Source: Streptomyces sp. NRRL S-646 (lineage in GTDB: Bacteria; Actinomycetota; Actinomycetes; Streptomycetales; Streptomycetaceae). Taken from it: 64,000 nt of DNA. The stretch spans positions 682,001 through 746,000 of the forward strand of contig NZ_JODC01000003.1 in the NCBI RefSeq assembly GCF_000720765.1, read 5' to 3'. The position numbers and the translations under genes were made by a program. Under the pieces are notes generated by a model, which was not told the origin of the DNA, did no database searches, and saw nothing but the letters and a program-made list of their open reading frames with translations. This document shows, in pieces, positions 1-64,000 of this stretch (position 1 is its first letter; each line of letters begins with the position of its first letter).

Positions 1-2
1 AT

Positions 3-524
3 CTGCTGCCGGGGCCGCCCGTCCCGGTCTCGGTGCGTTCCTCCGACGGAACCGTCTCCTTCGACGGCACCCAGGTGCGCATCGACTGGGCCGACACCTC
101 CGACCGGGTCAAGCGGGCGACCGGGCCGCGGATCATCGCCGTCGGCGACCTCGTGCAGGTCGAGTGGCTGCCCAACTCCGGTTACGAGGACGGCTTCCTG
201 CGCTTCGTGACCCGCGAGACGGTGTTCTCCAAGCTGCCGCCGGAGAAGGACCCGTACGCACTGGACCTGTGGGGCAGCGCCCGCCGCGACCTGCTCACCG
301 CGCTGGTCGCCACCGCGATCACCGCGCGCCTGCCGCATCCGTCCACCCGCAACGGGGGCCAGTACGCGGAGAGACGGCCGCCGACGGCCGCCGTGCCGCC
401 CGCGGCCGACCACCACGACGTACTCCTGCGGCGGCTGCGCGAGTTGGGCGAGCTGCACCGGGAGGGGGTCCTCACGGACGAGGAGTTCGCGATGACCAAG
501 GCGGCGGTACTGCGAGGTTTCTAG
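3..524 (+). CDS. DUF4429/SHOCT domain protein, C-terminal part (5' end outside window)
   Basis: The open frame runs into the window edge; the GTG at 33 is internal, because in-frame residues LLPGPPVPVS precede it, so this is a truncated gene. The N-terminal part visible (about residues 1-100) resembles the DUF4429 repeat of Streptomyces proteins (SSDGTVSFDG, then GPRIIAVGDLVQVEW). The last 30 residues (LLRRLRELGELHREGVLTDE, then EFAMTKAAVL) are a textbook SHOCT module, a short C-terminal helical motif found on many unrelated bacterial proteins and often thought to mediate oligomerisation or targeting. No catalytic function is known for this combination and none is assigned. The downstream space to the next gene is mostly a dispersed repeat. 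Confidence 0.8.
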   Translation: MLPGPPVPVSVRSSDGTVSFDGTQVRIDWADTSDRVKRATGPRIIAVGDLVQVEWLPNSGYEDGFLRFVTRETVFSKLPPEKDPYALDLWGSARRDLLTALVATAITARLPHPSTRNGGQYAERRPPTAAVPPAADHHDVLLRRLRELGELHREGVLTDEEFAMTKAAVLRGF

Positions 525-587
525 CCGAACCGTGAGCTTTGGCTGAAGGGCGGCCAAGCAGAACGGGCGAGGTCCGCCGGCACGCCC

Positions 588-680
588 TTAAGGGGCGCGG
601 GGCTGTGTCGATATGCGGCTCCGCCGCGTGGGCGCGACCAGCCACGATGGCGCCGCAGACGATAAACGGCACATCGCGGC
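588..680. repeat. Dispersed Streptomyces intergenic repeat, family B (long copy)
   Basis: The stretch starting AGGGGCGCGGGGCTGTG and running through GGGCGCGACCAGCCACGA has the form of a very common non-coding Streptomyces intergenic repeat. A short inverted copy of its end (CGCAGTTCCCCGCGCCCCTA) lies at 9256-9282. It sits between two convergent gene ends, the usual place for this repeat. Its function is unknown; it may supply a transcript-end hairpin. Confidence 0.6.
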
Positions 681-695
681 ACGCCAGCGGAGCGC

Positions 696-1505
696 CTAGC
701 TGAGCAGATCCGGCTCGCTGCGGCTGATGTCCTGCCACAGCGGCTGGTAGTTGATCCATGCCACCAGGTCGCCGCCGAGCTGCTCGCGGGTGGCCACCGC
801 CGCCCGGTGGTCGATGAGGAGGGGGCGTCCGGCGGCCTTGGCGGTCAGCTGCACCTGGGCGGAGCGTTCCATGGACACGAACCACCAGGCCGCCGCGTCC
901 ACCGAGTCGCCGACGGTCAGCAGCCCGTGGTTGCGCAGCACGAGCGCCTTGCGGGAGCCGAGCGCGGAGGCGATACGGCGGCCCTCCTCGGCGTCGACGG
1001 CGACACCGGTGTAGGCGTCGTAGAGGGCGTGGTCCTCGTAGAAGGCGCAGCTCTCCTGGGTGATGGGGTCCAGGAGGTCGCCGAGCGCGGACAGGGCCCT
1101 GCCGTGCACCGAGTGGCAGTGGGCGACGGCCACGACGTCCGGACGGGCCGCGTGGACCTGGGCGTGGACGGTGAAGGCGGCCTGGTTGACGTGGTAGCGC
1201 CCCTCGATCACCTGCCCGTCCGAGTTGGCGAGCACCAGGTCGCTCACGGTCACGTGCTTGAACGGCATCCCGAACGGGTTGACCCAGAAGCAGTCGCTGT
1301 ACTCGGGGTCACGCGCGGTGATGTGCCCCGAGACGCCGTCCTCGAAGCCTAGCCGCCCGAAGATCCGCAGCGCGCCCGCGAGCCGTTCCTTGCGATGCCG
1401 GCGCTCGTCGTCGAGCGAGTCGTGCATCGGCGGCATCGCGAACCGCAGCCGGTCGCTGGGAAGGGCGGGCGGCGGGGTGGGCCCGGTCCCGGGGGTCCCG
1501 TGCAT
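696..1505 (-). CDS. Class II aldolase/adducin family protein
   Basis: A 269-residue protein of the class II aldolase/adducin fold, the zinc-dependent family containing fuculose-phosphate aldolase, ribulose-phosphate 4-epimerase and decarboxylating relatives. Visible landmarks are the substrate loop SGHITARDP (about 59-67), the metal-binding pair in VAHCHSVHG (about 126-134) and the later metal histidine in LRNHGLLTVG (about 190-199). The sequence fits the subgroup often annotated only as class II aldolase/adducin, so the substrate cannot be named. Alternative starts exist at the internal methionines MPPMHDSLDD (about residue 24), which would remove a proline-rich N-terminus. It is divergent from the PNPOx gene at 1682, with a strong inverted repeat in the space between. 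Confidence 0.85.
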   Translation of the reverse strand: MHGTPGTGPTPPPALPSDRLRFAMPPMHDSLDDERRHRKERLAGALRIFGRLGFEDGVSGHITARDPEYSDCFWVNPFGMPFKHVTVSDLVLANSDGQVIEGRYHVNQAAFTVHAQVHAARPDVVAVAHCHSVHGRALSALGDLLDPITQESCAFYEDHALYDAYTGVAVDAEEGRRIASALGSRKALVLRNHGLLTVGDSVDAAAWWFVSMERSAQVQLTAKAAGRPLLIDHRAAVATREQLGGDLVAWINYQPLWQDISRSEPDLLS

Positions 1506-1638
1506 GTGTCCTCCAGCACTGGGTTGCTCTACGGGGCGGAAGTTGCCGTCGGTCAGCCCAGGAGAACAGAGATGTTCTGTAAAGATGACGCGCGCAACCG
1601 TTCCGGGGGCGCGCGGACAGCCCTTGGCGCCCCCACGA

Positions 1639-1663
1639 ATACCCGACAGAAGATGTCGGGTAT
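1639..1663. promoter_or_regulatory. 25-bp inverted repeat, candidate operator or 5' hairpin
   Basis: Perfect 10-bp arms ATACCCGACA and TGTCGGGTAT separated by GAAGA. It ends 18 bp before the ATG at 1682, where no Shine-Dalgarno sequence is visible, and lies in the divergent space with the aldolase gene. It could be a repressor operator over the promoter of a leaderless message, or a hairpin that hides translation initiation. No regulator gene is adjacent. Confidence 0.5.
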
Positions 1664-1681
1664 CGGCGTCACACTCGCCGT

Positions 1682-2155
1682 ATGACTGTGAACTGGGCGG
1701 CTTTCCTCGCCGCCGAACCGGCTCTGGCCCGGACCGTCGAGGAACGCTTCGGGGCCTTCACCCACCACGTTCTCGCCACCCTCCGCAAGGACGGGTCGCC
1801 GCGCACCACCGGCCTCGAGGTCCGCTTCCTCGACGGTGAGCTGTGGCTCGGCATGATGCCGGACTCGCTCAAGGCCCTCGACCTGAACCGCGACCCGCGC
1901 TTCGCGCTCCAGGCGAATCCGGGGCCGGGCACCGGGATGGGCGGCGGGGACGTGCGGATCAGCGGGCGCGCGGTCGGCGTCGAGGACGGCGAGGCGAAGG
2001 CGGCGTACAGCAAAGAGGTGGAACCGCCGGAGCCGTTCCACCTCTTCCGTACCGAGCTGACCGAGGTCGTGAGGACCTACGTGGAGGACGACAAGTACCT
2101 CGTCGTCCAGGTCTGGAAGCCCGGTGAACCCCTGCGCACGATCAAGCGCACCTAG
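1682..2155 (+). CDS. Pyridoxamine 5'-phosphate oxidase-fold (PNPOx/FDOR) family protein
   Basis: A 157-residue protein of the split-barrel flavin/F420-binding family. The pattern HHVLATLRKDGSPRTTGLEV (about 27-46) followed by LWLGMMPDSLKALDLNRDPR (about 54-73) is the usual core, in which the first strand carries backbone and substrate contacts and the SLKA-DL-RDPR region binds the cofactor phosphate. In actinobacteria such proteins use FMN, heme or F420; the cofactor cannot be decided here. The C-terminus (YLVVQVWKPG) is the closing strand. The ATG at 1682 is the only plausible start and lacks a clear ribosome binding site, so leaderless translation is possible. It is convergent with guaA, with a gap of 10 bases. 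Confidence 0.85.
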   Translation: MTVNWAAFLAAEPALARTVEERFGAFTHHVLATLRKDGSPRTTGLEVRFLDGELWLGMMPDSLKALDLNRDPRFALQANPGPGTGMGGGDVRISGRAVGVEDGEAKAAYSKEVEPPEPFHLFRTELTEVVRTYVEDDKYLVVQVWKPGEPLRTIKRT

Positions 2156-2165
2156 GGCCTGGGGC

Positions 2166-3746
<1,581 letters not shown>

Positions 3747-3824
3747 GGGGTGCCTTCCGGCGGTCGGGCGGGGGTCTGTGGTTTCGATTCTAACGGGGTG
3801 CGGGATGGTCGCCTCCCGTCCGAT

Positions 3825-3898
3825 CTGGGGGCTGCGCCCCCAGACCCCCGCTTTCGGCCCGAACACGGCCTCGTCCTCAAACGCCGGACGGGCTGGTT
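3825..3898. repeat. Dispersed Streptomyces intergenic repeat, family A, copy 1
   Basis: A unit beginning CTGGGGGCTGCGCCCCCAG and ending ACGCCGGACGGGCTGG recurs, nearly identical and in the same orientation, at 41898-41968. Its first part is a GC hairpin and its last part includes GGCCTCGTCCTCAAACGCC. This type of unit is frequent between Streptomyces genes. Here its right end abuts the -10-like TATACT of the chorismate mutase leader, so it may contribute to that promoter. Confidence 0.75.
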
Positions 3899-3903
3899 AT
3901 ACT
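3898..3903 (+). promoter_or_regulatory. Candidate -10 element (TATACT) of the chorismate mutase leader transcript
   Basis: TATACT matches a vegetative -10 box at five of six positions. If its last base is -7, transcription would start exactly at the A of the leader ATG (3910), giving a leaderless message; no ribosome binding site precedes that ATG, which agrees. The -35 region falls inside the dispersed repeat and is weak. Confidence 0.5.
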
Positions 3904-3909
3904 CACCGC

Positions 3910-3981
3910 ATGCTCAAGATGGCGACCTTCCTCTTTACCTATGGCAACCGGCCCGCCGGCTGCCATGGTCGTGCTGCTTGA
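3910..3981 (+). CDS. Putative Phe/Tyr leader peptide of chorismate mutase
   Basis: A 23-codon frame starting MLKMATFLFTYGNR and ending in TGA. It places Phe, Leu, Phe, Thr, Tyr in succession (codons 7-11), using TTT and TAT, both rare in this GC-rich genome. It is followed at once by a hairpin and then by a rho-independent terminator before the chorismate mutase gene, the arrangement of a translational attenuator that senses charged tRNA-Phe and tRNA-Tyr, the end products of that branch. Known of the mechanism: classical pheA leaders work this way in enterobacteria. Inferred here: the role of this peptide. It is too short for ordinary gene callers. Confidence 0.55.
   Translation: MLKMATFLFTYGNRPAGCHGRAA
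3939..3968 (+). promoter_or_regulatory. Leader hairpin (pause/anti-antiterminator stem)
   Basis: The arm ATGGCAACCGG (3941-3951) pairs with CCGGCTGCCAT (3956-3966) with a single A/C mismatch and a CCCG loop; outer bases 3939-3940 add a further G-C and wobble pair. The stem begins at the Tyr codon of the leader peptide. The segment 3949-3955 (CGGCCCG) can instead pair with 4011-4017 (CGGGCCG) inside the terminator's left arm, a candidate antiterminator. Confidence 0.45.
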
Positions 3982-4001
3982 GCTACTGACAAGCGACTTC
4001 C

Positions 4002-4043
4002 CAGGCGCCCCGGGCCGACAAGGCCCGGGGCGCCTGTCGTTTT
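4002..4043 (+). terminator. Attenuator (rho-independent terminator) before chorismate mutase
   Basis: A perfect 15-bp stem, left arm 4002-4016 and right arm 4022-4036 (core GGCGCCCCGGGCC), with loop GACAA, followed closely by TCGTTTT. It lies between the leader peptide stop (3981) and the chorismate mutase start (4100). No complete gene ends just upstream on this strand, so it is best explained as an attenuator. Confidence 0.7.
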
Positions 4044-4099
4044 CCGGGTCCTGCCGCTCCGGGGCACCGCATCCCACCCACCCGACGAGGAGCCCCGAC

Positions 4100-4402
4100 A
4101 TGACCGTCACCGCAGCTGAGAAGAACGCCTCGGACAAGACCGGCGCCCGTACCACCGAGGCCGCCGACGTGATCACCGGTGCGCGGGAGCGCATCGACGC
4201 GCTCGACGACCGGATCATCGGTCTGATCCAGGAACGGATGGCCGTCTCCGCCGTCATCCAGGAGGCCCGCATCGCCTCCGGCGGGCGGCGTGTGAACCTG
4301 TCCCGCGAGATGGAGGTCCTCGGCCACTACAGCGAGGCCCTCGGCAAGCCCGGTACGCCCCTCGCCATGACGCTGCTCGAACTGTGCCGCGGTCGCATCT
4401 GA
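4100..4402 (+). CDS. Chorismate mutase (AroQ class)
   Basis: A 100-residue protein that rearranges chorismate to prephenate, the committed step toward phenylalanine and tyrosine. After a disordered 20-residue head comes the all-helical AroQ core: ITGARERIDALDDRIIGLIQ (about 25-44) holds the first active-site arginine and the IDALD motif, RMAVSAVIQEAR (about 46-57) follows, then the helix with SREMEVLGHY. The length equals a free-standing monofunctional mutase without a dehydratase or dehydrogenase fusion. The ATG at 4100 has a good ribosome site (GAGGAG, 4087-4092). It is preceded by the leader peptide and attenuator described separately, suggesting control by Phe and Tyr supply. Confidence 0.92.
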   Translation: MTVTAAEKNASDKTGARTTEAADVITGARERIDALDDRIIGLIQERMAVSAVIQEARIASGGRRVNLSREMEVLGHYSEALGKPGTPLAMTLLELCRGRI

Positions 4403-4898
4403 GTTCGCAGTCCCTTTAACCCGTACGGCGCGTGACCGCCCGGCGAACCCCTTCGTTGGTGGTGGTGTCCGTGCCAGCCAGGGGCGGGCCCGAAAGAACC
4501 ACGCGTGGCTTGCTGGAGTGATGAGACGTACGGGTCGTGCCGAACGTCGTGGGACCTCACTCCAGGGTTGTGGCCGGACGGCAGGGGACAGCAGCCCGGT
4601 CACCCAAGAGAACGGTCGGTCCCGGGGACGCCCGGGGCCGACCGGCGGAAAATGCAAAAATGCACAACCCTGGGTCAAACGGTTGCGTACGCCCCGTCCA
4701 TCCAGCACGATGCGTAGAAAGCCCCCAAGTCCCGCCGCAGACAACTGCATTGCTTGCACTTCCGTACCGTCAGAGGTCGAGACCATCCGCGCGCCCCGAA
4801 TGCGCCGGGGCGGCGACCCAGGGCACACAGGACAAGCGGCGCAACCCCCCGGCGCCGCTCCCAGGCACCGGCGCTGCCCTGACGTCGGTGCTGACGGA
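4403..4898. other. Gap of about 500 bases, no gene recognised
   Basis: No frame here has convincing codon bias or a family signature. Structure seen: an 8-bp inverted repeat TGGAGTGA (4514-4521) / TCACTCCA (4557-4564), and a short direct repeat AAAATGC / AAAATGC near 4650-4660. A small RNA is possible but not shown. The terminator at 4899-4932 follows. Confidence 0.4.
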
Positions 4899-4932
4899 GA
4901 AGGGCCCCGCGGCCAAGTCCGCGGGGCCCTTC
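4899..4932. terminator. Transcription terminator downstream of the gene at 4950-6080
   Basis: A perfect 14-bp inverted repeat GAAGGGCCCCGCGG (4899-4912) / CCGCGGGGCCCTTC (4919-4932) with a 6-base loop, 17 bases beyond the stop codon of the minus-strand gene. Confidence 0.75.
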
Positions 4933-4949
4933 GCATGTCCGTGTACCGC

Positions 4950-6080
4950 TCAGACCCTGGACACCGTCCCGCAGCCCCGCGCGGGGTCGCCGTCGATGCC
5001 CTTGCTGCGGTCGTACGGGTCCGTCGTCGGGCCCGTGGGAGGGGCGCCGGTCGCGATGTCCGACGTGAACTCCGGGTGCAGGTAGCCGTCGTGGACGTCA
5101 CAGGCGGAGTTGCCGACGTCGCGGTCGTAGCGGCGGACGGTGATCTTGCCGGGGGTGACCTTGTAGCGGACCGGGTCGGACATCTCGATGTCGAGGACGC
5201 GGCGCACGATGGTGCGGGTGACCTCCTTCGAACCGCCGGTGCGGGCGACCGGGTAGACGAAGGTGTAGTCGGCGTGCACGGCGACGGAGGACTGTTCGCC
5301 GGCTTTGAAGGTGATGCGGCCGCGGGTCTTGATCACGTCGCCGACGAGCCTGATCTCCGTCGGGTCGAAGCGGCTGAACATGGACAGCGGGTCGTGCTTC
5401 TCGTCCGGCTTGTCCAAGGACGTGTTGAGCCGCGTGAGGAGGTCCGTCTGCCGCGGCTCGATCACGCCGAGCGCGGTGGCGGGGCGTTCGCCGCGCAGGG
5501 TGGCCGAGTTGAGGTTCCCGTCGACCAGGAGGGTTCTGGTCTGCTGCAGGGCCTGCTCGACCTGGGCCTTGGAGAGCGTGCCGACGGGGGTCGCCTTCGG
5601 CAGGACGATGCCCGCCGCGCCGTCGGCCCAGCGCTCGGCCGGGGAGCCGGCGAACGGCCGGGCGAAGGAGGGGGTTTCGGAGTCGGCCGGGGAGGGCGGG
5701 GCGGTGGGGGCCGCGGTCTCCGCCGGGAGGGGGGAGGCGGAGGGGCCCTTGTCGGCCTCAGCGCCGAAGGGGTCGCCGGGGACGACCGACGGTTTCACGG
5801 CCACGACGGCCACGGCGACGGCGAGGAGGACGCCGAGCACCGGCCAGATGCGGCGGCGTTCGCGGCGGGCCGGTCCGGCGCGCCAGCTCTCCGGGCTCTC
5901 GCCGCGCGCGTCCTGCTGCCGCAGCCGCTCGGTGACCATGCGGGCGCGGGCGGAGGGCTCCTTGGGGGCGGACCCGAGCCCCGCCTCGGCCTCCTTGAGG
6001 AACTTGTCCCACACGTCGTCGGGTATGGAAGGCTCCTCGCCGGAACCGGATCTCCGCTCTTCGGAAGGCCTGTCGGCCAC
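4950..6080 (-). CDS. Single-pass membrane protein of unknown function
   Basis: 376 residues, not assigned to a known family. The acidic N-terminal part (PDDVWDKFLKEAEAG near 20-34, then SARARMVTERLRQQ) looks cytoplasmic; a basic patch RRERRRIWP leads into one transmembrane helix, VLGVLLAVAVAVVAVKPSVV (about 81-100). A proline/serine-rich linker follows, then an external domain of about 240 residues with beta-strand character (RGRITFKAGEQSSVAVHADY, TFVYPVARTGGSKE) and two cysteines near the end (NSACDV, RGCGTV) that could form a disulfide. The layout suggests a signal or adaptor protein with an extracytoplasmic sensor, but no enzyme motif is visible. It is divergent from the wall protein at 6373. 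Confidence 0.8.
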   Translation of the reverse strand: MADRPSEERRSGSGEEPSIPDDVWDKFLKEAEAGLGSAPKEPSARARMVTERLRQQDARGESPESWRAGPARRERRRIWPVLGVLLAVAVAVVAVKPSVVPGDPFGAEADKGPSASPLPAETAAPTAPPSPADSETPSFARPFAGSPAERWADGAAGIVLPKATPVGTLSKAQVEQALQQTRTLLVDGNLNSATLRGERPATALGVIEPRQTDLLTRLNTSLDKPDEKHDPLSMFSRFDPTEIRLVGDVIKTRGRITFKAGEQSSVAVHADYTFVYPVARTGGSKEVTRTIVRRVLDIEMSDPVRYKVTPGKITVRRYDRDVGNSACDVHDGYLHPEFTSDIATGAPPTGPTTDPYDRSKGIDGDPARGCGTVSRV

Positions 6081-6372
6081 GACTCGGACGCCTTTCTGTC
6101 AGGGCTCTTCGGGGCTCATCGAGGTACTCGCCGGGCGGCTGTCATGTGCATCGCCTGTCGAGCAGCAGAGCGTACGTGACCCGGGCACGTAAAGAATGCG
6201 GCCCTCATGAACTGCTGCTCGCTGCGGGTGAGTGACGTAGGGCACATAAGAAATCTGTGAAGGCCGGCACAACCATTCACAGGGTTCACGGATCCAACCA
6301 GGCGAACCAAGGGCCACACCCGCGCCCCACACGCGGAGCCCTCCCATTGGACTGGACTCCCGTGAGGTTGTC

Positions 6373-7362
6373 ATGAAGCTTCGTCGTGCCATGGGCGTCG
6401 CGGCCGCCACCGCGGTCATCGCGCCCCTTGCGCTGCTGTCCGCGCCCGCCGCCTTCGCGGACGAGACGCCGACCGCAGGCGCCACCGAGACCGTGTCAGA
6501 GACGCCCACCGAGACCGGGAGCGACACGGCCTCGGCGACGCCGACGGACACCGGCCTGTCCACCGACACGGCCACGCCGAGCGCCCCGCCGTCCAGCTCG
6601 ACGCCGACCACGAGCGCCCCCGCGAGCGAGTCGGGCAAGCCCACGTCCTCCACGTCGGCCGAGCCGAGCGAGGACCCGTCGCCCTCCGACGGACCGGTCG
6701 ACGAGTGCAAGGACTCCAAGGTCGACGTCAGCATCACCGGTCTGCCGGGCAAGATCGCGGCGGGCAGCGGCTGGCACAAGTTCTCGCTGAACGTCCTCAA
6801 CAACTCCGACTCCACGCTGAACGACCTCGACTTCTTCGCTGGGGCCTCCCCGGACAAGAACGGCGAGGACCTGTTCAAGAGCAAGCAGGTCCGGCTCCAG
6901 GCGTGGAACCCGGACGACAAGGTCTGGGAGAACCTGGACGAGGGCGGTTACGCGGTCGGCCACGTCGGCTACGCCGACGAGCTGAAGCCCGACTACGAGA
7001 TCGACATCCCGCTCCGCGTCAACGTCACCTCGTCCGCCCCGGTGGGCGCCGGCTTCTCGCTCGGCGCCACGATCTACGGCGACAGCGACGACGAGTGCGT
7101 CGGTTTCGGCGAGGTCGCCTACAAGTTCCAGATCGTGTCCGGCGGCACGGACACGTCCGGCACCAAGCCGCAGGAAGGCGGCGAGGCCCCGGTCACGGAC
7201 ACGAAGCCGTCCAGCGACACACCGAAGGTCACCGGCAGCCTCGCCGCGACCGGTTCGAGCTCCGCCCTGCCCGTGATCGGCCTCGTCGGCGGTGTCGCCG
7301 TCGTCGCCGGTGCCGGTGCGGTGTTCGCGGTGCGTCGCCGTCGGGCCGGCGCCGGCGCGTAA
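6373..7362 (+). CDS. LAXTG-anchored cell-wall surface protein (sortase E substrate)
   Basis: 329 residues. A Sec signal peptide (KLRRAMGVAAATAVIAPLAL, cleavage probably after AFA near residue 29) is followed by a Thr/Ser/Pro-rich stalk to about 110, a globular domain of about 150 residues beginning DECKDSKVDVSITGLPGKI, a second linker, and then LAATG, a hydrophobic helix (LPVIGLVGGVAVVAGAGAVF) and a final RRRR tail. LAXTG rather than LPXTG is the known signal for class E sortases of Streptomyces. The two cysteines (VDECKD, DDECVG) may pair. Role inferred: surface display in hyphae, partner unknown. The start is preceded by GTGAGG about 6 bases upstream of the ATG. Confidence 0.88.
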   Translation: MKLRRAMGVAAATAVIAPLALLSAPAAFADETPTAGATETVSETPTETGSDTASATPTDTGLSTDTATPSAPPSSSTPTTSAPASESGKPTSSTSAEPSEDPSPSDGPVDECKDSKVDVSITGLPGKIAAGSGWHKFSLNVLNNSDSTLNDLDFFAGASPDKNGEDLFKSKQVRLQAWNPDDKVWENLDEGGYAVGHVGYADELKPDYEIDIPLRVNVTSSAPVGAGFSLGATIYGDSDDECVGFGEVAYKFQIVSGGTDTSGTKPQEGGEAPVTDTKPSSDTPKVTGSLAATGSSSALPVIGLVGGVAVVAGAGAVFAVRRRRAGAGA

Positions 7363-7383
7363 CAGCAGCTCACTGCAAGGAGA

Positions 7384-7419
7384 GAAGGACCCGCACTCGG
7401 AGGGGGGTGCGGGTCCTTC
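7384..7419. terminator. Bidirectional terminator between convergent genes
   Basis: A 13-bp stem GAAGGACCCGCAC (7384-7396) / GTGCGGGTCCTTC (7407-7419) with a 10-base loop, between the wall-protein stop (7362) and the stop of the oxidoreductase (7435). Confidence 0.8.
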
Positions 7420-7434
7420 GCTGTGTCCGATCGC

Positions 7435-9213
7435 CTACTTCTTCGGCGGCACCGCCGGCATTCCAAGGAACGGCAGCTTCAGTGCGCCGAAGGCGTCCGC
7501 CGGGACCGCCGGGGCCTTCGGTTCCACCGGCTTCAGGCGTTCGTACGCCGCTCCCTGCGCCGGACGCGGGTCCTCCTCGCCCTTGTTGGGCCAGTACGAC
7601 ATCGCGCGCTCGGCCTGTGCGGTGATCGTGAGGGACGGGTTCACGCCCAGGTTGGCCGAGACCGCTGCGCCGTCCACCACCGAGATGCCGGGGTGGCCGT
7701 AGAGGCGGTGGTACGGGTCGATCACACCGGTCTCGCGCGAGCTGCCGATCGGGCAGCCGCCGAGGAAGTGGGCGGTGAGGGGGGTGCCCATGAGTTCGCC
7801 GACGTTCGAGCCCGCGAAGCCGTTGATGTCGGCGGCGATGGCGGCTGCGCCCTCCGAAGCGGCCCTGATCTGCTTGGGGTTGGGGGCGCCGTGGCCCTGA
7901 CGGGCGGTGAGCAGGCCCTTTCCGACGCCGTCCGGCTTGAGGTACGTCGTCAGCGAGTTGTCCAGCGACTGCATCACCAGGCCGATGATGGTCTTCTCCG
8001 ACCAGCGGCGGTTGGAGAGGGAGCGCAGCACGAGGACGGGGTGGCGGGCCGCGTTCGCCAGCCAGCCCATGAACCTCGACGAGCCTTCCGCGTACGGCAC
8101 CTGCAGGATGGACAGGCTGCCCATCGAGTTGGAGCCCTTGCCGTAGCGGACCGGCTCGATGTGGGTGTTCTCGTCCGGGTGGATGGACGAGGTGATGGCG
8201 ACTCCCTTGGTGAAGTCGACCTTCGGTGCGCCGGTCGCCTTGCGGTAGCGGCGGTCGTCCGTCTGCGCGCCGACCAGCGCCTCGGAGTTGGTCCGGGTCA
8301 GCTCGCCCAACTTATCCGAGATGTACGGGAGTTGACCGCCGGACTTCATGCGGTGCAGCAGGGTCTGGGTGCCGTAGGTGCCGGCGGCCAGGACCACCCG
8401 GCGGGCCTTGAAGGTGCGGCCCTTGGACTTCTTCTTCTCGTCGGTGGGGAGGGTGGCGACGGCGTAGCCGCCCTGCGAGTCGTCCGTGATCGACACGACC
8501 GTCGTCATCGGGTGCACGACGGCGCCCGCCTTCTCGGCGAGGTAGAGGTAGTTCTCGTTGAGGGTGTTCTTCGCGCCGTGGCGGCAGCCGGTCATGCACT
8601 CGCCGCACTCGGTGCACGCCTTGCGGGCCGGGCCCGCGCCGCCGAAGTAGGGGTCGTCGACCTGCCCGCCGGGCGCCGCCTTCGACTTCCCCTCCGCGTC
8701 CTTTCCGTCGCCGAAGAACACGCCGACCGGGGCCATGTGGAAGGTGTCGCCGACGCCCATCCGCTCGGCCGCGGCCTTCAGGTGTACGTCGGACGGGGTC
8801 ATCGTCGGGTTCAGCCGTACGCCGAGCATGCGCTGCGCCTGGTCGTAGTACGGCTTCAGCTCCTCCTGCCAGTCCGTGATGTCACGCCACTGGGGGTCCT
8901 CGAAGAACGGCTTCGGCGGTACGTAGAGGGTGTTGGCGTAGTTGAGGGAGCCGCCGCCGACGCCTGCGCCGGCCAGGACCATGACGTTGCCCAGCAGGTG
9001 GATGCGCTGGATGCCGTACATGTGGAGCCGCGGGGCCCACAGGTAGTTCTTGAGATCCCAGGAGTTCTTGGGGAGGGATTCGCGGGTGAAGCGGCGGCCG
9101 GCCTCCAGGACACCGACGTGGTAACCCTTCTCCGTCAGGCGCAGGGCGGTGACGGAACCGCCGAAGCCCGATCCGACGACGATGACGTCGTAGTCGTAAG
9201 CGTCCTGAGGCAC
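7435..9213 (-). CDS. GMC-family FAD oxidoreductase, ChoD-like
   Basis: 592 residues. The N-terminal FAD-binding Rossmann motif DVIVVGSGFGGSVTALRL (about 9-26) and the second signature GAGVGGGSLNYAN (about 83-95) place it with GMC oxidoreductases, and the whole layout resembles ChoD, the cholesterol oxidase-like protein of mycobacteria. A cysteine cluster CTECGECMTGC (about 198-208) has the CxxCxxCxxxC spacing of a 4Fe-4S ferredoxin site; it needs testing. The C-terminal catalytic region shows AHFLGGCPIG and VVDGAAVSANLGVNPSLTIT, holding His and Asn positions typical of the family. In Mycobacterium tuberculosis choD follows guaB2-guaB3, and here the same order holds with an insertion between. 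The substrate is unknown; steroid is only an analogy. Confidence 0.85.
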   Translation of the reverse strand: MPQDAYDYDVIVVGSGFGGSVTALRLTEKGYHVGVLEAGRRFTRESLPKNSWDLKNYLWAPRLHMYGIQRIHLLGNVMVLAGAGVGGGSLNYANTLYVPPKPFFEDPQWRDITDWQEELKPYYDQAQRMLGVRLNPTMTPSDVHLKAAAERMGVGDTFHMAPVGVFFGDGKDAEGKSKAAPGGQVDDPYFGGAGPARKACTECGECMTGCRHGAKNTLNENYLYLAEKAGAVVHPMTTVVSITDDSQGGYAVATLPTDEKKKSKGRTFKARRVVLAAGTYGTQTLLHRMKSGGQLPYISDKLGELTRTNSEALVGAQTDDRRYRKATGAPKVDFTKGVAITSSIHPDENTHIEPVRYGKGSNSMGSLSILQVPYAEGSSRFMGWLANAARHPVLVLRSLSNRRWSEKTIIGLVMQSLDNSLTTYLKPDGVGKGLLTARQGHGAPNPKQIRAASEGAAAIAADINGFAGSNVGELMGTPLTAHFLGGCPIGSSRETGVIDPYHRLYGHPGISVVDGAAVSANLGVNPSLTITAQAERAMSYWPNKGEEDPRPAQGAAYERLKPVEPKAPAVPADAFGALKLPFLGMPAVPPKK

Positions 9214-9255
9214 GTGTGCTCCTCGTTGAGTGTCCGTGCGGGTTGTCGGTGGTTG

Positions 9256-9282
9256 CTCGCGCAGTTCCCCGCGCCCCTAAAG
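9256..9282. repeat. Dispersed Streptomyces intergenic repeat, family B (short inverted copy)
   Basis: CGCAGTTCCCCGCGCCCCTA is the reverse complement of the head of the unit at 588-680. It occupies most of the 72-base space between two co-oriented genes. Confidence 0.55.
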
Positions 9283-9285
9283 GCC

Positions 9286-10899
9286 CTACCGGAACCGGAA
9301 AGCTTTCATCAGCCGGAGGCTGCGGCTCATGAACTGCGCGTACTTCTCGTCGTCCATGCCCAGCGACGGGGCCATCGGGAGCAGGCGCTGCTGGGCGACC
9401 GTCTGGGCCTCCGTGTACTTGAGGATGCCCTCGGAGCCGTGGCGGCGGCCGAGGCCGGAGTCCTTCATGCCGCCCATCGGGGACTGGACGCTGCCATAGG
9501 CGGGGGCGTAGCCCTCGTTGACGTTCACGGTGCCCGTGCGCAGGCGGGAGGCGACCTCGCGGCCGCGGCTGCCGTTCTTCGTCCAGACCGAGGAGTTCAG
9601 GCCGTACGGCGTGGAGTTGGCGTGCTCGATCGCCTCGTCGTCGGTCTTGAAGCGGTAGATCGAGACGACCGGGCCGAAGGTCTCCTCGGTGCAGACCGAC
9701 ATGGGCTCGGTGACGCCGTCGAGGATGGTCGGCTCGAAGAAGTACGGGCCGATGTCCGGGCGGGCGACACCGCCGGCGACGACCTTCGCTCCCTTCGCCA
9801 CGGCCTCCTCGACATGGCGGGTGACCGTCTCCAGCTGGCGTTCGCCGACCAGGGAGCCCATGTCGGCGCCGTATGCGAGGGACGTGCCGAGGCGCATGGC
9901 CTTGGTGCGGGTGGCGAAGCGCTCCAGGAAGGCGTCGGCGATCGACTCGTGGACGTACAGCCGCTCGATGGAGATGCAGAGTTGGCCGGCGGAGGAGAAG
10001 CAGGCGCGGACCGCGCCCGCGGCCGCCTTCTCGATGTCGGCGTCGTCCAGGACCAGCATGGCGTTCTTGCCGCCGAGTTCGAGGGAGACGCCGACCAGGC
10101 GGGCGGCGGCACCCTGGGCGACCTCGCGGCCGGTGCGGGTGGAGCCGGTGAAGGAGACGTAGTCGGCGTGCTTGACGATCTCGGGGCCGACGACCGGGCC
10201 CTCGCCGAGGACGACCTGGAAGACGTCGGCCGGCAGGCCGGCCTCGATGAGCAGGTCGCGGGCCCACAGGGCGGTCAGGCAGGTCTCCGTGTCCGGCTTC
10301 ATGACGACCGCGTTGCCCGCCACGAAAGCCGGGAGCGCGTCGCCGACCGAGAGTTCCAGGGGGTAGTTCCACGGGGCGATCTGGCCGACCACACCGCGCG
10401 GGTGACGGAGTTCGGTCACCTTCGTCAGCGTCGGCATGGCGCCCGCGTGCCGCTTCGGCTTCAGATACGCGGCGGCCCTGCGGCCGTAGTGACGGCTCGC
10501 GACCGCGACGGCCTGGACCTCCTCGTGGGCGTGCAGCCGGGCCTTGCCGGTCTCCAGCTGGATCAGGTCGAGGACCTCGGCCTGGCGGGCGAGGATCAGG
10601 TCGTGGAAGCGGAGGAGGACGGCCGCGCGCTGCCGGACGGGGGTCTGCGCCCAGACCGCCTGTGCCGCGCGGGCCGCCTCGTAGGCCTTGGCGACGTCCG
10701 CGGGCGTGGACTCGGGCAGGTCGGCCAGCTTCTCGCCGGTGAACGGCGTGTGGTTGGCGGTGCGTCCGGAGCCGACCACGCCCTTGGTGAGCTGGGCGAT
10801 CAGCTCGGGGGTGACCACGTCGGCGGCGGTACGGGCGCCTTCGGGGGCGGGGGCGAGAGGGTTCGTGCCGGTCTTGGCCTCGGCATGCGCTTCCGTCAT
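9286..10899 (-). CDS. gabD2: Succinic semialdehyde dehydrogenase (NAD(P)+), aldehyde dehydrogenase family
   Basis: 537 residues. Oxidises succinic semialdehyde to succinate in the GABA shunt. Family marks: cofactor segment GQIAPWNYPLELSVGDALPA, Rossmann FTGSTRTGREVA, general base Glu in SLELGGKNAML, and nucleophile Cys in SSAGQLCISIER, all intact. The sequence is of the GabD2 type found in actinobacteria; other straight-chain aldehydes are possible substrates. The N-terminal 30 residues are an extra low-complexity lead relative to the core. It is transcribed away from the kinase array, and the next gene downstream is the ChoD-like oxidoreductase, 72 bases apart, so co-transcription is likely. 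Confidence 0.88.
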   Translation of the reverse strand: MTEAHAEAKTGTNPLAPAPEGARTAADVVTPELIAQLTKGVVGSGRTANHTPFTGEKLADLPESTPADVAKAYEAARAAQAVWAQTPVRQRAAVLLRFHDLILARQAEVLDLIQLETGKARLHAHEEVQAVAVASRHYGRRAAAYLKPKRHAGAMPTLTKVTELRHPRGVVGQIAPWNYPLELSVGDALPAFVAGNAVVMKPDTETCLTALWARDLLIEAGLPADVFQVVLGEGPVVGPEIVKHADYVSFTGSTRTGREVAQGAAARLVGVSLELGGKNAMLVLDDADIEKAAAGAVRACFSSAGQLCISIERLYVHESIADAFLERFATRTKAMRLGTSLAYGADMGSLVGERQLETVTRHVEEAVAKGAKVVAGGVARPDIGPYFFEPTILDGVTEPMSVCTEETFGPVVSIYRFKTDDEAIEHANSTPYGLNSSVWTKNGSRGREVASRLRTGTVNVNEGYAPAYGSVQSPMGGMKDSGLGRRHGSEGILKYTEAQTVAQQRLLPMAPSLGMDDEKYAQFMSRSLRLMKAFRFR

Positions 10900-11035
10900 G
10901 AGGCGCAGGGTATGACGGCGCGGGGCCTTTGGGTACCCGTCGGTAACGCGGCTTCACGGAGTACACACACGCCGCCAGTGCTCACTGGCAAGGTTTGCGC
11001 TGATCAGGCGTTGTGCGGGGACACCGGGGAGCGGT

Positions 11036-12778
11036 TCAGCTTTTTCCGATCACGAGGCGGTCACGTGCACCCTTGAAGAGGGCGGTGCCCTTCTTCTCGG
11101 CCGGTGTCCCCTTGGGCATGTCCACGCGCAGTTCGTACATGCGTCCGTCGTCGGTGCGGATCACCAGCTGCATCACCCGGGCCGGGCTGCCGTCCAGGCC
11201 GTAGGAGGTGTCGACCTGGACGGCCTCGTAGCCGTGAAAGGTGGTGCGGGTGTACTGGGTACGCGCGTCCCCGCTGTAGCCGTTCCAGACGTTGTGCGCC
11301 TGCTGCGCCTGGGCCATCGGGGAGCGGGGGGCCTTGTCCCACTGGGTGAGGCGGACGGTGACCCTGCCGTCGGGCCCGTCGTACTCGACGAGACGGGGCG
11401 GGCTCGCTGCGCTGCCTTCCCTGGCGGACTCCCGATACCGGCTCGGCAGGGTCAGCACGGCGTTCATGCCCTGCTCCCGGTGCGCGGTCCAGGCGGTGGC
11501 GCTGGGGCTGGGGGCCGCCTCGCGGGCCGGGGCCTCGGTGAGGGTGGCGGTGTGTTCGGTGACGCCTCCGCCGTCGGACTCGTCGAAGTAGGAGGTTCCG
11601 AGCCAGGTGCCGCCGACGAGCAGGGCGGCGAGCGCGGCAAGGGAGGTGCGGCGGCGCAGGAGGGCCCGCTTCGGGGCGGGATCCGGATGGGGGACGCTCG
11701 CGGTCGGGGGTTCGGCGGACGGCTCGGGGTCGGACGACTCGGGGTCGGCGGACGGCCGGGGCCCGGAGGAGGGTGCGGTGTCGGATTCCGGTACGGCCAC
11801 CGGGCCCGCCTCCGGCACAGGGGCCGGCGTGTCCGGCGCGGGCGCCGCCCCCAGCCGTACGGTTCCCACGTCGTCGGCGAACTCCCGCAGTCCCGTCGTG
11901 TCCTGGGCCGCCGCCGCACCGGTCTCGACCTGCGGTACCGGCCAGCCCTCCGCGACGGCCTCCAGCACCGCCCCGGTCTCCTTCGCGCCGGGCCGCAGTT
12001 CCGGGTCCTTCACCAGCAGCCGGGCGATCAGCGGGCCGAGCGGTCCGGCCTGTTTCGGCTCGGGCGCGTCGGAGGCGATGACCGCGGCGAGCGTGGACTC
12101 CACCGTCGTGCGCCGGAACGGGGAGATCCCCTCCACGGCCGCGTACAGCAGCACGCCCAGCGACCACAGGTCGGAGGCGGGACCCGCGCCCCGGCCCGAC
12201 ATCCGCTCGGGTGCGACGAACTCCAGGGAGCCGACGAACTCCCCGCTGACGGTGAGGGATTCCTCGCCCTGGACGTGGGCGATGCCGAAGTCGGTGAGGA
12301 CGACACGGCCGTGGGCGCCGAGGAGGACGTTGGCGGGCTTGACGTCCCGGTGCACGATGCCGACGGCGTGCGCGGCGTCCAGGGCGCCGAGGACGGCGAG
12401 GCCGATACGGGCGGCTTCGGAAGCCTCGACCGGGCCGCGCCGGAGGACTTCGTGGAGGGACTCGCCGCGGATCAACTCCATGACGATCCAGGGCAGTCCG
12501 TCCTCCTCGACCACCACGTCATGGATGGAGACGGCGGCCGGGTGGTCGACGCGGGCGGCGGCGCGGGCCTCGCGGTAGAGGCGGTGGGCGGCCCGCCGGC
12601 GGTGCTCGTCCTCCGGGTCGCCGGGCAGCCGCGGCTGCTTGACGGCGACGTCCCGCTCCACGAGTTCGTCGTACGCCTGCCAGACGGTGCCCATCCCGCC
12701 GGAGCCGATGCGCTCGGTCAGCCGGTAGCGCCCGCCGAGCAGCCGACCTTCGCGCGTCCGTTCGCCGCCTGCACTCAT
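11036..12778 (-). CDS. Receptor-type Ser/Thr protein kinase (array member 1)
   Basis: 580 residues. Kinase domain: glycine loop GSGGMG (25-30), VAVK with catalytic Lys47, HRDVKPANVLL with Asp145, DFG at 163-165, and SLEFVAPER; all catalytic residues are present. A Pro/Ser/Glu-rich linker of about 110 residues leads to one transmembrane helix (LAALAALLVGGTWLG, about 385), then an external domain of about 170 residues (ALTLPSRY-like start, ending RDRLVIGKS). The external part shares a general plan with the other array members: a beta-strand domain with a conserved tryptophan and a late aromatic strand. Five further kinase-like genes follow on the same strand but are separated from this one by the hydrolase/AraC pair. 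The ligand is unknown. Confidence 0.93.
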   Translation of the reverse strand: MSAGGERTREGRLLGGRYRLTERIGSGGMGTVWQAYDELVERDVAVKQPRLPGDPEDEHRRRAAHRLYREARAAARVDHPAAVSIHDVVVEEDGLPWIVMELIRGESLHEVLRRGPVEASEAARIGLAVLGALDAAHAVGIVHRDVKPANVLLGAHGRVVLTDFGIAHVQGEESLTVSGEFVGSLEFVAPERMSGRGAGPASDLWSLGVLLYAAVEGISPFRRTTVESTLAAVIASDAPEPKQAGPLGPLIARLLVKDPELRPGAKETGAVLEAVAEGWPVPQVETGAAAAQDTTGLREFADDVGTVRLGAAPAPDTPAPVPEAGPVAVPESDTAPSSGPRPSADPESSDPEPSAEPPTASVPHPDPAPKRALLRRRTSLAALAALLVGGTWLGTSYFDESDGGGVTEHTATLTEAPAREAAPSPSATAWTAHREQGMNAVLTLPSRYRESAREGSAASPPRLVEYDGPDGRVTVRLTQWDKAPRSPMAQAQQAHNVWNGYSGDARTQYTRTTFHGYEAVQVDTSYGLDGSPARVMQLVIRTDDGRMYELRVDMPKGTPAEKKGTALFKGARDRLVIGKS

Positions 12779-12827
12779 GCCCCATGAGTACCTTGCGGAA
12801 CGGGGACTTGTCGACGCGGGGCCTGAG

Positions 12828-13730
12828 TTACGGAATCCAGGGGGCGAAGGCGAGCGTGTCGCCCCGCCGCCGCACCTCCACGGCCCCCGATCCGCCGAAG
12901 TGCGCCGGGATCAGCAACTCACCTTCGTCCACGGCGCGTTCGAGCACCCGGCGGCGGCTGATGGCCGCCTGCCCGGGGTCCAGGCAGAAGCAGCTGCTGC
13001 ACTCGGGGTGCAGGATCTGAACCGGGCTGTGCAGCAAGTCCCCTGCGAACACCGCCCGTTCACCGCGCGAGGCGACGCGCAGGACGGACGAGCCGGGGGT
13101 GTGGCCGGGGGCGGTCTCCAGGGTGAGGTGCTCGTCGATGCGGTGTTCGCCGTCCCACAGCACGGCCTGCCCGGACCGGTGCACGGGCGCGACGCTGTCC
13201 TCGTGGATCAGCCGGTCGTCCGGGCGTACGCCGCCGCCGTATCCGCCGTCGGGGCCGAAGTGGTGGTCGTCGGCGGCCGGGAGGAGGTAGTCGGCGTTCG
13301 GGAAGGTGGGCACCCAACTGCCGTTCACGTCATGGGTGTTCCAGCCGACGTGGTCGCCGTGGATGTGGGTGTTGACGACGACGTCGACGTCCTGAGGCCG
13401 CACTCCGGCCTGCGCCAGGCGGTCCGGGAAGTCGCCCCGCCGCTGATGGAAGAGGGCGTTGCCGGGCCGCTCGCGGCCGTTGCCCACCCCGGTGTCGACG
13501 AGGACGGTGCGGCCGCCGCTGCGGACCACCCAGGTCTGCAGCGCGACCACGGCACGGTCACTGCCGGGCTCCCAGTGGTCAGGGACGAGCGCCTCCCGGT
13601 TGTCCTGCCACACCTCGGCGCCGACGCCCGGAACGAGGTCCCGGGCCGGGGCGTAGGGCGCCCGCCACTCGACGACCCGGAGCACCTCGACGTCACCGAT
13701 CATGAAACTCTGCACGTTCTCATCAGCCAT
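12828..13730 (-). CDS. MBL-fold metallo-hydrolase
   Basis: 300 residues with the zinc-binding motif THIHGDHVGWN (HxHxDH, about 113-123), a further metal His in ETAPGHTPGSS, Asp in VFAGDLLHSP, and the last His in LIPAHFGGSG, so a complete dinuclear metal site. The fold covers lactonases, phosphodiesterases and beta-lactamases; the general look (quorum-quenching lactonase-like, about 300 residues, long N-terminus) does not decide the substrate. The open frame extends far upstream but that part is antisense to the AraC gene; the ATG at 13730 (MADENVQSF) gives the family length. It is divergent from the AraC-type regulator 72 bases away, which probably controls it. Confidence 0.88.
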   Translation of the reverse strand: MADENVQSFMIGDVEVLRVVEWRAPYAPARDLVPGVGAEVWQDNREALVPDHWEPGSDRAVVALQTWVVRSGGRTVLVDTGVGNGRERPGNALFHQRRGDFPDRLAQAGVRPQDVDVVVNTHIHGDHVGWNTHDVNGSWVPTFPNADYLLPAADDHHFGPDGGYGGGVRPDDRLIHEDSVAPVHRSGQAVLWDGEHRIDEHLTLETAPGHTPGSSVLRVASRGERAVFAGDLLHSPVQILHPECSSCFCLDPGQAAISRRRVLERAVDEGELLIPAHFGGSGAVEVRRRGDTLAFAPWIP

Positions 13731-13802
13731 GACAGGAACCCTAGAAGCGCTGCGGTGAGCATTCCAATGCCCGTCCGGCTCATTCGGATACGCTTGCGTC
13801 TC

Positions 13803-14705
13803 ATGGACGTGGTGAGTGACGCGATCTCCGCCGTACGCATCGGGCAGCCCTCCTCGAACCGGCTGCGGGTCGCCGGCACCTGGTGCACGCGGCTCGCCCC
13901 GTACGAGGGCGCGGGGTTCCACGTGGTCCTCGCGGGCGGCTGCTGGCTGCTGCCCGACGGGGGCGGCGAGCCGGTGACGCTGGGCGCGGGGGACGTCGTA
14001 CTGCTGCCGCACGGGGCGGGGCATGTGCTGGCGGACGCACCCGGCGATACGACGCGGGCCGTGCCGTTCGAGGAGATGAGACCGCCGGCGGGGGCGCCGG
14101 GCGGGCGTGAGGTGGAGTTGCTGTGCGGCAAGTACCGCCTCGACCGCAGCCGGGTGCACCCGCTGCTGGCGGAGCTGCCACAGGTCGTCCATCTGCCGAA
14201 CCGGGTCGGCTCCCATCCCGAGCTGCGCGCTGCCGTGGACCTGCTGGCCCGCGAGCTCGACGAGCGCCGCCCGGGTTCCTGCCTGGCCCTGCCGAGCCTG
14301 CTCGACCTGCTGCTGATCTACATGGTGCGGGCGTGGACGACGGAGGCCGACACGGCGGCGGGCGCCTGGCCGGCCGTACTCAGCGACCCGGTGACGACGG
14401 CCGCCCTCCGCGCCCTGCACTCGGACCCGGCCGCCCCCTGGACCAACGACCGGCTGGCCGCCGAGGCGGGCGTCTCCCGTGCGACGCTGGCCCGCCGGTT
14501 CACCGCCCTGGTCGGCCGCCCGCCCATGGCGTATCTGACCTGGTGGCGGCTGACCCGCACGGCCACGCTCCTGCGCGACACCGACGCCCCGCTGGCCTCG
14601 GTGGCCCGTTCGGCCGGGTACAGCAGCCCGTACGCCCTGTCGCACGCGTTCAGCAGGGAGTTCGGGGTGACTCCGGGGAGGTATCGCGCGGAGGTGCGGC
14701 GCTGA
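13803..14705 (+). CDS. AraC-family transcriptional regulator (cupin sensor type)
   Basis: 300 residues. The N-terminal 180 are the AraC-type cupin domain (HVVLAGGCWLLPDGG, GAGDVVLLPHGAGH), which usually binds a small ligand. The C-terminal pair of helix-turn-helix motifs is clear: WTNDRLAAEAGVSRATLARR (first) and LASVARSAGYSSPYALSHAF (second), ending EFGVTPGRYR as normal. It faces the metallo-hydrolase across a 72-base promoter region, the usual layout for a local regulator. The pair interrupts the kinase array. Confidence 0.9.
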   Translation: MDVVSDAISAVRIGQPSSNRLRVAGTWCTRLAPYEGAGFHVVLAGGCWLLPDGGGEPVTLGAGDVVLLPHGAGHVLADAPGDTTRAVPFEEMRPPAGAPGGREVELLCGKYRLDRSRVHPLLAELPQVVHLPNRVGSHPELRAAVDLLARELDERRPGSCLALPSLLDLLLIYMVRAWTTEADTAAGAWPAVLSDPVTTAALRALHSDPAAPWTNDRLAAEAGVSRATLARRFTALVGRPPMAYLTWWRLTRTATLLRDTDAPLASVARSAGYSSPYALSHAFSREFGVTPGRYRAEVRR

Positions 14706-14712
14706 CGGCGGG

Positions 14713-16287
14713 TCAGAGTTTGTCGACGTCGAGATTCGCGATCGCCGCCTGCGCCACCTCGCGTCCGCGCGCGGTGAAGTCGCCCTTGCCCGGATAGCTC
14801 ACGATCAGCTTGTACAGGTCGCCGGCCGAGGACTTGTAGTAGAAGATCCGCACCTCGCGAGGGAGCGGGTGCTGGCTGTCGTCGGTCTTGTACGCCACCG
14901 TGTTCTCGGCGGACGGTTTGTCCCTGTATGTCGTCAGCCTGGTCTTCGTCTTCGTCTGCGGACCGGCGGGCATGTTCAGCTCGTACGCGCCGCTCTGCTT
15001 GAACGTGCCGTTGTCGTCGTACATCTGGGCGGCCGCGGAGTCCTTGATGGTGCCGCCGGTGTCCTCGGACTTCTTCTGGAGGCTCAGGGTGATCCCGATC
15101 GCGCCGCTCAGGTCGCTGTACGTGACCCAGTGGTTCTTGTCGGTCTTCCGGTCGGGCAGCTGCCGCTCGTAGCCATCCGGTACCGCCAGCGTCGCGGCCA
15201 CGTCGCTCTCGTGGTGGGTCTTCCAGCCGTCGGGCAACGGCCCCGCGAAGGGATTCGCGATCACCAGGTACGCCGCCACGGCCGCCACGAGGACGCCCGC
15301 GCCGGCCCCGAACCACGCCTTGCGGCCGAACCGGAGCCCCCGGGTGACGATCCGTCCGGGCTGCGTGGGCTGCAAGGGCGCCGCGACCGGCGGGTTCGCG
15401 GTCTGTTCCAGCAGCGCCCGGACCTGGGCGGCGTTCGGACGTCTCGCCGGGTCCTTCTGCAGCAGGCCCGTGATCAGCTCGGCCAGCGGTCCCGACGCCG
15501 AAGCGGGCGGCGCCGGCGTGGCGTTGAGGACCGACTGGAGGGTGGCCGGCGTGTTGCTGCGGCGAAAGGGTGAGACGCCCTCCGTGGCCGCGTAGAGGAC
15601 CACGCCGAGGGACCAGAGATCGGAGGCCGGGCCGGGGCGCTGGCCCAGGACCCGTTCCGGGGCGATGAATTCGGGCGAGCCGACGAAGCCACCCGTGTCC
15701 GTCAGGCTGGTCTCGCCCTCGATCTGGGCGATGCCGAAGTCGGTCAGGACGACACGGTCGTGGCGGCCGAGGAGCACGTTGTCCGGTTTCACGTCGCGAT
15801 GCAGGATGCCCGCGGCGTGCGCGGCCTCCAGCGCGCCGAGCACCTCCAGGCCGATCCTGGCGGCCTCGCGGGCGTCCAGCGTGCCCTCCTGCAGGGCGCT
15901 GCCGAGCGAACGGCCCCGCACGAGTTCCATCACGATCCACGGCCGGCCGTCGACCACCGCCACATCGTGGACACTGACCACCGCCGGGTGGTCGAGACGG
16001 GCCGCGGCGCGGGCCTCGCGGCGCATCCGCTCGAAGACGTTGGCGCGTTCACGTTCGGGAAGATGGTCCGGGACGCGGGGCTCCTTGACGGCCACCTCGC
16101 GGTCGACGGTCTCGTCCTTGGCTCGCCACACCGTGCCCATGCCACCGTGCCCGAGCTTCGCCAGCAGCCGGTAGCGGCCCGCGATGAGCCGACCGGCGCC
16201 GGGCTCCGACTGCCGAGGTCTGGGAGGTTGCAGAACAAAACTCGTCGTGTCGTCGGACTCGTGGCCGACTCCCCCGCTGCTGCTCAT
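14713..16287 (-). CDS. Receptor-type Ser/Thr protein kinase (array member 2)
   Basis: 524 residues from the ATG at 16287 (MSSSGGVGH); the open frame reaches 16344 but the extra 19 residues are not kinase-like. Intact motifs: GHGGMG, VAVKEPR, HRDVKPDNVLLG, DFGIAQIEGE and SPEFIAPER. The linker is short (about 40 residues), then a transmembrane helix AGVLVAAVAAYLVIANPF. The external domain begins PLPDGWKTHHESDVAATLAV and shows the same DGW / aromatic-strand scheme as its neighbours. The stop lies 7 bases from the convergent AraC gene stop. Confidence 0.93.
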   Translation of the reverse strand: MSSSGGVGHESDDTTSFVLQPPRPRQSEPGAGRLIAGRYRLLAKLGHGGMGTVWRAKDETVDREVAVKEPRVPDHLPERERANVFERMRREARAAARLDHPAVVSVHDVAVVDGRPWIVMELVRGRSLGSALQEGTLDAREAARIGLEVLGALEAAHAAGILHRDVKPDNVLLGRHDRVVLTDFGIAQIEGETSLTDTGGFVGSPEFIAPERVLGQRPGPASDLWSLGVVLYAATEGVSPFRRSNTPATLQSVLNATPAPPASASGPLAELITGLLQKDPARRPNAAQVRALLEQTANPPVAAPLQPTQPGRIVTRGLRFGRKAWFGAGAGVLVAAVAAYLVIANPFAGPLPDGWKTHHESDVAATLAVPDGYERQLPDRKTDKNHWVTYSDLSGAIGITLSLQKKSEDTGGTIKDSAAAQMYDDNGTFKQSGAYELNMPAGPQTKTKTRLTTYRDKPSAENTVAYKTDDSQHPLPREVRIFYYKSSAGDLYKLIVSYPGKGDFTARGREVAQAAIANLDVDKL

Positions 16288-16383
16288 GGACCATCCATAT
16301 CGCGCCAGACGCTCACTCATCCAGCGTTGGCGCATTCCGGTCACACACCCGTGACGTACCCCCGAGCGATCCCGACCTGCACC

Positions 16384-18000
16384 TCACCCGGCCACGAACG
16401 TGTCCACCGCGACGTCGAAGTACTCCTTCGCCTCCCGCACCTTGCCGACCGGCGCCGACACCCACACGTCGTACATCCGGCCGCCCTCCTCCCAGCACAG
16501 GTCGTACGTGTGCCGGGGCCCCTCGGCCGTGCTGAAGCCGTTCCAGGTGAACTCCCAGAGGGCGGCGGGGTGTCCGTGCCGTGTGGTCGAGGTGACCCGG
16601 CCGTCGTGGTAGCCGGGGTTGGTGTCGGAGCCCTTGGCGGCGGCGCGCCGCATCACCGCGAGCGGGCCGCCCGGGGCGGGGTCGGTGGCCTTGATGCCGA
16701 GCCGGAAGGTTTCTCCCGACGACAGGTAGAAGACGCGCTCGCCCTGCGGTGTGCGGGTGAAGTCCTCCGGTACGGCGAGGGAGAAGCCGGCCGGGTCGTC
16801 GGCGACGCGGTAGCCGGAGGGGGCGGAGGGGAGGGTCGCGGTGACGGGAGGCTTGGGCGGCGTGTGCGAGGGGCTGGGTGTCCTGGAGGGGGGTGACGGC
16901 GACGCGCTCACCGAAGTCCGCGGCGCCGAACTCGTCGGCGTACCACCGCCCCCTTCGCCGCCGCGGTTCATGAGCAGCGCCGCCGCCGAGACCCCCGCCC
17001 CGGCCATCGCTGCGACCAGCAGTGCGGCCACCAGCACGCCCCGGGTGGAGCGCCTGGTCTCCACCGTGGGCGACGGCGAAGGCGACGGCATGGGCAGCGG
17101 CGCGGGCGGGCGGGGGACGTCCCGCTCGGTCGGTGTGTAGCCGGGGGGCAGGGCCGGGGTGTGGCCGGTGTCGCGGTAGGCGCGCAGCATCCGCTCGGCC
17201 TGCGCCGCGTCCAGCCGGCGGTCGGGATCGCGCTCCAGCAGGCCCAGGACGACGGGCAGGAGCGGCTCGGCCTGCGCGGGCGGCCGTATCTCGTCGAAGA
17301 CGACCGCATGCAGGATGCCGCCGAGCGAGTCGCGCCGGAACGGGGACTCGCCGCTCAGCGCGGTGCACAGCAGCGCGCCCAGCGACCACAGGTCGGACTC
17401 GGGGCCGGTCCTGGCCCCGGACATCCGCTCCGGCGCGGTGTACTCGGGCGAGCCGACGAAGGAGCCGGTCTCGGTGAGCGTGGTGGCGCCCGCGACCTGG
17501 GCGATGCCGAAGTCGGTGAGGACGACCCGGTCCGTGCCGGACTCCAGCAGGACGTTGGCCGGCTTGATGTCGCGGTGCAGCACCCCGGCCTCGTGCGCCG
17601 TGCGCAGCGCGCTCAGCAGGGCGGCCCCGATCCGGGCGGCCTCGGCGGGGGCGATCGGTCCGCGTTGGGAGATGCGGTCGGCGAGGGAGCCGCCGTCGAT
17701 CAACTCCATGACGATGTAAGGGCGTTCGTCGTGCTCGACGACGTCGTGGACGACGATGATGTGCGGGTGGCGCAACTGGGCCACCGCCCGCGCCTCGCGC
17801 AGGGTGCGGTCGCGCTGCCGCCTGGTCTCCTCCGCGGAGAGCGTCTCGTCGAGGTCGAGGGGGAGTTCCTTGACCGCCACCTGCCTGCCGAGCAGCTCGT
17901 CGGTCGCCCGCCACACCACGCCCATGCCACCGCGCCCGAGTCTCGCCTCAAGCCGGTAACGGCCCGCTATGACACGGACGCCTTCCCCCTCGGTCCCCAT
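16384..18000 (-). CDS. Receptor-type Ser/Thr protein kinase (array member 3)
   Basis: 538 residues from the ATG at 18000 (MGTEGEGV); in-frame ATGs at 18009 and 18012 are alternatives. Kinase motifs complete: GRGGMG, VAVKELPLD, HRDIKPANVLLE, DFGIAQVAGA and SPEYTAPER. A Pro/Ser linker, one transmembrane helix (GVLVAALLVAAMAGAGVSAA, about 315-335), a second low-complexity stretch, and then an external domain of about 140 residues (GYRVADDPAGFSLAVPEDFT through WNGFSTAEGPR). That DPAGFSLAVPEDF start closely parallels DPWGFTVYLPKGW in member 4 and DPEGFRIAVAKGW in the pseudokinase. Confidence 0.93.
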   Translation of the reverse strand: MGTEGEGVRVIAGRYRLEARLGRGGMGVVWRATDELLGRQVAVKELPLDLDETLSAEETRRQRDRTLREARAVAQLRHPHIIVVHDVVEHDERPYIVMELIDGGSLADRISQRGPIAPAEAARIGAALLSALRTAHEAGVLHRDIKPANVLLESGTDRVVLTDFGIAQVAGATTLTETGSFVGSPEYTAPERMSGARTGPESDLWSLGALLCTALSGESPFRRDSLGGILHAVVFDEIRPPAQAEPLLPVVLGLLERDPDRRLDAAQAERMLRAYRDTGHTPALPPGYTPTERDVPRPPAPLPMPSPSPSPTVETRRSTRGVLVAALLVAAMAGAGVSAAALLMNRGGEGGGGTPTSSAPRTSVSASPSPPSRTPSPSHTPPKPPVTATLPSAPSGYRVADDPAGFSLAVPEDFTRTPQGERVFYLSSGETFRLGIKATDPAPGGPLAVMRRAAAKGSDTNPGYHDGRVTSTTRHGHPAALWEFTWNGFSTAEGPRHTYDLCWEEGGRMYDVWVSAPVGKVREAKEYFDVAVDTFVAG

Positions 18001-18072
18001 GCGCCCCATCATGCCGCACCGGACGGACCTGCTCCGGGGTGGCGACCGGCCAACCCCCGTCCGGCCCAACGG

Positions 18073-19764
18073 CTACTGGGAGGTCTTCTCCTGCCAGCCC
18101 TGAAGGACCCACTTGAACTGCTTGCTCGTCTCGGCCCAGTCGGCCGCGGGCGACGAGATGTAGATCGCGTACTCGGTGCCGTCCCCGGACATGTACGTCT
18201 CCTCGACGGCGCGGCGCGGACCGGGGAAGGGGACCTCCGGCTGCCCCTTCAACGCGGTCCAGCTGTACTCCCAGACGGAGCCGGGCCGGTCACGGTAGAT
18301 GTTCTGTTCCAGCCGCACGCGGTGGTAGTCGGCGAAGCGTTGCTCGAGCGTCTGCTCCAGGTTCAGCTGGTGGGAACGGGCGTCCTTGAAGTCCGGCGCG
18401 GTGTCCATGGCGATGCGGACGAAGTGCCTGCCGTTGTCGGGTGTGTAGTCGACCTGCCTGAGCTCGCTCGGGACGCCGACGACCTTCCGGCTCCAGCCCT
18501 TGGGCAGGTAGACGGTGAAGCCCCAGGGGTCGTGGTACGCCTGCCACGTGGCGGGAACGTTTCCGTTGGCGTTCGGGCTGGGCGAGCTGGACGGCGTCGG
18601 GCTCTGCGACGCGGAGCCACCCCTTGCGTCGCTCGTCGTTTCCTGGTCCCACAACTGCAGTGCCACGGCCGCGCCGCCGCCGACGATCGCCGCGAAGGCG
18701 ATCGAGAGGACCAAGGTGCGCAGACGTCGGCGTTTCGGAGCGGGACCGGTGGTCGTCCGGTGCTCCGGGCCCATCCCGGTCGGTCCGATCGACGTCGGCC
18801 CGGTCATCGGCGGGTACGGCGTGCCGGAGCCCGACTGCGGACCCGTGCGGGAGCCGGTGTGCGGCCCGGTGCCGGTGCTCCCGGTCTCGTAGCGGGAGCC
18901 CGTGTGCTGTGTCGGCACATACGCCTGCGCCGCGTTCGACCGCCGTCCCTCCGCCGCCTCGGCGAGCATCTGCTCGGCCTCGGCCGCCGACGGCCGTGCG
19001 GCGGGCTCCTTGTGCAGCAGCGCGGCCATGACGGGCCCGAGCGGACCGGCGTGCTGCGGATCTGCGGCGTTCTCCTCCACGACCGCCTGCATGGTGGACA
19101 GCGGCGAGGTGCGGCGGAACGGCGACCTGCCCTCCACCGCCGTGTACAGCGTGGCGCCGAGCGCCCACAGGTCGGAGGCGGGGCCCGGGTCGTGGCCGCG
19201 GACCCGCTCGGGGGCGAGGTAGTCGACGGAGCCGACGACCTCTCCGGTGCGCGTGATCGTCGTATCGCCCTCGATCTGGGCGATGCCGAAGTCGGTGAGC
19301 AGGACGCGGCCGTCGTGGCCGATGAGGACGTTGCCGGGCTTCACGTCGCGGTGCAGCACTCCGGCGGCATGCGCGGCGCGCAGCGCGCGCAGCACCCACA
19401 GTCCGATGCGCGCGGCCTCGGCGGGCTCGACGCGCCCCTGCTCCTTGACCGCGTCGGCCAGCGAGTAGCCCTCGACGAGCTCCATCACGATCCACGGGCG
19501 GCCGTCGTGTTCGAGCACGTCGTGCACGGTGACCACGGCGGAGTGGTTGATGCGCGCGGCGGCACGCGCCTCGGCCCGGGTGCGCGCGAGGAGTCGCTCC
19601 TGCTCGCTCTCGGACACATAGAGCGCGGCGGTCAACTCCTTGATCGCGACGGCCCGGTGCAGCACCTCGTCGTGTGCTCGCCACACGCGGCCCATGCCGC
19701 CGCTGCCGATCGAGTCGGCGAGCCGGTAGCGGCCCGCGACAAGCTGGCCCTGCATCTGATTCAC
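18073..19764 (-). CDS. Receptor-type Ser/Thr protein kinase (array member 4)
   Basis: 563 residues from GTG at 19764 (VNQMQGQLVAGRYRL); the ATG three codons later is nearly as good. The GTG is preceded by GGGGCAAC, the same leader seen before the pseudokinase start. Motifs complete: GSGGMG, VAIKEL, HRDVKPGNVLIG, DFGIAQIEGD, and DYLAPERVRG. A Gly/Thr/Pro linker of about 100 residues, transmembrane helix LVLSIAFAAIVGGGAAVALQ, a Ser-rich spacer, then the external domain WGFTVYLPKGWSRK to the end. Only 152 bases separate its start from the pseudokinase stop, so the two are probably co-transcribed. Confidence 0.93.
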   Translation of the reverse strand: MNQMQGQLVAGRYRLADSIGSGGMGRVWRAHDEVLHRAVAIKELTAALYVSESEQERLLARTRAEARAAARINHSAVVTVHDVLEHDGRPWIVMELVEGYSLADAVKEQGRVEPAEAARIGLWVLRALRAAHAAGVLHRDVKPGNVLIGHDGRVLLTDFGIAQIEGDTTITRTGEVVGSVDYLAPERVRGHDPGPASDLWALGATLYTAVEGRSPFRRTSPLSTMQAVVEENAADPQHAGPLGPVMAALLHKEPAARPSAAEAEQMLAEAAEGRRSNAAQAYVPTQHTGSRYETGSTGTGPHTGSRTGPQSGSGTPYPPMTGPTSIGPTGMGPEHRTTTGPAPKRRRLRTLVLSIAFAAIVGGGAAVALQLWDQETTSDARGGSASQSPTPSSSPSPNANGNVPATWQAYHDPWGFTVYLPKGWSRKVVGVPSELRQVDYTPDNGRHFVRIAMDTAPDFKDARSHQLNLEQTLEQRFADYHRVRLEQNIYRDRPGSVWEYSWTALKGQPEVPFPGPRRAVEETYMSGDGTEYAIYISSPAADWAETSKQFKWVLQGWQEKTSQ

Positions 19765-19916
19765 GTTGCCCCGCAATGCTCTTGACAGGGTCAGACTAAG
19801 GACCGGCCCGTAAACAGGGAACAACGGGGGTCCCAAGGAGACCGCACTGTGACGGTTGTCGCTTCGGGGCCCGTACAGCAACCGTTTTCGTCTTCACGGA
19901 CCCCTCACAGGTGAGG

Positions 19917-22769
19917 TCAGCCGGTCACCTGATACGTGGCCGACGCCTGCTCGTACAGCTTCGTCACCTGGTCCCGCTGCGACTCGGGACCGCGTACCTG
20001 CACGATGTGGTACCGCCCGTCGATGAGCATCGCGAGGTTGCGCACATACAGGTCGTTCCCGCTGTCGTCGGTCCAGGTGAACTGCCCTTCCGCCATGGTC
20101 CGGGTGCCCACCGTGACGGTGCGCAGCCCGGTCGCGGTGGCCCAGCTGGAGCTGCGGTACGGCTGCAACTCGTGCTCCGTGTCCCGCTGGTACGCCATCG
20201 GGTCGCTGCCGTAGGTGACCGCGCCGTCGCGTCCCTTCACGACGATGAGTTCGAAGGCGCCGTGCGAGTACACCACCTGGTTCCAGCTGTTCTTTCCGGC
20301 CCGCGACCAGCCCTTGGCCACGGCGATCCGGAAGCCCTCGGGATCCTTGCGCAGCGTGAAACCGTCGGCGACGACGGGCCCGGTGGTCTGGCTCTCGCTC
20401 GCACCGGCCGAATTCGAGGGGCTGCCCTCGGACTTGGGCGAGGTCTGGTCGGGGCGCGGCTGGCTGCTCGCGCCCTTGTCCGACTGCTCGGGGGCGGGGC
20501 CGACCTCCCCCGCACTGCCGGTACGGTCGCTGCCCGCCGCGCCCTTCTCCCCGGCCTTCGGCATGAACAGCACGGCGTACGCGACCGCCGCGGCCAGCAG
20601 GAGCAGGACCAGCACAAGCAGGGTGCGGCCCAGGCTGCGCGGCGAACGCGCCTGCTCCTTGGCCCGCTTGTGCCGTCCGTGCGCGCTGGTCGCGGGCAGT
20701 CCGGCGCGCCGCCTGCGCACCAGCTCGCCCCGCCGCCGTACGACGGGCAGCCGACTGGCGTCGGCGGGCGGTGCGGCTATGACGTGCGCGCCGGCGTCGG
20801 GCTCGGGCGCGGACCGCACGAGGGATCGCAGCCAGCCCCTGAGCTCCTCGAAGTCCAGCCGCTCGGTGGGGTCCTGACGCAGCAGCGACTCCACGACCGG
20901 CCGCAGCGGCCCGCACTCCTCCGCGAAGGCGGGCGGCTCGGCGCACACCATCTGCACCAGCTCGGCCGTCGACTCCTCCGGATACGGCGCATGTCCCTGT
21001 ACGGCCCTGAAGAGCAGCGCCCCGAGCGCCCACAGGTCGGTCGCGGGCCCGATGGGCGCCGCCAGCTGCCAGTTCTCGTGCACGGGCCCGGCCTGCTCCG
21101 GCGCCCACCGCTCCGTCACGGGCCCGACCACGGCCATCCGCGCCTGCCGGGCCCGCTCGGCGGCGAGCGGGGTGGCGGGACCGCGCGGGGCGGGGGTGCC
21201 GGCCACGAGGTCGTCCCAGCGGCTGGGGGGTGTGGCGCCGGGCGGGAGCGGGGCGGGAGTGTGGGAGCCGGGTGCCGGAACGCCCGTCGGGGGAGCTTTG
21301 TCCAGGCGGGGGGTCGGAACCCCGGAGGGCGAGGGAGCACCGGCGCCGGGCGCTGTGCCGCGCTGCGCCCCGTAGGTGCCGCCGTTGCCATAAGGGCTTC
21401 CGCCGGCATGGGAGGCGCCGTCACCCGGCGGGAGTGCCGTACGGCCGCCCTGGCCGGCAAGACCAGTTGCTCCACTGCCGTAGGCACTTCCGCCGGCATA
21501 GGAGCCATCGTCACCAGGCGGGAGTGCCGTACGGCCGCCCTGGCCCGCGAGACCGGCCGGTTCACCGCCCTCGACGGCTGGTGCCCCGCCGACTCCGCTG
21601 CGGGGCGCGGCCCCGTGCCAGGCGCTCGCGCCGTACGGGTCGGCTATCTGCCCCGGCGGGGCGGTGGTGCGCGAGGAGACCTCGGAAGTGTGTGTCTGTG
21701 CTGTGCCGCTGGCCTGCGAGGCGGGGCCGCCCTCGGGCGCGGAACGGGCGCCGGGCAGCGCCGCCCGCCCGCTCTGCTGCGCCTCCTGAACCCTGGCCGC
21801 GGCCCGGGCGCCCGCCCGGTACGCGGCGATCGCCCCGGCCCGCGCGGCCCGGATGTCCCCGCCGCTCTCCAGGGCCTTGGGCGCGAGCGCACCCGGCGCC
21901 CCCGCCCCGTTCGCCGGGTCCGCCCCGGCGCTCGGCAGCCCCCCGGCCGTACGCGCCCGGATGGCGGCACGCCGAGCAGCCTCGGGGTCGGCGCCCCCGG
22001 GCCCGCCTTGAGTGCCCTGGAATCCAGGGGAGCCCTGGGCGCTCTGCGCACCCTGGCCGCCCGGCAGAGCCGGTCCACCCTGCCCACCCGGCTCACCCGG
22101 GGAACCGCCCGCAGGTCCGAACCCGTCGCCACCGTCACCCTCCGGGGCCGGTACCGGGTCGTACCCGCACAGCGCCTCCTCCGCCGCCCCGACCGCGAGG
22201 CCGGTGAGCATCACCCGGCCGTCGTCGCAGACCAGCACCGTACGGGCCGTGATGTTCCGGTGCACCCAGCCATGGGCGTGCAGCACACGCAGCGCCATGA
22301 GGACGTCGGAGGCCACCTCGGCCGCGCGATACGGCGTGAGCGGCTTCTCGGCGAGCAGCGCCGCCAGCGGCCGCGCCGCCACCAACTCGCTGACGATCCA
22401 CAGCGAACCGCCCTCGGCGAACACGTCGAAGACCTGGTCGAGCCGTGGATGGTCGGGGATCTGCGCCGCGGCCTGCGCGGCCTCGACCGCACGCCGTACG
22501 GCCGGGTCGGTGGGCCGCCGCACCCCGGTGCGCGCCGCGGACCGCCCGCTCCCCCGCTGCCGCGGGTCACGCGCCGTGAAACCGTCCGGCAGCCCCTCGG
22601 CGTCGAGCACCTCCGCCTCGACGACCTCGGGCAACGGCACCTGCCTGACCAGGACTTCCTGACCGCTGTAGGTGTCGAAGGCGCGGGTGTCGGTGAGTTC
22701 GTACTCGTCGGCGGGTGGCAGCGGCAGGCGGTAGCGGTCGGCGAGAACCCGTCCCGCATAGTCGTCCAC
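19917..22769 (-). CDS. Pseudokinase with large disordered insert and external sensor domain (array member 5)
   Basis: 950 residues from GTG at 22769, preceded by GGGGGAGGCAAC. The kinase fold is recognisable but every catalytic residue is altered: there is no glycine loop after ADRYRLPLPP, the VAVK Lys is Arg42 (VLVRQV), HRD reads HRN (GWVHRNITARTVLV), and DFG is replaced by TGLA. The C-lobe resumes after a Gly/Ala/Pro insert of roughly 380 residues (WAPEQ, then TDLWALGALLF as in active members). The insert contains a 30-residue tandem duplication starting GLAGQGGRTALPPGD. Then come a transmembrane helix (TLLVLVLLLLAAAVAYAVLF) and an external domain starting GFRIAVAKGWSRAG, homologous in plan to its neighbours. 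Role inferred: a non-catalytic scaffold or regulator for the adjacent kinases. Confidence 0.88.
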   Translation of the reverse strand: MDDYAGRVLADRYRLPLPPADEYELTDTRAFDTYSGQEVLVRQVPLPEVVEAEVLDAEGLPDGFTARDPRQRGSGRSAARTGVRRPTDPAVRRAVEAAQAAAQIPDHPRLDQVFDVFAEGGSLWIVSELVAARPLAALLAEKPLTPYRAAEVASDVLMALRVLHAHGWVHRNITARTVLVCDDGRVMLTGLAVGAAEEALCGYDPVPAPEGDGGDGFGPAGGSPGEPGGQGGPALPGGQGAQSAQGSPGFQGTQGGPGGADPEAARRAAIRARTAGGLPSAGADPANGAGAPGALAPKALESGGDIRAARAGAIAAYRAGARAAARVQEAQQSGRAALPGARSAPEGGPASQASGTAQTHTSEVSSRTTAPPGQIADPYGASAWHGAAPRSGVGGAPAVEGGEPAGLAGQGGRTALPPGDDGSYAGGSAYGSGATGLAGQGGRTALPPGDGASHAGGSPYGNGGTYGAQRGTAPGAGAPSPSGVPTPRLDKAPPTGVPAPGSHTPAPLPPGATPPSRWDDLVAGTPAPRGPATPLAAERARQARMAVVGPVTERWAPEQAGPVHENWQLAAPIGPATDLWALGALLFRAVQGHAPYPEESTAELVQMVCAEPPAFAEECGPLRPVVESLLRQDPTERLDFEELRGWLRSLVRSAPEPDAGAHVIAAPPADASRLPVVRRRGELVRRRRAGLPATSAHGRHKRAKEQARSPRSLGRTLLVLVLLLLAAAVAYAVLFMPKAGEKGAAGSDRTGSAGEVGPAPEQSDKGASSQPRPDQTSPKSEGSPSNSAGASESQTTGPVVADGFTLRKDPEGFRIAVAKGWSRAGKNSWNQVVYSHGAFELIVVKGRDGAVTYGSDPMAYQRDTEHELQPYRSSSWATATGLRTVTVGTRTMAEGQFTWTDDSGNDLYVRNLAMLIDGRYHIVQVRGPESQRDQVTKLYEQASATYQVTG
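21380..21560. repeat. 90-bp tandem duplication inside the pseudokinase gene
   Basis: Two successive 90-bp units encode GLAGQGGRTALPPGD followed by a Tyr/Gly/Ser segment. CGGGAGTGCCGTACGGCCG recurs in both units. It lies in the disordered insert and keeps the frame. Confidence 0.7.
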
Positions 22770-22933
22770 GTTGCCTCCCCCGGCCGCCCGGTTGGTCAAT
22801 TCCGTTCGCCTTGCGCCCCGTTCCGAACCCATACCTGGATGCGTACGGTCCGCAAACACTCACGATACGTGCCGGAGGCAACCCGCAATGAGGGGATGCC
22901 AGATCTCACGGCTCAAACACGGGTTCGGTCACA

Positions 22934-25180
22934 TCACGACTTGGGTTCGAACGTCTTCGCGAGGGTCTTCCAGGTGTCCTTACGCAGGCCGCTGTCCCAG
23001 TTCGCGGCTTTCGCCGTGTACATCAGCGCATATCCGAGATGGTCGTTGACGACGAACCCCCGGTCGATCGTCCGGTACTCCGTCCCGCTCTCCACATAGG
23101 TGAACTCCCAGTCGGCGGTGTTCCAGTCGCGGTAGTCCACCTCCTCTATGCGGATCTTCTGGTACTGCGAGCGCGTCATGTAGCGCTCCTGGTTCTTCCA
23201 GTCGGCCACCGGGTCGCCCTTGGGCGTGGACGTCCAGGCGACGAGCAGCTTCTGCCCGTCGGGCCCGGTGAACCGGTCCCCGGCGGCACTCGCCCCTTGG
23301 TACTTCCACCCCTTGGGCAGACCGATCGAGTACCCCTGGCTCCCCTTGTACGCCGTCTCCACCGTGCTGTCGCCGGACGACCCGCCGTCTCCCGCACTGC
23401 TGCCGCCGGACGCGGTCGGACTGTTGCTGGGGGTACTGCCGTCCGTCGACGCCGACGTGGACTGCGCGTCGCCTCCGTCCGCACGGCTGGCGCCGCTCGT
23501 GTCCTCCTTGGCGCGGGCACTGGCGGACGCACTGACCGCGGCCTTCCCGCCGCTGTTCTTGCCGCCGTTCGAACTCTTGCCGTGGTCCCCGCCGAACACG
23601 ACGGCCAGCACGGTCCCGACCACGGCGAGCACGATCACCACCGCGATGATCACCAGCGTCCGCTTCGGCACCACGTCGGTGAGCGGCGCCCTCGGCACGG
23701 GCCGCGGCGGCAGATCCGGCGGCGGCACGACCGGCCACCCCGAACTGCGCCCGCCGGCCTGCGCATTCGCCCCTTGCGCCCCGTTCTCTGGGCCCCCGGA
23801 AGCTGCACCTGCCGAAGCGCCCGCGGAACCCGAAGCCGCCGATGAACCGGAACCGGCAGAGGTACCGGAAGGCGCCTTGGCTCCCGAAGCTGCCGACGAA
23901 GCCGAGGACTGCACCGCAGCCGACGGCGACGATGACGAGGCCGGCCGTGGAGCCGGAGGCACCGCAGGCATCGGAGTCGTCGGAGCGGGAGGAGCCGGAG
24001 GAGCAGGGGGTGCCGGCGGAGCCGAAGCACCGGCTGCACCCGACGCCCCGGCGGACTTGGTGCCCTCGGATCCCGAACCGGCCGTACCGTTCCCCGACTT
24101 GGCGCGGGCCGCAGCCGCCGAACCGGCCGCCGCTCCCGCCGCCACGGCGGCCTTCCGCACGGAACGCAGCGCCCCGCGCAGCTTCTCCGCCGCCTCCTCG
24201 CCCCGCTTGCCGCCGGAGCCGCCCGAACTCGCCTTGCCCCCGTCGGGCTGCACCGGCAACGGCACGACACGCGTCGCGTCCATCGGCGGCTCCGGCTCGG
24301 CCTCCTTCGGCTCGGGCGCGTGGATCACACGGTTGAGCATCGCCCGCGCACCCGCGTCGTCGAGCCGCTTGGCGGGATCCTTGGTCAGCAGCCCGTAGAT
24401 GACGTCCTTCAGCGGCCCCGCGTTCTTCGGCTCCTCCACCGGCTCGGTCATCACCGCGGTGAGGGTGGCGATCGCGGAACCCTTGTCGTACGGCGGCACT
24501 CCCTCGACCGCCGCGTACAGCAGTCCGCCGAGCGACCACAGGTCGGCCGCGGGGCCCGGCTTGTGCCCGCGGGCCCGCTCCGGGGAGATGTAGGAGGGCG
24601 CGCCGACGAGCATGCCGGTCGAGGTGATGGACGGGTCGCCCTCGACCTGGGCGATACCGAAGTCGGTGAGCACGACCCGGTCGGTGTCGGACTCCAGCAG
24701 GACGTTGGACGGCTTCACGTCACGGTGCAGGATGCCCTCGCGGTGCGCCGAGCGCAGCACGTCGAGGATCGCCAGCCCGACCTCGGCCGCACGCCTGGGC
24801 TCGAGCAGGCCGTCCTCCCGGATGACCTCGGCGAGCGACTTGCCCTCGACGAGCTCCATCACGATCCACGGCCGGTCGTCCTCTTCGACCACGTCGAAGA
24901 CCGTCACCGCACTGTTGTTGCGGATCCGCGCGATCGCCTTGGCCTCGCGCAGCGTCCGCGTGATCAGCCGGCGTTTCTCGTCCTCGTCGATGTTCGACGG
25001 GAACCGCAGTTCCTTGACGGCGACCGTCCGGCCCAGGGTCTCGTCCTCGGCCCGCCACACCGTGCCCATGCCGCCGCGGCCGAGCACCCTCCCCAGCCGG
25101 TACCGCCCGGCGAGAAGACGCTCGCTGTTGTCCTGACGAGTGTCCTGACGAGATGTCCCCGCCCGCTCCGCCTCCGACAT
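22934..25180 (-). CDS. Receptor-type Ser/Thr protein kinase (array member 6)
   Basis: 748 residues from the ATG at 25180 (MSEAERAGTS), which has the ribosome site GAGGGGA five bases upstream; another in-frame ATG at 25192 lacks one. Motifs complete: GRGGMG, VAVKELRFP, HRDVKPSNVLLE, DFGIAQVEGD and APSYISPERARG. A linker of about 230 residues is extremely Ala/Gly/Ser/Pro-rich (with PPAPPAPPAPPAP). Transmembrane helix TLVIIAVVIVLAVVGTVLAV. A Ser/Gly spacer then leads to the external domain GYSIGLPKGWKYQGASAAG, ending KTLAKTFEPKS. As the first gene of the minus-strand series it probably carries the main promoter, facing the serine hydrolase at 25353. Confidence 0.93.
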   Translation of the reverse strand: MSEAERAGTSRQDTRQDNSERLLAGRYRLGRVLGRGGMGTVWRAEDETLGRTVAVKELRFPSNIDEDEKRRLITRTLREAKAIARIRNNSAVTVFDVVEEDDRPWIVMELVEGKSLAEVIREDGLLEPRRAAEVGLAILDVLRSAHREGILHRDVKPSNVLLESDTDRVVLTDFGIAQVEGDPSITSTGMLVGAPSYISPERARGHKPGPAADLWSLGGLLYAAVEGVPPYDKGSAIATLTAVMTEPVEEPKNAGPLKDVIYGLLTKDPAKRLDDAGARAMLNRVIHAPEPKEAEPEPPMDATRVVPLPVQPDGGKASSGGSGGKRGEEAAEKLRGALRSVRKAAVAAGAAAGSAAAARAKSGNGTAGSGSEGTKSAGASGAAGASAPPAPPAPPAPPAPTTPMPAVPPAPRPASSSSPSAAVQSSASSAASGAKAPSGTSAGSGSSAASGSAGASAGAASGGPENGAQGANAQAGGRSSGWPVVPPPDLPPRPVPRAPLTDVVPKRTLVIIAVVIVLAVVGTVLAVVFGGDHGKSSNGGKNSGGKAAVSASASARAKEDTSGASRADGGDAQSTSASTDGSTPSNSPTASGGSSAGDGGSSGDSTVETAYKGSQGYSIGLPKGWKYQGASAAGDRFTGPDGQKLLVAWTSTPKGDPVADWKNQERYMTRSQYQKIRIEEVDYRDWNTADWEFTYVESGTEYRTIDRGFVVNDHLGYALMYTAKAANWDSGLRKDTWKTLAKTFEPKS

Positions 25181-25352
25181 GCGTCCCCTCATGCAACCCG
25201 CCCTGACAGAGCCTCCATTGTCCCTCACCCGACAAGTGCCCGACGCCCAGGGTGCCCCTGGCACCGTACGAGGAGCCTGTGCACCCGGGGCCCCGCCGGA
25301 CCGCGCGTCGCGCCACCCTGCATGATGGGCCGCGACAAGGGAGGACCTCGCG

Positions 25353-26396
25353 ATGCCGCCGCTCCGGACGCTACTGGCCGTGCCCGTGTCGCTCCTGCTC
25401 CTCACTCTGTCCCCGACCGCCTCCTCGGCCCCCGCGGCACCGGCCACGGACACGCTCCTGCCCCTCCTGGTCACGCAGGGCAGAGCCCCCGCGGCAGCCC
25501 TCCTGGCCCACGAGGACTCCGGCACCCGCTACGCCCACGCCGGCCGGGGCATCGCCCGTACCGACCACTTCCGCGCCGGCAGCATCACGAAGACCTTCAT
25601 CGCGACGGTCGTCCTGCAGCTCGCGGCGGAGCACCGGCTGTCCCTGTCCGACACCGTCGAGCAGCATCTGCCCGGCCTGGTGCGCGGAGCCGGCAACGAC
25701 GGCCGCACCATGACCCTGCGCGCCCTGCTCACCCACACCAGCGGACTGAACGACTTCACCGTGGACACCAGAGGCCTCGTTCCCCTCTCCCCTCGTCAAG
25801 CCGTACGCATCGCGCTCACCCATCCCCCGGCCGAGGCCGGCCGCTACTCCTACTCGAACACCAACTACGTGGTGCTCGGCATGGTCATCCAGCAGGTCAC
25901 CGGCCACTCGTACGCCACCGAGGCCGAGCGCCGCATCATCGCTCCGCTGGGTCTGACGGGCACCTCCTTCCCCGGCTCCCGTACCTCTCTGCCCTCTCCG
26001 CACGGCCGCGCCTACGCCACCGACGGAACCGACGTCACCGAGCTCGACCCGCGGGTGGCCGGAGCCGCGGGCGAGCTGGTGACCACGCTCGCCGACCTCG
26101 ACCGCTTCTACGCGGCCCTGCTGGGCGGCGAACTGCTGCCCTCGCGCCGACTGCGCGAGATGCGCGACACCCGCACCGCACACGGCCTGTACGGCATGGG
26201 CCTGTTTCCCGAGAAGCTGCCGTGCGGCATCACGGTGTGGGGACACAACGGACGCATCACCGGCAGCTACGTGCGCACCGCAGCCACCGTCGACGGCCGG
26301 CATGTCCTCACCTTCCGCGTGAACACGACGGCGATCGCAGATCCCGGCCTCGAACCGGCCCTGCTCGCCGCCGAGTTCTGCCCTCGCACTCCGTAG
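25353..26396 (+). CDS. Secreted serine hydrolase, beta-lactamase/D,D-peptidase (class C-like) family
   Basis: 347 residues with a Sec signal peptide (LRTLLAVPVSLLLLTLSPTA, cleavage near residue 28). Active-site motifs: SITK (SxxK, about 77-80) with the nucleophile Ser, YSN within YSYSNTNYV (YxN, about 170), and HNG in WGHNGRITG in place of KTG, as in many D,D-carboxypeptidases and esterases of this group. It acts outside the membrane, probably on peptidoglycan stem peptides or a beta-lactam/ester; the substrate is open. Ribosome site GGGAGGAC upstream of the ATG. Its position next to receptor kinases that resemble a cluster tied to spore-wall synthesis in S. coelicolor is suggestive only. Confidence 0.87.
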   Translation: MPPLRTLLAVPVSLLLLTLSPTASSAPAAPATDTLLPLLVTQGRAPAAALLAHEDSGTRYAHAGRGIARTDHFRAGSITKTFIATVVLQLAAEHRLSLSDTVEQHLPGLVRGAGNDGRTMTLRALLTHTSGLNDFTVDTRGLVPLSPRQAVRIALTHPPAEAGRYSYSNTNYVVLGMVIQQVTGHSYATEAERRIIAPLGLTGTSFPGSRTSLPSPHGRAYATDGTDVTELDPRVAGAAGELVTTLADLDRFYAALLGGELLPSRRLREMRDTRTAHGLYGMGLFPEKLPCGITVWGHNGRITGSYVRTAATVDGRHVLTFRVNTTAIADPGLEPALLAAEFCPRTP

Positions 26397-26474
26397 AACG
26401 GCCGGGTTCCGAACGAAGATCCCGGTTCGCGCCACTCGTTCGAGTGATGTCCGGATGCCTGGACGCGCGGTGCC

Positions 26475-28181
26475 CTACAACGGCACGATGTCGGGCGCCC
26501 CCAACCGCGCCGCATCCGCCGTCAGGTCGTCCGGCTGCCGCTGCGACTCCCGCTCGGCCTCCACCCGCTTCTCGTAGTGCTCGACCTCGCGCTCGATCTG
26601 GTCCTTGTCCCAGCCGAGCACCGGCGCCATGAGTTCTGCCGCCTCCCGTGCGCTGCGCGTTCCCCGGTCGAAGGTCTCGATGGAGATGCGGGTGCGCCGG
26701 GTCAGTACGTCGTCCAGGTGCCGGGCGCCCTCGTGCGAGGCGGCGTACACGACCTCGGCGCGCAGATAGTCGTCGGCGGCGTGCAGTGGCTCCCCGAGCG
26801 AGGCGTCGGTGGCGACGAGGTCGAGGACCTCCTCCGCCATCGACCCGTACCGGTTCAACAGATGCTCCACTCGCACCACATGAAGACCCGTCCGCGCCGC
26901 GATCCGCGCCCGCGCGTTCCACAGTGCCCGGTAGCCCTCGGCTCCCAGCAGCGGCACGTCCTCCGTCACGCACTCGGCGACCCGCAGGTCGAGGCCGTGC
27001 ACCGCCTCGTCCACCGCGTCCTTGGCCATCACCCGGTACGTCGTGTACTTGCCGCCCGCCACCACGACAAGGCCGGGCGCGGGATGTGCCACGGTGTGCT
27101 CGCGGGACAGCTTGCTGGTGGCCTCCGACTCGCCGGCCAGCAGCGGGCGCAGCCCCGCGTACACGCCCTGCACGTCGTCCCGTGTCAGCGGCACCGAAAG
27201 GACCGAGTTCACGTGCTCCAGCAGGTAGTCGATGTCGGCGCTGGACGCGGCCGGGTGCGCCTTGTCGAGGTCCCAGTCGGTGTCCGTCGTGCCGACGATC
27301 CAGTGCCGGCCCCAGGGGATGACGAACAGCACGGACTTCTCGGTGCGCAGGATCAGCCCTGACGAGGAGCTGATGCGGTCCTTCGGTACGACCAGATGGA
27401 TGCCCTTGGACGCCCGGACGTGGAACTGGCCGCGCTCGCCCACCATGGCCTGGGTGTCGTCGGTCCACACACCGGTCGCGTTGACGATCTGCTTGGCGCG
27501 GATCTCGTACTCGCCGCCCCCCTCGACGTCCTGCACGCGCGCGCCGACGACCCGTTCGCCCTCCCGCAGGAAGCCCGACACGCGCGCGCGGTTGGCCACC
27601 TTCGCGCCGTAGGCCGCCGCCGTGCGCACCAGGGTGGCGACATAACGGGCGTCGTCCATCTGGGCGTCGTAGTACTGCAGGGCCCCGACCAGCGCGTCCT
27701 TCTTCAAGGCGGGTGCCACGCGCAGGGCGTGGCGGCGGGTCAGATGGCGGTGCGTGGGCAGGCCGCGGCCGTGCCCTCGGGCCATCGACATCGCGTCGTA
27801 GAGCGCGACGCCCGAACCGGCGTACAGGCGCTCCCAGCCCTTGTGCTGCAGCGGGTAGAGGAACGGCACCGGCTTCACCAGATGCGGCGCGAGCCGCTCC
27901 AGCAGCAGGCCGCGCTCCTTCAGCGCCTCCCGCACGAGGGCGAAGTCGAGCATCTCCAGATAGCGCAGTCCGCCGTGGATCAGCTTGCTGGACCTGCTGG
28001 ATGTGCCCGACGCCCAGTCACGCGCCTCGACCAGCCCCGTGGACAGACCGCGCGTCACGGCGTCCAGGGCGGTGCCCGCACCGACCACGCCGCCGCCCAC
28101 GACCAGTACGTCCAGCTCGCGCTCGGCCATTCCCGCCAGTGACTCGGCTCGCTGCGCCGGCCCCAGTGTCGCTGTCCTCAC
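26475..28181 (-). CDS. glpD: Glycerol-3-phosphate dehydrogenase (FAD, aerobic type)
   Basis: 568 residues. Oxidises sn-glycerol 3-phosphate to dihydroxyacetone phosphate and passes electrons to the membrane quinone pool. The FAD-binding motif DVLVVGGGVVGAGTALDAV lies at about 24-42; WASGTSSRSSKLIHGGLRYL (about 56-75) is the characteristic substrate/FAD region, with GTTDTDWD further on. The C-terminal DAO_C domain is complete (RYGSMAEEVLDLV, HLDDVLTRRTRISIE). The ATG at 28181 starts 23 residues before the FAD motif; a second Met at MAERELDV is also possible. No glpF or glpK is adjacent. Convergent with the serine hydrolase. Confidence 0.95.
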   Translation of the reverse strand: MRTATLGPAQRAESLAGMAERELDVLVVGGGVVGAGTALDAVTRGLSTGLVEARDWASGTSSRSSKLIHGGLRYLEMLDFALVREALKERGLLLERLAPHLVKPVPFLYPLQHKGWERLYAGSGVALYDAMSMARGHGRGLPTHRHLTRRHALRVAPALKKDALVGALQYYDAQMDDARYVATLVRTAAAYGAKVANRARVSGFLREGERVVGARVQDVEGGGEYEIRAKQIVNATGVWTDDTQAMVGERGQFHVRASKGIHLVVPKDRISSSSGLILRTEKSVLFVIPWGRHWIVGTTDTDWDLDKAHPAASSADIDYLLEHVNSVLSVPLTRDDVQGVYAGLRPLLAGESEATSKLSREHTVAHPAPGLVVVAGGKYTTYRVMAKDAVDEAVHGLDLRVAECVTEDVPLLGAEGYRALWNARARIAARTGLHVVRVEHLLNRYGSMAEEVLDLVATDASLGEPLHAADDYLRAEVVYAASHEGARHLDDVLTRRTRISIETFDRGTRSAREAAELMAPVLGWDKDQIEREVEHYEKRVEAERESQRQPDDLTADAARLGAPDIVPL

Positions 28182-28298
28182 CGCTGCCTCCCGCTATCGG
28201 TAGCGTCGGCCGCACCCGTCGGGCGAAGCCCGTTGCCTAACCCCCATGCCCAAATTCTGACCGGCTTGCCCGGCTTCAGCCACTAGTCGCCCCCAGCC

Positions 28299-28407
28299 TG
28301 TGGACAACATTCCCGAGACCTGCGGAAAACACGGACAACCAATCCAGCAAATCGGTCATATTTACTCCTAGTGTGACATTGCGCTTCGCCTGTCCTGTCC
28401 ACAGGAC
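28299..28407. promoter_or_regulatory. Two DnaA-box-like sequences, one inside a perfect palindrome
   Basis: TGTGGACAA (28299-28307) is the exact complement of the Streptomyces DnaA box TTGTCCACA. CTGTCCACA (28395-28403) is one base off and is the centre of the palindrome GTCCTGTCCACAGGAC (28392-28407). Both are in the divergent space between glpD and the dehydrogenase-like gene. Confidence 0.45.
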
Positions 28408-28452
28408 TTGCGCACCTGCCCCGCTTCGGTTACTGGGAGGACGGCCCACGCC

Positions 28453-29661
28453 ATGCCCGCAGATCTCGCCGTCATCGGACTCGGCCCGTTCGGCCTGCCC
28501 CTGGCCCAGGCAGCCGTCGCGGCCGGCATCCCCACACTCGGCTATCGAACCGGGCCCGAGCAGGGCTCCCTCAGCCCCGCCGAACTGCGCCGGATGCTCT
28601 CGGGGGGCTTCCGGCACGCCACCAGCCCGGCCGAGCTCGGCCGCGTCCGCACCGCGGTCATCTGCACGCCGACCCCGCGCGGCGCCGACGGCAAACTCGA
28701 CCTCGGCCAGGTCGAGGCGGCCGCCCGCGCCCTGGCCGAGCGGCTGCGCCCGCACACCACGGTCATCCTGGAGTCGCCCGTCCCCCCGGGCACCACCGAG
28801 GAGTTCCTGTGCCCCCTCCTGGAGGAGGGCTCCGGGCTGCAGGCGGGCCGCGACTTCCACCTCGCCTACTCCCCCAGCCGGGTCGACCCCGGCAACCGCG
28901 CCTTCACCCCGGCCAACATCCCCAAGGTGATCGGCGGCCTCACCTCCGCCTGCACCGAGTCCGCCGCCGCGTTCTACGGCCGCCTCACCGACAAGGTGGT
29001 ACGCGCGCGTGGACTGCGCGAGGCGGAGACCGTGCAGCTGCTGGAGACCAACTTCCGGCACGTCAACATCGCACTCGTCAACGAGATGGCCGTCCTCTGC
29101 AACCACCTCGGCGTCGACGTCTGGGACGTCATCCGCTGCGCGGAGACCAAGCCGTTCGGCTTCGAGGCCTTCCGCCCCGGCCCCGGCGTCGGCGGCCACG
29201 CCGTCCCCCAGGACCTGACCGGCCACCCGGGCCGCACCCTGCGCATGGTCGAACTGGCCCAGCAGGTCAACAGCCAGATGCCCCGTTACGTCGTCCAGCG
29301 CGCCGCGGCCCTCCTCAACGAGCACGGCAAATCGGCGCGCGGTGCCCGCGTGCTGCTCCTCGGCGTCACCTACAAGCCGGATCTCGCCGACCAACAGGGC
29401 ACCACCGCCCCGGAGATCGCCGTCCGCCTCATGGAACTGGGCGCCTCGATCAGCTACCACGACCCGCACGTCCCGTCCTGGAGCGTCCAGGACCGCCCGG
29501 TCCCGCGCGCGGACGCCCTCTACGAGGCCGCGGCCGAGGCCGATCTGACGATCCTGCTCCAGCAGCACCGGACGTACGACCTCCAAGGCCTGTCGGTGAA
29601 GGCGCAGTTGCTGCTGGACACGCGCGGAGCCGTTCCGACGGGGGCCGCCCACCGTCTCTGA
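28453..29661 (+). CDS. Nucleotide-sugar dehydrogenase-like protein, catalytic residues lost
   Basis: 402 residues matching the UDP-glucose/UDP-N-acetyl-mannosamine dehydrogenase fold throughout: NAD motif VIGLGPFGLPLAQA, middle domain FRHVNIALVNEMAVLCNHLG, PGPGVGGH, and C-terminal GVTYKPDLAD. The catalytic positions are changed: the nucleophile Cys of GGHC is Ala (GGHAVPQD), the usual STVPPGTT reads SPVPPGTT, SPERVDPG reads SPSRVDPG, and the Lys before the LLENTFR motif is Gln (VQLLETNFR). A substrate-loop segment after VPQD is also shortened. It keeps the fold and perhaps NAD binding but should not oxidise a sugar. The ATG at 28453 follows GGGAGG by about 12 bases. Confidence 0.85.
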   Translation: MPADLAVIGLGPFGLPLAQAAVAAGIPTLGYRTGPEQGSLSPAELRRMLSGGFRHATSPAELGRVRTAVICTPTPRGADGKLDLGQVEAAARALAERLRPHTTVILESPVPPGTTEEFLCPLLEEGSGLQAGRDFHLAYSPSRVDPGNRAFTPANIPKVIGGLTSACTESAAAFYGRLTDKVVRARGLREAETVQLLETNFRHVNIALVNEMAVLCNHLGVDVWDVIRCAETKPFGFEAFRPGPGVGGHAVPQDLTGHPGRTLRMVELAQQVNSQMPRYVVQRAAALLNEHGKSARGARVLLLGVTYKPDLADQQGTTAPEIAVRLMELGASISYHDPHVPSWSVQDRPVPRADALYEAAAEADLTILLQQHRTYDLQGLSVKAQLLLDTRGAVPTGAAHRL

Positions 29662-29786
29662 CCGCATATTTCGCTGGTCACCCTGTCGCCCCCACCTGTT
29701 ACCCTCCCTCCACCAGTCGCACACTCGTGCGCACACTTTCTCCGCTTCACCATCCGCTCGTTCCATCCCGTGGGGGGATCTCTGTC

Positions 29787-30332
29787 ATGAGCCAGTCAGC
29801 TCCAACGCCACCGCAGCAGCCGCAGCCCCAGCCGGCCGACGCCGGCCCGGACGCCCAGCAGCCGGGCGCCGTACCGCCGCCAGCGGCGCCGGGGGTTCCG
29901 TACGTGCCTGCTCCCGCTGCTGCTCCGGTGAGGAACAACATCGGCCTCGGCCTGGCGGCGGCCTTCGCGGCCGCCGTGGTCGCAGCCGGTGTCTACGGTG
30001 GCGTCATCGGCCTGACCAAGCGCGAGATCGGCTGGGCGGCGGTCGGCGTCGGCTTCCTGATCGGTCTGGCCGCGGGCCGTCTCGGCGGGCGCAACCCGGT
30101 CCTGCCGGTCGCGAGCGCCGTCCTGTCCCTGGGCGCCGTCTACCTCGGCCAGCTGGTGGGCGAGGCCATGCTCATCGCGGACCAGGTGAAGGTCGGCTTC
30201 AACGAGGTCTTCTTCCAGCACCTCAGCGTGGTCCAGGAGGCCTGGAAGGCGGACGCCGACCCGCTGACGTTCGTGTTCTTCGCGATCGCCGCGTATGTGG
30301 CGTTCACGGGGGCCAAGAAGGCGGCGGTCTGA
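29787..30332 (+). CDS. Small multi-pass membrane protein, proline-rich N-terminus
   Basis: 181 residues. The first 50 are Pro/Gln/Ala-rich and likely disordered. Then come helices NIGLGLAAAFAAAVVAAGVY (about 51-70), IGWAAVGVGFLIGLAAGRLG (about 82-101), VLPVASAVLSLGAVYLGQLV (about 105-124), a polar helix with VKVGFNEVFFQHLSVVQEAW, and a last segment LTFVFFAIAAYVAFTGAK. No enzyme or transporter signature is seen. It follows the dehydrogenase-like gene by 125 bases on the same strand. The start has GTGGGGGGA upstream. Confidence 0.82.
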   Translation: MSQSAPTPPQQPQPQPADAGPDAQQPGAVPPPAAPGVPYVPAPAAAPVRNNIGLGLAAAFAAAVVAAGVYGGVIGLTKREIGWAAVGVGFLIGLAAGRLGGRNPVLPVASAVLSLGAVYLGQLVGEAMLIADQVKVGFNEVFFQHLSVVQEAWKADADPLTFVFFAIAAYVAFTGAKKAAV

Positions 30333-30868
30333 CGCTGCCGGCGCGCGGCGGAGGGGCGGCGCTTCGGTGGTGAAGGGGGGCGCGCGGGTGCGTCGGGCTC
30401 CGGGGCTGGTGGCATGGGGGGCGCGGCGCGGGTACCTTACGGAGACAGGTGGGGTCGGCCGCAGCGAGCACTGCGGCAGGCTCCTGGATGGTTCACGGAG
30501 TGTCCGCCCCTAGTTTGCGTGGGGGCGGCCGCTCACCATCCGAAAATCCGCAAGATCCACCTCCTCCGGCACTTCACCATCCACAGACGGATCCGGTCCC
30601 AGCGAGTGGGCTTGCGGTGACGTCCTGGGCGCCCCCTTCCACGAGGCCGCCCAGTGCCCGGTGGACGGTCCGTTGGAAATCGGGCCGGGCCCCGAGGAGC
30701 GGGGTCCGGAACCAAATCCTTGGAAGGGGGCGCTCCAGCAACCTGGGGCGCCGACACGGACGTTATCGCCCTCGGCCCGGCTGACCAGCCCGTATCCGCC
30801 CCGAACGCAACCGCACGCCCCCGCACCACCCCACGCGCCCCGCGCCCCGCGCAAGCCCAGGGCACACA
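30333..30868. other. Gap of about 540 bases, no gene recognised
   Basis: Frames on both strands here are compositionally poor and match no family. Base composition drops around 30530-30600, where sequence such as CCGAAAATCCGCAAGATCC stands out. It may hold a decayed gene or an unlisted RNA; nothing decisive is visible. Confidence 0.4.
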
Positions 30869-30908
30869 GAAGGGGGCCGGTCACCTCACCAGGTGACCGG
30901 CCCCCTTC
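30869..30908. terminator. Strong terminator downstream of guaB3
   Basis: A perfect 18-bp stem, arms 30869-30886 and 30891-30908 (core GGGGGCCGGTCACCT), loop CACC, 13 bases beyond the stop of the minus-strand gene at 30921. Confidence 0.85.
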
Positions 30909-30920
30909 GCGCCGTAACCC

Positions 30921-32045
30921 CTACCGCTTGTGCTGCGAGTCCGCCACCGTCACCTCGACCCGCTGGAACTCCTTCAGCTCGCTGTACCCGGTCGTGGCCA
31001 TCGCCCGCCGCAGCGCGCCGAAGAGGTTCATGGAGCCGTCGGGAGTGTGCGACGGACCCGTCAGCACCTCCTCGATGGTGCCGACCGTGCCCAGGTCGAC
31101 CTTCTTGCCGCGCGGGAGCTCCTCGTTGACGGCCTCCATGCCCCAGTGGTGGCCCTTGCCCGGCGCGTCCGTCGCGCGCGCGAGCGGCGAGCCCATCATC
31201 ACCGCGTCCGCACCACAGGCGATCGCCTTCGGAAGGTCGCCGGACCAGCCCACGCCACCGTCCGCGATCACGTGCACGTACCGGCCGCCGGACTCGTCCA
31301 TGTAGTCACGACGGGCCGCCGCCACATCCGCGACCGCGGTCGCCATCGGCACCTGGATGCCCAGCACGTTGCGCGTGGTGTGCGCGGCACCGCCGCCGAA
31401 GCCGACGAGCACGCCCGCCGCGCCCGTGCGCATCAGGTGCAGGGCCGCCGTGTACGTGGCGCAGCCGCCGACGATCACCGGGACGTCGAGCTCGTAGATG
31501 AACTGCTTCAGGTTCAGCGGCTCGTGCGAGCCGGAGACGTGCTCCGCGGAGACCGTCGTACCGCGGATGACGAAGATGTCCACGCCCGCGTCCACCACGG
31601 CCTTCGAGAACTGCGCCGTGCGCTGCGGGGAGAGCGCGGCGGCGGTGACCACGCCGGAGTCGCGCACCTCCTTCAGGCGCGCGCCGATCAGCTCCTCCTT
31701 GATGGGGGCGGCGTAGATCTCCTGGAGGCGGCGCGTGGCCCGGTCCGCGTCGAGGCCGACGATCTCGTCGAGCAGCGGCTGCGGGTCCTCGTACCTCGTC
31801 CACAGGCCCTCGAGGTTCAGCACCCCGAGACCGCCGAGCTCGCCGATGCGGATCGCGGTGGCCGGGGAGACCACGGAGTCCATGGGGGCGGCCAGGAACG
31901 GCAGCTCGAAGCGGTAGGCGTCGATCTGCCAGGCGATCGAGACCTCCTTCGGGTCCCGCGTACGGCGGCTGGGGACGACGGCGATGTCGTCGAAGGCGTA
32001 CGCCCGGCGGCCGCGCTTGCCGCGCCCGATCTCGATCTCAGTCAC
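30921..32045 (-). CDS. guaB3: GuaB3-family IMP dehydrogenase-related protein
   Basis: 374 residues from GTG at 32045. It has the IMP dehydrogenase/GMP reductase barrel (LPFLAAPMDSVVSPATAIRI, IGELGGLGVLNLEGL, VIADGGVGWSGDLPKAIACG, VMMGSPLARATDAPGKGHHW) but no CBS-domain insert, as usual for actinobacterial GuaB3. The loop that in IMPDH holds the catalytic Cys does not match its SIC(T)TR pattern: VPVIVGGCATYTAALHLMRT and VLVGFGGGAAHTTRNVLGIQ stand in that region. Some GuaB3 proteins have been reported as GMP reductases; others have no assigned activity. The terminator at 32103-32137 between it and guaB suggests separate transcription at least in part. Confidence 0.9.
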   Translation of the reverse strand: MTEIEIGRGKRGRRAYAFDDIAVVPSRRTRDPKEVSIAWQIDAYRFELPFLAAPMDSVVSPATAIRIGELGGLGVLNLEGLWTRYEDPQPLLDEIVGLDADRATRRLQEIYAAPIKEELIGARLKEVRDSGVVTAAALSPQRTAQFSKAVVDAGVDIFVIRGTTVSAEHVSGSHEPLNLKQFIYELDVPVIVGGCATYTAALHLMRTGAAGVLVGFGGGAAHTTRNVLGIQVPMATAVADVAAARRDYMDESGGRYVHVIADGGVGWSGDLPKAIACGADAVMMGSPLARATDAPGKGHHWGMEAVNEELPRGKKVDLGTVGTIEEVLTGPSHTPDGSMNLFGALRRAMATTGYSELKEFQRVEVTVADSQHKR

Positions 32046-32102
32046 GTCTGTGGCCTTTCCCTGATGCGTTTCAGCGTCTCCCAGTATCGCCGACGGGTAC
32101 GA

Positions 32103-32137
32103 CAAGGGCGGCCCCGGTGCTTCCGGGACCGCCCTTG
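32103..32137. terminator. Terminator downstream of guaB
   Basis: A 15-bp stem with one mismatch, arms 32103-32117 and 32123-32137, loop TGCTT, 27 bases after the guaB stop and upstream of guaB3. Confidence 0.75.
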
Positions 32138-32163
32138 AAGGAACCTGCCGACTACTTGTGCGA

Positions 32164-33708
<1,545 letters not shown>

Positions 33709-33820
33709 CTAACGGGAAGCACGGCTCTCGAATTCCACGGTTCCGCGTGACCCTGGGCTTCGTATGTTCGTACGGAATTGTCGAGAGACCTGTTCAAGGA
33801 AGGCGCTTACGGCATTGGGG

Positions 33821-34498
33821 TTACTGCTCCGCGAGCGCCCTGAGCCGGCTCAGTGCCCGGTGCTGCGCGACCCGCACCGCTCCGGGTGACATTCCCAACA
33901 TCTGTCCGGTCTCCTCGGCCGTGAGACCCACCGCGATCCGCAGCAGGAGCAGCTCGCGCTGGTTCTCCGGCAGGTTGGCCAGCAGTTTCTTGGCCCATTC
34001 GGCGTCGCTGCTGAGCAGCGCCCGCTCCTCCGGGCCGAGCGAGTCGTCCGGCCGCTCCGGCATCTCGTCGGACGGGACCGCCGTCGACCCGGGGTGCCGC
34101 ATCGCCGCCCGCTGCAGGTCCGCGACCTTGTGCGCGGCGATGGCGAAGACGAACGCCTCGAAGGGGCGGCCGGTGTCCTTGTAGCGCGGCAGTGCGAGGA
34201 GGACGGCGACGCACACCTCCTGCGCGAGGTCCTCCACGAAGTGCCGGGCATCACCCGGCAGCCGGGACAGACGGGTGCGGCAGTAGCGCAGCGCCAGGGG
34301 GTGGACATGGGCCAGCAGGTCGTGTGTGGCCTGCTCGTCCCCGTCCACGGCGCGGTGGACGAGTGCACCGATCGCCCCTGCGGCACTCGCCGCCTCGTCG
34401 TCGCGCATCGGTCCATGGTGCCTTGCGGCCGCGCGGGCCGTGGCACCGTGTCCGATGTTGTGCACCGAAGCGTTATGAGCAGGTGCGCCGGAACTCAT
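33821..34498 (-). CDS. shbA: ECF-type sigma factor ShbA (SigD-like)
   Basis: 225 residues from the ATG at 34498 (MSSGAPAHN), which has AAGGGGAG upstream. Region 2: [18 protein letters not shown] and [20 protein letters not shown]; region 4: [20 protein letters not shown] and [19 protein letters not shown], a clear helix-turn-helix. Placed between guaB and bldM/whiD, it corresponds to the S. griseus/S. coelicolor factor reported to drive transcription of the principal sigma gene hrdB, and to SigD next to guaB2 in mycobacteria. Identification by position and sequence is firm for the family and likely for the name. No anti-sigma gene is adjacent. Confidence 0.88.
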
Positions 34499-34866
34499 CC
34501 CTTGCGCCCTCCCCTTCCGCTCGACCGACTCGTCCCCGAGAGACTCCACACCTCAAGGATGCGGCATCCGCGCCGAAACGAGCATCGGGCACCCGGCGGG
34601 CCCTTTTGACATGCGGCTCCGAAGGGGTGCAGGTGCGTCCTCGCGCCCGCCGCGGCAGCGGTCGGCAGGGCAGACCGTGCGCGCTCTCGGCATGCGGGAC
34701 GAAGGGCCCTCGCAGCAGAGCTGCCAGGGCCTTTGGCCGGTGCGGCGAAGAGGGAGCCTGCCGGACGGCGCGGGGGCGTGCCTGAACTTCCTCGGGGTTG
34801 CCCGGCCCCACCCACCTTGCGGTGGGCGGGGATTCCTGAACCCCCGCTGGAACACACCCGACTGGC
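34499..34866. other. Non-coding region between bldM and shbA
   Basis: 368 bases without a gene. It contains a likely terminator for bldM near its right side (34806-34831). The rest should hold the shbA promoter(s); I see no confident -10/-35 pair. Confidence 0.45.
34806..34831. terminator. Putative terminator downstream of bldM
   Basis: Stem CCCACC (34811-34816) / GGTGGG (34821-34826) with loop TTGC, extended past one mismatch by CCCC/GGGG. 36 bases beyond the bldM stop. Confidence 0.6.
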
Positions 34867-35478
34867 CTAGCGAACCAGGCCCCAGCGGAAACCGAGCGCC
34901 ACTGCGTGTGCCCGGTCCGAGGCGCCGAGCTTCTTGAAGAGCCGCCGGGCGTGCGTCTTGACGGTGTCCTCGGAGAGGAACAGCTCGCGGCCGATCTCCG
35001 CGTTGGAGCGGCCGTGGCTCATGCCCTCCAGGACCTGGATCTCGCGCGCGGTGAGCGTGGGCGCGGCGCCCATCTCGGCGGAGCGCAGCCGGCGCGGGGC
35101 CAGCCGCCAGGTCGGGTCGGCGAGCGCCTGGGTGACGGTCGCGCGCAACTCCGCGCGCGAGGCGTCCTTGTGCAGATAGCCGCGGGCACCGGCGGCGACC
35201 GCGAGGGCCACGCCGTCCAGGTCCTCGGCAACCGTGAGCATGATGATGCGCGCGCCGGGGTCTGCGGACAGCAGCCGGCGCACGGTCTCGACGCCGCCCA
35301 GTCCGGGCATGCGTACGTCCATCAGAATCAGGTCCGAACGGTCGGCGCCCCAGCGGCGGAGGACTTCCTCGCCGTTGGCCGCGGTCGTCACGCGCTCGAC
35401 GCCGGGCACGGTCGCGACCGCGCGGCGGAGCGCCTCTCGGGCAAGCGGGGAGTCGTCGCAGACGAGGACGGATGTCAT
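34867..35478 (-). CDS. bldM: Response regulator BldM (aerial development)
   Basis: 203 residues, the length known for BldM. Receiver domain: acidic pair CDDSPLAREAL (about 8-18), phosphoacceptor-position Asp in LILMDVRMPGLGG, Thr in IMLTVAED, Lys in YLHKDASR. Then a LuxR/NarL-type helix-turn-helix: LTAREIQVLEGMSHGRSNAE and EDTVKTHARRLFKKLG. BldM is an orphan regulator required for aerial hypha genes and also pairs with WhiI; literature describes it as working without phosphorylation. The ATG at 35478 (MTSVLVCDD) is preferred over the upstream MHQLRRTA. A consensus sigma-BldN promoter lies about 120 bases upstream. Divergent from whiD. Confidence 0.95.
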   Translation of the reverse strand: MTSVLVCDDSPLAREALRRAVATVPGVERVTTAANGEEVLRRWGADRSDLILMDVRMPGLGGVETVRRLLSADPGARIIMLTVAEDLDGVALAVAAGARGYLHKDASRAELRATVTQALADPTWRLAPRRLRSAEMGAAPTLTAREIQVLEGMSHGRSNAEIGRELFLSEDTVKTHARRLFKKLGASDRAHAVALGFRWGLVR

Positions 35479-35859
35479 GGCCGTCCTCCGCAGCTGATGC
35501 ACGTCACCTTGAGCCTCCAGGCTGGTACGAAATCGTCACCTGTGCGGTCGACCGTCTCGGACGCCTGCCCGAGCACTTGTTGCTTCAACCGCCTCCGCAC
35601 TCTCAACGATGGTCACTCGAAAGAGTTACGGGGCCGTGTGCCATCTTCGGCACTCTACGTGAGGGCACGGACACGGTGCAGAGATGCAGGGCGGACCCTC
35701 AACGTTTCATCACAACCCATGCCCCATTTAGCCCTTTTTCTTCCCATCTACTCGCGTTTGAGGCTAGATTCGCAATGAGTCATATTTTCATTTCCTTAGA
35801 TCGTAGATATACGGTCGTGGGCACCGTATCCGCTCAGAACGGCTACAAGGGGTCACGCA
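35479..35859. other. Divergent bldM-whiD regulatory region
   Basis: 381 bases holding the bldM and whiD promoters. The bldM-proximal part contains the sigma-BldN-type site. The whiD-proximal part (about 35725-35815) is markedly AT-rich (CATATTTTCATTTCC), unusual here and typical of a regulated promoter rather than foreign DNA. Confidence 0.6.
35603..35630 (-). promoter_or_regulatory. Sigma-BldN-type promoter of bldM
   Basis: Read on the minus strand: CGTAAC (35630-35625), a 16-base spacer, then CGTTGA (35608-35603), which matches the described sigma-BldN consensus exactly. The predicted start is near 35596, about 118 bases before the bldM ATG. Known: bldM is a sigma-BldN target in S. coelicolor. 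Confidence 0.8.
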
Positions 35860-36186
35860 ATGGCAGATTTCTCCCGCCTTCCCGGACCGAACGCGGACCT
35901 GTGGGACTGGCAGCTCCTGGCCGCCTGCCGCGGGGTGGACAGCTCGCTCTTCTTTCATCCCGAGGGTGAGCGCGGTGCGGCCCGGAGCGCTCGCGAGAAC
36001 TCGGCCAAGGAGGTCTGTATGAGGTGCCCGGTGCGCGCGCAGTGCGCGGCGCACGCGCTGGCGGTGAGAGAGCCGTACGGCGTGTGGGGCGGCCTGACCG
36101 AGGACGAGCGCGAGGAACTCATGGGACGGGCACGGAACCGGCTGGTGGCCGCGGCGACCGGCGTGGACGGCGGCTCGAACACTTGA
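35860..36186 (+). CDS. whiD: WhiB-like iron-sulfur regulator WhiD (spore maturation)
   Basis: 108 residues. Four cysteines in the WhiB pattern: Cys23 in AACRG, then CMRCPVRAQC (CxxCxxxxxC, about 53-62), ligands of an oxygen- and NO-sensitive 4Fe-4S cluster. GVWGG (about 74-78) is the conserved beta-turn, followed by the basic tail GRARNRLVAA that contacts DNA when bound to the principal sigma factor. Position opposite bldM identifies it as WhiD, required late in sporulation for spore septation and wall thickness. Ribosome site AAGGGG upstream of the ATG. A terminator follows at 36210-36237. Confidence 0.94.
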   Translation: MADFSRLPGPNADLWDWQLLAACRGVDSSLFFHPEGERGAARSARENSAKEVCMRCPVRAQCAAHALAVREPYGVWGGLTEDEREELMGRARNRLVAAATGVDGGSNT

Positions 36187-36209
36187 AGGAACGTTTCTTC
36201 GTCTCCATG

Positions 36210-36245
36210 TGATGGGCACGCGTGCGCGTGCCCATCACTTTTACT
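36210..36245. terminator. Terminator between whiD and the LysR gene
   Basis: A near-continuous inverted repeat TGATGGGCACGCG (36210-36222) / CGCGTGCCCATCA (36225-36237) followed on the plus strand by CTTTTAC. It serves the convergent stops of whiD and the LysR gene. Confidence 0.8.
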
Positions 36246-37140
36246 GGCGGGCGGCTGCGCGCCCGAGTTGCTCCAGGGTCGCCGCGACCGCGGGCACCTG
36301 GGCCAGATCGGGCAGTGTCAGCGCCACGATCTCCCGCCGCACCGCCGGCTCCAGCGTCAGCACGCGCGCGTGCCGCGGCCGTACCGACTCGATGGCGAGC
36401 TGCGGCAGCACGGCGACGCCGAGGCCCGCGCCGACCAGGCCGACGACGGCCGGATAGTCATCGGTGGCGAAGTCGATGCGCGGCGTGAACCCCGCGCTCT
36501 CGCACACCTCGACCAACTGCCCGCGGCAGCGCGGGCATCCGGCGATCCACGGCTCGTGCGCGAGGTCCCCGATGGCCACGGCCGAGGCCTGCGCGAGCCG
36601 GTGCCGCTCGGGCACGAGCCCGACGAGCCGGTCGCTCAGCAGCGGTCGTACGACGAGGTCGTCCCACTCCTCCGCGCCCGCCGCACCTTCGTAGCGGAAG
36701 GCCAGCGCCACGTCGCAGTCCCCCTCGCGCAGCAGCTCGACGGAGGCGGGCGGTTCGGCCTCCTCCAGAGAGACCCGGGTGCCGGGGTGCGCGGCGCGCA
36801 GGGCCGCGAGGGCGGTGGGAACGAGTGTCGAGCTGCCGCTCGGGAACGAGACGAGCCGTACGCGTCCGGCGCGCAGCCCGGCGATGGCGGCGACCTCCTC
36901 CTCCGCCGCCGTGAGCCCGGCCAGGATCCCCGAGGCATGCCGCACCAGCGCCTCACCGGCCTGGGTCAGCCGCATCTCGCGCCCGCCGCGGATGAGCAGC
37001 GGCGTGCCGACCGACGCCTCCAGGGCCTTCATCTGCTGGCTGACGGCGGGCTGCGTACAGCCCAGTTCGCGCCCCGCGGCCGAGAAGGAGCCGGTGGAGG
37101 CGACGGCGCGCAGAACGCGCAGATGGCGGGCTTCGATCAC
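36241..37140 (-). CDS. LysR-family transcriptional regulator
   Basis: 299 residues from GTG at 37140 (VIEARHLRVLRAV). The N-terminal winged helix-turn-helix is standard: SFSAAGRELGCTQPAVSQQM (about 18-37), then LLIRGGREMRLTQAG. The effector domain has the two-lobed periplasmic-binding look (VRLVSFPSGSSTLVPTALAA; GLVGAGLGVAVLPQLAIE). A Cys pair in the middle (GCPRCRGQL) could sense redox or metal, which is inference only. It faces the MOSC gene across 80 bases and may regulate it. The longer open frame to 37191 lies within the promoter region and is less likely. Confidence 0.88.
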   Translation of the reverse strand: MIEARHLRVLRAVASTGSFSAAGRELGCTQPAVSQQMKALEASVGTPLLIRGGREMRLTQAGEALVRHASGILAGLTAAEEEVAAIAGLRAGRVRLVSFPSGSSTLVPTALAALRAAHPGTRVSLEEAEPPASVELLREGDCDVALAFRYEGAAGAEEWDDLVVRPLLSDRLVGLVPERHRLAQASAVAIGDLAHEPWIAGCPRCRGQLVEVCESAGFTPRIDFATDDYPAVVGLVGAGLGVAVLPQLAIESVRPRHARVLTLEPAVRREIVALTLPDLAQVPAVAATLEQLGRAAARQ

Positions 37141-37220
37141 CGTTCGAGAATAAGTGATCCTTTGGCCGGGCGCCTGATAATGCGTCGACACTTTGAGCCG
37201 ACGTCACCTACCGTTCGAGC

Positions 37221-37889
37221 ATGAAGCTACTGTCAGTGAACCTCGGCCGTCCGAAGCCCGTGCCGTACACGGGCCAGCCGGACGGGGTGACCGGCATCGA
37301 CAAGCAGCCTGTGGACGGGCCGGTGCGGGTGTCGGCGCCCGGCCCCAAGGGGGTCGGCGCGAGCGGGCTGGCCGGGGACGCGGTGTGCGAACTGCGCCAC
37401 CACGGGGGTGACGACCAGGCGGTGTACGCGGTCGCGCGCGAGGATCTCGACGACTGGGAGCGCGAGTTGGGGCGCCCGCTGCCGAGCGGCTCGTTCGGCG
37501 AGAACCTCACCACCGAGGGCCTCGACATATCCGGCGCACTGATCGGCGAGCGCTGGCGGATCGGACCCGAGGTCGTCCTGGAGGTCACCTCCGGCCGGAT
37601 CCCCTGCCTCACCTTCCAGGGCCACCTGGGTGAGAAGGGGTGGGTGAAGCGGTTCACGCAGAAGGGTGCTCCGGGCGCGTACCTGCGGGTGATCGAGCCC
37701 GGCGAGATCCGCTCCGGCGACCCGGTCGAGATCGTGCACCTGCCGGACCACGACGTGACGGTGGCGCTGCAGTTCCGGGCGGTCACGACGGAGCGGAAAC
37801 TGCTGCCGCGACTGCTTGCGGCGGGTGACGCACTGCATCCGGACGGCCGGGAGGCGGCACGTCTGTACCTGCAGAAGCACAGTTCCTGA
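37221..37889 (+). CDS. MOSC domain protein (YiiM-like)
   Basis: 222 residues with the MOSC beta-barrel that binds molybdenum cofactor in related enzymes. Signature: DAVCELRHHGGDDQAVYAVA (about 54-73), GSFGENLTTEGLDISGALIG and the key Cys in SGRIPCLTFQGHLG. The C-terminal helix region (RLLAAGDALHPDGREAARLY) is the YiiM-type extension. YiiM reduces 6-N-hydroxylaminopurine in E. coli; the same activity here is inference. Divergent from the LysR gene. Confidence 0.88.
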   Translation: MKLLSVNLGRPKPVPYTGQPDGVTGIDKQPVDGPVRVSAPGPKGVGASGLAGDAVCELRHHGGDDQAVYAVAREDLDDWERELGRPLPSGSFGENLTTEGLDISGALIGERWRIGPEVVLEVTSGRIPCLTFQGHLGEKGWVKRFTQKGAPGAYLRVIEPGEIRSGDPVEIVHLPDHDVTVALQFRAVTTERKLLPRLLAAGDALHPDGREAARLYLQKHSS

Positions 37890-37985
37890 CGAACCGTCAG
37901 GTACGCGCTCTTCTCGGATGCTTCACCAGCGTCGGGCCCTGTGCAGAGATCGGATTCCCACAGTCCGGGTCACTACCCTTGGGCC

Positions 37986-38759
37986 ATGACAACGGCTCTG
38001 ATTACGGGATCGACCGCGGGCATCGGCGCCGCGTTCGCGCGGCGGCTGTCGGCCGACGGGCACAACCTGGTGCTCGTCGCCCGCGACACCAAGCGGTTGC
38101 AGGAACAGGCGACCGAACTGCACGACCGGCACGGCATCGAGGCGGAGGTGCTCACCGCGGACCTCGCCACGGACGACGGCATCGAAGCCGTGGCCGCGCG
38201 CCTGGCCGACCGCAAGAACCCCGTCGACCTGCTGATCAACAACGCCGGCTTCGGCAACAAGGGCCGCTTCCTCGACGTGGCGATGGCCGACGAGCTGACG
38301 ATGCTCAAGGTGCACTGCGAGGCGGTGCTGCGTCTCACGGCGGCGGCGACCGAGGGGATGCGCGAGCGCGGCCGCGGCGGGGTCGTCAACGTCGCGTCCG
38401 TGGCCGCCTTCGTACCGCGCGGCACCTACGGCGCCTCCAAGGCATGGGTCGTGCAGTTCACGCAGGGGGCTGCGAAGGACCTTGCGGGCAGCGGGGTGCG
38501 GCTGATGGCGCTGTGCCCGGGGTTCGTGCGGACCGAGTTCCATGAGCGGGCCGGGATGGGCACGGACAACATCCCCGGGTGGATGTGGCTCGATGCCGAC
38601 AAGCTGGTGTCGGCGGCGCTGTCCGATCTGGCGCGGGGGAAGTCCCTGTCCGTTCCGGACGCCCGGTACAAGGCGCTCATGGGGATCGTGAAGGTGACGC
38701 CCCGGGGGCTGCTGGGCGGGGTCACCTCGCGGACCGGGCGGAAGTACGGGCCGCAGTAG
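37986..38759 (+). CDS. Short-chain dehydrogenase/reductase (SDR)
   Basis: 257 residues. NAD(P) motif TGSTAGIGAAFARRL (about 7-21), NNAG in LLINNAGFGN, and catalytic Ser-Tyr-Lys: NVASVAAF, then YGASKAW. The C-terminal PGFVRTEFHERAG is the usual substrate-lid region. The arginine RDTKRL after the second strand suggests NADPH. Substrate unknown. It precedes the SnoaL-like gene by 84 bases on the same strand. Confidence 0.9.
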   Translation: MTTALITGSTAGIGAAFARRLSADGHNLVLVARDTKRLQEQATELHDRHGIEAEVLTADLATDDGIEAVAARLADRKNPVDLLINNAGFGNKGRFLDVAMADELTMLKVHCEAVLRLTAAATEGMRERGRGGVVNVASVAAFVPRGTYGASKAWVVQFTQGAAKDLAGSGVRLMALCPGFVRTEFHERAGMGTDNIPGWMWLDADKLVSAALSDLARGKSLSVPDARYKALMGIVKVTPRGLLGGVTSRTGRKYGPQ

Positions 38760-38843
38760 CCTCCCGGCGCTCGGGGGGCGCCGCGGAGCCCCGGTGGGAG
38801 AATGGTGCTGTTCAACCGGACCCCGGGGACCGGAGGCAAGACC

Positions 38844-39551
38844 ATGACCTTCGTTCAGATCATCGACTGCAGGACCAGCCGGTTCGACGACATCAACCGG
38901 CTGATGGACACGTGGGTCGAACAGACCAAGGGGAAGCGGACGGCGACGCATGCGGTGGTCGGCAAGGACCACTCGGATGCCTCGCACTTCATCGAGATCG
39001 TGGAGTTCCCGTCGTACGAGGAGGCGATGCGGAACTCCAACCTGCCCGAGACCGACAAGATCTTCCGCGAGATGGTGGCTCTCTGTGACGAGATGCCGAC
39101 CTTCACCGACCTGGACGTCGTGCGCGACGAACAGCTGTACGCGGCGAACGTGCGGCGGTTCTTCGAGACCATCGCCACCAAGGGCGAGCTGCCGCCGCTC
39201 GACGACCTCATCGCCGAGAACTACCACGACCACGATCCCGCCAACGAGCAGGACACCATGGGCATGGACGCCTTGCGGCGTGAGATCGGCATGTGGCGCA
39301 GCGGGTTCGACTTCACCTTCGACGTCGAGGACCAGATCTCGCAGGGTGACCGTGTGAGCACCCGGTGGACCTGGCGCGGTACCCAGACCGGTGAGTTCAT
39401 GGGGCTCCCGGCCACCGGGAAGAACGTCGTCATGACCGGCACGACTGCCTTCCGGTGCAATGAGGAAGGGAAGATCGTCGAGGGCTGGTGGCAGTACGAC
39501 CGGCTGGGGCTGATGGCGCAACTGGGCGCGCTGGAGGGGATGGAGCAGTAG
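38844..39551 (+). CDS. Two-domain protein: dimeric alpha/beta-barrel head and SnoaL-like polyketide cyclase domain
   Basis: 235 residues. The first 90 resemble an antibiotic-monooxygenase/ferredoxin-like fold (MTFVQIIDCRTSR; SHFIEIVEFPSYEEAMRNS). The second half is a SnoaL/ester-cyclase-type cone: IAENYHDHDPANEQDTMGMD with the DHDP segment, FDFTFDVEDQISQGDRVSTR, and WRGTQTGEFMGLPATGKNV, the signature of that family. These enzymes cyclise or isomerise small ketones, but many stand-alone copies have no known substrate. I chose the ATG at 38844, with GGAGG eight bases upstream, over the earlier frame start. Confidence 0.85.
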   Translation: MTFVQIIDCRTSRFDDINRLMDTWVEQTKGKRTATHAVVGKDHSDASHFIEIVEFPSYEEAMRNSNLPETDKIFREMVALCDEMPTFTDLDVVRDEQLYAANVRRFFETIATKGELPPLDDLIAENYHDHDPANEQDTMGMDALRREIGMWRSGFDFTFDVEDQISQGDRVSTRWTWRGTQTGEFMGLPATGKNVVMTGTTAFRCNEEGKIVEGWWQYDRLGLMAQLGALEGMEQ

Positions 39552-39562
39552 GAGGACGGCGA

Positions 39563-39593
39563 AAGGCCCGGCACCCCAGGGGTGCCGGGCCTT
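39563..39593. terminator. Bidirectional terminator between the SnoaL-like gene and groEL1
   Basis: AAGGCCCGGCACCCC (39563-39577) / GGGGTGCCGGGCCTT (39579-39593), almost continuous, so the real loop will open 2-3 pairs. Lies between convergent stops at 39551 and 39615. Confidence 0.8.
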
Positions 39594-39614
39594 CGCAGTG
39601 ACTACTGACCGATG

Positions 39615-41670
<2,056 letters not shown>

Positions 41671-41769
41671 GATCCGACCTCCCCCTTCGGAGATCTCACG
41701 GGGTTAACTGTCTGAGGTGGCGACCAGGTGGATCCGTCGTCGCGGGTGCCGGACCTGCCCGTCGCTGTG

Positions 41770-41796
41770 TTGGCACTCTCCAGTGGTGAGTGCCAG
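41770..41796. promoter_or_regulatory. CIRCE operator 1 (HrcA site)
   Basis: TTGGCACTC-N9-GAGTGCCAG, close to the CIRCE consensus TTAGCACTC-N9-GAGTGCTAA. It overlaps the expected transcription start of groES. Confidence 0.92.
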
Positions 41797-41802
41797 AGCC
41801 GA

Positions 41803-41831
41803 GACTATGACCGGGATTAGCACTCGGTCAA
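41803..41831 (-). promoter_or_regulatory. groES-groEL1 promoter
   Basis: On the minus strand TTGACC (41831-41826) and, about 18 bases on, TAGTCT (41807-41802) fit a vegetative promoter lying between and partly within the two CIRCE sites. Confidence 0.65.
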
Positions 41832-41843
41832 GCGGAGTGCCAA
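41817..41843. promoter_or_regulatory. CIRCE operator 2 (HrcA site)
   Basis: TTAGCACTC-N9-GAGTGCCAA; the left arm is a perfect consensus. It covers the -35 element of the groES promoter. Confidence 0.93.
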
Positions 41844-41897
41844 TTGCCTGCGGCGCGGCGCGGGGTTTCGGGTGAACCGGGGGTTCGGTGGCCGTCC

Positions 41898-41968
41898 CTG
41901 GGGGCTGCCGCCCCCAGGCCCCCGCTTTCGGCCTGAACGGCCTCGTCCTCAAACGCCGGACGGGCTGG
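41898..41968. repeat. Dispersed Streptomyces intergenic repeat, family A, copy 2
   Basis: Begins CTGGGGGCTGCCGCCCCCAG and ends CGCCGGACGGGCTGG, the same unit and orientation as 3825-3898 with a few differences. It is downstream of the deacetylase gene, whose stop is at 41977. Confidence 0.75.
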
Positions 41969-41976
41969 TAACTGCG

Positions 41977-42792
41977 TCAGACGTAGTCCTCCAGACGGCC
42001 CACCGTCAGGTCGTCCGCCTGCACCCGTCTCAGCAACCGCACCGTGCGCTCCCGGAGGGGCAGGCCCGAGCTCTCGTCCGGGTCGAGCGCCACGATGTCG
42101 CCGGGGTGCAGGCGGTGGGCGCCGCGCAGGTACGTCAGCTCGCCGCCTCCCGTCATCGACGCGCGCCACAGGACGAGGGCCGAGATGCCGCAGGCGGCGG
42201 CCGCCCGGCGGGTGGTGTTGTCGTAGGTGCCGTAGGGCGGGCGGAAGAGGCGGGGGCGGCTGCCGAAGCGGGATCGGAGTCTGTCCTGCTGGCCGCAGAT
42301 CTCGGCGCGCTGGCCGGCGTAGGGCAGGCCGCGCAGGGCGGGGTGGTCGAGGGTGTGGTTCTGGATGCTCGCGCCGGCCGACCGGAGGCGGGCGAAGTGG
42401 CCGTACCCCGGTCCGGCCATGCTGTCCGTGAGGAACATGCTGACCGGCAGCCGCAGTTCACGGACCAGGTCCACGAAGCGTGGGTCCTTTTCGGCGCCGT
42501 CGTCGTAGGTCAGGAAGACGACCCTGTCGTGGGTACGGATGCGGGACACGACCGGGGGGAGGGCCGAACCCGCCGTACGGGCCCGCGTTGCCCGCCGCGG
42601 CTTCGGGGCGGGCAGCAGCGGGGCCGTGAGGCCCCAGCGGCGGTACGGCCGCTGGGGTGTTCCGGCGGGGCCGTGCGGCCGCACGCGCTGGGCCGCCTTC
42701 TCGCCCAGCCGTTCGATGGGGTCGACGGACTGGGCGCAGCCGGTGAGGAGCGCGCACGCCAGGACGCCGGCCGCCAGGCCCCTCGGGCTCAC
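41977..42792 (-). CDS. Lipoprotein polysaccharide deacetylase, paralogue with lost motif 5
   Basis: 271 residues from GTG at 42792, whose GTGA overlaps the upstream gene's stop by 4 bases (translational coupling). Lipobox LLTGCAQ (about 13-19). NodB domain: TYDDGAEKD (motif 1), QNHTLDHPAL (motif 2, HxxxH metal site), LFRPPYGTYD (motif 3). Motif 5, normally LxH, reads ALDPDE, so the catalytic His is missing, and the motif 4 region (LWRASMTGGG) is also unlike its partner. It may be inactive or use a different acid. Likely acts on wall or extracellular glycans at the outer membrane face of the cell. Confidence 0.87.
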   Translation of the reverse strand: MSPRGLAAGVLACALLTGCAQSVDPIERLGEKAAQRVRPHGPAGTPQRPYRRWGLTAPLLPAPKPRRATRARTAGSALPPVVSRIRTHDRVVFLTYDDGAEKDPRFVDLVRELRLPVSMFLTDSMAGPGYGHFARLRSAGASIQNHTLDHPALRGLPYAGQRAEICGQQDRLRSRFGSRPRLFRPPYGTYDNTTRRAAAACGISALVLWRASMTGGGELTYLRGAHRLHPGDIVALDPDESSGLPLRERTVRLLRRVQADDLTVGRLEDYV

Positions 42793-43721
42793 AGGTAGTC
42801 CTCCAGGCGGGCCACCGCGTATCCCTCGGCCGTGACCCTGTTCAGGAAGCGGCGCATGTCGTCGACCATCGTGCCGTTCCACTCGTCACGGCCGCGGAAG
42901 TGGGTGAGCACGATGTCGCCGGGGTGCAGGTCCCGGTCGTCCTCGCGGTACTCCCAGTGGTCGACGAAGACCTCTTCGTCCCAGATGGGCGCGTACTTGA
43001 TGCCACAGGACTTGGCGGCGCGCAGGGTGTCCTGGTTGTAGTTGCCGAAGGGCGGGCGGAACAGGGTCGGGCGCTCACCGAACTGCTTCCTCATGATCGC
43101 CTGCATGCCGCAGATCTCGTGCTTCTGCTCCCGGTACGACAGCCCCGGGAGGTAGGGGTGCGTGAGGGTGTGGTTGTTGAGGGTCACGCCCTCGGACTGC
43201 ATCCGGCGGAAGTAGGCGTAGTCGTCCTTGACCAGGAAGTTGCTGAGGAAGGCGGAGTACGGGATCTTCAGATCGCTCATCATCCGCAGGAACGCCGGGT
43301 CCTTCTCGGCACCGTCGTCGATGGTCAGGAAGACCACCTTCTGCTTGGTGGGGACGGTCGTGAAGACGGGAGGAAGGTTCAGCTCCTCCTGGTCGTCCAC
43401 TTCGAAGCCCCTGCGGGCCCTGATCTTCGGTTTCTTCGCGGGCGGCGGCGGAGCCGTCAGGGGGACCTTCGCCAGGTCCCAGTGGCGTGCCGCAGCGGCG
43501 CGGGCGATGTACGCGCTGCGCAGCTTCGTGGCGTACGAGTCCAGGGCGCGGGCCGGGGGCGCCTGCAGGGGCTGCTCCTGGCCGGGGGCCGGGCGCACCG
43601 GCGGGCCGCCGAACTGTGCACAGCCCGAGGCGATGGCCGCGACGGCGAGCACGGCGATTCCACCGCGGAGCCATGTCACCCCATAAGCGCGATTTTTATC
43701 GTTTTGTACTACTGCTCGCAT
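42789..43721 (-). CDS. Lipoprotein polysaccharide deacetylase (complete catalytic set)
   Basis: 310 residues; a GTG at 43679 (VTWLRGGIAV) is an alternative start that gives a more standard signal peptide. Lipobox IASGCAQ. NodB domain: TIDDGAEKD (motif 1 with DD), NNHTLTHPYL (metal His pair), LFRPPFGNYN, IWDEEVFVDHW (motif 4) and IVLTHFRG with the motif 5 His, so all parts are present. It would remove N-acetyl groups from peptidoglycan or another surface glycan; the target is not determinable. First of the coupled pair. Similarity to its downstream partner across the whole length shows a tandem duplication. Confidence 0.88.
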   Translation of the reverse strand: MRAVVQNDKNRAYGVTWLRGGIAVLAVAAIASGCAQFGGPPVRPAPGQEQPLQAPPARALDSYATKLRSAYIARAAAARHWDLAKVPLTAPPPPAKKPKIRARRGFEVDDQEELNLPPVFTTVPTKQKVVFLTIDDGAEKDPAFLRMMSDLKIPYSAFLSNFLVKDDYAYFRRMQSEGVTLNNHTLTHPYLPGLSYREQKHEICGMQAIMRKQFGERPTLFRPPFGNYNQDTLRAAKSCGIKYAPIWDEEVFVDHWEYREDDRDLHPGDIVLTHFRGRDEWNGTMVDDMRRFLNRVTAEGYAVARLEDYL

Positions 43722-43810
43722 GGTGCCGGATCATCGCAGGCCACCGCCCGGATCCCGGCCCGCCACGCGGCCGGAGGCGCGCCGTCCACCGACTGGCCCA
43801 CAATGGGCCG

Positions 43811-44974
43811 GTGAACGACCTCGCTGACCTGCTCACCCCCGAAGGCCGCACCCTCCTCGACGAGGTGCGCGGCACGGCCCCGGCCGACGAGCTCGCCGTC
43901 GCCACCCGGCTGCGCCGCGAACACCCCGCCGAGCTGGTGTCGGCGGCGCTCGGGCAGGCGCGGCTGCGGCAGCGGGCGGCGGCCAAGTTCGGCGCCGAGG
44001 ACGCGGAGCGGATGTTCTTCACACCGAACGGGGTGGAGCAGTCGACGCGGGCGAGCGTCGCCACGTACCGGGCCGAGCGGCTGAAGGCGCTGGGTGTCAC
44101 CTCACTTGCCGACCTGTGCTGCGGGATCGGCGGCGATGCCATCGCGCTCGCCCGGGCCGGGATCCGGGTGCTGGCCGTGGACCGGGATCCGGCGACGGCG
44201 GCCGTGGCGCGGGCGAACGCCGATGCGCTCGGGCTCACCGGGCTGATCGAGGTGCGGGAGGCGGACGTCACGGAGGTGGACACGTCCGGCTACGACGCCG
44301 TGTTCGTCGATCCGGCCCGGCGGGGCGGGCGCGGCCGCATCTTCGACCCGGAGGCCTACTCGCCACCCCTGTCGTGGGCGGTCGGGGCCGCCCGCAAGGC
44401 GTCCCGTGCCGCCGCGCTGAAGGTCGCGCCCGGCGTTCCGCACGAGGCCGTGCCCGCCGACGCCGAGGCCGAGTGGATCTCCGACGCCGGGGATGTGAAA
44501 GAGGCCGTGCTGTGGTTCGGGACGGAGCCGGGGGCGGTCCGGGCGACGCTGCTGCCGGGGCCGCGCACGCTGCTCGGGAAGGGGCTGCCGGACCCCCAGG
44601 TCCGGCCCGTCGGACGGTACTTGTACGAGCCCGACGGCGCCGTGATCCGTGCCCATCTGGTCGCCGAGGTCGCCGAGCAGCTGGACGGCGGGCTGGTCGA
44701 CCCCACCATCGCCTACATCACCGCGGACGAACGGCACGTCACCCCGTATGCCGCCGCGTACGAGATCACCGATCAACTCCCCTTCAGCGTCAAGAAGTTG
44801 AAGGCTCTGCTGCGGGAGCGCGGGGTCGGGACGCTGACCGTGAAGAAGCGGGGGTCGGCGGTGGAGCCGGAGGAGTTGCGGAAGAAGGTGAAACCGCAGG
44901 GGCCGGGCTCGGCCACCGTGTTCCTGACCCGTGTGGCGGGGGCGCCGACCATGCTCCTCGGGCACCCCGCCTGA
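43811..44974 (+). CDS. Class I SAM-dependent methyltransferase with THUMP-like domain
   Basis: 387 residues from GTG at 43811. SAM site: LADLCCGIGGDAIALARAGI (about 98-117), then VLAVDRDPATAAVARANADA; catalytic region AVFVDPARRGGRGRIFDPEA. The C-terminal 80 residues (SVKKLKALLRERGVGTLTVK, RGSAVEPEELRKKVK) form the THUMP-like domain described for this family, so an RNA substrate is likely but unproven. It is divergent from the deacetylase pair and convergent with the sigma-factor gene, whose stop touches its own (44974/44975). Confidence 0.87.
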   Translation: MNDLADLLTPEGRTLLDEVRGTAPADELAVATRLRREHPAELVSAALGQARLRQRAAAKFGAEDAERMFFTPNGVEQSTRASVATYRAERLKALGVTSLADLCCGIGGDAIALARAGIRVLAVDRDPATAAVARANADALGLTGLIEVREADVTEVDTSGYDAVFVDPARRGGRGRIFDPEAYSPPLSWAVGAARKASRAAALKVAPGVPHEAVPADAEAEWISDAGDVKEAVLWFGTEPGAVRATLLPGPRTLLGKGLPDPQVRPVGRYLYEPDGAVIRAHLVAEVAEQLDGGLVDPTIAYITADERHVTPYAAAYEITDQLPFSVKKLKALLRERGVGTLTVKKRGSAVEPEELRKKVKPQGPGSATVFLTRVAGAPTMLLGHPA

Positions 44975-46234
44975 TCAGGACGGACCGGCCGCACGGCGCA
45001 GCAGCAGCTCTCGCTCCCGTTCGTTGCGCGCGAGCCCTGCCGCCCGTACGAACTCCTCGCGCGCCTCGGCCGTACGCCCGAGCCGTGCCAGCAGGTCGCC
45101 GCGCACGCTGGGCAGCAGGTGGTAGTCGCGCAGGGTGGGTTCGGCGGCGAGGGCGTCGACGATCGCCAGCCCCTGCGCCGGCCCCTCGGCCATGGAAACG
45201 GCGACGGCGCGGTTGAGTTCGACGACCGGGGACGGGGCGCGGGCGGCGAGCAGGCCGTAGAGCGTCGCGATGCTCGTCCAGTCGGTCTCCTCGTAGGTGT
45301 ACGCGTGCGCGTGGCAGGCGGCGATGGCCGCCTGGAGGGCGTACGGGCCGGGGGCGCCGGTGGAGGCTGCGTCGGCGCGGTGGAGGGCTGTGATGCCGCG
45401 GGCGATGAGCATGCGGTTCCAGCGGCGGCGGTTCTGGTCCTTGAGGAGGACGGGTTCGCCGTCCGGGCCGGTGCGGGCGGCTGCGCGGGAGGCCTGGAAC
45501 TCCAGGAGGGAGGTGAGGGCGTGCACCTCGGGCTCCTTGGGCATCAGCCCGGACAGCACACGGGCCAGGCGCAGCGCGTCCTCGCAGAGGGCGGGGCGCA
45601 GCCAGTCGTCGCCGGCCGTGGCGGCGTAACCCTCGTTGAAGATCAGGTAGATGACGTCCAGGACGGAGCCGAGCCGGGCCTCACGTTCGGGGCCGTAGGG
45701 CACCTCGAAGGCGATGTTCCTGGTGGCGAGGGTCTTCTTGGCGCGGACGATGCGCTGGGCGACCGTGGGTTCCGGGGTGAGGAACGCGCGGGCGATCTCG
45801 GCCGTCGTCAGACCGCCGAGGAGGCGGAGGGTGAGGGCGATGCGGGCCTCGGCGGACAGGACCGGGTGGCAGGCGGTGAAGACCAGGCGCAGCAGGTCGT
45901 CGTCGATGTCGTCGGAGTCGGCGGGCTCCTCGGGCGGGGCGGTGGTTTCGAGGCTGCGGCCGATCTCCTGGAGCTTGCGGGCGTAGTTCTCCCGGCGCCG
46001 GATCAGGTCCACGGCGCGGCGGCGGGCAGTGGCCATGAGCCAGGCGCCCGGGTTGTCGGGCACGCCGTCGCGCGGCCACTGCTCCAGGGCGGCTACCAGG
46101 GCGTCCTGGGCGAGTTCCTCGGCGATGCCGACGTCACGGACGAGGCGGGCGACGGCGGCGATGATGCGCGGGGACTCGAGACGGAAGACGGTCTCGATGG
46201 CGTGGCGGGGGTCGGCGGGGGGCTGTGGGCTCAC
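44975..46234 (-). CDS. ECF42-type RNA polymerase sigma factor
   Basis: 419 residues from GTG at 46234. Region 2: VFRLESPRIIAAVARLVRDV, AEELAQDALVAALEQW and PGAWLMATARRRAVDLIRR. Region 4: LTLRLLGGLTTAEIARAFLT, TVAQRIVRAKKTL. A long C-terminal extension of about 220 residues with a TPR-like helical character (LPKEPEVHALTSLLEFQ type; VVELNRAVAVSMAEGPAQGL; RGDLLARLGRTAEAREEFVR) is the hallmark of the ECF42 group, whose genes sit beside DGPF/YCII proteins, as here. The extension is thought to take the place of an anti-sigma factor. A promoter of the ECF42 type lies upstream of the pair. The inducing signal is unknown. Confidence 0.9.
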   Translation of the reverse strand: MSPQPPADPRHAIETVFRLESPRIIAAVARLVRDVGIAEELAQDALVAALEQWPRDGVPDNPGAWLMATARRRAVDLIRRRENYARKLQEIGRSLETTAPPEEPADSDDIDDDLLRLVFTACHPVLSAEARIALTLRLLGGLTTAEIARAFLTPEPTVAQRIVRAKKTLATRNIAFEVPYGPEREARLGSVLDVIYLIFNEGYAATAGDDWLRPALCEDALRLARVLSGLMPKEPEVHALTSLLEFQASRAAARTGPDGEPVLLKDQNRRRWNRMLIARGITALHRADAASTGAPGPYALQAAIAACHAHAYTYEETDWTSIATLYGLLAARAPSPVVELNRAVAVSMAEGPAQGLAIVDALAAEPTLRDYHLLPSVRGDLLARLGRTAEAREEFVRAAGLARNERERELLLRRAAGPS

Positions 46235-46281
46235 AGCCCCCCATTCGACACCCGCACCGGCGTACGGCCAAGGAAGGGCGC

Positions 46282-46638
46282 TCAGCCCTCCGCGATCTCC
46301 CGCACCTCGCAGGTGACCGTCCAGTACTCCTCGTGGACCTTCACGAACCGCTTGGTCCACTCCACGGCCTCGTCCATGTCCTTGCACTGGGTGATGGCGT
46401 AACCGCCGATGACCTCCTTGGACTCCGTGAACGGCCCGTCCGTGACGGTGAGGTCCCCGCCCTCCCAGCGCACCCGCTTGCCCTGGGTCTGCGGGGTCAG
46501 CCCGGCCGTGTCGAGCATGACTCCGGCCTTGGTGATCTCCTCGATCAGCTCGCCCATACGCTCCATCAGCTCGGGGCTGGGGCCCTCCGGGGGTGCGGTG
46601 GTCTCGTCGACGCGGACGATCGACAGGTAGCGCGGCAT
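46282..46638 (-). CDS. YCII/DGPF-domain protein, partner of the ECF42 sigma factor
   Basis: 118 residues. The signature DGPFTESKEVIGGYAI (about 68-83) names the family. The fold is a dimeric ferredoxin-like barrel; no activity is settled, and it is always found with ECF42-type sigma genes, 47 bases upstream of it here. A candidate ECF42 promoter at 46691-46717 lies about 50 bases before the ATG. Confidence 0.92.
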   Translation of the reverse strand: MPRYLSIVRVDETTAPPEGPSPELMERMGELIEEITKAGVMLDTAGLTPQTQGKRVRWEGGDLTVTDGPFTESKEVIGGYAITQCKDMDEAVEWTKRFVKVHEEYWTVTCEVREIAEG

Positions 46639-46690
46639 GGTGACTCCTCGGTCGCTACGGGGCCGGTCCTTTCCGGCCTCTCACCGGTGC

Positions 46691-46717
46691 GTCGATCGGG
46701 AGAGGCCGGGATCGACA
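46691..46717 (-). promoter_or_regulatory. Candidate ECF42-dependent promoter of the DGPF-sigma operon
   Basis: Minus strand: TGTCGA (46717-46712), 17-base spacer, CGAC (46694-46691). These match the elements described for ECF42 promoters (TGTCGA at -35, CGA at -10). The predicted start is near 46685. Suggests autoregulation. Confidence 0.65.
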
Positions 46718-46772
46718 GACCCCGCGGATTTCTTCGGAGTTTTTTTCCGGAGCGCTGACCTGCCAGGACCTG

Positions 46773-48164
46773 CTAGGACAGTTCCCGGCCGAACGCCGCC
46801 TTCGCGTACGGCGCCCCGACCGTCCGCCCGCCGAAGGTGAACGCGGCGTCCGTCACGATGCCCGTGGGACGCCCCCGCAGGGACCAGACCGCGCCGTCGC
46901 CGGCGTTCTCGTGGGGCGCCGCCGCCGCGAGGTCCGCGTAGCCGTTGCCGTTGATGTCGAGGAGGCTGACCGCGCCGCCGAAGTTGTCGCTCGTCTCGAC
47001 GGCTCCGGGGACGCCCTTGGTGTTCTGGGTGAAGCCCTGGGCGCCCTTGCCGGTCATACCGCTCCGGCTGCCGTACAGGACGTCGACCATGCCGGCCCCG
47101 TCGTCGTAGCCGAGTTCCTCGCCGGGCGCGCCCACGGCCACGTCGTCGTAGCCGTCGCCGTTGATGTCACCGACCGCCACCGCGGCGCCGAACTGGTCCA
47201 CGGTCTCCTTGCCGCCGGGGACGCCGTCGGTGTTCTGGCTGTACGTCTTCCAGGTGGACCGGGGCTTCAGACCGGAGGCCGAGCCGAGGGCCACGGTGAC
47301 CGTGGAGTAGTTCTCGGCACCCCGGACGACGTCGCCGTAGCCGTCGTGATTGATGTCGCCGAAGGCCACCCCGCCGTCGCCCTCGGGGGCCTTCGCGGAG
47401 GTGAAGGCGTCTCCGGAGGCGGCGGCCAGGTAGAACCGAGAGGTGGAGGCGCCCTCGCCGATGTAGTCGGTCAGCGCGAGGTCGTCGCGTCCGTCGCCGT
47501 TGACGTCGCCGGCGGCGGCGTCCAGGACGTCGTCGTACTGGAGGTCGGTCGCGCCGAAGGCCCTGGTGGCGGTCGGCTTGCCGGTGCGGGAGATCGGGCC
47601 GGTCCAGACGGTGGCCGTGGTGCCGTAGGGGTCGTCGTGCCCGGAGCGGCCCCCGCGGAACAGGACCAGGTCCTGCTTGCCGTCACCGTCGAAGTCGCCG
47701 GCCTGGGTGACCGCGGCGGGCACGGACACCCCGCCGGACAGGCCGCTCTTGCCGCCCCAGACGACAACCGCGTCGCGTACCGGGGAGGCCTCCCCGACGA
47801 TCAGGTCGGTGCGCCCGTCGCCGTCCAGGTCGCCCTTGGACAGCTGGATGCCGAAGTTGTCGCCCGCCTGGGGGCTGCCCGGAATGCCGCTGGTGGCACG
47901 GCTGATGACCGTGCGCCGGTCCTTGGTCAGGCCGTGCGGGCCGCCGTACATGACGACGACGTGGCCCGCCCCCTTCTGGCCGCCGACCGTGGCGGCCGGG
48001 GCGCCGATGGCGAGGTCCTTGTAGCCGTCGCCGTTGAAGTCGTCCCGGACGGTCTTCGGGGCGGCGGCCGCGGCACTGCCCGCCAGCGCGGGGACACCGC
48101 CGAGTGCCAGCACACCGGCGATCATCGGCACGGACCAAGCTTTGTGCGAACGCAAGATGGACAT
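46773..48164 (-). CDS. Secreted FG-GAP/integrin-alpha-type beta-propeller protein
   Basis: 463 residues with a signal peptide (SVPMIAGVLALGGVPALAGS, cleavage near 35). At least six repeats bear the FG-GAP calcium loop DxDxDG: DFNGDGYKD, DLDGDGRTD, DFDGDGKQD, DVNGDGRDD, DINHDGYGD, DINGDGYDD and DINGNGYAD, about 55-60 residues apart, giving a seven-bladed propeller. Several blades carry IGAP or VGAP in the expected place. Such proteins bind surfaces or partners outside the cell; the ligand is unknown. It is a single-gene unit followed by 130 bases before the next gene. Confidence 0.9.
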   Translation of the reverse strand: MSILRSHKAWSVPMIAGVLALGGVPALAGSAAAAAPKTVRDDFNGDGYKDLAIGAPAATVGGQKGAGHVVVMYGGPHGLTKDRRTVISRATSGIPGSPQAGDNFGIQLSKGDLDGDGRTDLIVGEASPVRDAVVVWGGKSGLSGGVSVPAAVTQAGDFDGDGKQDLVLFRGGRSGHDDPYGTTATVWTGPISRTGKPTATRAFGATDLQYDDVLDAAAGDVNGDGRDDLALTDYIGEGASTSRFYLAAASGDAFTSAKAPEGDGGVAFGDINHDGYGDVVRGAENYSTVTVALGSASGLKPRSTWKTYSQNTDGVPGGKETVDQFGAAVAVGDINGDGYDDVAVGAPGEELGYDDGAGMVDVLYGSRSGMTGKGAQGFTQNTKGVPGAVETSDNFGGAVSLLDINGNGYADLAAAAPHENAGDGAVWSLRGRPTGIVTDAAFTFGGRTVGAPYAKAAFGRELS

Positions 48165-48247
48165 CTGGAATCCCCCTGGTTACGGCAGTGCGGTCACCGC
48201 AAGAGACCCCCTGGGGCGCCCGATGGTTGTAGCCCCCCGGCTCGCTT

Positions 48248-49291
48248 TCAGCGCAGGGATTCCCACAGCTCGCTCGCCGCCGGTTCCTTCGCCACCACCC
48301 GGTTGGGGTCCGAGGGCGCGGTCACCACCGGCATCATCACCGTCTTCACCCGGTCCGTGGACAGGCCCTTAAGGCTCTCGCCGAGGCCGACCAGCTCGCT
48401 CAGCGAGTCCAGGCCGGTGTCGGTGGTCAGGCTGCTGGTCACCGCCTCGGCCACCGTGTACAGCTTGGCGGGGTCGGTGAACAGGTTCGTCGAGGAGATC
48501 TGTTCCAGCAGAGCCTTCACCAGCTTCTGCTGCAGGCCTATACGGCCGAGGTCGCTGCCGTCGCCTATGCCGTGCCGGGTGCGGGCGAGGGCCAGTGCCT
48601 GCTTGCCGTCCAGGGTGTGGGTGCCCGCCTTCAGGTGGAGGTGGCTGTCGTCGTCGTCGATGTCCTGGTCGGTCGTCACGGTGACACCGCCCAGCGCGTT
48701 CACCAGCTTCGCGAAGCCCGAGAAGTCGATCTCCAGGTAGTGGTCCATGCGGACGTTCGTGATCGACTCGACGGTCTTCACCGCGCACACCGCGCCGCCC
48801 ACCGATTACGCGCTGTTGAACATCGCCCGGTACGCCACCGCCGTCGAACCGCCGGACTTCAGCGGGCAGGACGGACGCGTGACGAGCGTGTCGCGCGGGA
48901 TGCTCACAACGGTCGCCTTCTTCCGGCCCGCGTCGATGTGCACGACCATCGCCGTGTCGGAGCGGGCGCCGGAACTGCTGCCCCCGCCGAGCGCCTTGTT
49001 CTCCTTGCCGCTGCGCGAGTCCGAGCCCAGCACCAGGATGTTCAGGGAGCCGGTGGGTAGCGGGGAGGCGGACGCGGAGGGCGTGATCAGCGCCTTCGCC
49101 GGACGGTCGTCGCCGAGCGCCTGGTTGATGTCGACGCTCTTGATGTTGCTGTCGAGATGCCAGTACGCCCAGCCCGCCGCACCCGCGCCCAGCACCAGCA
49201 GGCCCGCCATGGCGAGGCCGGCGATCTTCAGTGCTTTCGACCGCCGGCCCCTGGGCCCGCCCACGTCTCCGCTGCCATCGTGTCCCGTCAC
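48248..49291 (-). pseudogene. LytR-CpsA-Psr (LCP) family protein, interrupted by a nonsense codon
   Basis: Two open frames lie in the same frame and join into one LCP protein: 48806-49291 gives an N-terminal cytoplasmic tail, a transmembrane helix (IAGLAMAGLLVLGAGAAGWA) and the first half (LNILVLGSDSRSG, DTAMVVHIDAGRKKATVVSI, PRDTLV); 48248-48802 gives the rest (MDHYLEIDFSGFAKLVNALG, LARTRHGIGDGSDLGR, QQKLVKALL). They are separated by only TAA TCG before a GTG. The join AMFNSA-stop-SVGGAVC is where the family has Tyr, so TAC to TAA explains it. The core catalytic Arg and Asp residues are split across the two parts. Intact LCP proteins attach glycopolymers to peptidoglycan. Restart at the GTG (48802) or read-through is possible; a sequencing error is not excluded. 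Confidence 0.75.
48806..48808 (-). other. In-frame TAA codon interrupting the LCP gene
   Basis: Minus-strand TAA at 48808-48806 follows ATGTTCAACAGCGCG and precedes TCGGTGGGC. Downstream coding continues in the same frame without gaps. Confidence 0.85.
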
Positions 49292-49365
49292 GGACAGGAA
49301 CGTAAGTCCGAATTATTAGGGGATTGTTAGTGACGACGGCGTGAAACGGTTTTCTTCGGAAATTC

Positions 49366-50724
49366 TCACGCTCTGCCCAGCGTCACCGTCGGCACCGGAT
49401 TGCTGCCGCTCCAGGACGCGTTGAAGCCGAAGCTCACCGAACTGCCGTCCGGCACCGGGCCGTTGTAGGAGGCGTTCGTGCACGCCACCGCCGTACCCGA
49501 CTGACTGCAGGTGGCGTTCCAGGCCTGCGTGATCTGCTGGCCCGCGCCGAACGTCCAGTTCGCCTTCCAGGACGACAGCGAGGCGCCCGAGCAGGCGATC
49601 GTCACCTGGCCGGTGAACCCGGTGTTCCACTGGCTGGTCACGCTGTACGTCGCCGTGCAGGCACCCGTGGGCGGCGTGGTCGTCGTACCGCCGAGGGCCT
49701 CCGCGATCGCGTGGTACGCCGGTTTCGGCGCGTAGTTCTCGTCGTACGGCGTCGCCGCCCCGTAGCCGGGGAAGGTGCCCGGCACCCAGGAGTCGGAGTC
49801 GGTGAAGCCCCAGACGGTGACGCCCGCGCAGCGGGTGACCGCCACGCAGGCGTTCAGCACCGACTTGTAGTCGGCGGCCTGCTGGGCGAGCTTCGTGCTG
49901 TCGGCCGGGAGCGCCATGCGCACGTCCAGCTCGGTGATCGACACGTCGACGCCGAGGTCGGCGAAGCGCTGGATGTTCTGCTGCAGGGACGAGGGCACCT
50001 GACCGAGGATCAGGTGCGCCTGCAGGCCGACGCCGTCGACCGGGACGCCGCGGCTCCTGAGGTCCTTCACCAGGTTGTACAGGGCGGTCGACTTCGCGTT
50101 GACGCCCTCGACGTTGTAGTCGTTGATGTACAGCTTGGCGGCCGGGTCGGCGGCGTGCGCCCAGGTCAGGGCGTTCGCGATGTAGTCGGCGCCGAGGCCG
50201 TTGTACCAGAGGTCGGGGCGGTAGGTGCCGTCCTCGTTGAAGGGTTCGTTGACCACGTCCCAGGCGGCGATCTTCCCCTTGTAGCGGCCGACCTCGGTGG
50301 AGATGTGGTTCTGGAGGAGGCTGCTGAGCTGGGCCGAGGTCCAGCTGCCGTTGGTGAGCCAGCTGGGGTTCTGGTTGTGCCAGACCAGGGTGTGGCCGCG
50401 CACCTGCTGGTTGTGGGCCTGCGCGAAGGCGACGATCTGGTCGGCCTCCGCCCAGTCGAAGCCGCCCCGGGTCGGCTCGACCGAGCCCCACTTCATGGCG
50501 TTGCCGGGGGTCAGCGAGTTGAACTGTGCCCCTGCGAGGTCGCCGTACGTCCCGGTGAGCTTGGAGCCGGTCACCGCCGTGCCGATGACCTTGCCCTTGG
50601 CGGCGGCGAGGTCGCGCAGCGGGGTGTCGGCGGCGTGCGCCACGGGCGCCGTGAACAGCAGCGCGGCGCCGGTGACGAGTGCCGCCAGGGATGAGCCCGT
50701 TCTCAGGGATCTCCGTGGTCTCAT
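49366..50724 (-). CDS. Endo-1,4-beta-xylanase, GH10 with C-terminal CBM2
   Basis: 452 residues from the ATG at 50724. A signal peptide (LAALVTGAALLFTAPVAHAA) is followed by a GH10 barrel of about 300 residues: GHTLVWHNQNPSWL, the acid/base Glu in AAWDVVNEPFNED, the nucleophile Glu in DVSITELDVR, and VTVWGFTDSDSW near the end. A TTTTPPTG linker joins a CBM2 cellulose-binding module of about 100 residues (CTATYSVTSQWNTGFTGQVT; Trp residues in SSWKANWTF; N-terminal and internal Cys pair). Secreted enzyme for plant-wall xylan. A CCGAAA-G-TTTCGG palindrome lies 12 bases upstream of the start. Adjacent to a LacI regulator and a GH3 glycosidase. Confidence 0.94.
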   Translation of the reverse strand: MRPRRSLRTGSSLAALVTGAALLFTAPVAHAADTPLRDLAAAKGKVIGTAVTGSKLTGTYGDLAGAQFNSLTPGNAMKWGSVEPTRGGFDWAEADQIVAFAQAHNQQVRGHTLVWHNQNPSWLTNGSWTSAQLSSLLQNHISTEVGRYKGKIAAWDVVNEPFNEDGTYRPDLWYNGLGADYIANALTWAHAADPAAKLYINDYNVEGVNAKSTALYNLVKDLRSRGVPVDGVGLQAHLILGQVPSSLQQNIQRFADLGVDVSITELDVRMALPADSTKLAQQAADYKSVLNACVAVTRCAGVTVWGFTDSDSWVPGTFPGYGAATPYDENYAPKPAYHAIAEALGGTTTTPPTGACTATYSVTSQWNTGFTGQVTIACSGASLSSWKANWTFGAGQQITQAWNATCSQSGTAVACTNASYNGPVPDGSSVSFGFNASWSGSNPVPTVTLGRA

Positions 50725-50735
50725 TGCGGGCGCCT

Positions 50736-50748
50736 CCGAAAGTTTCGG
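50736..50748. promoter_or_regulatory. Palindromic operator upstream of the xylanase
   Basis: CCGAAA-G-TTTCGG, a perfect palindrome 12 bases from the xylanase start codon. The core CGAAA/TTTCG resembles the element reported upstream of Streptomyces xylanase genes and matches the site at 51977-51989. Confidence 0.65.
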
Positions 50749-50835
50749 CCGTGCAACCGATTGACTTCGGAGGAGTGTGGAGGCGGCCGTACCACCCGTC
50801 AATACGTCAACTTCCGGCCACCCAGGACACGTACG

Positions 50836-51897
50836 TCACGCCGGTGGCGGTGCCGTGCTGCTGCGCACCACCAGGCTGGTCGCCAGTTCCACCCGGGTCG
50901 CCACCGGCGCCTGGTCCTCCCGCCCCAGGTCGAGGACGAGCTTGGCCGCCGCCTCCGCCATCTCCGTCAGCGGCTGCCGTACGGAGGTCAGCGGCGGCCC
51001 CACCCAGCGTGCGACGGGCAGATCGTCGAAGCCGACCACGCTCAGGTCCTCGGGGATGCGCAGACCCAGTTCGCGCGCGGCCTCGTACAGGCCGAGCGCC
51101 TGGAGGTCGTTGAGGGCGAACACGGCGGTGGGCCGGTCCGGGCGGCGCAGCAGCTCCAGGCCCTGCCGGTAGCCGGCCTCGTGGTGGAAGTCGCCGGTCG
51201 CGATCAGCGCCGGGTCGACCGGGAGGCCCGCGGTCTCCAGCGCGGCCCGGTAGCCGTCGACGCGGGCGCGGCTGCACATCATGCGGGAGGGTCCCGTTAT
51301 GGCGCCGATGCGCGTGTGGCCGAGTTCGATCAGATGCCGGGTGGCGGCGAGACCGCCCTGCCAGTTGGTCGCGCCGATCGACGGGACGTCGACGCCGGGG
51401 TCGCCGGCCGGGTCCATCACCACGAACGGGATGGAGCGGCTGGTCAGCAGCGCCCGCTGGGACTCGTCGAGCCCGGACAGCACCAGGATCACGCCGTGCG
51501 GGCGGCGGGCGGCGACCTGGTCCGCCCAGGTCCGCCCGGGCGTCAGCCGCCCCGCGCTCTCGCTCAGCACCACGCTGAGGCCTGCGTCCCTGGCTACGTT
51601 CTCCACGCCCCGGATGACCTCCATCGCCCAGGCGCTCTCCAGCTCGTGGAAGACCAGGTCGATCAGGGGCGAGCGGCTCGCCTCGGCTCGTCGGCGCCGG
51701 TAGCCGTAGGCGCGCAGCAGTTCCTCGACGCGGCTGCGGGTGGCCGGGGCCACGTCCGCGCGACCGTTGAGGACCTTCGAAACAGTCGGCGCGGACACGC
51801 CGGCCTCGCGGGCGATCTCGGCGAGCGTCGCGGTCTGTGCCGACCGGCCTGCCGCCGGGGCTGTCGTCCGCGTTTCAACGGGCTCCGGGGGTGTCAT
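50836..51897 (-). CDS. LacI-family regulator of the xylan locus
   Basis: 353 residues from the ATG at 51897. The helix-turn-helix is TLAEIAREAGVSAPTVSKVL (about 23-42), followed by the hinge ATRSRVEELLRAYGY. The sensor domain shows LIDLVFHELESAWAMEVIRG, GVDVPSIGATNWQGGLAATR and VVGFDDLPVARWVGPPLTSV. Located between the xylanase (same strand, downstream) and the GH3 enzyme (divergent), it should bind the palindromes at 50736-50748 and 51977-51989 and respond to xylobiose or a related sugar; that ligand is inference from the neighbours. Confidence 0.9.
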   Translation of the reverse strand: MTPPEPVETRTTAPAAGRSAQTATLAEIAREAGVSAPTVSKVLNGRADVAPATRSRVEELLRAYGYRRRRAEASRSPLIDLVFHELESAWAMEVIRGVENVARDAGLSVVLSESAGRLTPGRTWADQVAARRPHGVILVLSGLDESQRALLTSRSIPFVVMDPAGDPGVDVPSIGATNWQGGLAATRHLIELGHTRIGAITGPSRMMCSRARVDGYRAALETAGLPVDPALIATGDFHHEAGYRQGLELLRRPDRPTAVFALNDLQALGLYEAARELGLRIPEDLSVVGFDDLPVARWVGPPLTSVRQPLTEMAEAAAKLVLDLGREDQAPVATRVELATSLVVRSSTAPPPA

Positions 51898-51976
51898 GGC
51901 GGCGATCGTATCCCTGCACGACCTCTTGACGAAGCCTCCGGACCCGCCTAGGTTCCCGGAACATTCGACATACATA

Positions 51977-51989
51977 ACGAAACATTCGT
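51977..51989. promoter_or_regulatory. Palindromic operator between lacI-type gene and GH3 gene
   Basis: ACGAA-ACA-TTCGT, similar to the xylanase operator with core CGAAA. A related half AACATTCGA lies a few bases to the left. It sits in the shared divergent promoter region. Confidence 0.6.
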
Positions 51990-52049
51990 CGCCAGAGTTT
52001 GCCAGCGTTCGTGAGAGGGCCTCACCCACTCGACCAGAGCAGGAGTTTC

Positions 52050-54353
52050 ATGACCACCGCCCCATGGCGTGACCCCGCCCTGCCCGCCGCCGTCCGCGTC
52101 GACGACCTCCTCTCCCGGATGACCCTCGAGGAGAAGACCGCCCAGCTGTACGGCGTGTGGGTGGGTGCCGCCACGGACGGCGACGGAGTCGCACCCCTGC
52201 AGAGCGAGATGACCGCCGACTACGACTGGGACGAGCTGATCACCCACGGCCTGGGCCAGCTCACCCGCTCCTACGGCACCGCCCCCGTGGACCCGGCGCT
52301 GGGCGCGCAGGCACTGGCCCGCGCCCAGCGCCGTATCGCCGAGGCGGGCCGGTTCGGTATCCCGGCCGTCGCCCACGAGGAGTGCCTGGCCGGGTTCACC
52401 GCCTGGGGCGCCACCGCCTACCCCGTCCCGCTGGCCTGGGGCGCGAGCTTCGATCCGCCGCTGGTCGAGGAGATGGCCCGCGCCATCGGCGGCGACCTGC
52501 GCACGGCAGGCGTGCACCAGGGCCTCGCCCCGGTCCTGGACGTCGTACGGGACCCGCGCTGGGGCCGGGTCGAGGAGACGATCGGTGAGGACCCGTACCT
52601 GGTGGGCACCATCGGGGCGGCCTATGTGCGCGGACTGGAGTCCGCCGGGATCGTCGCCACGCTCAAGCACTTCGCCGGATACGCGTCCTCGGCGGGCGCC
52701 CGCAATCTCGCGCCCGTCCGGGCCGGTGTCCGCGAGTTCGCGGACGTCACCCTGCCGCCGTTCGAGCTGGCGCTGCGTGAGGGCGGCGCCCGCTCGGTCA
52801 TGGCGGCGTACACCGACACGGACGGCATCCCGGCCTCCGCGGACCCGTCCCTGCTGACCGAACTCCTGCGGGAGGAGTGGGGGTTCACCGGCACGGTGGT
52901 CGCGGACTACTTCGGCATCGGCTTCCTCGAAACCCTGCACCGGGTGGCGGGCTCCCCCGCCGAGGCGGCGCACGCGGCGCTGGCGGCCGGCATCGATGTC
53001 GAGCTGCCGACGCTCAAGTGCTACGGAAAGCCCCTGCTGGAGGCGGTGCGGGCGGGCGCGGTACCGGAGTCACTGGTCGACCGTGCGGCCCGCCGGGTGC
53101 TGCTGCAGAAGTGCGAGCTGGGCCTCCTGGACGAGGACTGGGACCCCGAGCCCGCCACCGTGATCGACCTGGACTCGGCCGCGAACCGGGCCCTGGCCCG
53201 CCGGCTGGCCGAGGAGTCGGTGGTGCTCCTGGACAACCCGGACGGGGCCCTCCCCCTCCCGCCCGACACCCGCATCGCGGTGGTCGGCCCGCGGGCGGCC
53301 GACGCGCTGGCGATGCTCGGCTGCTACTCGTTCCCGTCCCATGTGCTGGCGCACCACCCCGACGTTCCCATGGGCGTGGAGATCCCGACCGTCCTGGAGG
53401 CCCTGCGCACCGAACTCCCGGACGCCAAGGTGACGTTCGCTCAGGGCTGCGACACCTCGGACCCGGACCCGTCGGGGATCGAGGAGGCGGTGGCGCGGGC
53501 CGCGGAGGCGGACGTGTGCGTGGCGGTCCTCGGCGACCGGGCGGGCCTGTTCGGGCGGGGCACCTCGGGCGAGGGCTGCGATGTGACGGACCTCCGGCTC
53601 CCCGGTGTACAGGGCGACCTGCTGGACGCCCTGGTCGCCACCGGGGTCCCCGTGGTGCTTGTCCTGCTCACCGGTCGTCCGTACGCGCTGGGCCGGTGGC
53701 ACGGACGGCTGGCCGCGGTGGTGCAGGCGTTCTTCCCCGGGGAGGAGGGCGGCCCGGCGGTGGCAGGCGTGCTGTCGGGCCGCGTCAACCCCTCGGGCCG
53801 CCTCCCGGTGAGCGTCCCGCGGGTCCCCGGCGGCCAGCCGTGGACGTACCTCCAGCCCCCGCTGGGTCTCGCGGGCGAGGTCAGCAATCTCGACCCGACC
53901 CCGCTGTACGCCTTCGGCCACGGCCACTCGTACACGACGTTCACGTGGGAGTCCGAGTCCGCCGGGGCGGAGATCGGCACGGACGGCTCGTACGACGTGG
54001 CGGTCACCGTCCGCAACACGGGCGGGCGCGCGGGCGCGGAGGTCGTGCAGCTCTATCTGCACGACCCGGTGGCCTCGGTGACCCGCCCGGACGTCCGCCT
54101 GATCGGCTACCGGCGGCTGGAGCTGGACCCGGGCGAGGCGGCCAGGGTCACCTTCCGCTTCCATGCCGACCTGTCGGCCTTCACGGACCGCTCGGGTGCG
54201 AGGGTGGTCGAACCGGGCGCGCTGGAACTACGGTTGGGAGCGTCGAGCGCTGAAGTGCGGCACACGGCGCGGCTCCGGCTCACGGGACCCGTGAGGGTGC
54301 TCGGGGCCGATCGGCGCTTGTTGTGCGAGACGGAGGTGTCGGGGGCGGACTGA
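52050..54353 (+). CDS. GH3-family beta-xylosidase/beta-glucosidase
   Basis: 767 residues with no signal peptide, so intracellular. N-terminal barrel: DDLLSRMTLEEKTAQLYGVW, the substrate/binding region KHFAGYASSAGARN, and the nucleophile Asp in GTVVADYFGIGFL. Second domain: VVLLDNPDGALPLPP, RIAVVGPRAADALA and VLLTGRPYALGRWHGRLAAV. The final domain is a fibronectin-III-like fold (VTVRNTGGRAGAEVVQLYLH). The DYFGI version and the nearby GH10 xylanase argue for xylo-oligosaccharide cleavage, but beta-glucosidase activity is possible. Ribosome site AGGAG upstream of the ATG. Divergent from the LacI gene with a palindromic operator between. No sugar ABC transporter is visible in this window. Confidence 0.92.
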   Translation: MTTAPWRDPALPAAVRVDDLLSRMTLEEKTAQLYGVWVGAATDGDGVAPLQSEMTADYDWDELITHGLGQLTRSYGTAPVDPALGAQALARAQRRIAEAGRFGIPAVAHEECLAGFTAWGATAYPVPLAWGASFDPPLVEEMARAIGGDLRTAGVHQGLAPVLDVVRDPRWGRVEETIGEDPYLVGTIGAAYVRGLESAGIVATLKHFAGYASSAGARNLAPVRAGVREFADVTLPPFELALREGGARSVMAAYTDTDGIPASADPSLLTELLREEWGFTGTVVADYFGIGFLETLHRVAGSPAEAAHAALAAGIDVELPTLKCYGKPLLEAVRAGAVPESLVDRAARRVLLQKCELGLLDEDWDPEPATVIDLDSAANRALARRLAEESVVLLDNPDGALPLPPDTRIAVVGPRAADALAMLGCYSFPSHVLAHHPDVPMGVEIPTVLEALRTELPDAKVTFAQGCDTSDPDPSGIEEAVARAAEADVCVAVLGDRAGLFGRGTSGEGCDVTDLRLPGVQGDLLDALVATGVPVVLVLLTGRPYALGRWHGRLAAVVQAFFPGEEGGPAVAGVLSGRVNPSGRLPVSVPRVPGGQPWTYLQPPLGLAGEVSNLDPTPLYAFGHGHSYTTFTWESESAGAEIGTDGSYDVAVTVRNTGGRAGAEVVQLYLHDPVASVTRPDVRLIGYRRLELDPGEAARVTFRFHADLSAFTDRSGARVVEPGALELRLGASSAEVRHTARLRLTGPVRVLGADRRLLCETEVSGAD

Positions 54354-54379
54354 CCCCGGGCCTCGGACTCGGGGGACCG

Positions 54380-54598
54380 ATGATCCGGTACGTGCATCAC
54401 GAGTTGTGGGCGTCGGCGATGATCCTCACCGGCGTCGCCGTCGGCTGGGCGGCGGCGGTCGGCACGGGCCAGAGCCCGCCGGTGCACAGCGGAGCCCTCG
54501 ACGTGCTGGTGACCTTCGCGCTCGGCTTCCTCGTGCTGTCGACGGTACTGCGGGCGTCCCGGCCGAGCGAAGCGAGATGGGGGTCCCCCCGGACGTAG
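54380..54598 (+). CDS. Small two-helix membrane protein, 3' end formed by a repeat
   Basis: 72 residues from the ATG at 54380: helices ASAMILTGVAVGWAAAVGTG (about 11-30) and DVLVTFALGFLVLSTVL (about 41-57). The last 14 residues (ASRPSEARWGSPRT) are encoded by a typical Streptomyces intergenic repeat, so the original C-terminus may have been lost. The DNA from 54610 to 54745 has coding-like bias in another frame (REFETAALLPDSDGRRLG), perhaps the displaced remainder. Function unknown. Confidence 0.5.
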   Translation: MIRYVHHELWASAMILTGVAVGWAAAVGTGQSPPVHSGALDVLVTFALGFLVLSTVLRASRPSEARWGSPRT

Positions 54599-54612
54599 TC
54601 CGGGGGAGGGTC
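54566..54612. repeat. Dispersed Streptomyces intergenic repeat, family C
   Basis: GAGCGAAGCGAGATGGGGGT then CCCCCCGGACGTAGTCCGGG and GGAGGG, a GC-rich hairpin unit of a kind common between Streptomyces genes. It interrupts or ends the small membrane protein frame. Confidence 0.6.
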
Positions 54613-54746
54613 GGCCAGGTGCGGGAGTTCGAGACGGCGGCACTGCTGCCGGACTCCGACGGGCGCCGGCTGGGAGCGGATGAACGGCCGGCACCTGTGG
54701 CTGGCCACCGACCCGGACGAGCCGTCGGCGCTCCGCTGCACCACCG

Positions 54747-55004
54747 TCAGTCCGACCCCAGGGACTCGAACCGCCACCGGTGCACCGCCCGCATGACCAA
54801 CTCGGCGTCCGGCTCGGGAAGTTCGGGCAGTTCGGCGTCGTGGGCCGCGTCCCACCAGGTGATGACGAGGACGCGGTCCTGTGCGGCCCGGAAGGTCTCC
54901 CGGCGCAGCGGTCGCGCCGGGAGTTCCTGCGCCCGCGCCCAGGCGAGCAGTTCCTCGCCCCGCCCCTCGGCCGCCCGCGCCTCCCACATCAACGCGACCG
55001 TCAC
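54747..55004 (-). CDS. Small protein of ABM-like (dimeric alpha/beta-barrel) character
   Basis: 85 residues from GTG at 55004, whose GTGA overlaps the tsaD stop by 4 bases, so it is translated with tsa[21 protein letters not shown] (start), then [12 protein letters not shown], resemble the strand-helix pattern of antibiotic-biosynthesis-monooxygenase-fold proteins; no catalytic residue set is certain. It is the last gene of the tsaB-rimI-tsaD series. Confidence 0.7.
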
Positions 55005-56098
55005 GAGTACAGGTTCTCCTTGCTGACCTCGTGCACGTGATCGTGCTCGTGCTCGTGCCCGGGCACATGCGCCTCCGTCACCGGCAGCGACGAGTCGGCG
55101 GACAGGTCCCAGCTCGACGCCGCCCGGTTGCGGGCCACCAGTTCCGCACCGAGCGCCGCCACCATCGCCCCGTTGTCGGTGCACAACTTCGGCCGCGGCA
55201 CCCGCAGTTCGATACCGGCCGCCTCGCAGCGGTGCCGGGCCAGCTCGCGCAGCCGGGAGTTGGCGGCCACACCGCCGCCGATCATCAGATGCTCCACGCC
55301 CTCGTCCTTGCAGGCCCGTACGGCCTTGCGGGTCAGCACGTCGACGACCGCCTCCTGGAAGGAGGCCGCCACGTCCCGCACCGGCACCTCCTCGCCCGCC
55401 GCCCGCTTGGCCTCGATCCAGCGGGCCACGGCCGTCTTCAGCCCGGAGAAGGAGAAGTCGTACGCCGGGTCGCGCGGACCGGTCAGCCCGCGCGGGAACG
55501 GGATCGCCGACGGGTCGCCCTCGCGCGCGTACCGGTCGATGACCGGGCCGCCGGGGAAGCCGAGGTTCAGCACCCGCGCGATCTTGTCGAAGGCCTCGCC
55601 GGCCGCGTCGTCGATGGTCGCGCCCAGAGGACGTACGTCCGAGGTGATGTCCGTCGACAGCAGCAGCGAACTGTGCCCGCCGGACACCAGGAGCGCCATC
55701 GTCGGCTCGGGCAGTGCGCCGTGCTCCAGCTGGTCCACGCAGATGTGGGAGGCGAGGTGGTTGACGCCGTAGAGCGGCTTGCCCAGCGCGTACGCATACG
55801 CCTTCGCCGCCGACACCCCGACCAGCAGCGCACCGGCAAGACCCGGGCCGGCGGTGACCGCGATGCCGTCCAGGTCCCTCGCGCTCACCCCCGCCTCCTT
55901 CAGCGCGCGGTCGATGGTCGGCACCATCGCCTCCAGGTGGGCGCGCGAGGCGACCTCGGGGACGACGCCGCCGAAGCGGGCGTGCTCGTCGACACTGGAC
56001 GCGACGGCGTCGGCCAGCAGGGTGGTGCCGCGGACGATGCCGACGCCGGTCTCGTCGCAGGAGGTCTCAATCCCCAGGACCAGGGGTTCGTCAGCCAT
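55001..56098 (-). CDS. tsaD: tRNA N6-threonylcarbamoyladenosine transferase TsaD
   Basis: 365 residues. Transfers the threonylcarbamoyl group to A37 of ANN-decoding tRNAs, in complex with TsaB and TsaE, both encoded nearby. Motifs: [16 protein letters not shown] at the start, the metal site NHLASHI (HxxxH), [29 protein letters not shown] and [11 protein letters not shown]. The tail contains [14 protein letters not shown], an unusual His/Glu-rich extension that might bind metal. The ATG at 56098 overlaps the rimI stop by 8 bases. Confidence 0.96.
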
Positions 56099-56624
56099 GG
56101 ATCTCGGTTTCTCGTTCGGAGGTCGGTCCGGCGGCGGAGCCGCTGTCGGACTGCGTGGTCAGACGCATCACCAGGGCGTCCACATTGCCCGGCTGGTAGT
56201 AGCCGCGCCTGAAGCCGATGGCCTCGAAGCCGAAGCGCTCGTAGAGCTTCTGGGCGCGGATGTTGTCGATCCTGCACTCCAGCATCACTTCGGCGCACTC
56301 GAAGGCGGTGGCGGCCCGCAGCAGCTCGGCGAGGAGCCGTCCGCCGAGCCCGGTGCCCCACTGCTCGCGGGTGACGGCGATGGTCTGGATGTCGCCAAGG
56401 TCTCCGGAGGCGGCGAGGCCCGCGTATCCGACCACCCGCCCCTCGCTGTCCTCGGCGACGACATAGCGGCGGGTCGCCTCGGGGCCGCGGGAGTGGGCGA
56501 GTTCCGACCAGAACATGCCGCGGGACCAGGCGTCCTCGGGGAAGAGGTCCTTCTCCAGTTCGAGCACGCGGTCGATGTCCCACCAGCGCATCTCGCGCAG
56601 TCGAGAGGTCACGGGTTCGGTCAC
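56091..56624 (-). CDS. rimI: Ribosomal protein-alanine N-acetyltransferase RimI
   Basis: 177 residues from GTG at 56624, overlapping the tsaB stop by 4 bases (GTGA). GNAT fold: [40 protein letters not shown], and the acetyl-CoA loop [17 protein letters not shown], then [20 protein letters not shown]. The CoA signature Q/RxxGxG/A is present. In E. coli RimI acetylates the N-terminus of protein S18; actinobacterial ones are broader. The C-terminal 20 residues are extra and lie over the tsaD start. Confidence 0.93.
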
Positions 56625-57277
56625 TTGGGGGTGACCACCTTGTAGTTCTTGGGGACCTGGGCGTCCGGGCGGCGCAGGTACAGCGGCCGGGCCTCGGGCA
56701 GTTCCTCGCCCTTGGCCAGCCGCTCGGCGGCCAGACTCGCGAGCGCGGCGGCCGACACGTGCTCCGGCTCGTGCACGTTCGGGAAGGTGTCCGGGTACAG
56801 CAGCGCGCCCGCACCCACTGCGGGCAGCCCGGCCACCCGTTCGGCGATGTCGGCGGGCCGGTCGACGGCGGGGTCGGTCAGCCGGGTCCGGGAGTCGGCG
56901 TAGCGCGCCCAGTAGACCTCCTTGCGCCGGGCGTCGGTCGCCACGACGAAGGGGCCCTTCTCGATGTCGGCCGCGTACGCCAGACCGTCGAGCGTGCACA
57001 CGCCGTGCACGGGGACACCGAGCGCGAGCCCGAAGGTGTCCGCGGTCATCAGGCCGACGCGCAGCCCGGTGTAGGGGCCGGGCCCGATGCCGACGACGAT
57101 GCCGGTGACGGCGTCGAGCCTGAGCCCGGCCTCGGCGAGCACCCGGTCGACGGCCGGCAGCAGCAGCTCACCGTGCCGGCGCGCGTCCACCTGGCTCGAG
57201 GAGGCGATGACGTCCGTGCCGTCGTGCAGGGCGACGGTCACGGCTGGGGTTGCGGTATCCAGAGCGAGCAAGAGCAC
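56621..57277 (-). CDS. tsaB: tRNA threonylcarbamoyladenosine synthesis protein TsaB
   Basis: 218 residues from GTG at 57277. Actin-like ASKHA fold without the metal site of TsaD: LLLALDTATPAVTVALHDGT, GIVVGIGPGPYTGLRVGLMT, and GVCTLDGLAYAADIEKGPFV. It is the scaffold partner of TsaD. No good ribosome site is visible, and a large stem-loop (57298-57348) stands just upstream. First of the coupled tsaB-rimI-tsaD series. Confidence 0.93.
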   Translation of the reverse strand: MLLLALDTATPAVTVALHDGTDVIASSSQVDARRHGELLLPAVDRVLAEAGLRLDAVTGIVVGIGPGPYTGLRVGLMTADTFGLALGVPVHGVCTLDGLAYAADIEKGPFVVATDARRKEVYWARYADSRTRLTDPAVDRPADIAERVAGLPAVGAGALLYPDTFPNVHEPEHVSAAALASLAAERLAKGEELPEARPLYLRRPDAQVPKNYKVVTPK

Positions 57278-57297
57278 GCAAACAGCGTACGGCTCTC

Positions 57298-57348
57298 GGG
57301 GCCCGTGTCGGACGCCCAGCCTGCACGGCGACGTCCGACACGGGCCCC
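57298..57348. promoter_or_regulatory. 17-bp perfect inverted repeat in a divergent promoter region
   Basis: Arms GGGGCCCGTGTCGGACG (57298-57314) and CGTCCGACACGGGCCCC (57332-57348), spacer 17 bases. Both flanking genes start here and point away, so it is not a 3' terminator for either. It begins 21 bases before the tsaB start codon. Confidence 0.55.
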
Positions 57349-57423
57349 AACCTCGGGCATCGCCGCCCCGGTCAGGCGTGTGCGGGCTGCTACGGTCGCC
57401 GAAAAGCACGACGTTCGAGGCGA

Positions 57424-57996
57424 ATGGGGCAGGTGGCGACCGTGGCGAGGAGCAGCTCCGGATTCGTGTTCGGGCTCACCGTGGCCGCCCTGGCCGCCGT
57501 CGGCCTCCTCGGCTACCGGGCCTCCGTGACCGCACCGGCCGGCTTCGGCAAGCCGCAGGCGAGCGCCTCACCCGCGGCGGCCGTCCCGGGGGCGCCCGGC
57601 GCCCAGCACAACCCCGGCCTGCCGCCCGCCGCGTCCGGCGCCGGGGAGCGCGTCGTCTACTCGGTGGGCTCCGACCGGGTCTGGCTGGTCGACGTGCGCA
57701 ACCGGGTCCTGCGCAGCTTCGCGGTCGCCCCGGGCAACGTCGACCCGGCGCCCGGCGTCTACGGGGTCACCTCCCGCTCGAACTCCGCCATCGGCACCGA
57801 CGGCACCGCAATCGAGCACGTCGTGCGTTTCACCAGCGTGGAAGGCATCGCCGTCGGCTTCAGCGCGGCGGTCCGCACCTCGTCGGCGCCGGCCGACCCG
57901 GCGGTGCGCACGGGCGGGATCCGAGAGTCCCGCAAGGACGGCGCCGCGCTGTGGGAGTTCGCGACGATCGGCGCGCAGATCGCCGTGATCCCTTAA
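57424..57996 (+). CDS. Membrane-anchored or secreted protein of unknown function
   Basis: 190 residues from the ATG at 57424; a GTG three codons on (57433) is an alternative. The N-terminal hydrophobic segment GFVFGLTVAALAAVGLLGYR (about 13-32) is an uncleaved anchor or signal. A Pro/Ala linker precedes a compact domain of about 120 residues rich in beta strands (ERVVYSVGSDRVWLVDVRNR; VLRSFAVAPGNVDPAPGVYG; IEHVVRFTSVEGIAVGFSAA). It has the look of an L,D-transpeptidase-associated or beta-propeller-like repeat but no known motif. Its stop overlaps the stop of the small convergent gene at 57993. Confidence 0.8.
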   Translation: MGQVATVARSSSGFVFGLTVAALAAVGLLGYRASVTAPAGFGKPQASASPAAAVPGAPGAQHNPGLPPAASGAGERVVYSVGSDRVWLVDVRNRVLRSFAVAPGNVDPAPGVYGVTSRSNSAIGTDGTAIEHVVRFTSVEGIAVGFSAAVRTSSAPADPAVRTGGIRESRKDGAALWEFATIGAQIAVIP

Positions 57997-58157
57997 GCAG
58001 CGTGCTTGTGACGGGCCGGTGGCCGGGACACCTCGGGATCCGGCAGCCGCGGCGGGGTCGAGATCGCGTTCGCCGCGGCACACGACGCCAGCAGTTCGCG
58101 CATGGGTACCGCGGACACCACACGCGGCAGCGTCTCGTCTCGTTCGGTGGCCGGCAT
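57993..58157 (-). CDS. 54-residue protein behind a perfect palindrome
   Basis: A short gene missed by length filters. The ATG at 58157 has an excellent ribosome site (AGGAGG, six bases upstream). The product begins MPATERDETLPRVVSAVPM and continues RELLASCAAANAISTPPRL with a basic C-terminus (RPPARHKHAA). No transmembrane helix; one Cys. Function unknown. Its promoter region holds the palindrome at 58187-58208, which resembles a DtxR-type iron box, so iron control is possible. Its stop is interlocked with that of the plus-strand gene (57996). Confidence 0.7.
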   Translation of the reverse strand: MPATERDETLPRVVSAVPMRELLASCAAANAISTPPRLPDPEVSRPPARHKHAA

Positions 58158-58186
58158 GGACGCCTCCTGAGGACCCGGGGGCGGGC

Positions 58187-58208
58187 GTAGTTAGGTAGAC
58201 CTAACTAC
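58187..58208. promoter_or_regulatory. Perfect palindrome, iron-box-like (DtxR/DmdR1 family?)
   Basis: Arms GTAGTTAGGT and ACCTAACTAC separated by AG. The half-sites TTAGGT and ACCTAA are those of DtxR-type iron boxes in Streptomyces, but they are 2 bases apart here rather than in the 19-bp arrangement. It lies 30 bases upstream of the small gene's ATG. Confidence 0.55.
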
Positions 58209-58307
58209 GAACTGGGTACCATGTGACCACGCACAAGACACCGAATGCAATATCTTGCCGACGTCTTGTCGGAACGTTCACGGAATTGTGCGGCGGCCGT
58301 GCGGCCA

Positions 58308-58886
58308 TCAGGCGGACAGCACGCTCAGGTCCACCGTCGACCACCGCTCCCCCAGCCCGGTCACGGTCACGTGCCGGACTTCGTCCGTCTCCGGGGGTCC
58401 GGGGGTCGCCCCCAGGGAAGACACAGTTCCCACGGCCCGGTGGATGACGACGTGCAGCCGGTCGTCGGTCAGCTCCTCGACCTTGCCCTCGCCCCACTCC
58501 ACGACGATCACCGACTCGGGCAGCGAGACGTCGAGGTCGAGGTCCTCCATCTCGTCGAGCCCGCCGCCCAGGCGGTACGCGTCGACGTGCACCAGCGGCG
58601 GCCCGTCGCCCAGCGACGGATGCACGCGGGCGATCACAAAGGTCGGCGAGGTGACCGCGCCCCGGACGCCGAGCCCTTCGCCGAGCCCGCGGGTGAGCGT
58701 CGTCTTGCCCGCGCCGAGCTCCCCGTTGAGCATCACGAGGTCGCCGGCGCGCAGCAGCTTGGCGAGGCGGCGGCCCAGGTCCCGCATCTGCTCGGGGGCC
58801 GTGACGGTGATCTCCACAGAGGGCACGGAGGGGGACACGGACGCCTCGGTCTCAGCCGGGTTGTGCGGTGCTGCTGGTGCTTCCAT
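58308..58886 (-). CDS. tsaE: tRNA threonylcarbamoyladenosine synthesis ATPase TsaE
   Basis: 192 residues from the ATG at 58886. P-loop GELGAGKTTLTRGLGEGLG (Walker A, about 66-84), Thr in TSPTFVIARVHP, and the Walker B-like segment SVIVVEWGEGKVEELTDDRL with the Glu-Trp pair. It binds the TsaB-TsaD complex and resets it with ATP. The start overlaps the end of the alpha/beta hydrolase by 35 bases; a downstream GTG (VSPSVPSVEI) would avoid that. The C-terminal 30 residues beyond the core are poorly conserved. Confidence 0.9.
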   Translation of the reverse strand: MEAPAAPHNPAETEASVSPSVPSVEITVTAPEQMRDLGRRLAKLLRAGDLVMLNGELGAGKTTLTRGLGEGLGVRGAVTSPTFVIARVHPSLGDGPPLVHVDAYRLGGGLDEMEDLDLDVSLPESVIVVEWGEGKVEELTDDRLHVVIHRAVGTVSSLGATPGPPETDEVRHVTVTGLGERWSTVDLSVLSA

Positions 58887-60093
58887 AGCCACCCACGGTA
58901 GCTCCTGCCGGCACGGCACCCGCGCGGGTGAGCAGGTCGGCCAGCCGGTCGGTGACGACTTCCGGGTGCTCCAGCATCACCAGATGCCCGGCGTCCGGGA
59001 CCAGCACCAGCTCGGCGTCCGGCAGCAGGTCGGCGATCGCCTCGCTGTGCTCGCTGGGGGTGACGAGATCGCCGATCCCGGCCAGCACCAGCACCGGCAG
59101 GTCCGCGAAGTGCACCAGCGCCTCGGTCTTGTCGTGCTCCGTGAACGCCGGGTAGAACTCGGCGACCACGTCGATCGGCGTGCCCTCGATCATCCGCTCG
59201 GCGAACCGCGCGACGGCCGGGTCCACGTCCCGCGAGGCGAACGAGTACCGCTTGATGATCCCGGCGAACAGGTCGGCGGTCGCCCGCCGCCCCTTCTCCA
59301 CCAGTGCGGCCTGCTGCCCCAGCGCCTTCAGCACCCCGGGGAGCACCCGCCGCACCGCGTTGACGCCCGCGACCGGCAGCCCGAAGTTGACCTCGCCGAG
59401 CCGCCCGGACGACGTACCGACGAAGGCGACGGCGACCACCCTGTCACGGACGAGCTCGGGAAACTGGTCGGCCAGCGCCATCACGGTCATGCCGCCCATG
59501 GAGTGCCCGACGAGCACGATGGGCCCGTCCGGCGCGGCGGCGTCGATGACGGCCTTCAGATCGCGCCCCAGCTGGTCGATGCTGACCGGCACGCCGTCCT
59601 GCACCTGCTGCACGCCCCGTCCGGACCGCCCGTGGCTGCGCTGGTCCCAGTGCACGGTCCGTACGACGCCGCGCAGGGCCGCCCGCTGGAAGTGCCAGGA
59701 GTCCTGGCTGAGGCAGTAGCCGTGGCTGAAGACGACGGTGACGGGAGCGGGCGCCTTCCGCCCGAACAGCCGCCGTCGGCGCGGGCCGAGCGCGGGCACG
59801 GCGTCGGGGTCGACGTCGTCGACCTCGTAGTACAGCTCGGTGCCGTCGTCGGCCGTCGCCTTGCCGGGCATGCCGCGCAGCGACCCGTACGGTCCGGTCG
59901 AGTCGAGCGCCAGCCGCGCCTTCTTCCGCATGCCGCGGCCGACGGTGAGCCGCTCTATGGCGACGCCGGCCGCCGCGCCCGCGGCGACCACGCCTATCGC
60001 GGCGCCCGCGATGCCGGTCGCCCTGCGCCAGTTCCCGGCCGCCCCCGTGGCGGAGGCGAGTGCTGCGACGGCCTCCGCACTGCTCTCGCTCAC
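58852..60093 (-). CDS. Membrane-anchored alpha/beta hydrolase
   Basis: 413 residues from GTG at 60093 with GAGGAG upstream. An N-terminal hydrophobic helix (GIAGAAIGVVAAGAAAGVAI) precedes the hydrolase core: FSHGYCLSQDSWHFQRAALR (oxyanion side), nucleophile Ser in LVGHSMGGMTVMAL, Asp in LPVLVLAGIGDLVTPSEHSE, and His in LVPDAGHLVMLEHPE. A complete catalytic triad. Similar proteins between alr and tsaE are widespread in actinobacteria; substrates are unknown, possibly lipids or lactones. Confidence 0.9.
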   Translation of the reverse strand: MSESSAEAVAALASATGAAGNWRRATGIAGAAIGVVAAGAAAGVAIERLTVGRGMRKKARLALDSTGPYGSLRGMPGKATADDGTELYYEVDDVDPDAVPALGPRRRRLFGRKAPAPVTVVFSHGYCLSQDSWHFQRAALRGVVRTVHWDQRSHGRSGRGVQQVQDGVPVSIDQLGRDLKAVIDAAAPDGPIVLVGHSMGGMTVMALADQFPELVRDRVVAVAFVGTSSGRLGEVNFGLPVAGVNAVRRVLPGVLKALGQQAALVEKGRRATADLFAGIIKRYSFASRDVDPAVARFAERMIEGTPIDVVAEFYPAFTEHDKTEALVHFADLPVLVLAGIGDLVTPSEHSEAIADLLPDAELVLVPDAGHLVMLEHPEVVTDRLADLLTRAGAVPAGATVGGYGSTSSTAQPG

Positions 60094-60267
60094 GTACCGC
60101 TCCTCTTCGCCGGATCACTACTGCTGTTCGCTGGGTCTGGTGATGCAGGTGTTGCTTGCGTTACTCGTGTTGCCTGTTTGATACCGCTGTTGATCGACTG
60201 CCCGATGTTGCTTGGTTTACAGGTGCTGCATTTCTGCCGGTCCGTGGACTGTCGGGCACTTGTGCGG

Positions 60268-61437
60268 TTACCCGCTTTGTTGCTCATTCACGTAGACGCG
60301 CGGAACGCGCGTTCCGATCCGCGTGACGATCTCGTATGCGATGGTGCCGGCGGCCTGCGCCCAGTCCTCGGCGGTGGGCTCGCCTCGGTCGCCGGGTCCG
60401 AAGAGCACCGCTTCGGTACCGGCCGCTGGCTCGTCCCCGCCGAGATCGACGACGAACTGGTCCATCGCGACCCGCCCTGCGACGGTCCGCCACTTGCCGC
60501 CGACCAGCACCGGACCGGTCCCGGAGGCGTGCCGCGGAACGCCGTCGGCGTACCCGACGGGCACGAGTCCGAGGGTCGTGGCGCCGGGGGTGACGTAGTG
60601 ATGCCCGTAACTGACGCCGTGACCCCCCGGAACGTGCTTCACGAGCGCGATGGACGCCGACAGTGTCATGACCGGACGCAGCCCGAAGTCGGCGGGGCTG
60701 CCCATCTCGGGGCTCGGCGAGATGCCGTAGAGGGCGATCCCGGTCCGTACCAGGTCGAAGTGGGCCTCGGGAAGGGTGAGCGTGGCGGGCGAGTTGGCGA
60801 TGTGCCGCACCTCGGGGCGCACGCCCCGGCCCTCGGCGTACGCGAGCATCTCGCGGAAGCGGGTGAGCTGGAGGTCGATGGAGGGGTGCCCGGGTTCGTC
60901 GGCGCACGCGAAGTGCGACCAGAGGCCGGTGATGCGGACGGTCCCGTCGGTCTCGGCACGCAGGGCGGCTGCGACGAGCTCGGCCCAGTCCTCCCCCGGC
61001 TGACAGCCGCCCCGCCCCAGCCCGGTGTCGGCCTTGAGCTGCACGCGCGCGGGAATGCCCGCCGCCCGGGCGGCCGCGGTGACCTCGTCCAGGGCCCACA
61101 TCGCGCTCACCGACACGTCGATGTCGGCCTCGACGGCCTCCTGCCAGGGCCCGCCAGGCGTCCACAGCCAGCACATGATGCGGCCGGGCAGCCCGGCGGC
61201 CCGCAGCGCGAGCGCCTCCTCGGGCGTGGCGGTCCCCAGCCAGGCGGCCCCCGCCTCGACGGCGGCCCGGGCGCACGGCACGGCCCCGTGGCCGTACGCG
61301 TCGGACTTGACCACGGCCATGAGGGCAGCGCCCGGCGCGAGGGCGCGCAGGGTCCGTACGTTGGCGCGCAGGGCGGCCAGGTCGATCTCGGCGCGGGCGC
61401 GCAGGGGCGCGGTCGGGGCAGCTGCTGTCTCTGTCAT
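60268..61437 (-). CDS. alr: Alanine racemase
   Basis: 389 residues. Pyridoxal-phosphate enzyme that makes D-alanine for peptidoglycan. The PLP Lys is in MAVVKSDAYGHGAVP (about 39-53); the opposite-face Tyr is in HGVSYGHHYVTPGAT; RTGIALYGISPSP and VAMDQFVVDLG are family marks. The C-terminus ends PRVYVNEQQSG. The 174 bases to the next gene are relatively AT-rich and may hold a promoter for the hydrolase. It follows an L,D-transpeptidase and nnr in the same orientation, all cell-wall or nucleotide upkeep functions. Confidence 0.95.
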   Translation of the reverse strand: MTETAAAPTAPLRARAEIDLAALRANVRTLRALAPGAALMAVVKSDAYGHGAVPCARAAVEAGAAWLGTATPEEALALRAAGLPGRIMCWLWTPGGPWQEAVEADIDVSVSAMWALDEVTAAARAAGIPARVQLKADTGLGRGGCQPGEDWAELVAAALRAETDGTVRITGLWSHFACADEPGHPSIDLQLTRFREMLAYAEGRGVRPEVRHIANSPATLTLPEAHFDLVRTGIALYGISPSPEMGSPADFGLRPVMTLSASIALVKHVPGGHGVSYGHHYVTPGATTLGLVPVGYADGVPRHASGTGPVLVGGKWRTVAGRVAMDQFVVDLGGDEPAAGTEAVLFGPGDRGEPTAEDWAQAAGTIAYEIVTRIGTRVPRVYVNEQQSG

Positions 61438-61498
61438 GGCGCACCCAGTGTCTCAGAGGGGTCCGACACCCCCGCGGCACCGGCCCCCGTGCACGCGC

Positions 61499-62302
61499 CT
61501 ACTTCCCGGGCCGGTGTCCCCACACATACACACGGTCGCCCTTCTTCAGCACGTGCCACAGCTTCCGGGCGTCCTTCAGGCGCAGATTGATGCATCCCCA
61601 CGAGCCGAGGGTGGTGTAAATGCTGTCGTGCACGCCATGGAAGGCCTGCCCGCCGCTGAAGAACTGGGCATAGGGCATGGGCGCGTCGTACAGCGTCGAC
61701 CAGTGTTTCTTGTGCTTCCAGTAGATCTTGTGCCACCCGACCCGGGTGGCGTGCCCGATCCGGCCACTGCGCATCGGGACGGGCCCGTAGACCACCTCGC
61801 TCCCCTTCTGCACCCAGGTCAGCTGCCGGTTGAGATCGACACACGCGACCCGGTGTGTCCGCTCGGGGCACTTCCCCCGGGCGTTCGGATCCTCCTTCGC
61901 TGAAATGAGCTGCATGGTGGCCCAGGTGGCGGGTCCGGCGAACCCGATCGCGGGCCTGATCCCGTGCTTCTCCTGAAAATCCCGGATGGCCCGGCAGTCG
62001 GCGGCCGACTGCTTCCCGTCCACCTTCAGCTTCAGCCACTTCTCGACCGCCCGCTGATGGGGCCCGGTCCGCCTGCTGCACTTCACCTTCCCGGCGACGT
62101 CCTCGCGCGGCACGACCTCGACGAGGCCCCCGGCCTCGACGGCGTCCTCGTCGTCGGTGGGCCGGTAGACCGAGCTCGACCTCGGATCCGGAGGCGGGGG
62201 CGCGGGGGAGGCCGAGGCGGCGCCGACAGGGAGGACGGTGACGGCGGCGAGCACGACCCCGACACCCTGGCAGGCGATATGCGCAATATGTCTACTGATC
62301 AT
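61499..62302 (-). CDS. Secreted L,D-transpeptidase-like (YkuD) protein with peptidoglycan-binding domain
   Basis: 267 residues from the ATG at 62302. Signal peptide (IACQGVGVVLAAVTVLPVGA). A central peptidoglycan-binding-like part, KWLKLKVDGKQSAADCRAIR and FQEKHGIRPAIGFAGPATWA, then the YkuD domain: ACVDLNRQLTWVQKGSEVVY, GRIGHATRVGWHKIYWKHKK, and FHGVHDSIYTTLGSWGCINL with the first catalytic His (HG) and the Cys. The usual SHGC is SWGC here, so a conserved His is Trp. Such enzymes form 3-3 cross-links in peptidoglycan. Paired Cys residues elsewhere suggest disulfides. Ends 61 bases before the alr start. Confidence 0.88.
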   Translation of the reverse strand: MISRHIAHIACQGVGVVLAAVTVLPVGAASASPAPPPPDPRSSSVYRPTDDEDAVEAGGLVEVVPREDVAGKVKCSRRTGPHQRAVEKWLKLKVDGKQSAADCRAIRDFQEKHGIRPAIGFAGPATWATMQLISAKEDPNARGKCPERTHRVACVDLNRQLTWVQKGSEVVYGPVPMRSGRIGHATRVGWHKIYWKHKKHWSTLYDAPMPYAQFFSGGQAFHGVHDSIYTTLGSWGCINLRLKDARKLWHVLKKGDRVYVWGHRPGK

Positions 62303-62428
62303 GCAATCAGAGAAACGTGCAGAGCCGACAGGCCGGGGGCGGCGCGCGGCGGGTTCACCCTTTCCGACGAGCGCAGCCCGGGCGACGGCTCGCACCCCGG
62401 CCTACGCTGAGAACCGGAGGTGGTGGAC

Positions 62429-62806
62429 ATGCTGGCAGAAACACCACTCAACGCCGTCATCCCGGCGACCGACCTCGAAAGGGCCAAGCACTTCTACGGC
62501 GACACGCTCGGCCTCAAGCTCATCGACGACCGGAAGGACACCGCGCTCTTCGAGTCCGGCGGTGCCCGGTTCATCCTCTACGCGACACCGAGCGGCGGCC
62601 GGGCCGCCCACACCCTGGCCGGCTGGACCGTCGGCGACCTCGACGCGGAGATGACGGAACTGCGCGGCCGCGGCGTGACCTTCGAGGAGTACGACCTGCC
62701 TGGCCTGAAGACGGTCAACGGCGTGGCGGAGGGCGCAGGCATGCGCGGCGCCTGGTTCAAGGACAGCGAGGGAAACATCCTCAGCGTGGTGCAGGACCTC
62801 CGGTAG
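62429..62806 (+). CDS. VOC-family (glyoxalase/bleomycin resistance fold) protein
   Basis: 125 residues from the ATG at 62429, chosen because GGAGG lies eight bases before it; the frame opens three codons earlier at GTG. Fold marks: LNAVIPATDLERAKHFYGDT (first beta-alpha unit), LFESGGARFILYATPSGG, and RGAWFKDSEGNILSVVQ with the metal-side Glu. A single-unit protein that works as a dimer; ligand and metal unknown. Divergent from the L,D-transpeptidase gene. Confidence 0.9.
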   Translation: MLAETPLNAVIPATDLERAKHFYGDTLGLKLIDDRKDTALFESGGARFILYATPSGGRAAHTLAGWTVGDLDAEMTELRGRGVTFEEYDLPGLKTVNGVAEGAGMRGAWFKDSEGNILSVVQDLR

Positions 62807-62853
62807 GGCTCACTGCGGGGATACGGCCGACCACCCCGCCGGGGCCGGCCCGG

Positions 62854-63999
62854 TCAGTCCCGCACGTCCCGCCATGCGCCTGGAATCGCCTCGGCCACGT
62901 CATGGGCCCCCGCCGGCGCCCCGTCGGCCGCGAACCGCCCGGCCAGTCCGTGCAGATACGCCGCCGCGCTCCCCGCGTCCAGGGCGGAGAGCCCGGACGC
63001 CAGCAGCGACCCGGCGAGCCCCGACAGCACATCGCCACTGCCCGCGGTGGCGAGCCAGGGCGTCCCGGTCGCGTTGACCCGCACGACCCCTCCCGCCGAG
63101 TCGGCGACGAGCGTGGTCGACCCCTTGAGCAGCACGGTCGCCCCGTACCGCGAGGCGAGCTCGCGCGCCGAGGCCAGCCGCGCCCCCTCGACCTCCTCCC
63201 GCGCCACACCGAGCAGCGCGGCGGCCTCCCCGGCATGCGGGGTCATGAGCGTCGGGGCGCTACGAGCCCGTACGGCATCCCTTTCGGCGAGCCGCAGCCC
63301 GTCCGCGTCGATGAGCACGGGCACATCCGCTTCCAGCACTTCGGCCACGGTCGAGGCATCATCCCCGGCCCCCGGCCCGACCACCCAGGCCTGCACGCGC
63401 CCGGCCTTCGCGGGCCCCTGATCCGATACGAGCGTCTCGGGGAACCGCGAGACGACGGCGTCCCCGGCGGGCCCGACGTACCGCACGGCTCCCGCGCCGC
63501 CCCTCAGCGCCCCGGACACGGCGAGGACAGCAGCCCCGGGATACCGCGCGGACCCGGCGGCGATCCCCACCACGCCCCGCCGGTACTTGTCACTCTCGGC
63601 ACCCGGCACGGGCAGCAACCGCGCCACGTCCGCGTGCTGCAGGGCCTCCAGCTCGGGCTCTTCGGGGAGTACGTCCCCCAGACCGATGTCGACGAGCCGC
63701 ACCGACCCGGCGTACTCCCGCGCGGGATCGATCAGCAGCCCGGGCTTGTGCGTCCCGAACGTGACGGTGAGATCGGCCCGAACGGCGGCACCGCGCACCT
63801 CCCCCGTATCGGCGTCCACGCCACTGGGCAGATCCACGGCGACGACGGCGGCACCGGACTCGGCGACAGCGGCGGTCAACTGTGCGGCGTCGGGCCGAAG
63901 TCCACCCTTACCACCGATCCCCACGATCCCGTCGACGACGAGATCGGCCCGAAGAATCGCCTCTTCTGCAGGGTTGATGCCGGCGGCGGCAGCGGGGCC
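62854..63999 (-). CDS. nnr: Bifunctional NAD(P)HX repair enzyme, 5' end outside window
   Basis: The frame is open to the window edge, so the N-terminus is missing. What remains begins in the epimerase domain (ADLVVDGIVGIGGKGGLRPD; VAVDLPSGVDADTGEVRG) and continues through the full ADP/ATP-dependent dehydratase domain (YRRGVVGIAAGSARYPGAAV; MTPHAGEAAALLG; GSTTLVADSAGGVVRVNATG; GSGDVLSGLAGSLLASGL with the catalytic Asp). It restores damaged hydrated NADH and NADPH. Adjacent to alr in the same orientation, as in many actinobacteria. Confidence 0.92.
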   Translation of the reverse strand, partial: GPAAAAGINPAEEAILRADLVVDGIVGIGGKGGLRPDAAQLTAAVAESGAAVVAVDLPSGVDADTGEVRGAAVRADLTVTFGTHKPGLLIDPAREYAGSVRLVDIGLGDVLPEEPELEALQHADVARLLPVPGAESDKYRRGVVGIAAGSARYPGAAVLAVSGALRGGAGAVRYVGPAGDAVVSRFPETLVSDQGPAKAGRVQAWVVGPGAGDDASTVAEVLEADVPVLIDADGLRLAERDAVRARSAPTLMTPHAGEAAALLGVAREEVEGARLASARELASRYGATVLLKGSTTLVADSAGGVVRVNATGTPWLATAGSGDVLSGLAGSLLASGLSALDAGSAAAYLHGLAGRFAADGAPAGAHDVAEAIPGAWRDVRD

Positions 64000-64000
64000 G

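What the first reader, a model, noticed from the sequence alone, without database searches (positions are those of the whole stretch)
3898..4102. Leaderless Phe/Tyr leader peptide and attenuator before chorismate mutase
Seen: a -10-like TATACT placed so that transcription would start at the ATG of a 23-codon frame; codons 7-11 are Phe-Leu-Phe-Thr-Tyr with rare TTT and TAT; a hairpin starts at the Tyr codon; a perfect 15-bp terminator with a T run follows; CGGCCCG (3949-3955) can pair with CGGGCCG (4011-4017) to break the terminator. Known: chorismate mutase feeds Phe and Tyr, and classical attenuation uses such leaders. Inferred: a Phe/Tyr-sensing attenuator in Streptomyces; published Streptomyces attenuators that I recall concern trp and branched-chain genes.
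Basis: partly seen in the sequence, partly recalled or inferred. Interest (0 to 1): 0.75.

Follow-up and report, generated by a model that had tools for sequence, protein, structure and literature searches.

The report
Phe/Tyr attenuator before chorismate mutase
A tiny leader gene carrying phenylalanine and tyrosine codons sits between the promoter and the gene for chorismate mutase, and most likely lets Streptomyces and many related bacteria switch on phenylalanine and tyrosine synthesis when these amino acids run short.

Summary
A 23-codon frame (3910-3981) starts six bases after a TATACT -10 (3898-3903), so its mRNA is probably leaderless; a 15-bp terminator (4002-4036) follows, then chorismate mutase (4100-4402). 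Of 190 Streptomycetaceae chorismate-mutase loci, 189 hold the upstream region and all 189 have the leader; 187 match the strict core, with codon 9 TTT in 186 and codon 11 TAT in 185, although these codons are about 2% and 6.5% of usage. Motif and gene co-occur: 123 of 129 genomes with the gene, 0 of 71 others. Phe/Tyr leaders also precede the gene in 29 of 40 loci of other actinomycete families. No Rfam match; a 2005 survey found no RNA element before actinobacterial Phe/Tyr operons. The mechanism, ribosome-mediated attenuation, is classical, and C. glutamicum aroR is a close analogue; the target gene, the breadth and the fixed TTT were not found in the papers searched. All evidence is comparative; the model of the ribosome at the stop codon is inconclusive.

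The parts
3876..3895 (+). copy of a genome-wide intergenic repeat (CTCAAACGCCGGACGGGCTG) lying where relatives have a conserved -35-like region
   Evidence: 80 exact copies in the own genome, 0 for the reversed control pattern; relatives at this place read GTCTCAnnATGCGAACCnnnTTGGAC
3898..3903 (+). -10 element TATACT; predicted transcription start at the A of the leader ATG
   Evidence: sequence; -10-like hexamer 6-7 bases before the leader start codon in 186 of 187 loci
3910..3981 (+). leader peptide frame, 23 codons plus TGA, no Shine-Dalgarno (leaderless)
3928..3930 (+). codon 7, TTC (Phe), auxiliary aromatic codon
   Evidence: TTC in 154 and TAC in 15 of 187 loci, never TTT
3934..3936 (+). 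codon 9, TTT (Phe), main control codon
   Evidence: TTT in 186 of 187 core loci
3940..3942 (+). codon 11, TAT (Tyr), second control codon, first base pair of hairpin A
   Evidence: TAT in 185 of 187 core loci; His in L176, Gln in L316
3939..3968 (+). hairpin A (regions 1 and 2), inside the leader frame
   Evidence: MFE fold; 96.8% of cells paired over 56 representatives
3949..3968 (+). antiterminator, 5' strand (loop and 3' arm of hairpin A), pairs with 4001-4017
   Evidence: nascent-RNA fold with ribosome on codon 9
3975..3995 (+). apex hairpin of the antiterminator, spanning the leader stop codon (3975-3980 with 3990-3995)
   Evidence: sequence covariants in L029 and L147 seen
4001..4017 (+). 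antiterminator, 3' strand (overlaps the 5' arm of the terminator)
4002..4036 (+). intrinsic terminator hairpin, 15 pairs, followed by TCGTTTTCC
   Evidence: a stem of 10 or more pairs found in 187 of 187 loci; 98.8% of cells paired with changes on both sides in 5 of 13 pairs
4087..4092 (+). GAGGAG, likely ribosome binding site of chorismate mutase
   Evidence: sequence
4100..4402 (+). chorismate mutase gene (type II, 100 aa), the regulated gene
   Evidence: NF005894 123.6 bits over cut-off 73; PF01817

Best explanation
This is a ribosome-mediated transcription attenuator that controls chorismate mutase by the supply of charged tRNA-Phe, with charged tRNA-Tyr as a probable second input. RNA polymerase starts at or next to the leader ATG (inferred) and a ribosome begins on the leaderless end (inferred). 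If tRNA-Phe or tRNA-Tyr is short, the ribosome stalls on TTT (codon 9) or TAT (codon 11) and holds the 5' arm of hairpin A; the freed loop and 3' arm of hairpin A pair, around an apex hairpin at the leader stop, with the 5' arm of the terminator, and transcription reads on into the gene. If both are plentiful, the ribosome passes, hairpin A re-forms behind it or the ribosome at the stop covers its 3' end, and the terminator forms. Shown here: anatomy, conservation, fixed control codons, alternative pairings in silico, co-occurrence with the gene. Inferred: start site, stalling, switching, which amino acid matters more.
For: Leader in all 189 of 189 Streptomycetaceae loci with upstream sequence (187 by strict core; L176 and L189 by eye). 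Codon 9 TTT 186/187, codon 11 TAT 185/187, codon 7 TTC 154 and TAC 15 of 187, never TTT; stop 14-18 codons after codon 9 in 187/187; -10 6-7 bases before the start in 186/187 although the number of codons before codon 9 varies from 6 to 11. Usage TTT 2.0%, TAT 6.5%. Strict motif in 123 of 129 genomes with the gene and 0 of 71 others (nine of the 71 have only distant chorismate-mutase matches). Antiterminator at a codon-9 stall: 55 of 55 representatives analysed (L167 of 56 left out because its terminator was mis-called) against 20% of 1100 spacer shuffles; 185 of 187 loci. Hairpin A plus terminator: 24 cells changed on both sides against 4.9 in shuffles, 0 of 500. Own partner strands pair better than swapped ones, 1 of 5000 permutations (not corrected for kinship). 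Phe/Tyr core in 29 of 40 loci of other families, all 29 with a TTT, 27 with an in-frame start and -10-like hexamer; antiterminator in 12 of 12 of those outside family f18 at the codon-9 offset.
Against: With the ribosome modelled at the stop codon the outer antiterminator pairs remain possible: on average 51% of the terminator arm, 117 of 187 loci at half or more, so the repressed state is not explained by masking alone. At equilibrium the terminator wins in every state in 55 of 55, only less so at the codon-9 stall (18.8 against 26.6 at the stop and 28.8 kcal/mol free); switching must be kinetic. Without any ribosome the antiterminator forms (six or more expected pairs) in about 30 of 56 nascent folds. 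Covariation of the antiterminator alone in one fixed register is weak (score reached by 82 of 500 shuffles); two registers exist. The U tract is short. The invariant F-x-Y-G is tighter than a leader needs, partly because the stem starts there. No expression data.
Confidence: 0.88

Rival explanations
1. Phe-only attenuator: Tyr at codon 11 is kept because its bases open hairpin A, and only tRNA-Phe charging is sensed.
For: Rare TTT fixed at codon 9 (186/187) where no stem explains it; Phe kept in both leaders that lost Tyr (L176, L316); all 29 leaders outside the family carry TTT; C. glutamicum aroR is reported to ignore Tyr (PMC11802643 passages).
Against: Tyr is kept also where the codon is TAC rather than TAT (L174, L178, many leaders); codon 7 is Tyr in 15 of 187 loci.
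Confidence: 0.35
2. A structured RNA element that binds a ligand or protein (riboswitch-like); the short frame is incidental.
For: Bases in and around hairpin A are nearly fixed; codon 10 varies only at its second base (ACC 179, AGC 5, ATC 3), as a stem constraint would have it.
Against: Start codon, spacing to the -10 and stop position are kept in frame although leader length varies; outside the family the RNA sequence changes but Phe-x-Tyr or Phe-Tyr stays; no Rfam match at gathering, best sub-threshold hit E 0.027.
Confidence: 0.04
3. The frame makes a functional small protein and the terminator simply ends its mRNA.
For: The last residues are alike in most Streptomyces (RPxGCHGRAA).
Against: Several relatives read another frame after hairpin A with the RNA kept; other families have unrelated ends; the motif never occurs without the downstream gene.
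Confidence: 0.03
4. Constant partial termination, not regulated by amino acids; the Phe/Tyr codons are chance.
For: Terminator favoured in all states at equilibrium.
Against: Fixation of rare TTT and TAT and the same codons in other families.
Confidence: 0.05

Closest known systems
C. glutamicum aroR leader before aroF (DAHP synthase), Neshat et al. 2014 (paper not held; seen only as described in the review PMC11802643, passages)
   Same: Actinobacterial leader peptide with Phe-Tyr-Phe, ribosome stalling, aromatic amino acid synthesis
   Different: Regulates DAHP synthase, not chorismate mutase; reported to answer Phe but not Tyr. No such leader was seen within 500 bases before three DAHP synthase loci of the own genome
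E. coli pheL-pheA attenuator (review passage in PMC11802643; details recalled)
   Same: Phe-rich leader, terminator against antiterminator, target carries a chorismate mutase domain
   Different: Ordinary ribosome binding site and a run of Phe codons (recalled); here leaderless, one or two Phe codons plus Tyr, and a stand-alone enzyme
Streptomyces trpL, leuL, ilvL and other leaderless leaders (S. lividans, PMC8079986, passages)
   Same: Leaderless short frame with control codons, hairpins and often an intrinsic terminator
   Different: Eight leaders listed there (Ala, Ile, Thr, two Trp, two Leu, Met); none for Phe, Tyr or chorismate mutase (the word chorismate does not occur)
trp, cys, leu and ilv elements of Seliverstov et al. 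2005 (PMC1262725; part 1 of 3 of the text and passages)
   Same: Comparative prediction of attenuators in actinobacteria
   Different: It states that no conserved RNA structures were observed upstream of phenylalanine and tyrosine operons
Leaderless polycysteine short frames of mycobacteria, Canestrari et al. 2020 (title in a reference list; paper not held)
   Same: Leaderless short frame acting as amino-acid sensor
   Different: Cysteine; described as acting on translation in PMC13236596 (passage)

Membership tests
Ribosome-mediated transcription attenuator of an amino acid gene | Short translatable frame upstream with codons for the pathway's end product | tested here: met
   Phe at codon 9 in all 189 loci with upstream sequence
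Ribosome-mediated transcription attenuator of an amino acid gene | Intrinsic terminator between leader and gene | tested here: met
   187 of 187 core loci have a stem of 10 or more pairs; U tract short
Ribosome-mediated transcription attenuator of an amino acid gene | Antiterminator that excludes the terminator and is released by a stall at the control codons | tested here: met
   55 of 55 representatives analysed against 20% of shuffles; in silico only
Ribosome-mediated transcription attenuator of an amino acid gene | Ribosome at the leader stop prevents the antiterminator | tested here: inconclusive
   Half of the terminator arm can still pair in the model; 117 of 187 loci at 50% or more
Ribosome-mediated transcription attenuator of an amino acid gene | Expression responds to charging of the tRNA | not testable with these tools
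   needs reporter or RNA-seq under limitation
Leaderless leader (actinobacterial) | -10 hexamer 6-7 bases before the start codon, no ribosome binding site | tested here: met
   186 of 187; start site itself not mapped
C. glutamicum aroR-aroF attenuator | Lies before a DAHP synthase gene | tested here: not met
   target is chorismate mutase
Known Rfam RNA family (riboswitch, T-box, leader) | Reaches the gathering score of a family | tested here: not met
   0 matches in the window at gathering; 14 sub-threshold matches at E <= 5 in 3850-4150

The most novel reading that the evidence does not exclude
One ancestral attenuator, inherited with the chorismate mutase gene across the class, in which the ribosome starts on a leaderless end, reads Phe (always with a rare TTT) and Tyr one codon apart or adjacent, and decides between two hairpins; it would be the main Phe/Tyr sensor of the chorismate branch in Streptomyces and kin, lost in some lineages together with the gene or its neighbour context. 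The fixed U-ending Phe codon, next to a C-ending Phe codon two positions earlier, would mean that slow wobble decoding is part of the sensor.
Probability: 0.5. Interest if true: 0.68.

Novelty: new member of a known kind. Interest (0 to 1): 0.6.

Why it matters
The published 2005 survey found no RNA control before Phe and Tyr operons in actinobacteria, and the eight leaders listed for S. lividans in 2021 include none for chorismate mutase. If true, chorismate, the branch point towards Phe and Tyr and also, by general knowledge, towards many antibiotics, has a simple cis switch in Streptomyces that can be cut out or retuned. The fixed TTT offers a clean test of whether codon choice, not only the amino acid, sets the sensitivity of an attenuator, and the leaderless start a test of how coupling works without a ribosome binding site.

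Tried and rejected
Rejected: a riboswitch or known RNA family; a functional small protein (frame shifts after hairpin A); a further copy elsewhere (pattern once in the own genome; one extra off-site match, in G132, among 200 genomes); a second Phe/Tyr/Trp leader before DAHP synthase (L311-L313) or prephenate dehydratase (L315) in the own genome: none with a leaderless -10 on the coding strand within 500 bases (L314 and tyrA not examined).

Led nowhere or only partly: the pattern with a fixed two-base gap missed the window itself and gave mostly coding chance hits outside the family. First terminator calls in other families picked wrong hairpins in several loci (15 of 29 formed the antiterminator); with corrected terminators 6 of 12 at offset 9 and 12 of 12 at offset 12 outside f18, and 10 of 17 in f18 at offset 9. 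In L267 the terminator arms were set by hand. The one-register antiterminator count was weak. All ten paper searches listed no paper that describes this element, by titles, starts of abstracts and the passages opened; the library lacks most subscription papers, so absence from print is not shown. In PMC1173090 a table of predicted attenuators was seen only in part.

Dropped before counts: L033 (contig end), L176 and L189 from the 187 core loci (the core pattern itself asks for Phe, a Thr/Ser/Ile codon, Tyr and GG); L167 from the 55. The 190 loci come from two genome sets that may share species; 56 representatives were used for structure counts.

Full report
What is there. On the + strand lie TATACT (3898-3903), six bases, and a frame 3910-3981 encoding MLKMATFLFTYGNRPAGCHGRAA*. 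TATACT is the only TANNNT on that strand in 3741-4099, and of 310 short ATG frames on both strands of the window only this one has a [TC]ATA[CA]T hexamer at leaderless spacing. The RNA 3910-4046 folds at z = -7.7. A 15-bp terminator (4002-4036) with tail TCGTTTTCC follows. The gene 4100-4402 is a stand-alone chorismate mutase (NF005894 and PF01817). The divergent gene on the left looks like guaA (recognised by eye, no call).

Conservation in the family. The core TT[TC]-(Thr, Ser or Ile codon)-TA[TC]-GG lies upstream of the gene in 187. L033 is a contig end; L176 reads F-S-H-G and L189 F-F-F-Y-G. A later locus, L316, reads F-T-Q-G. Among the 187: codon 9 is TTT in 186, codon 11 TAT in 185, codon 10 ACC 179, AGC 5, ATC 3; codon 7 TTC 154, TAC 15, other 18, never TTT; the stop comes 14-18 codons after codon 9; a -10-like hexamer lies 6 or 7 bases before the start codon in 186. 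In 39 long high-GC3 frames of the window TTT is 2.0% of Phe and TAT 6.5% of Tyr codons. Some relatives have indels after hairpin A that change the frame of the peptide's end but keep the RNA stem.

Co-occurrence. Among 200 genomes of the family, 129 outside genus g14 hold the gene and 123 of these hold the motif TTTANCTATGGN{2,4}CCGG. None of the other 71 does: 8 without any match and 63 of g14, of which 9 have only distant chorismate-mutase matches. I compared motif and gene positions by eye for those not fetched; they are adjacent. Of the 6 with gene but without the strict motif, G067, G020, G038 and G010 have variants (L174, L177, L178, L189), G031 and G011 lost Tyr (L176, L316). The own genome has one copy.

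Structure. Hairpin A (3939-3968) opens with the third base of codon 10 and the Tyr codon, which explains why codon 10 varies only at its second base and part of the constraint on TAT. Nothing in the stems explains TTT. Over 56 representatives (L167 left out, terminator mis-called) this happens in 55 of 55 against 20% of 1100 spacer shuffles, and in 185 of 187 loci with a codon-9 stall and 182 of 187 with a codon-11 stall. Hairpin A and terminator show changes on both sides beyond all 500 shuffles (24 cells against 4.9). For the antiterminator, own partners beat swapped partners in all but 1 of 5000 permutations (kinship not corrected), but a count in a single register is weak, because lineages use two registers.

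Results against. In the model with the ribosome at the stop, half of the terminator arm can still pair with the hairpin A region (mean 51%). At equilibrium the terminator is favoured in each state; the preference is 18.8 kcal/mol at the codon-9 stall, 21.2 at codon 11, 26.6 at the stop and 28.8 free (means of 55). The direction is right, but the decision must be kinetic, as is usual for attenuators (general knowledge). Without a ribosome about 30 of 56 nascent folds also show the antiterminator.

Beyond the family. In 29 a Phe-Tyr core followed by a hairpin precedes the gene: F-F-Y-G in f4 (genus g20), f35, f46 and f48, F-Y-Y-G in f37, F-Y-G or F-Y-Q in f18, F-Y-P in f12. All 29 carry a TTT; 27 have an in-frame start with a [TC]ANNNT hexamer 4-9 bases upstream, many with GTG starts. 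No such core was found on the gene's side in the other 11, all from f4 (the four distant matches there lie 379-496 bases away, two on the other strand). The antiterminator forms in 12 of 12 non-f18 loci at the codon-9 offset but in 6 of 12 when only 9 bases are masked, and in 10 of 17 f18 loci at that offset (controls 53 of 240 for the non-f18 set). f18 terminators are short and poor in U.

Comparison. The mechanism is that of trp, pheA and actinobacterial trpL or leuL leaders. The nearest known system is aroR-aroF of C. glutamicum, with Phe-Tyr-Phe, answering Phe but not Tyr (PMC11802643, passages; the original not held). Seliverstov et al. [quoted passage not shown] The S. lividans study lists eight leaders, none for this gene (PMC8079986, passages). 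Passages of PMC4633059 and PMC13236596 on mycobacteria do not mention chorismate. Rfam has no match. So it works like a classical attenuator, meets the features that sequence can test except the stop-codon state, and is a new member of that kind with an unusually wide spread.

The promoter in this strain. Most relatives with a CATACT -10 have TTGG[AC] or TTGAC within 30 bases upstream (91 of 146), often within GTCTCAnnATGCGAACCnnnTTGGAC. In the window that stretch is replaced by a repeat with 80 exact copies in the genome, and the -10 is TATACT. The three loci with TATACT (L001, L004, L037) all lack the upstream box, and L037 has a variant of the same repeat. Three loci are few, but an improved -10 in exchange for a lost -35 would fit.

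Noticed in passing
window 3876-3895 (second copy 41948-41967): A 20-base intergenic repeat with 80 exact copies in the genome sits right before the -10, where relatives have a conserved GTCTCAnnATGCGAACCnnnTTGGAC region; the three loci with a TATACT -10 all lack that region.
   Followed up: partly
187 core loci, about 25-45 bases before the -10: The upstream box GTCTCAnnATGCGAACCnnnTTGGAC looks conserved beyond a -35 element and may bind a regulator or belong to the divergent promoter.
   Followed up: no
genus g14 (63 genomes): This genus lacks both this chorismate mutase and the leader; nine genomes show only distant matches. Which enzyme replaces it is not known.
   Followed up: no
L176 (core about 100 bases before the terminator), L316: Two leaders have lost Tyr (His, Gln) but keep Phe, stem and terminator.
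   Followed up: partly
L252, L253, L282, L285, L286, L287, L288, L290, L292, L295, L296: Eleven f4 chorismate-mutase loci have no Phe-Tyr leader; L252, L253 and L288 share another conserved stretch near the gene (GGTCTG.TTC....TGAA) of unknown meaning.
   Followed up: no
window about 4901-4930: Strong inverted repeat GGGCCCCGCGG...CCGCGGGGCCC between chorismate mutase and the convergent frame, probably a shared terminator (read).
   Followed up: no
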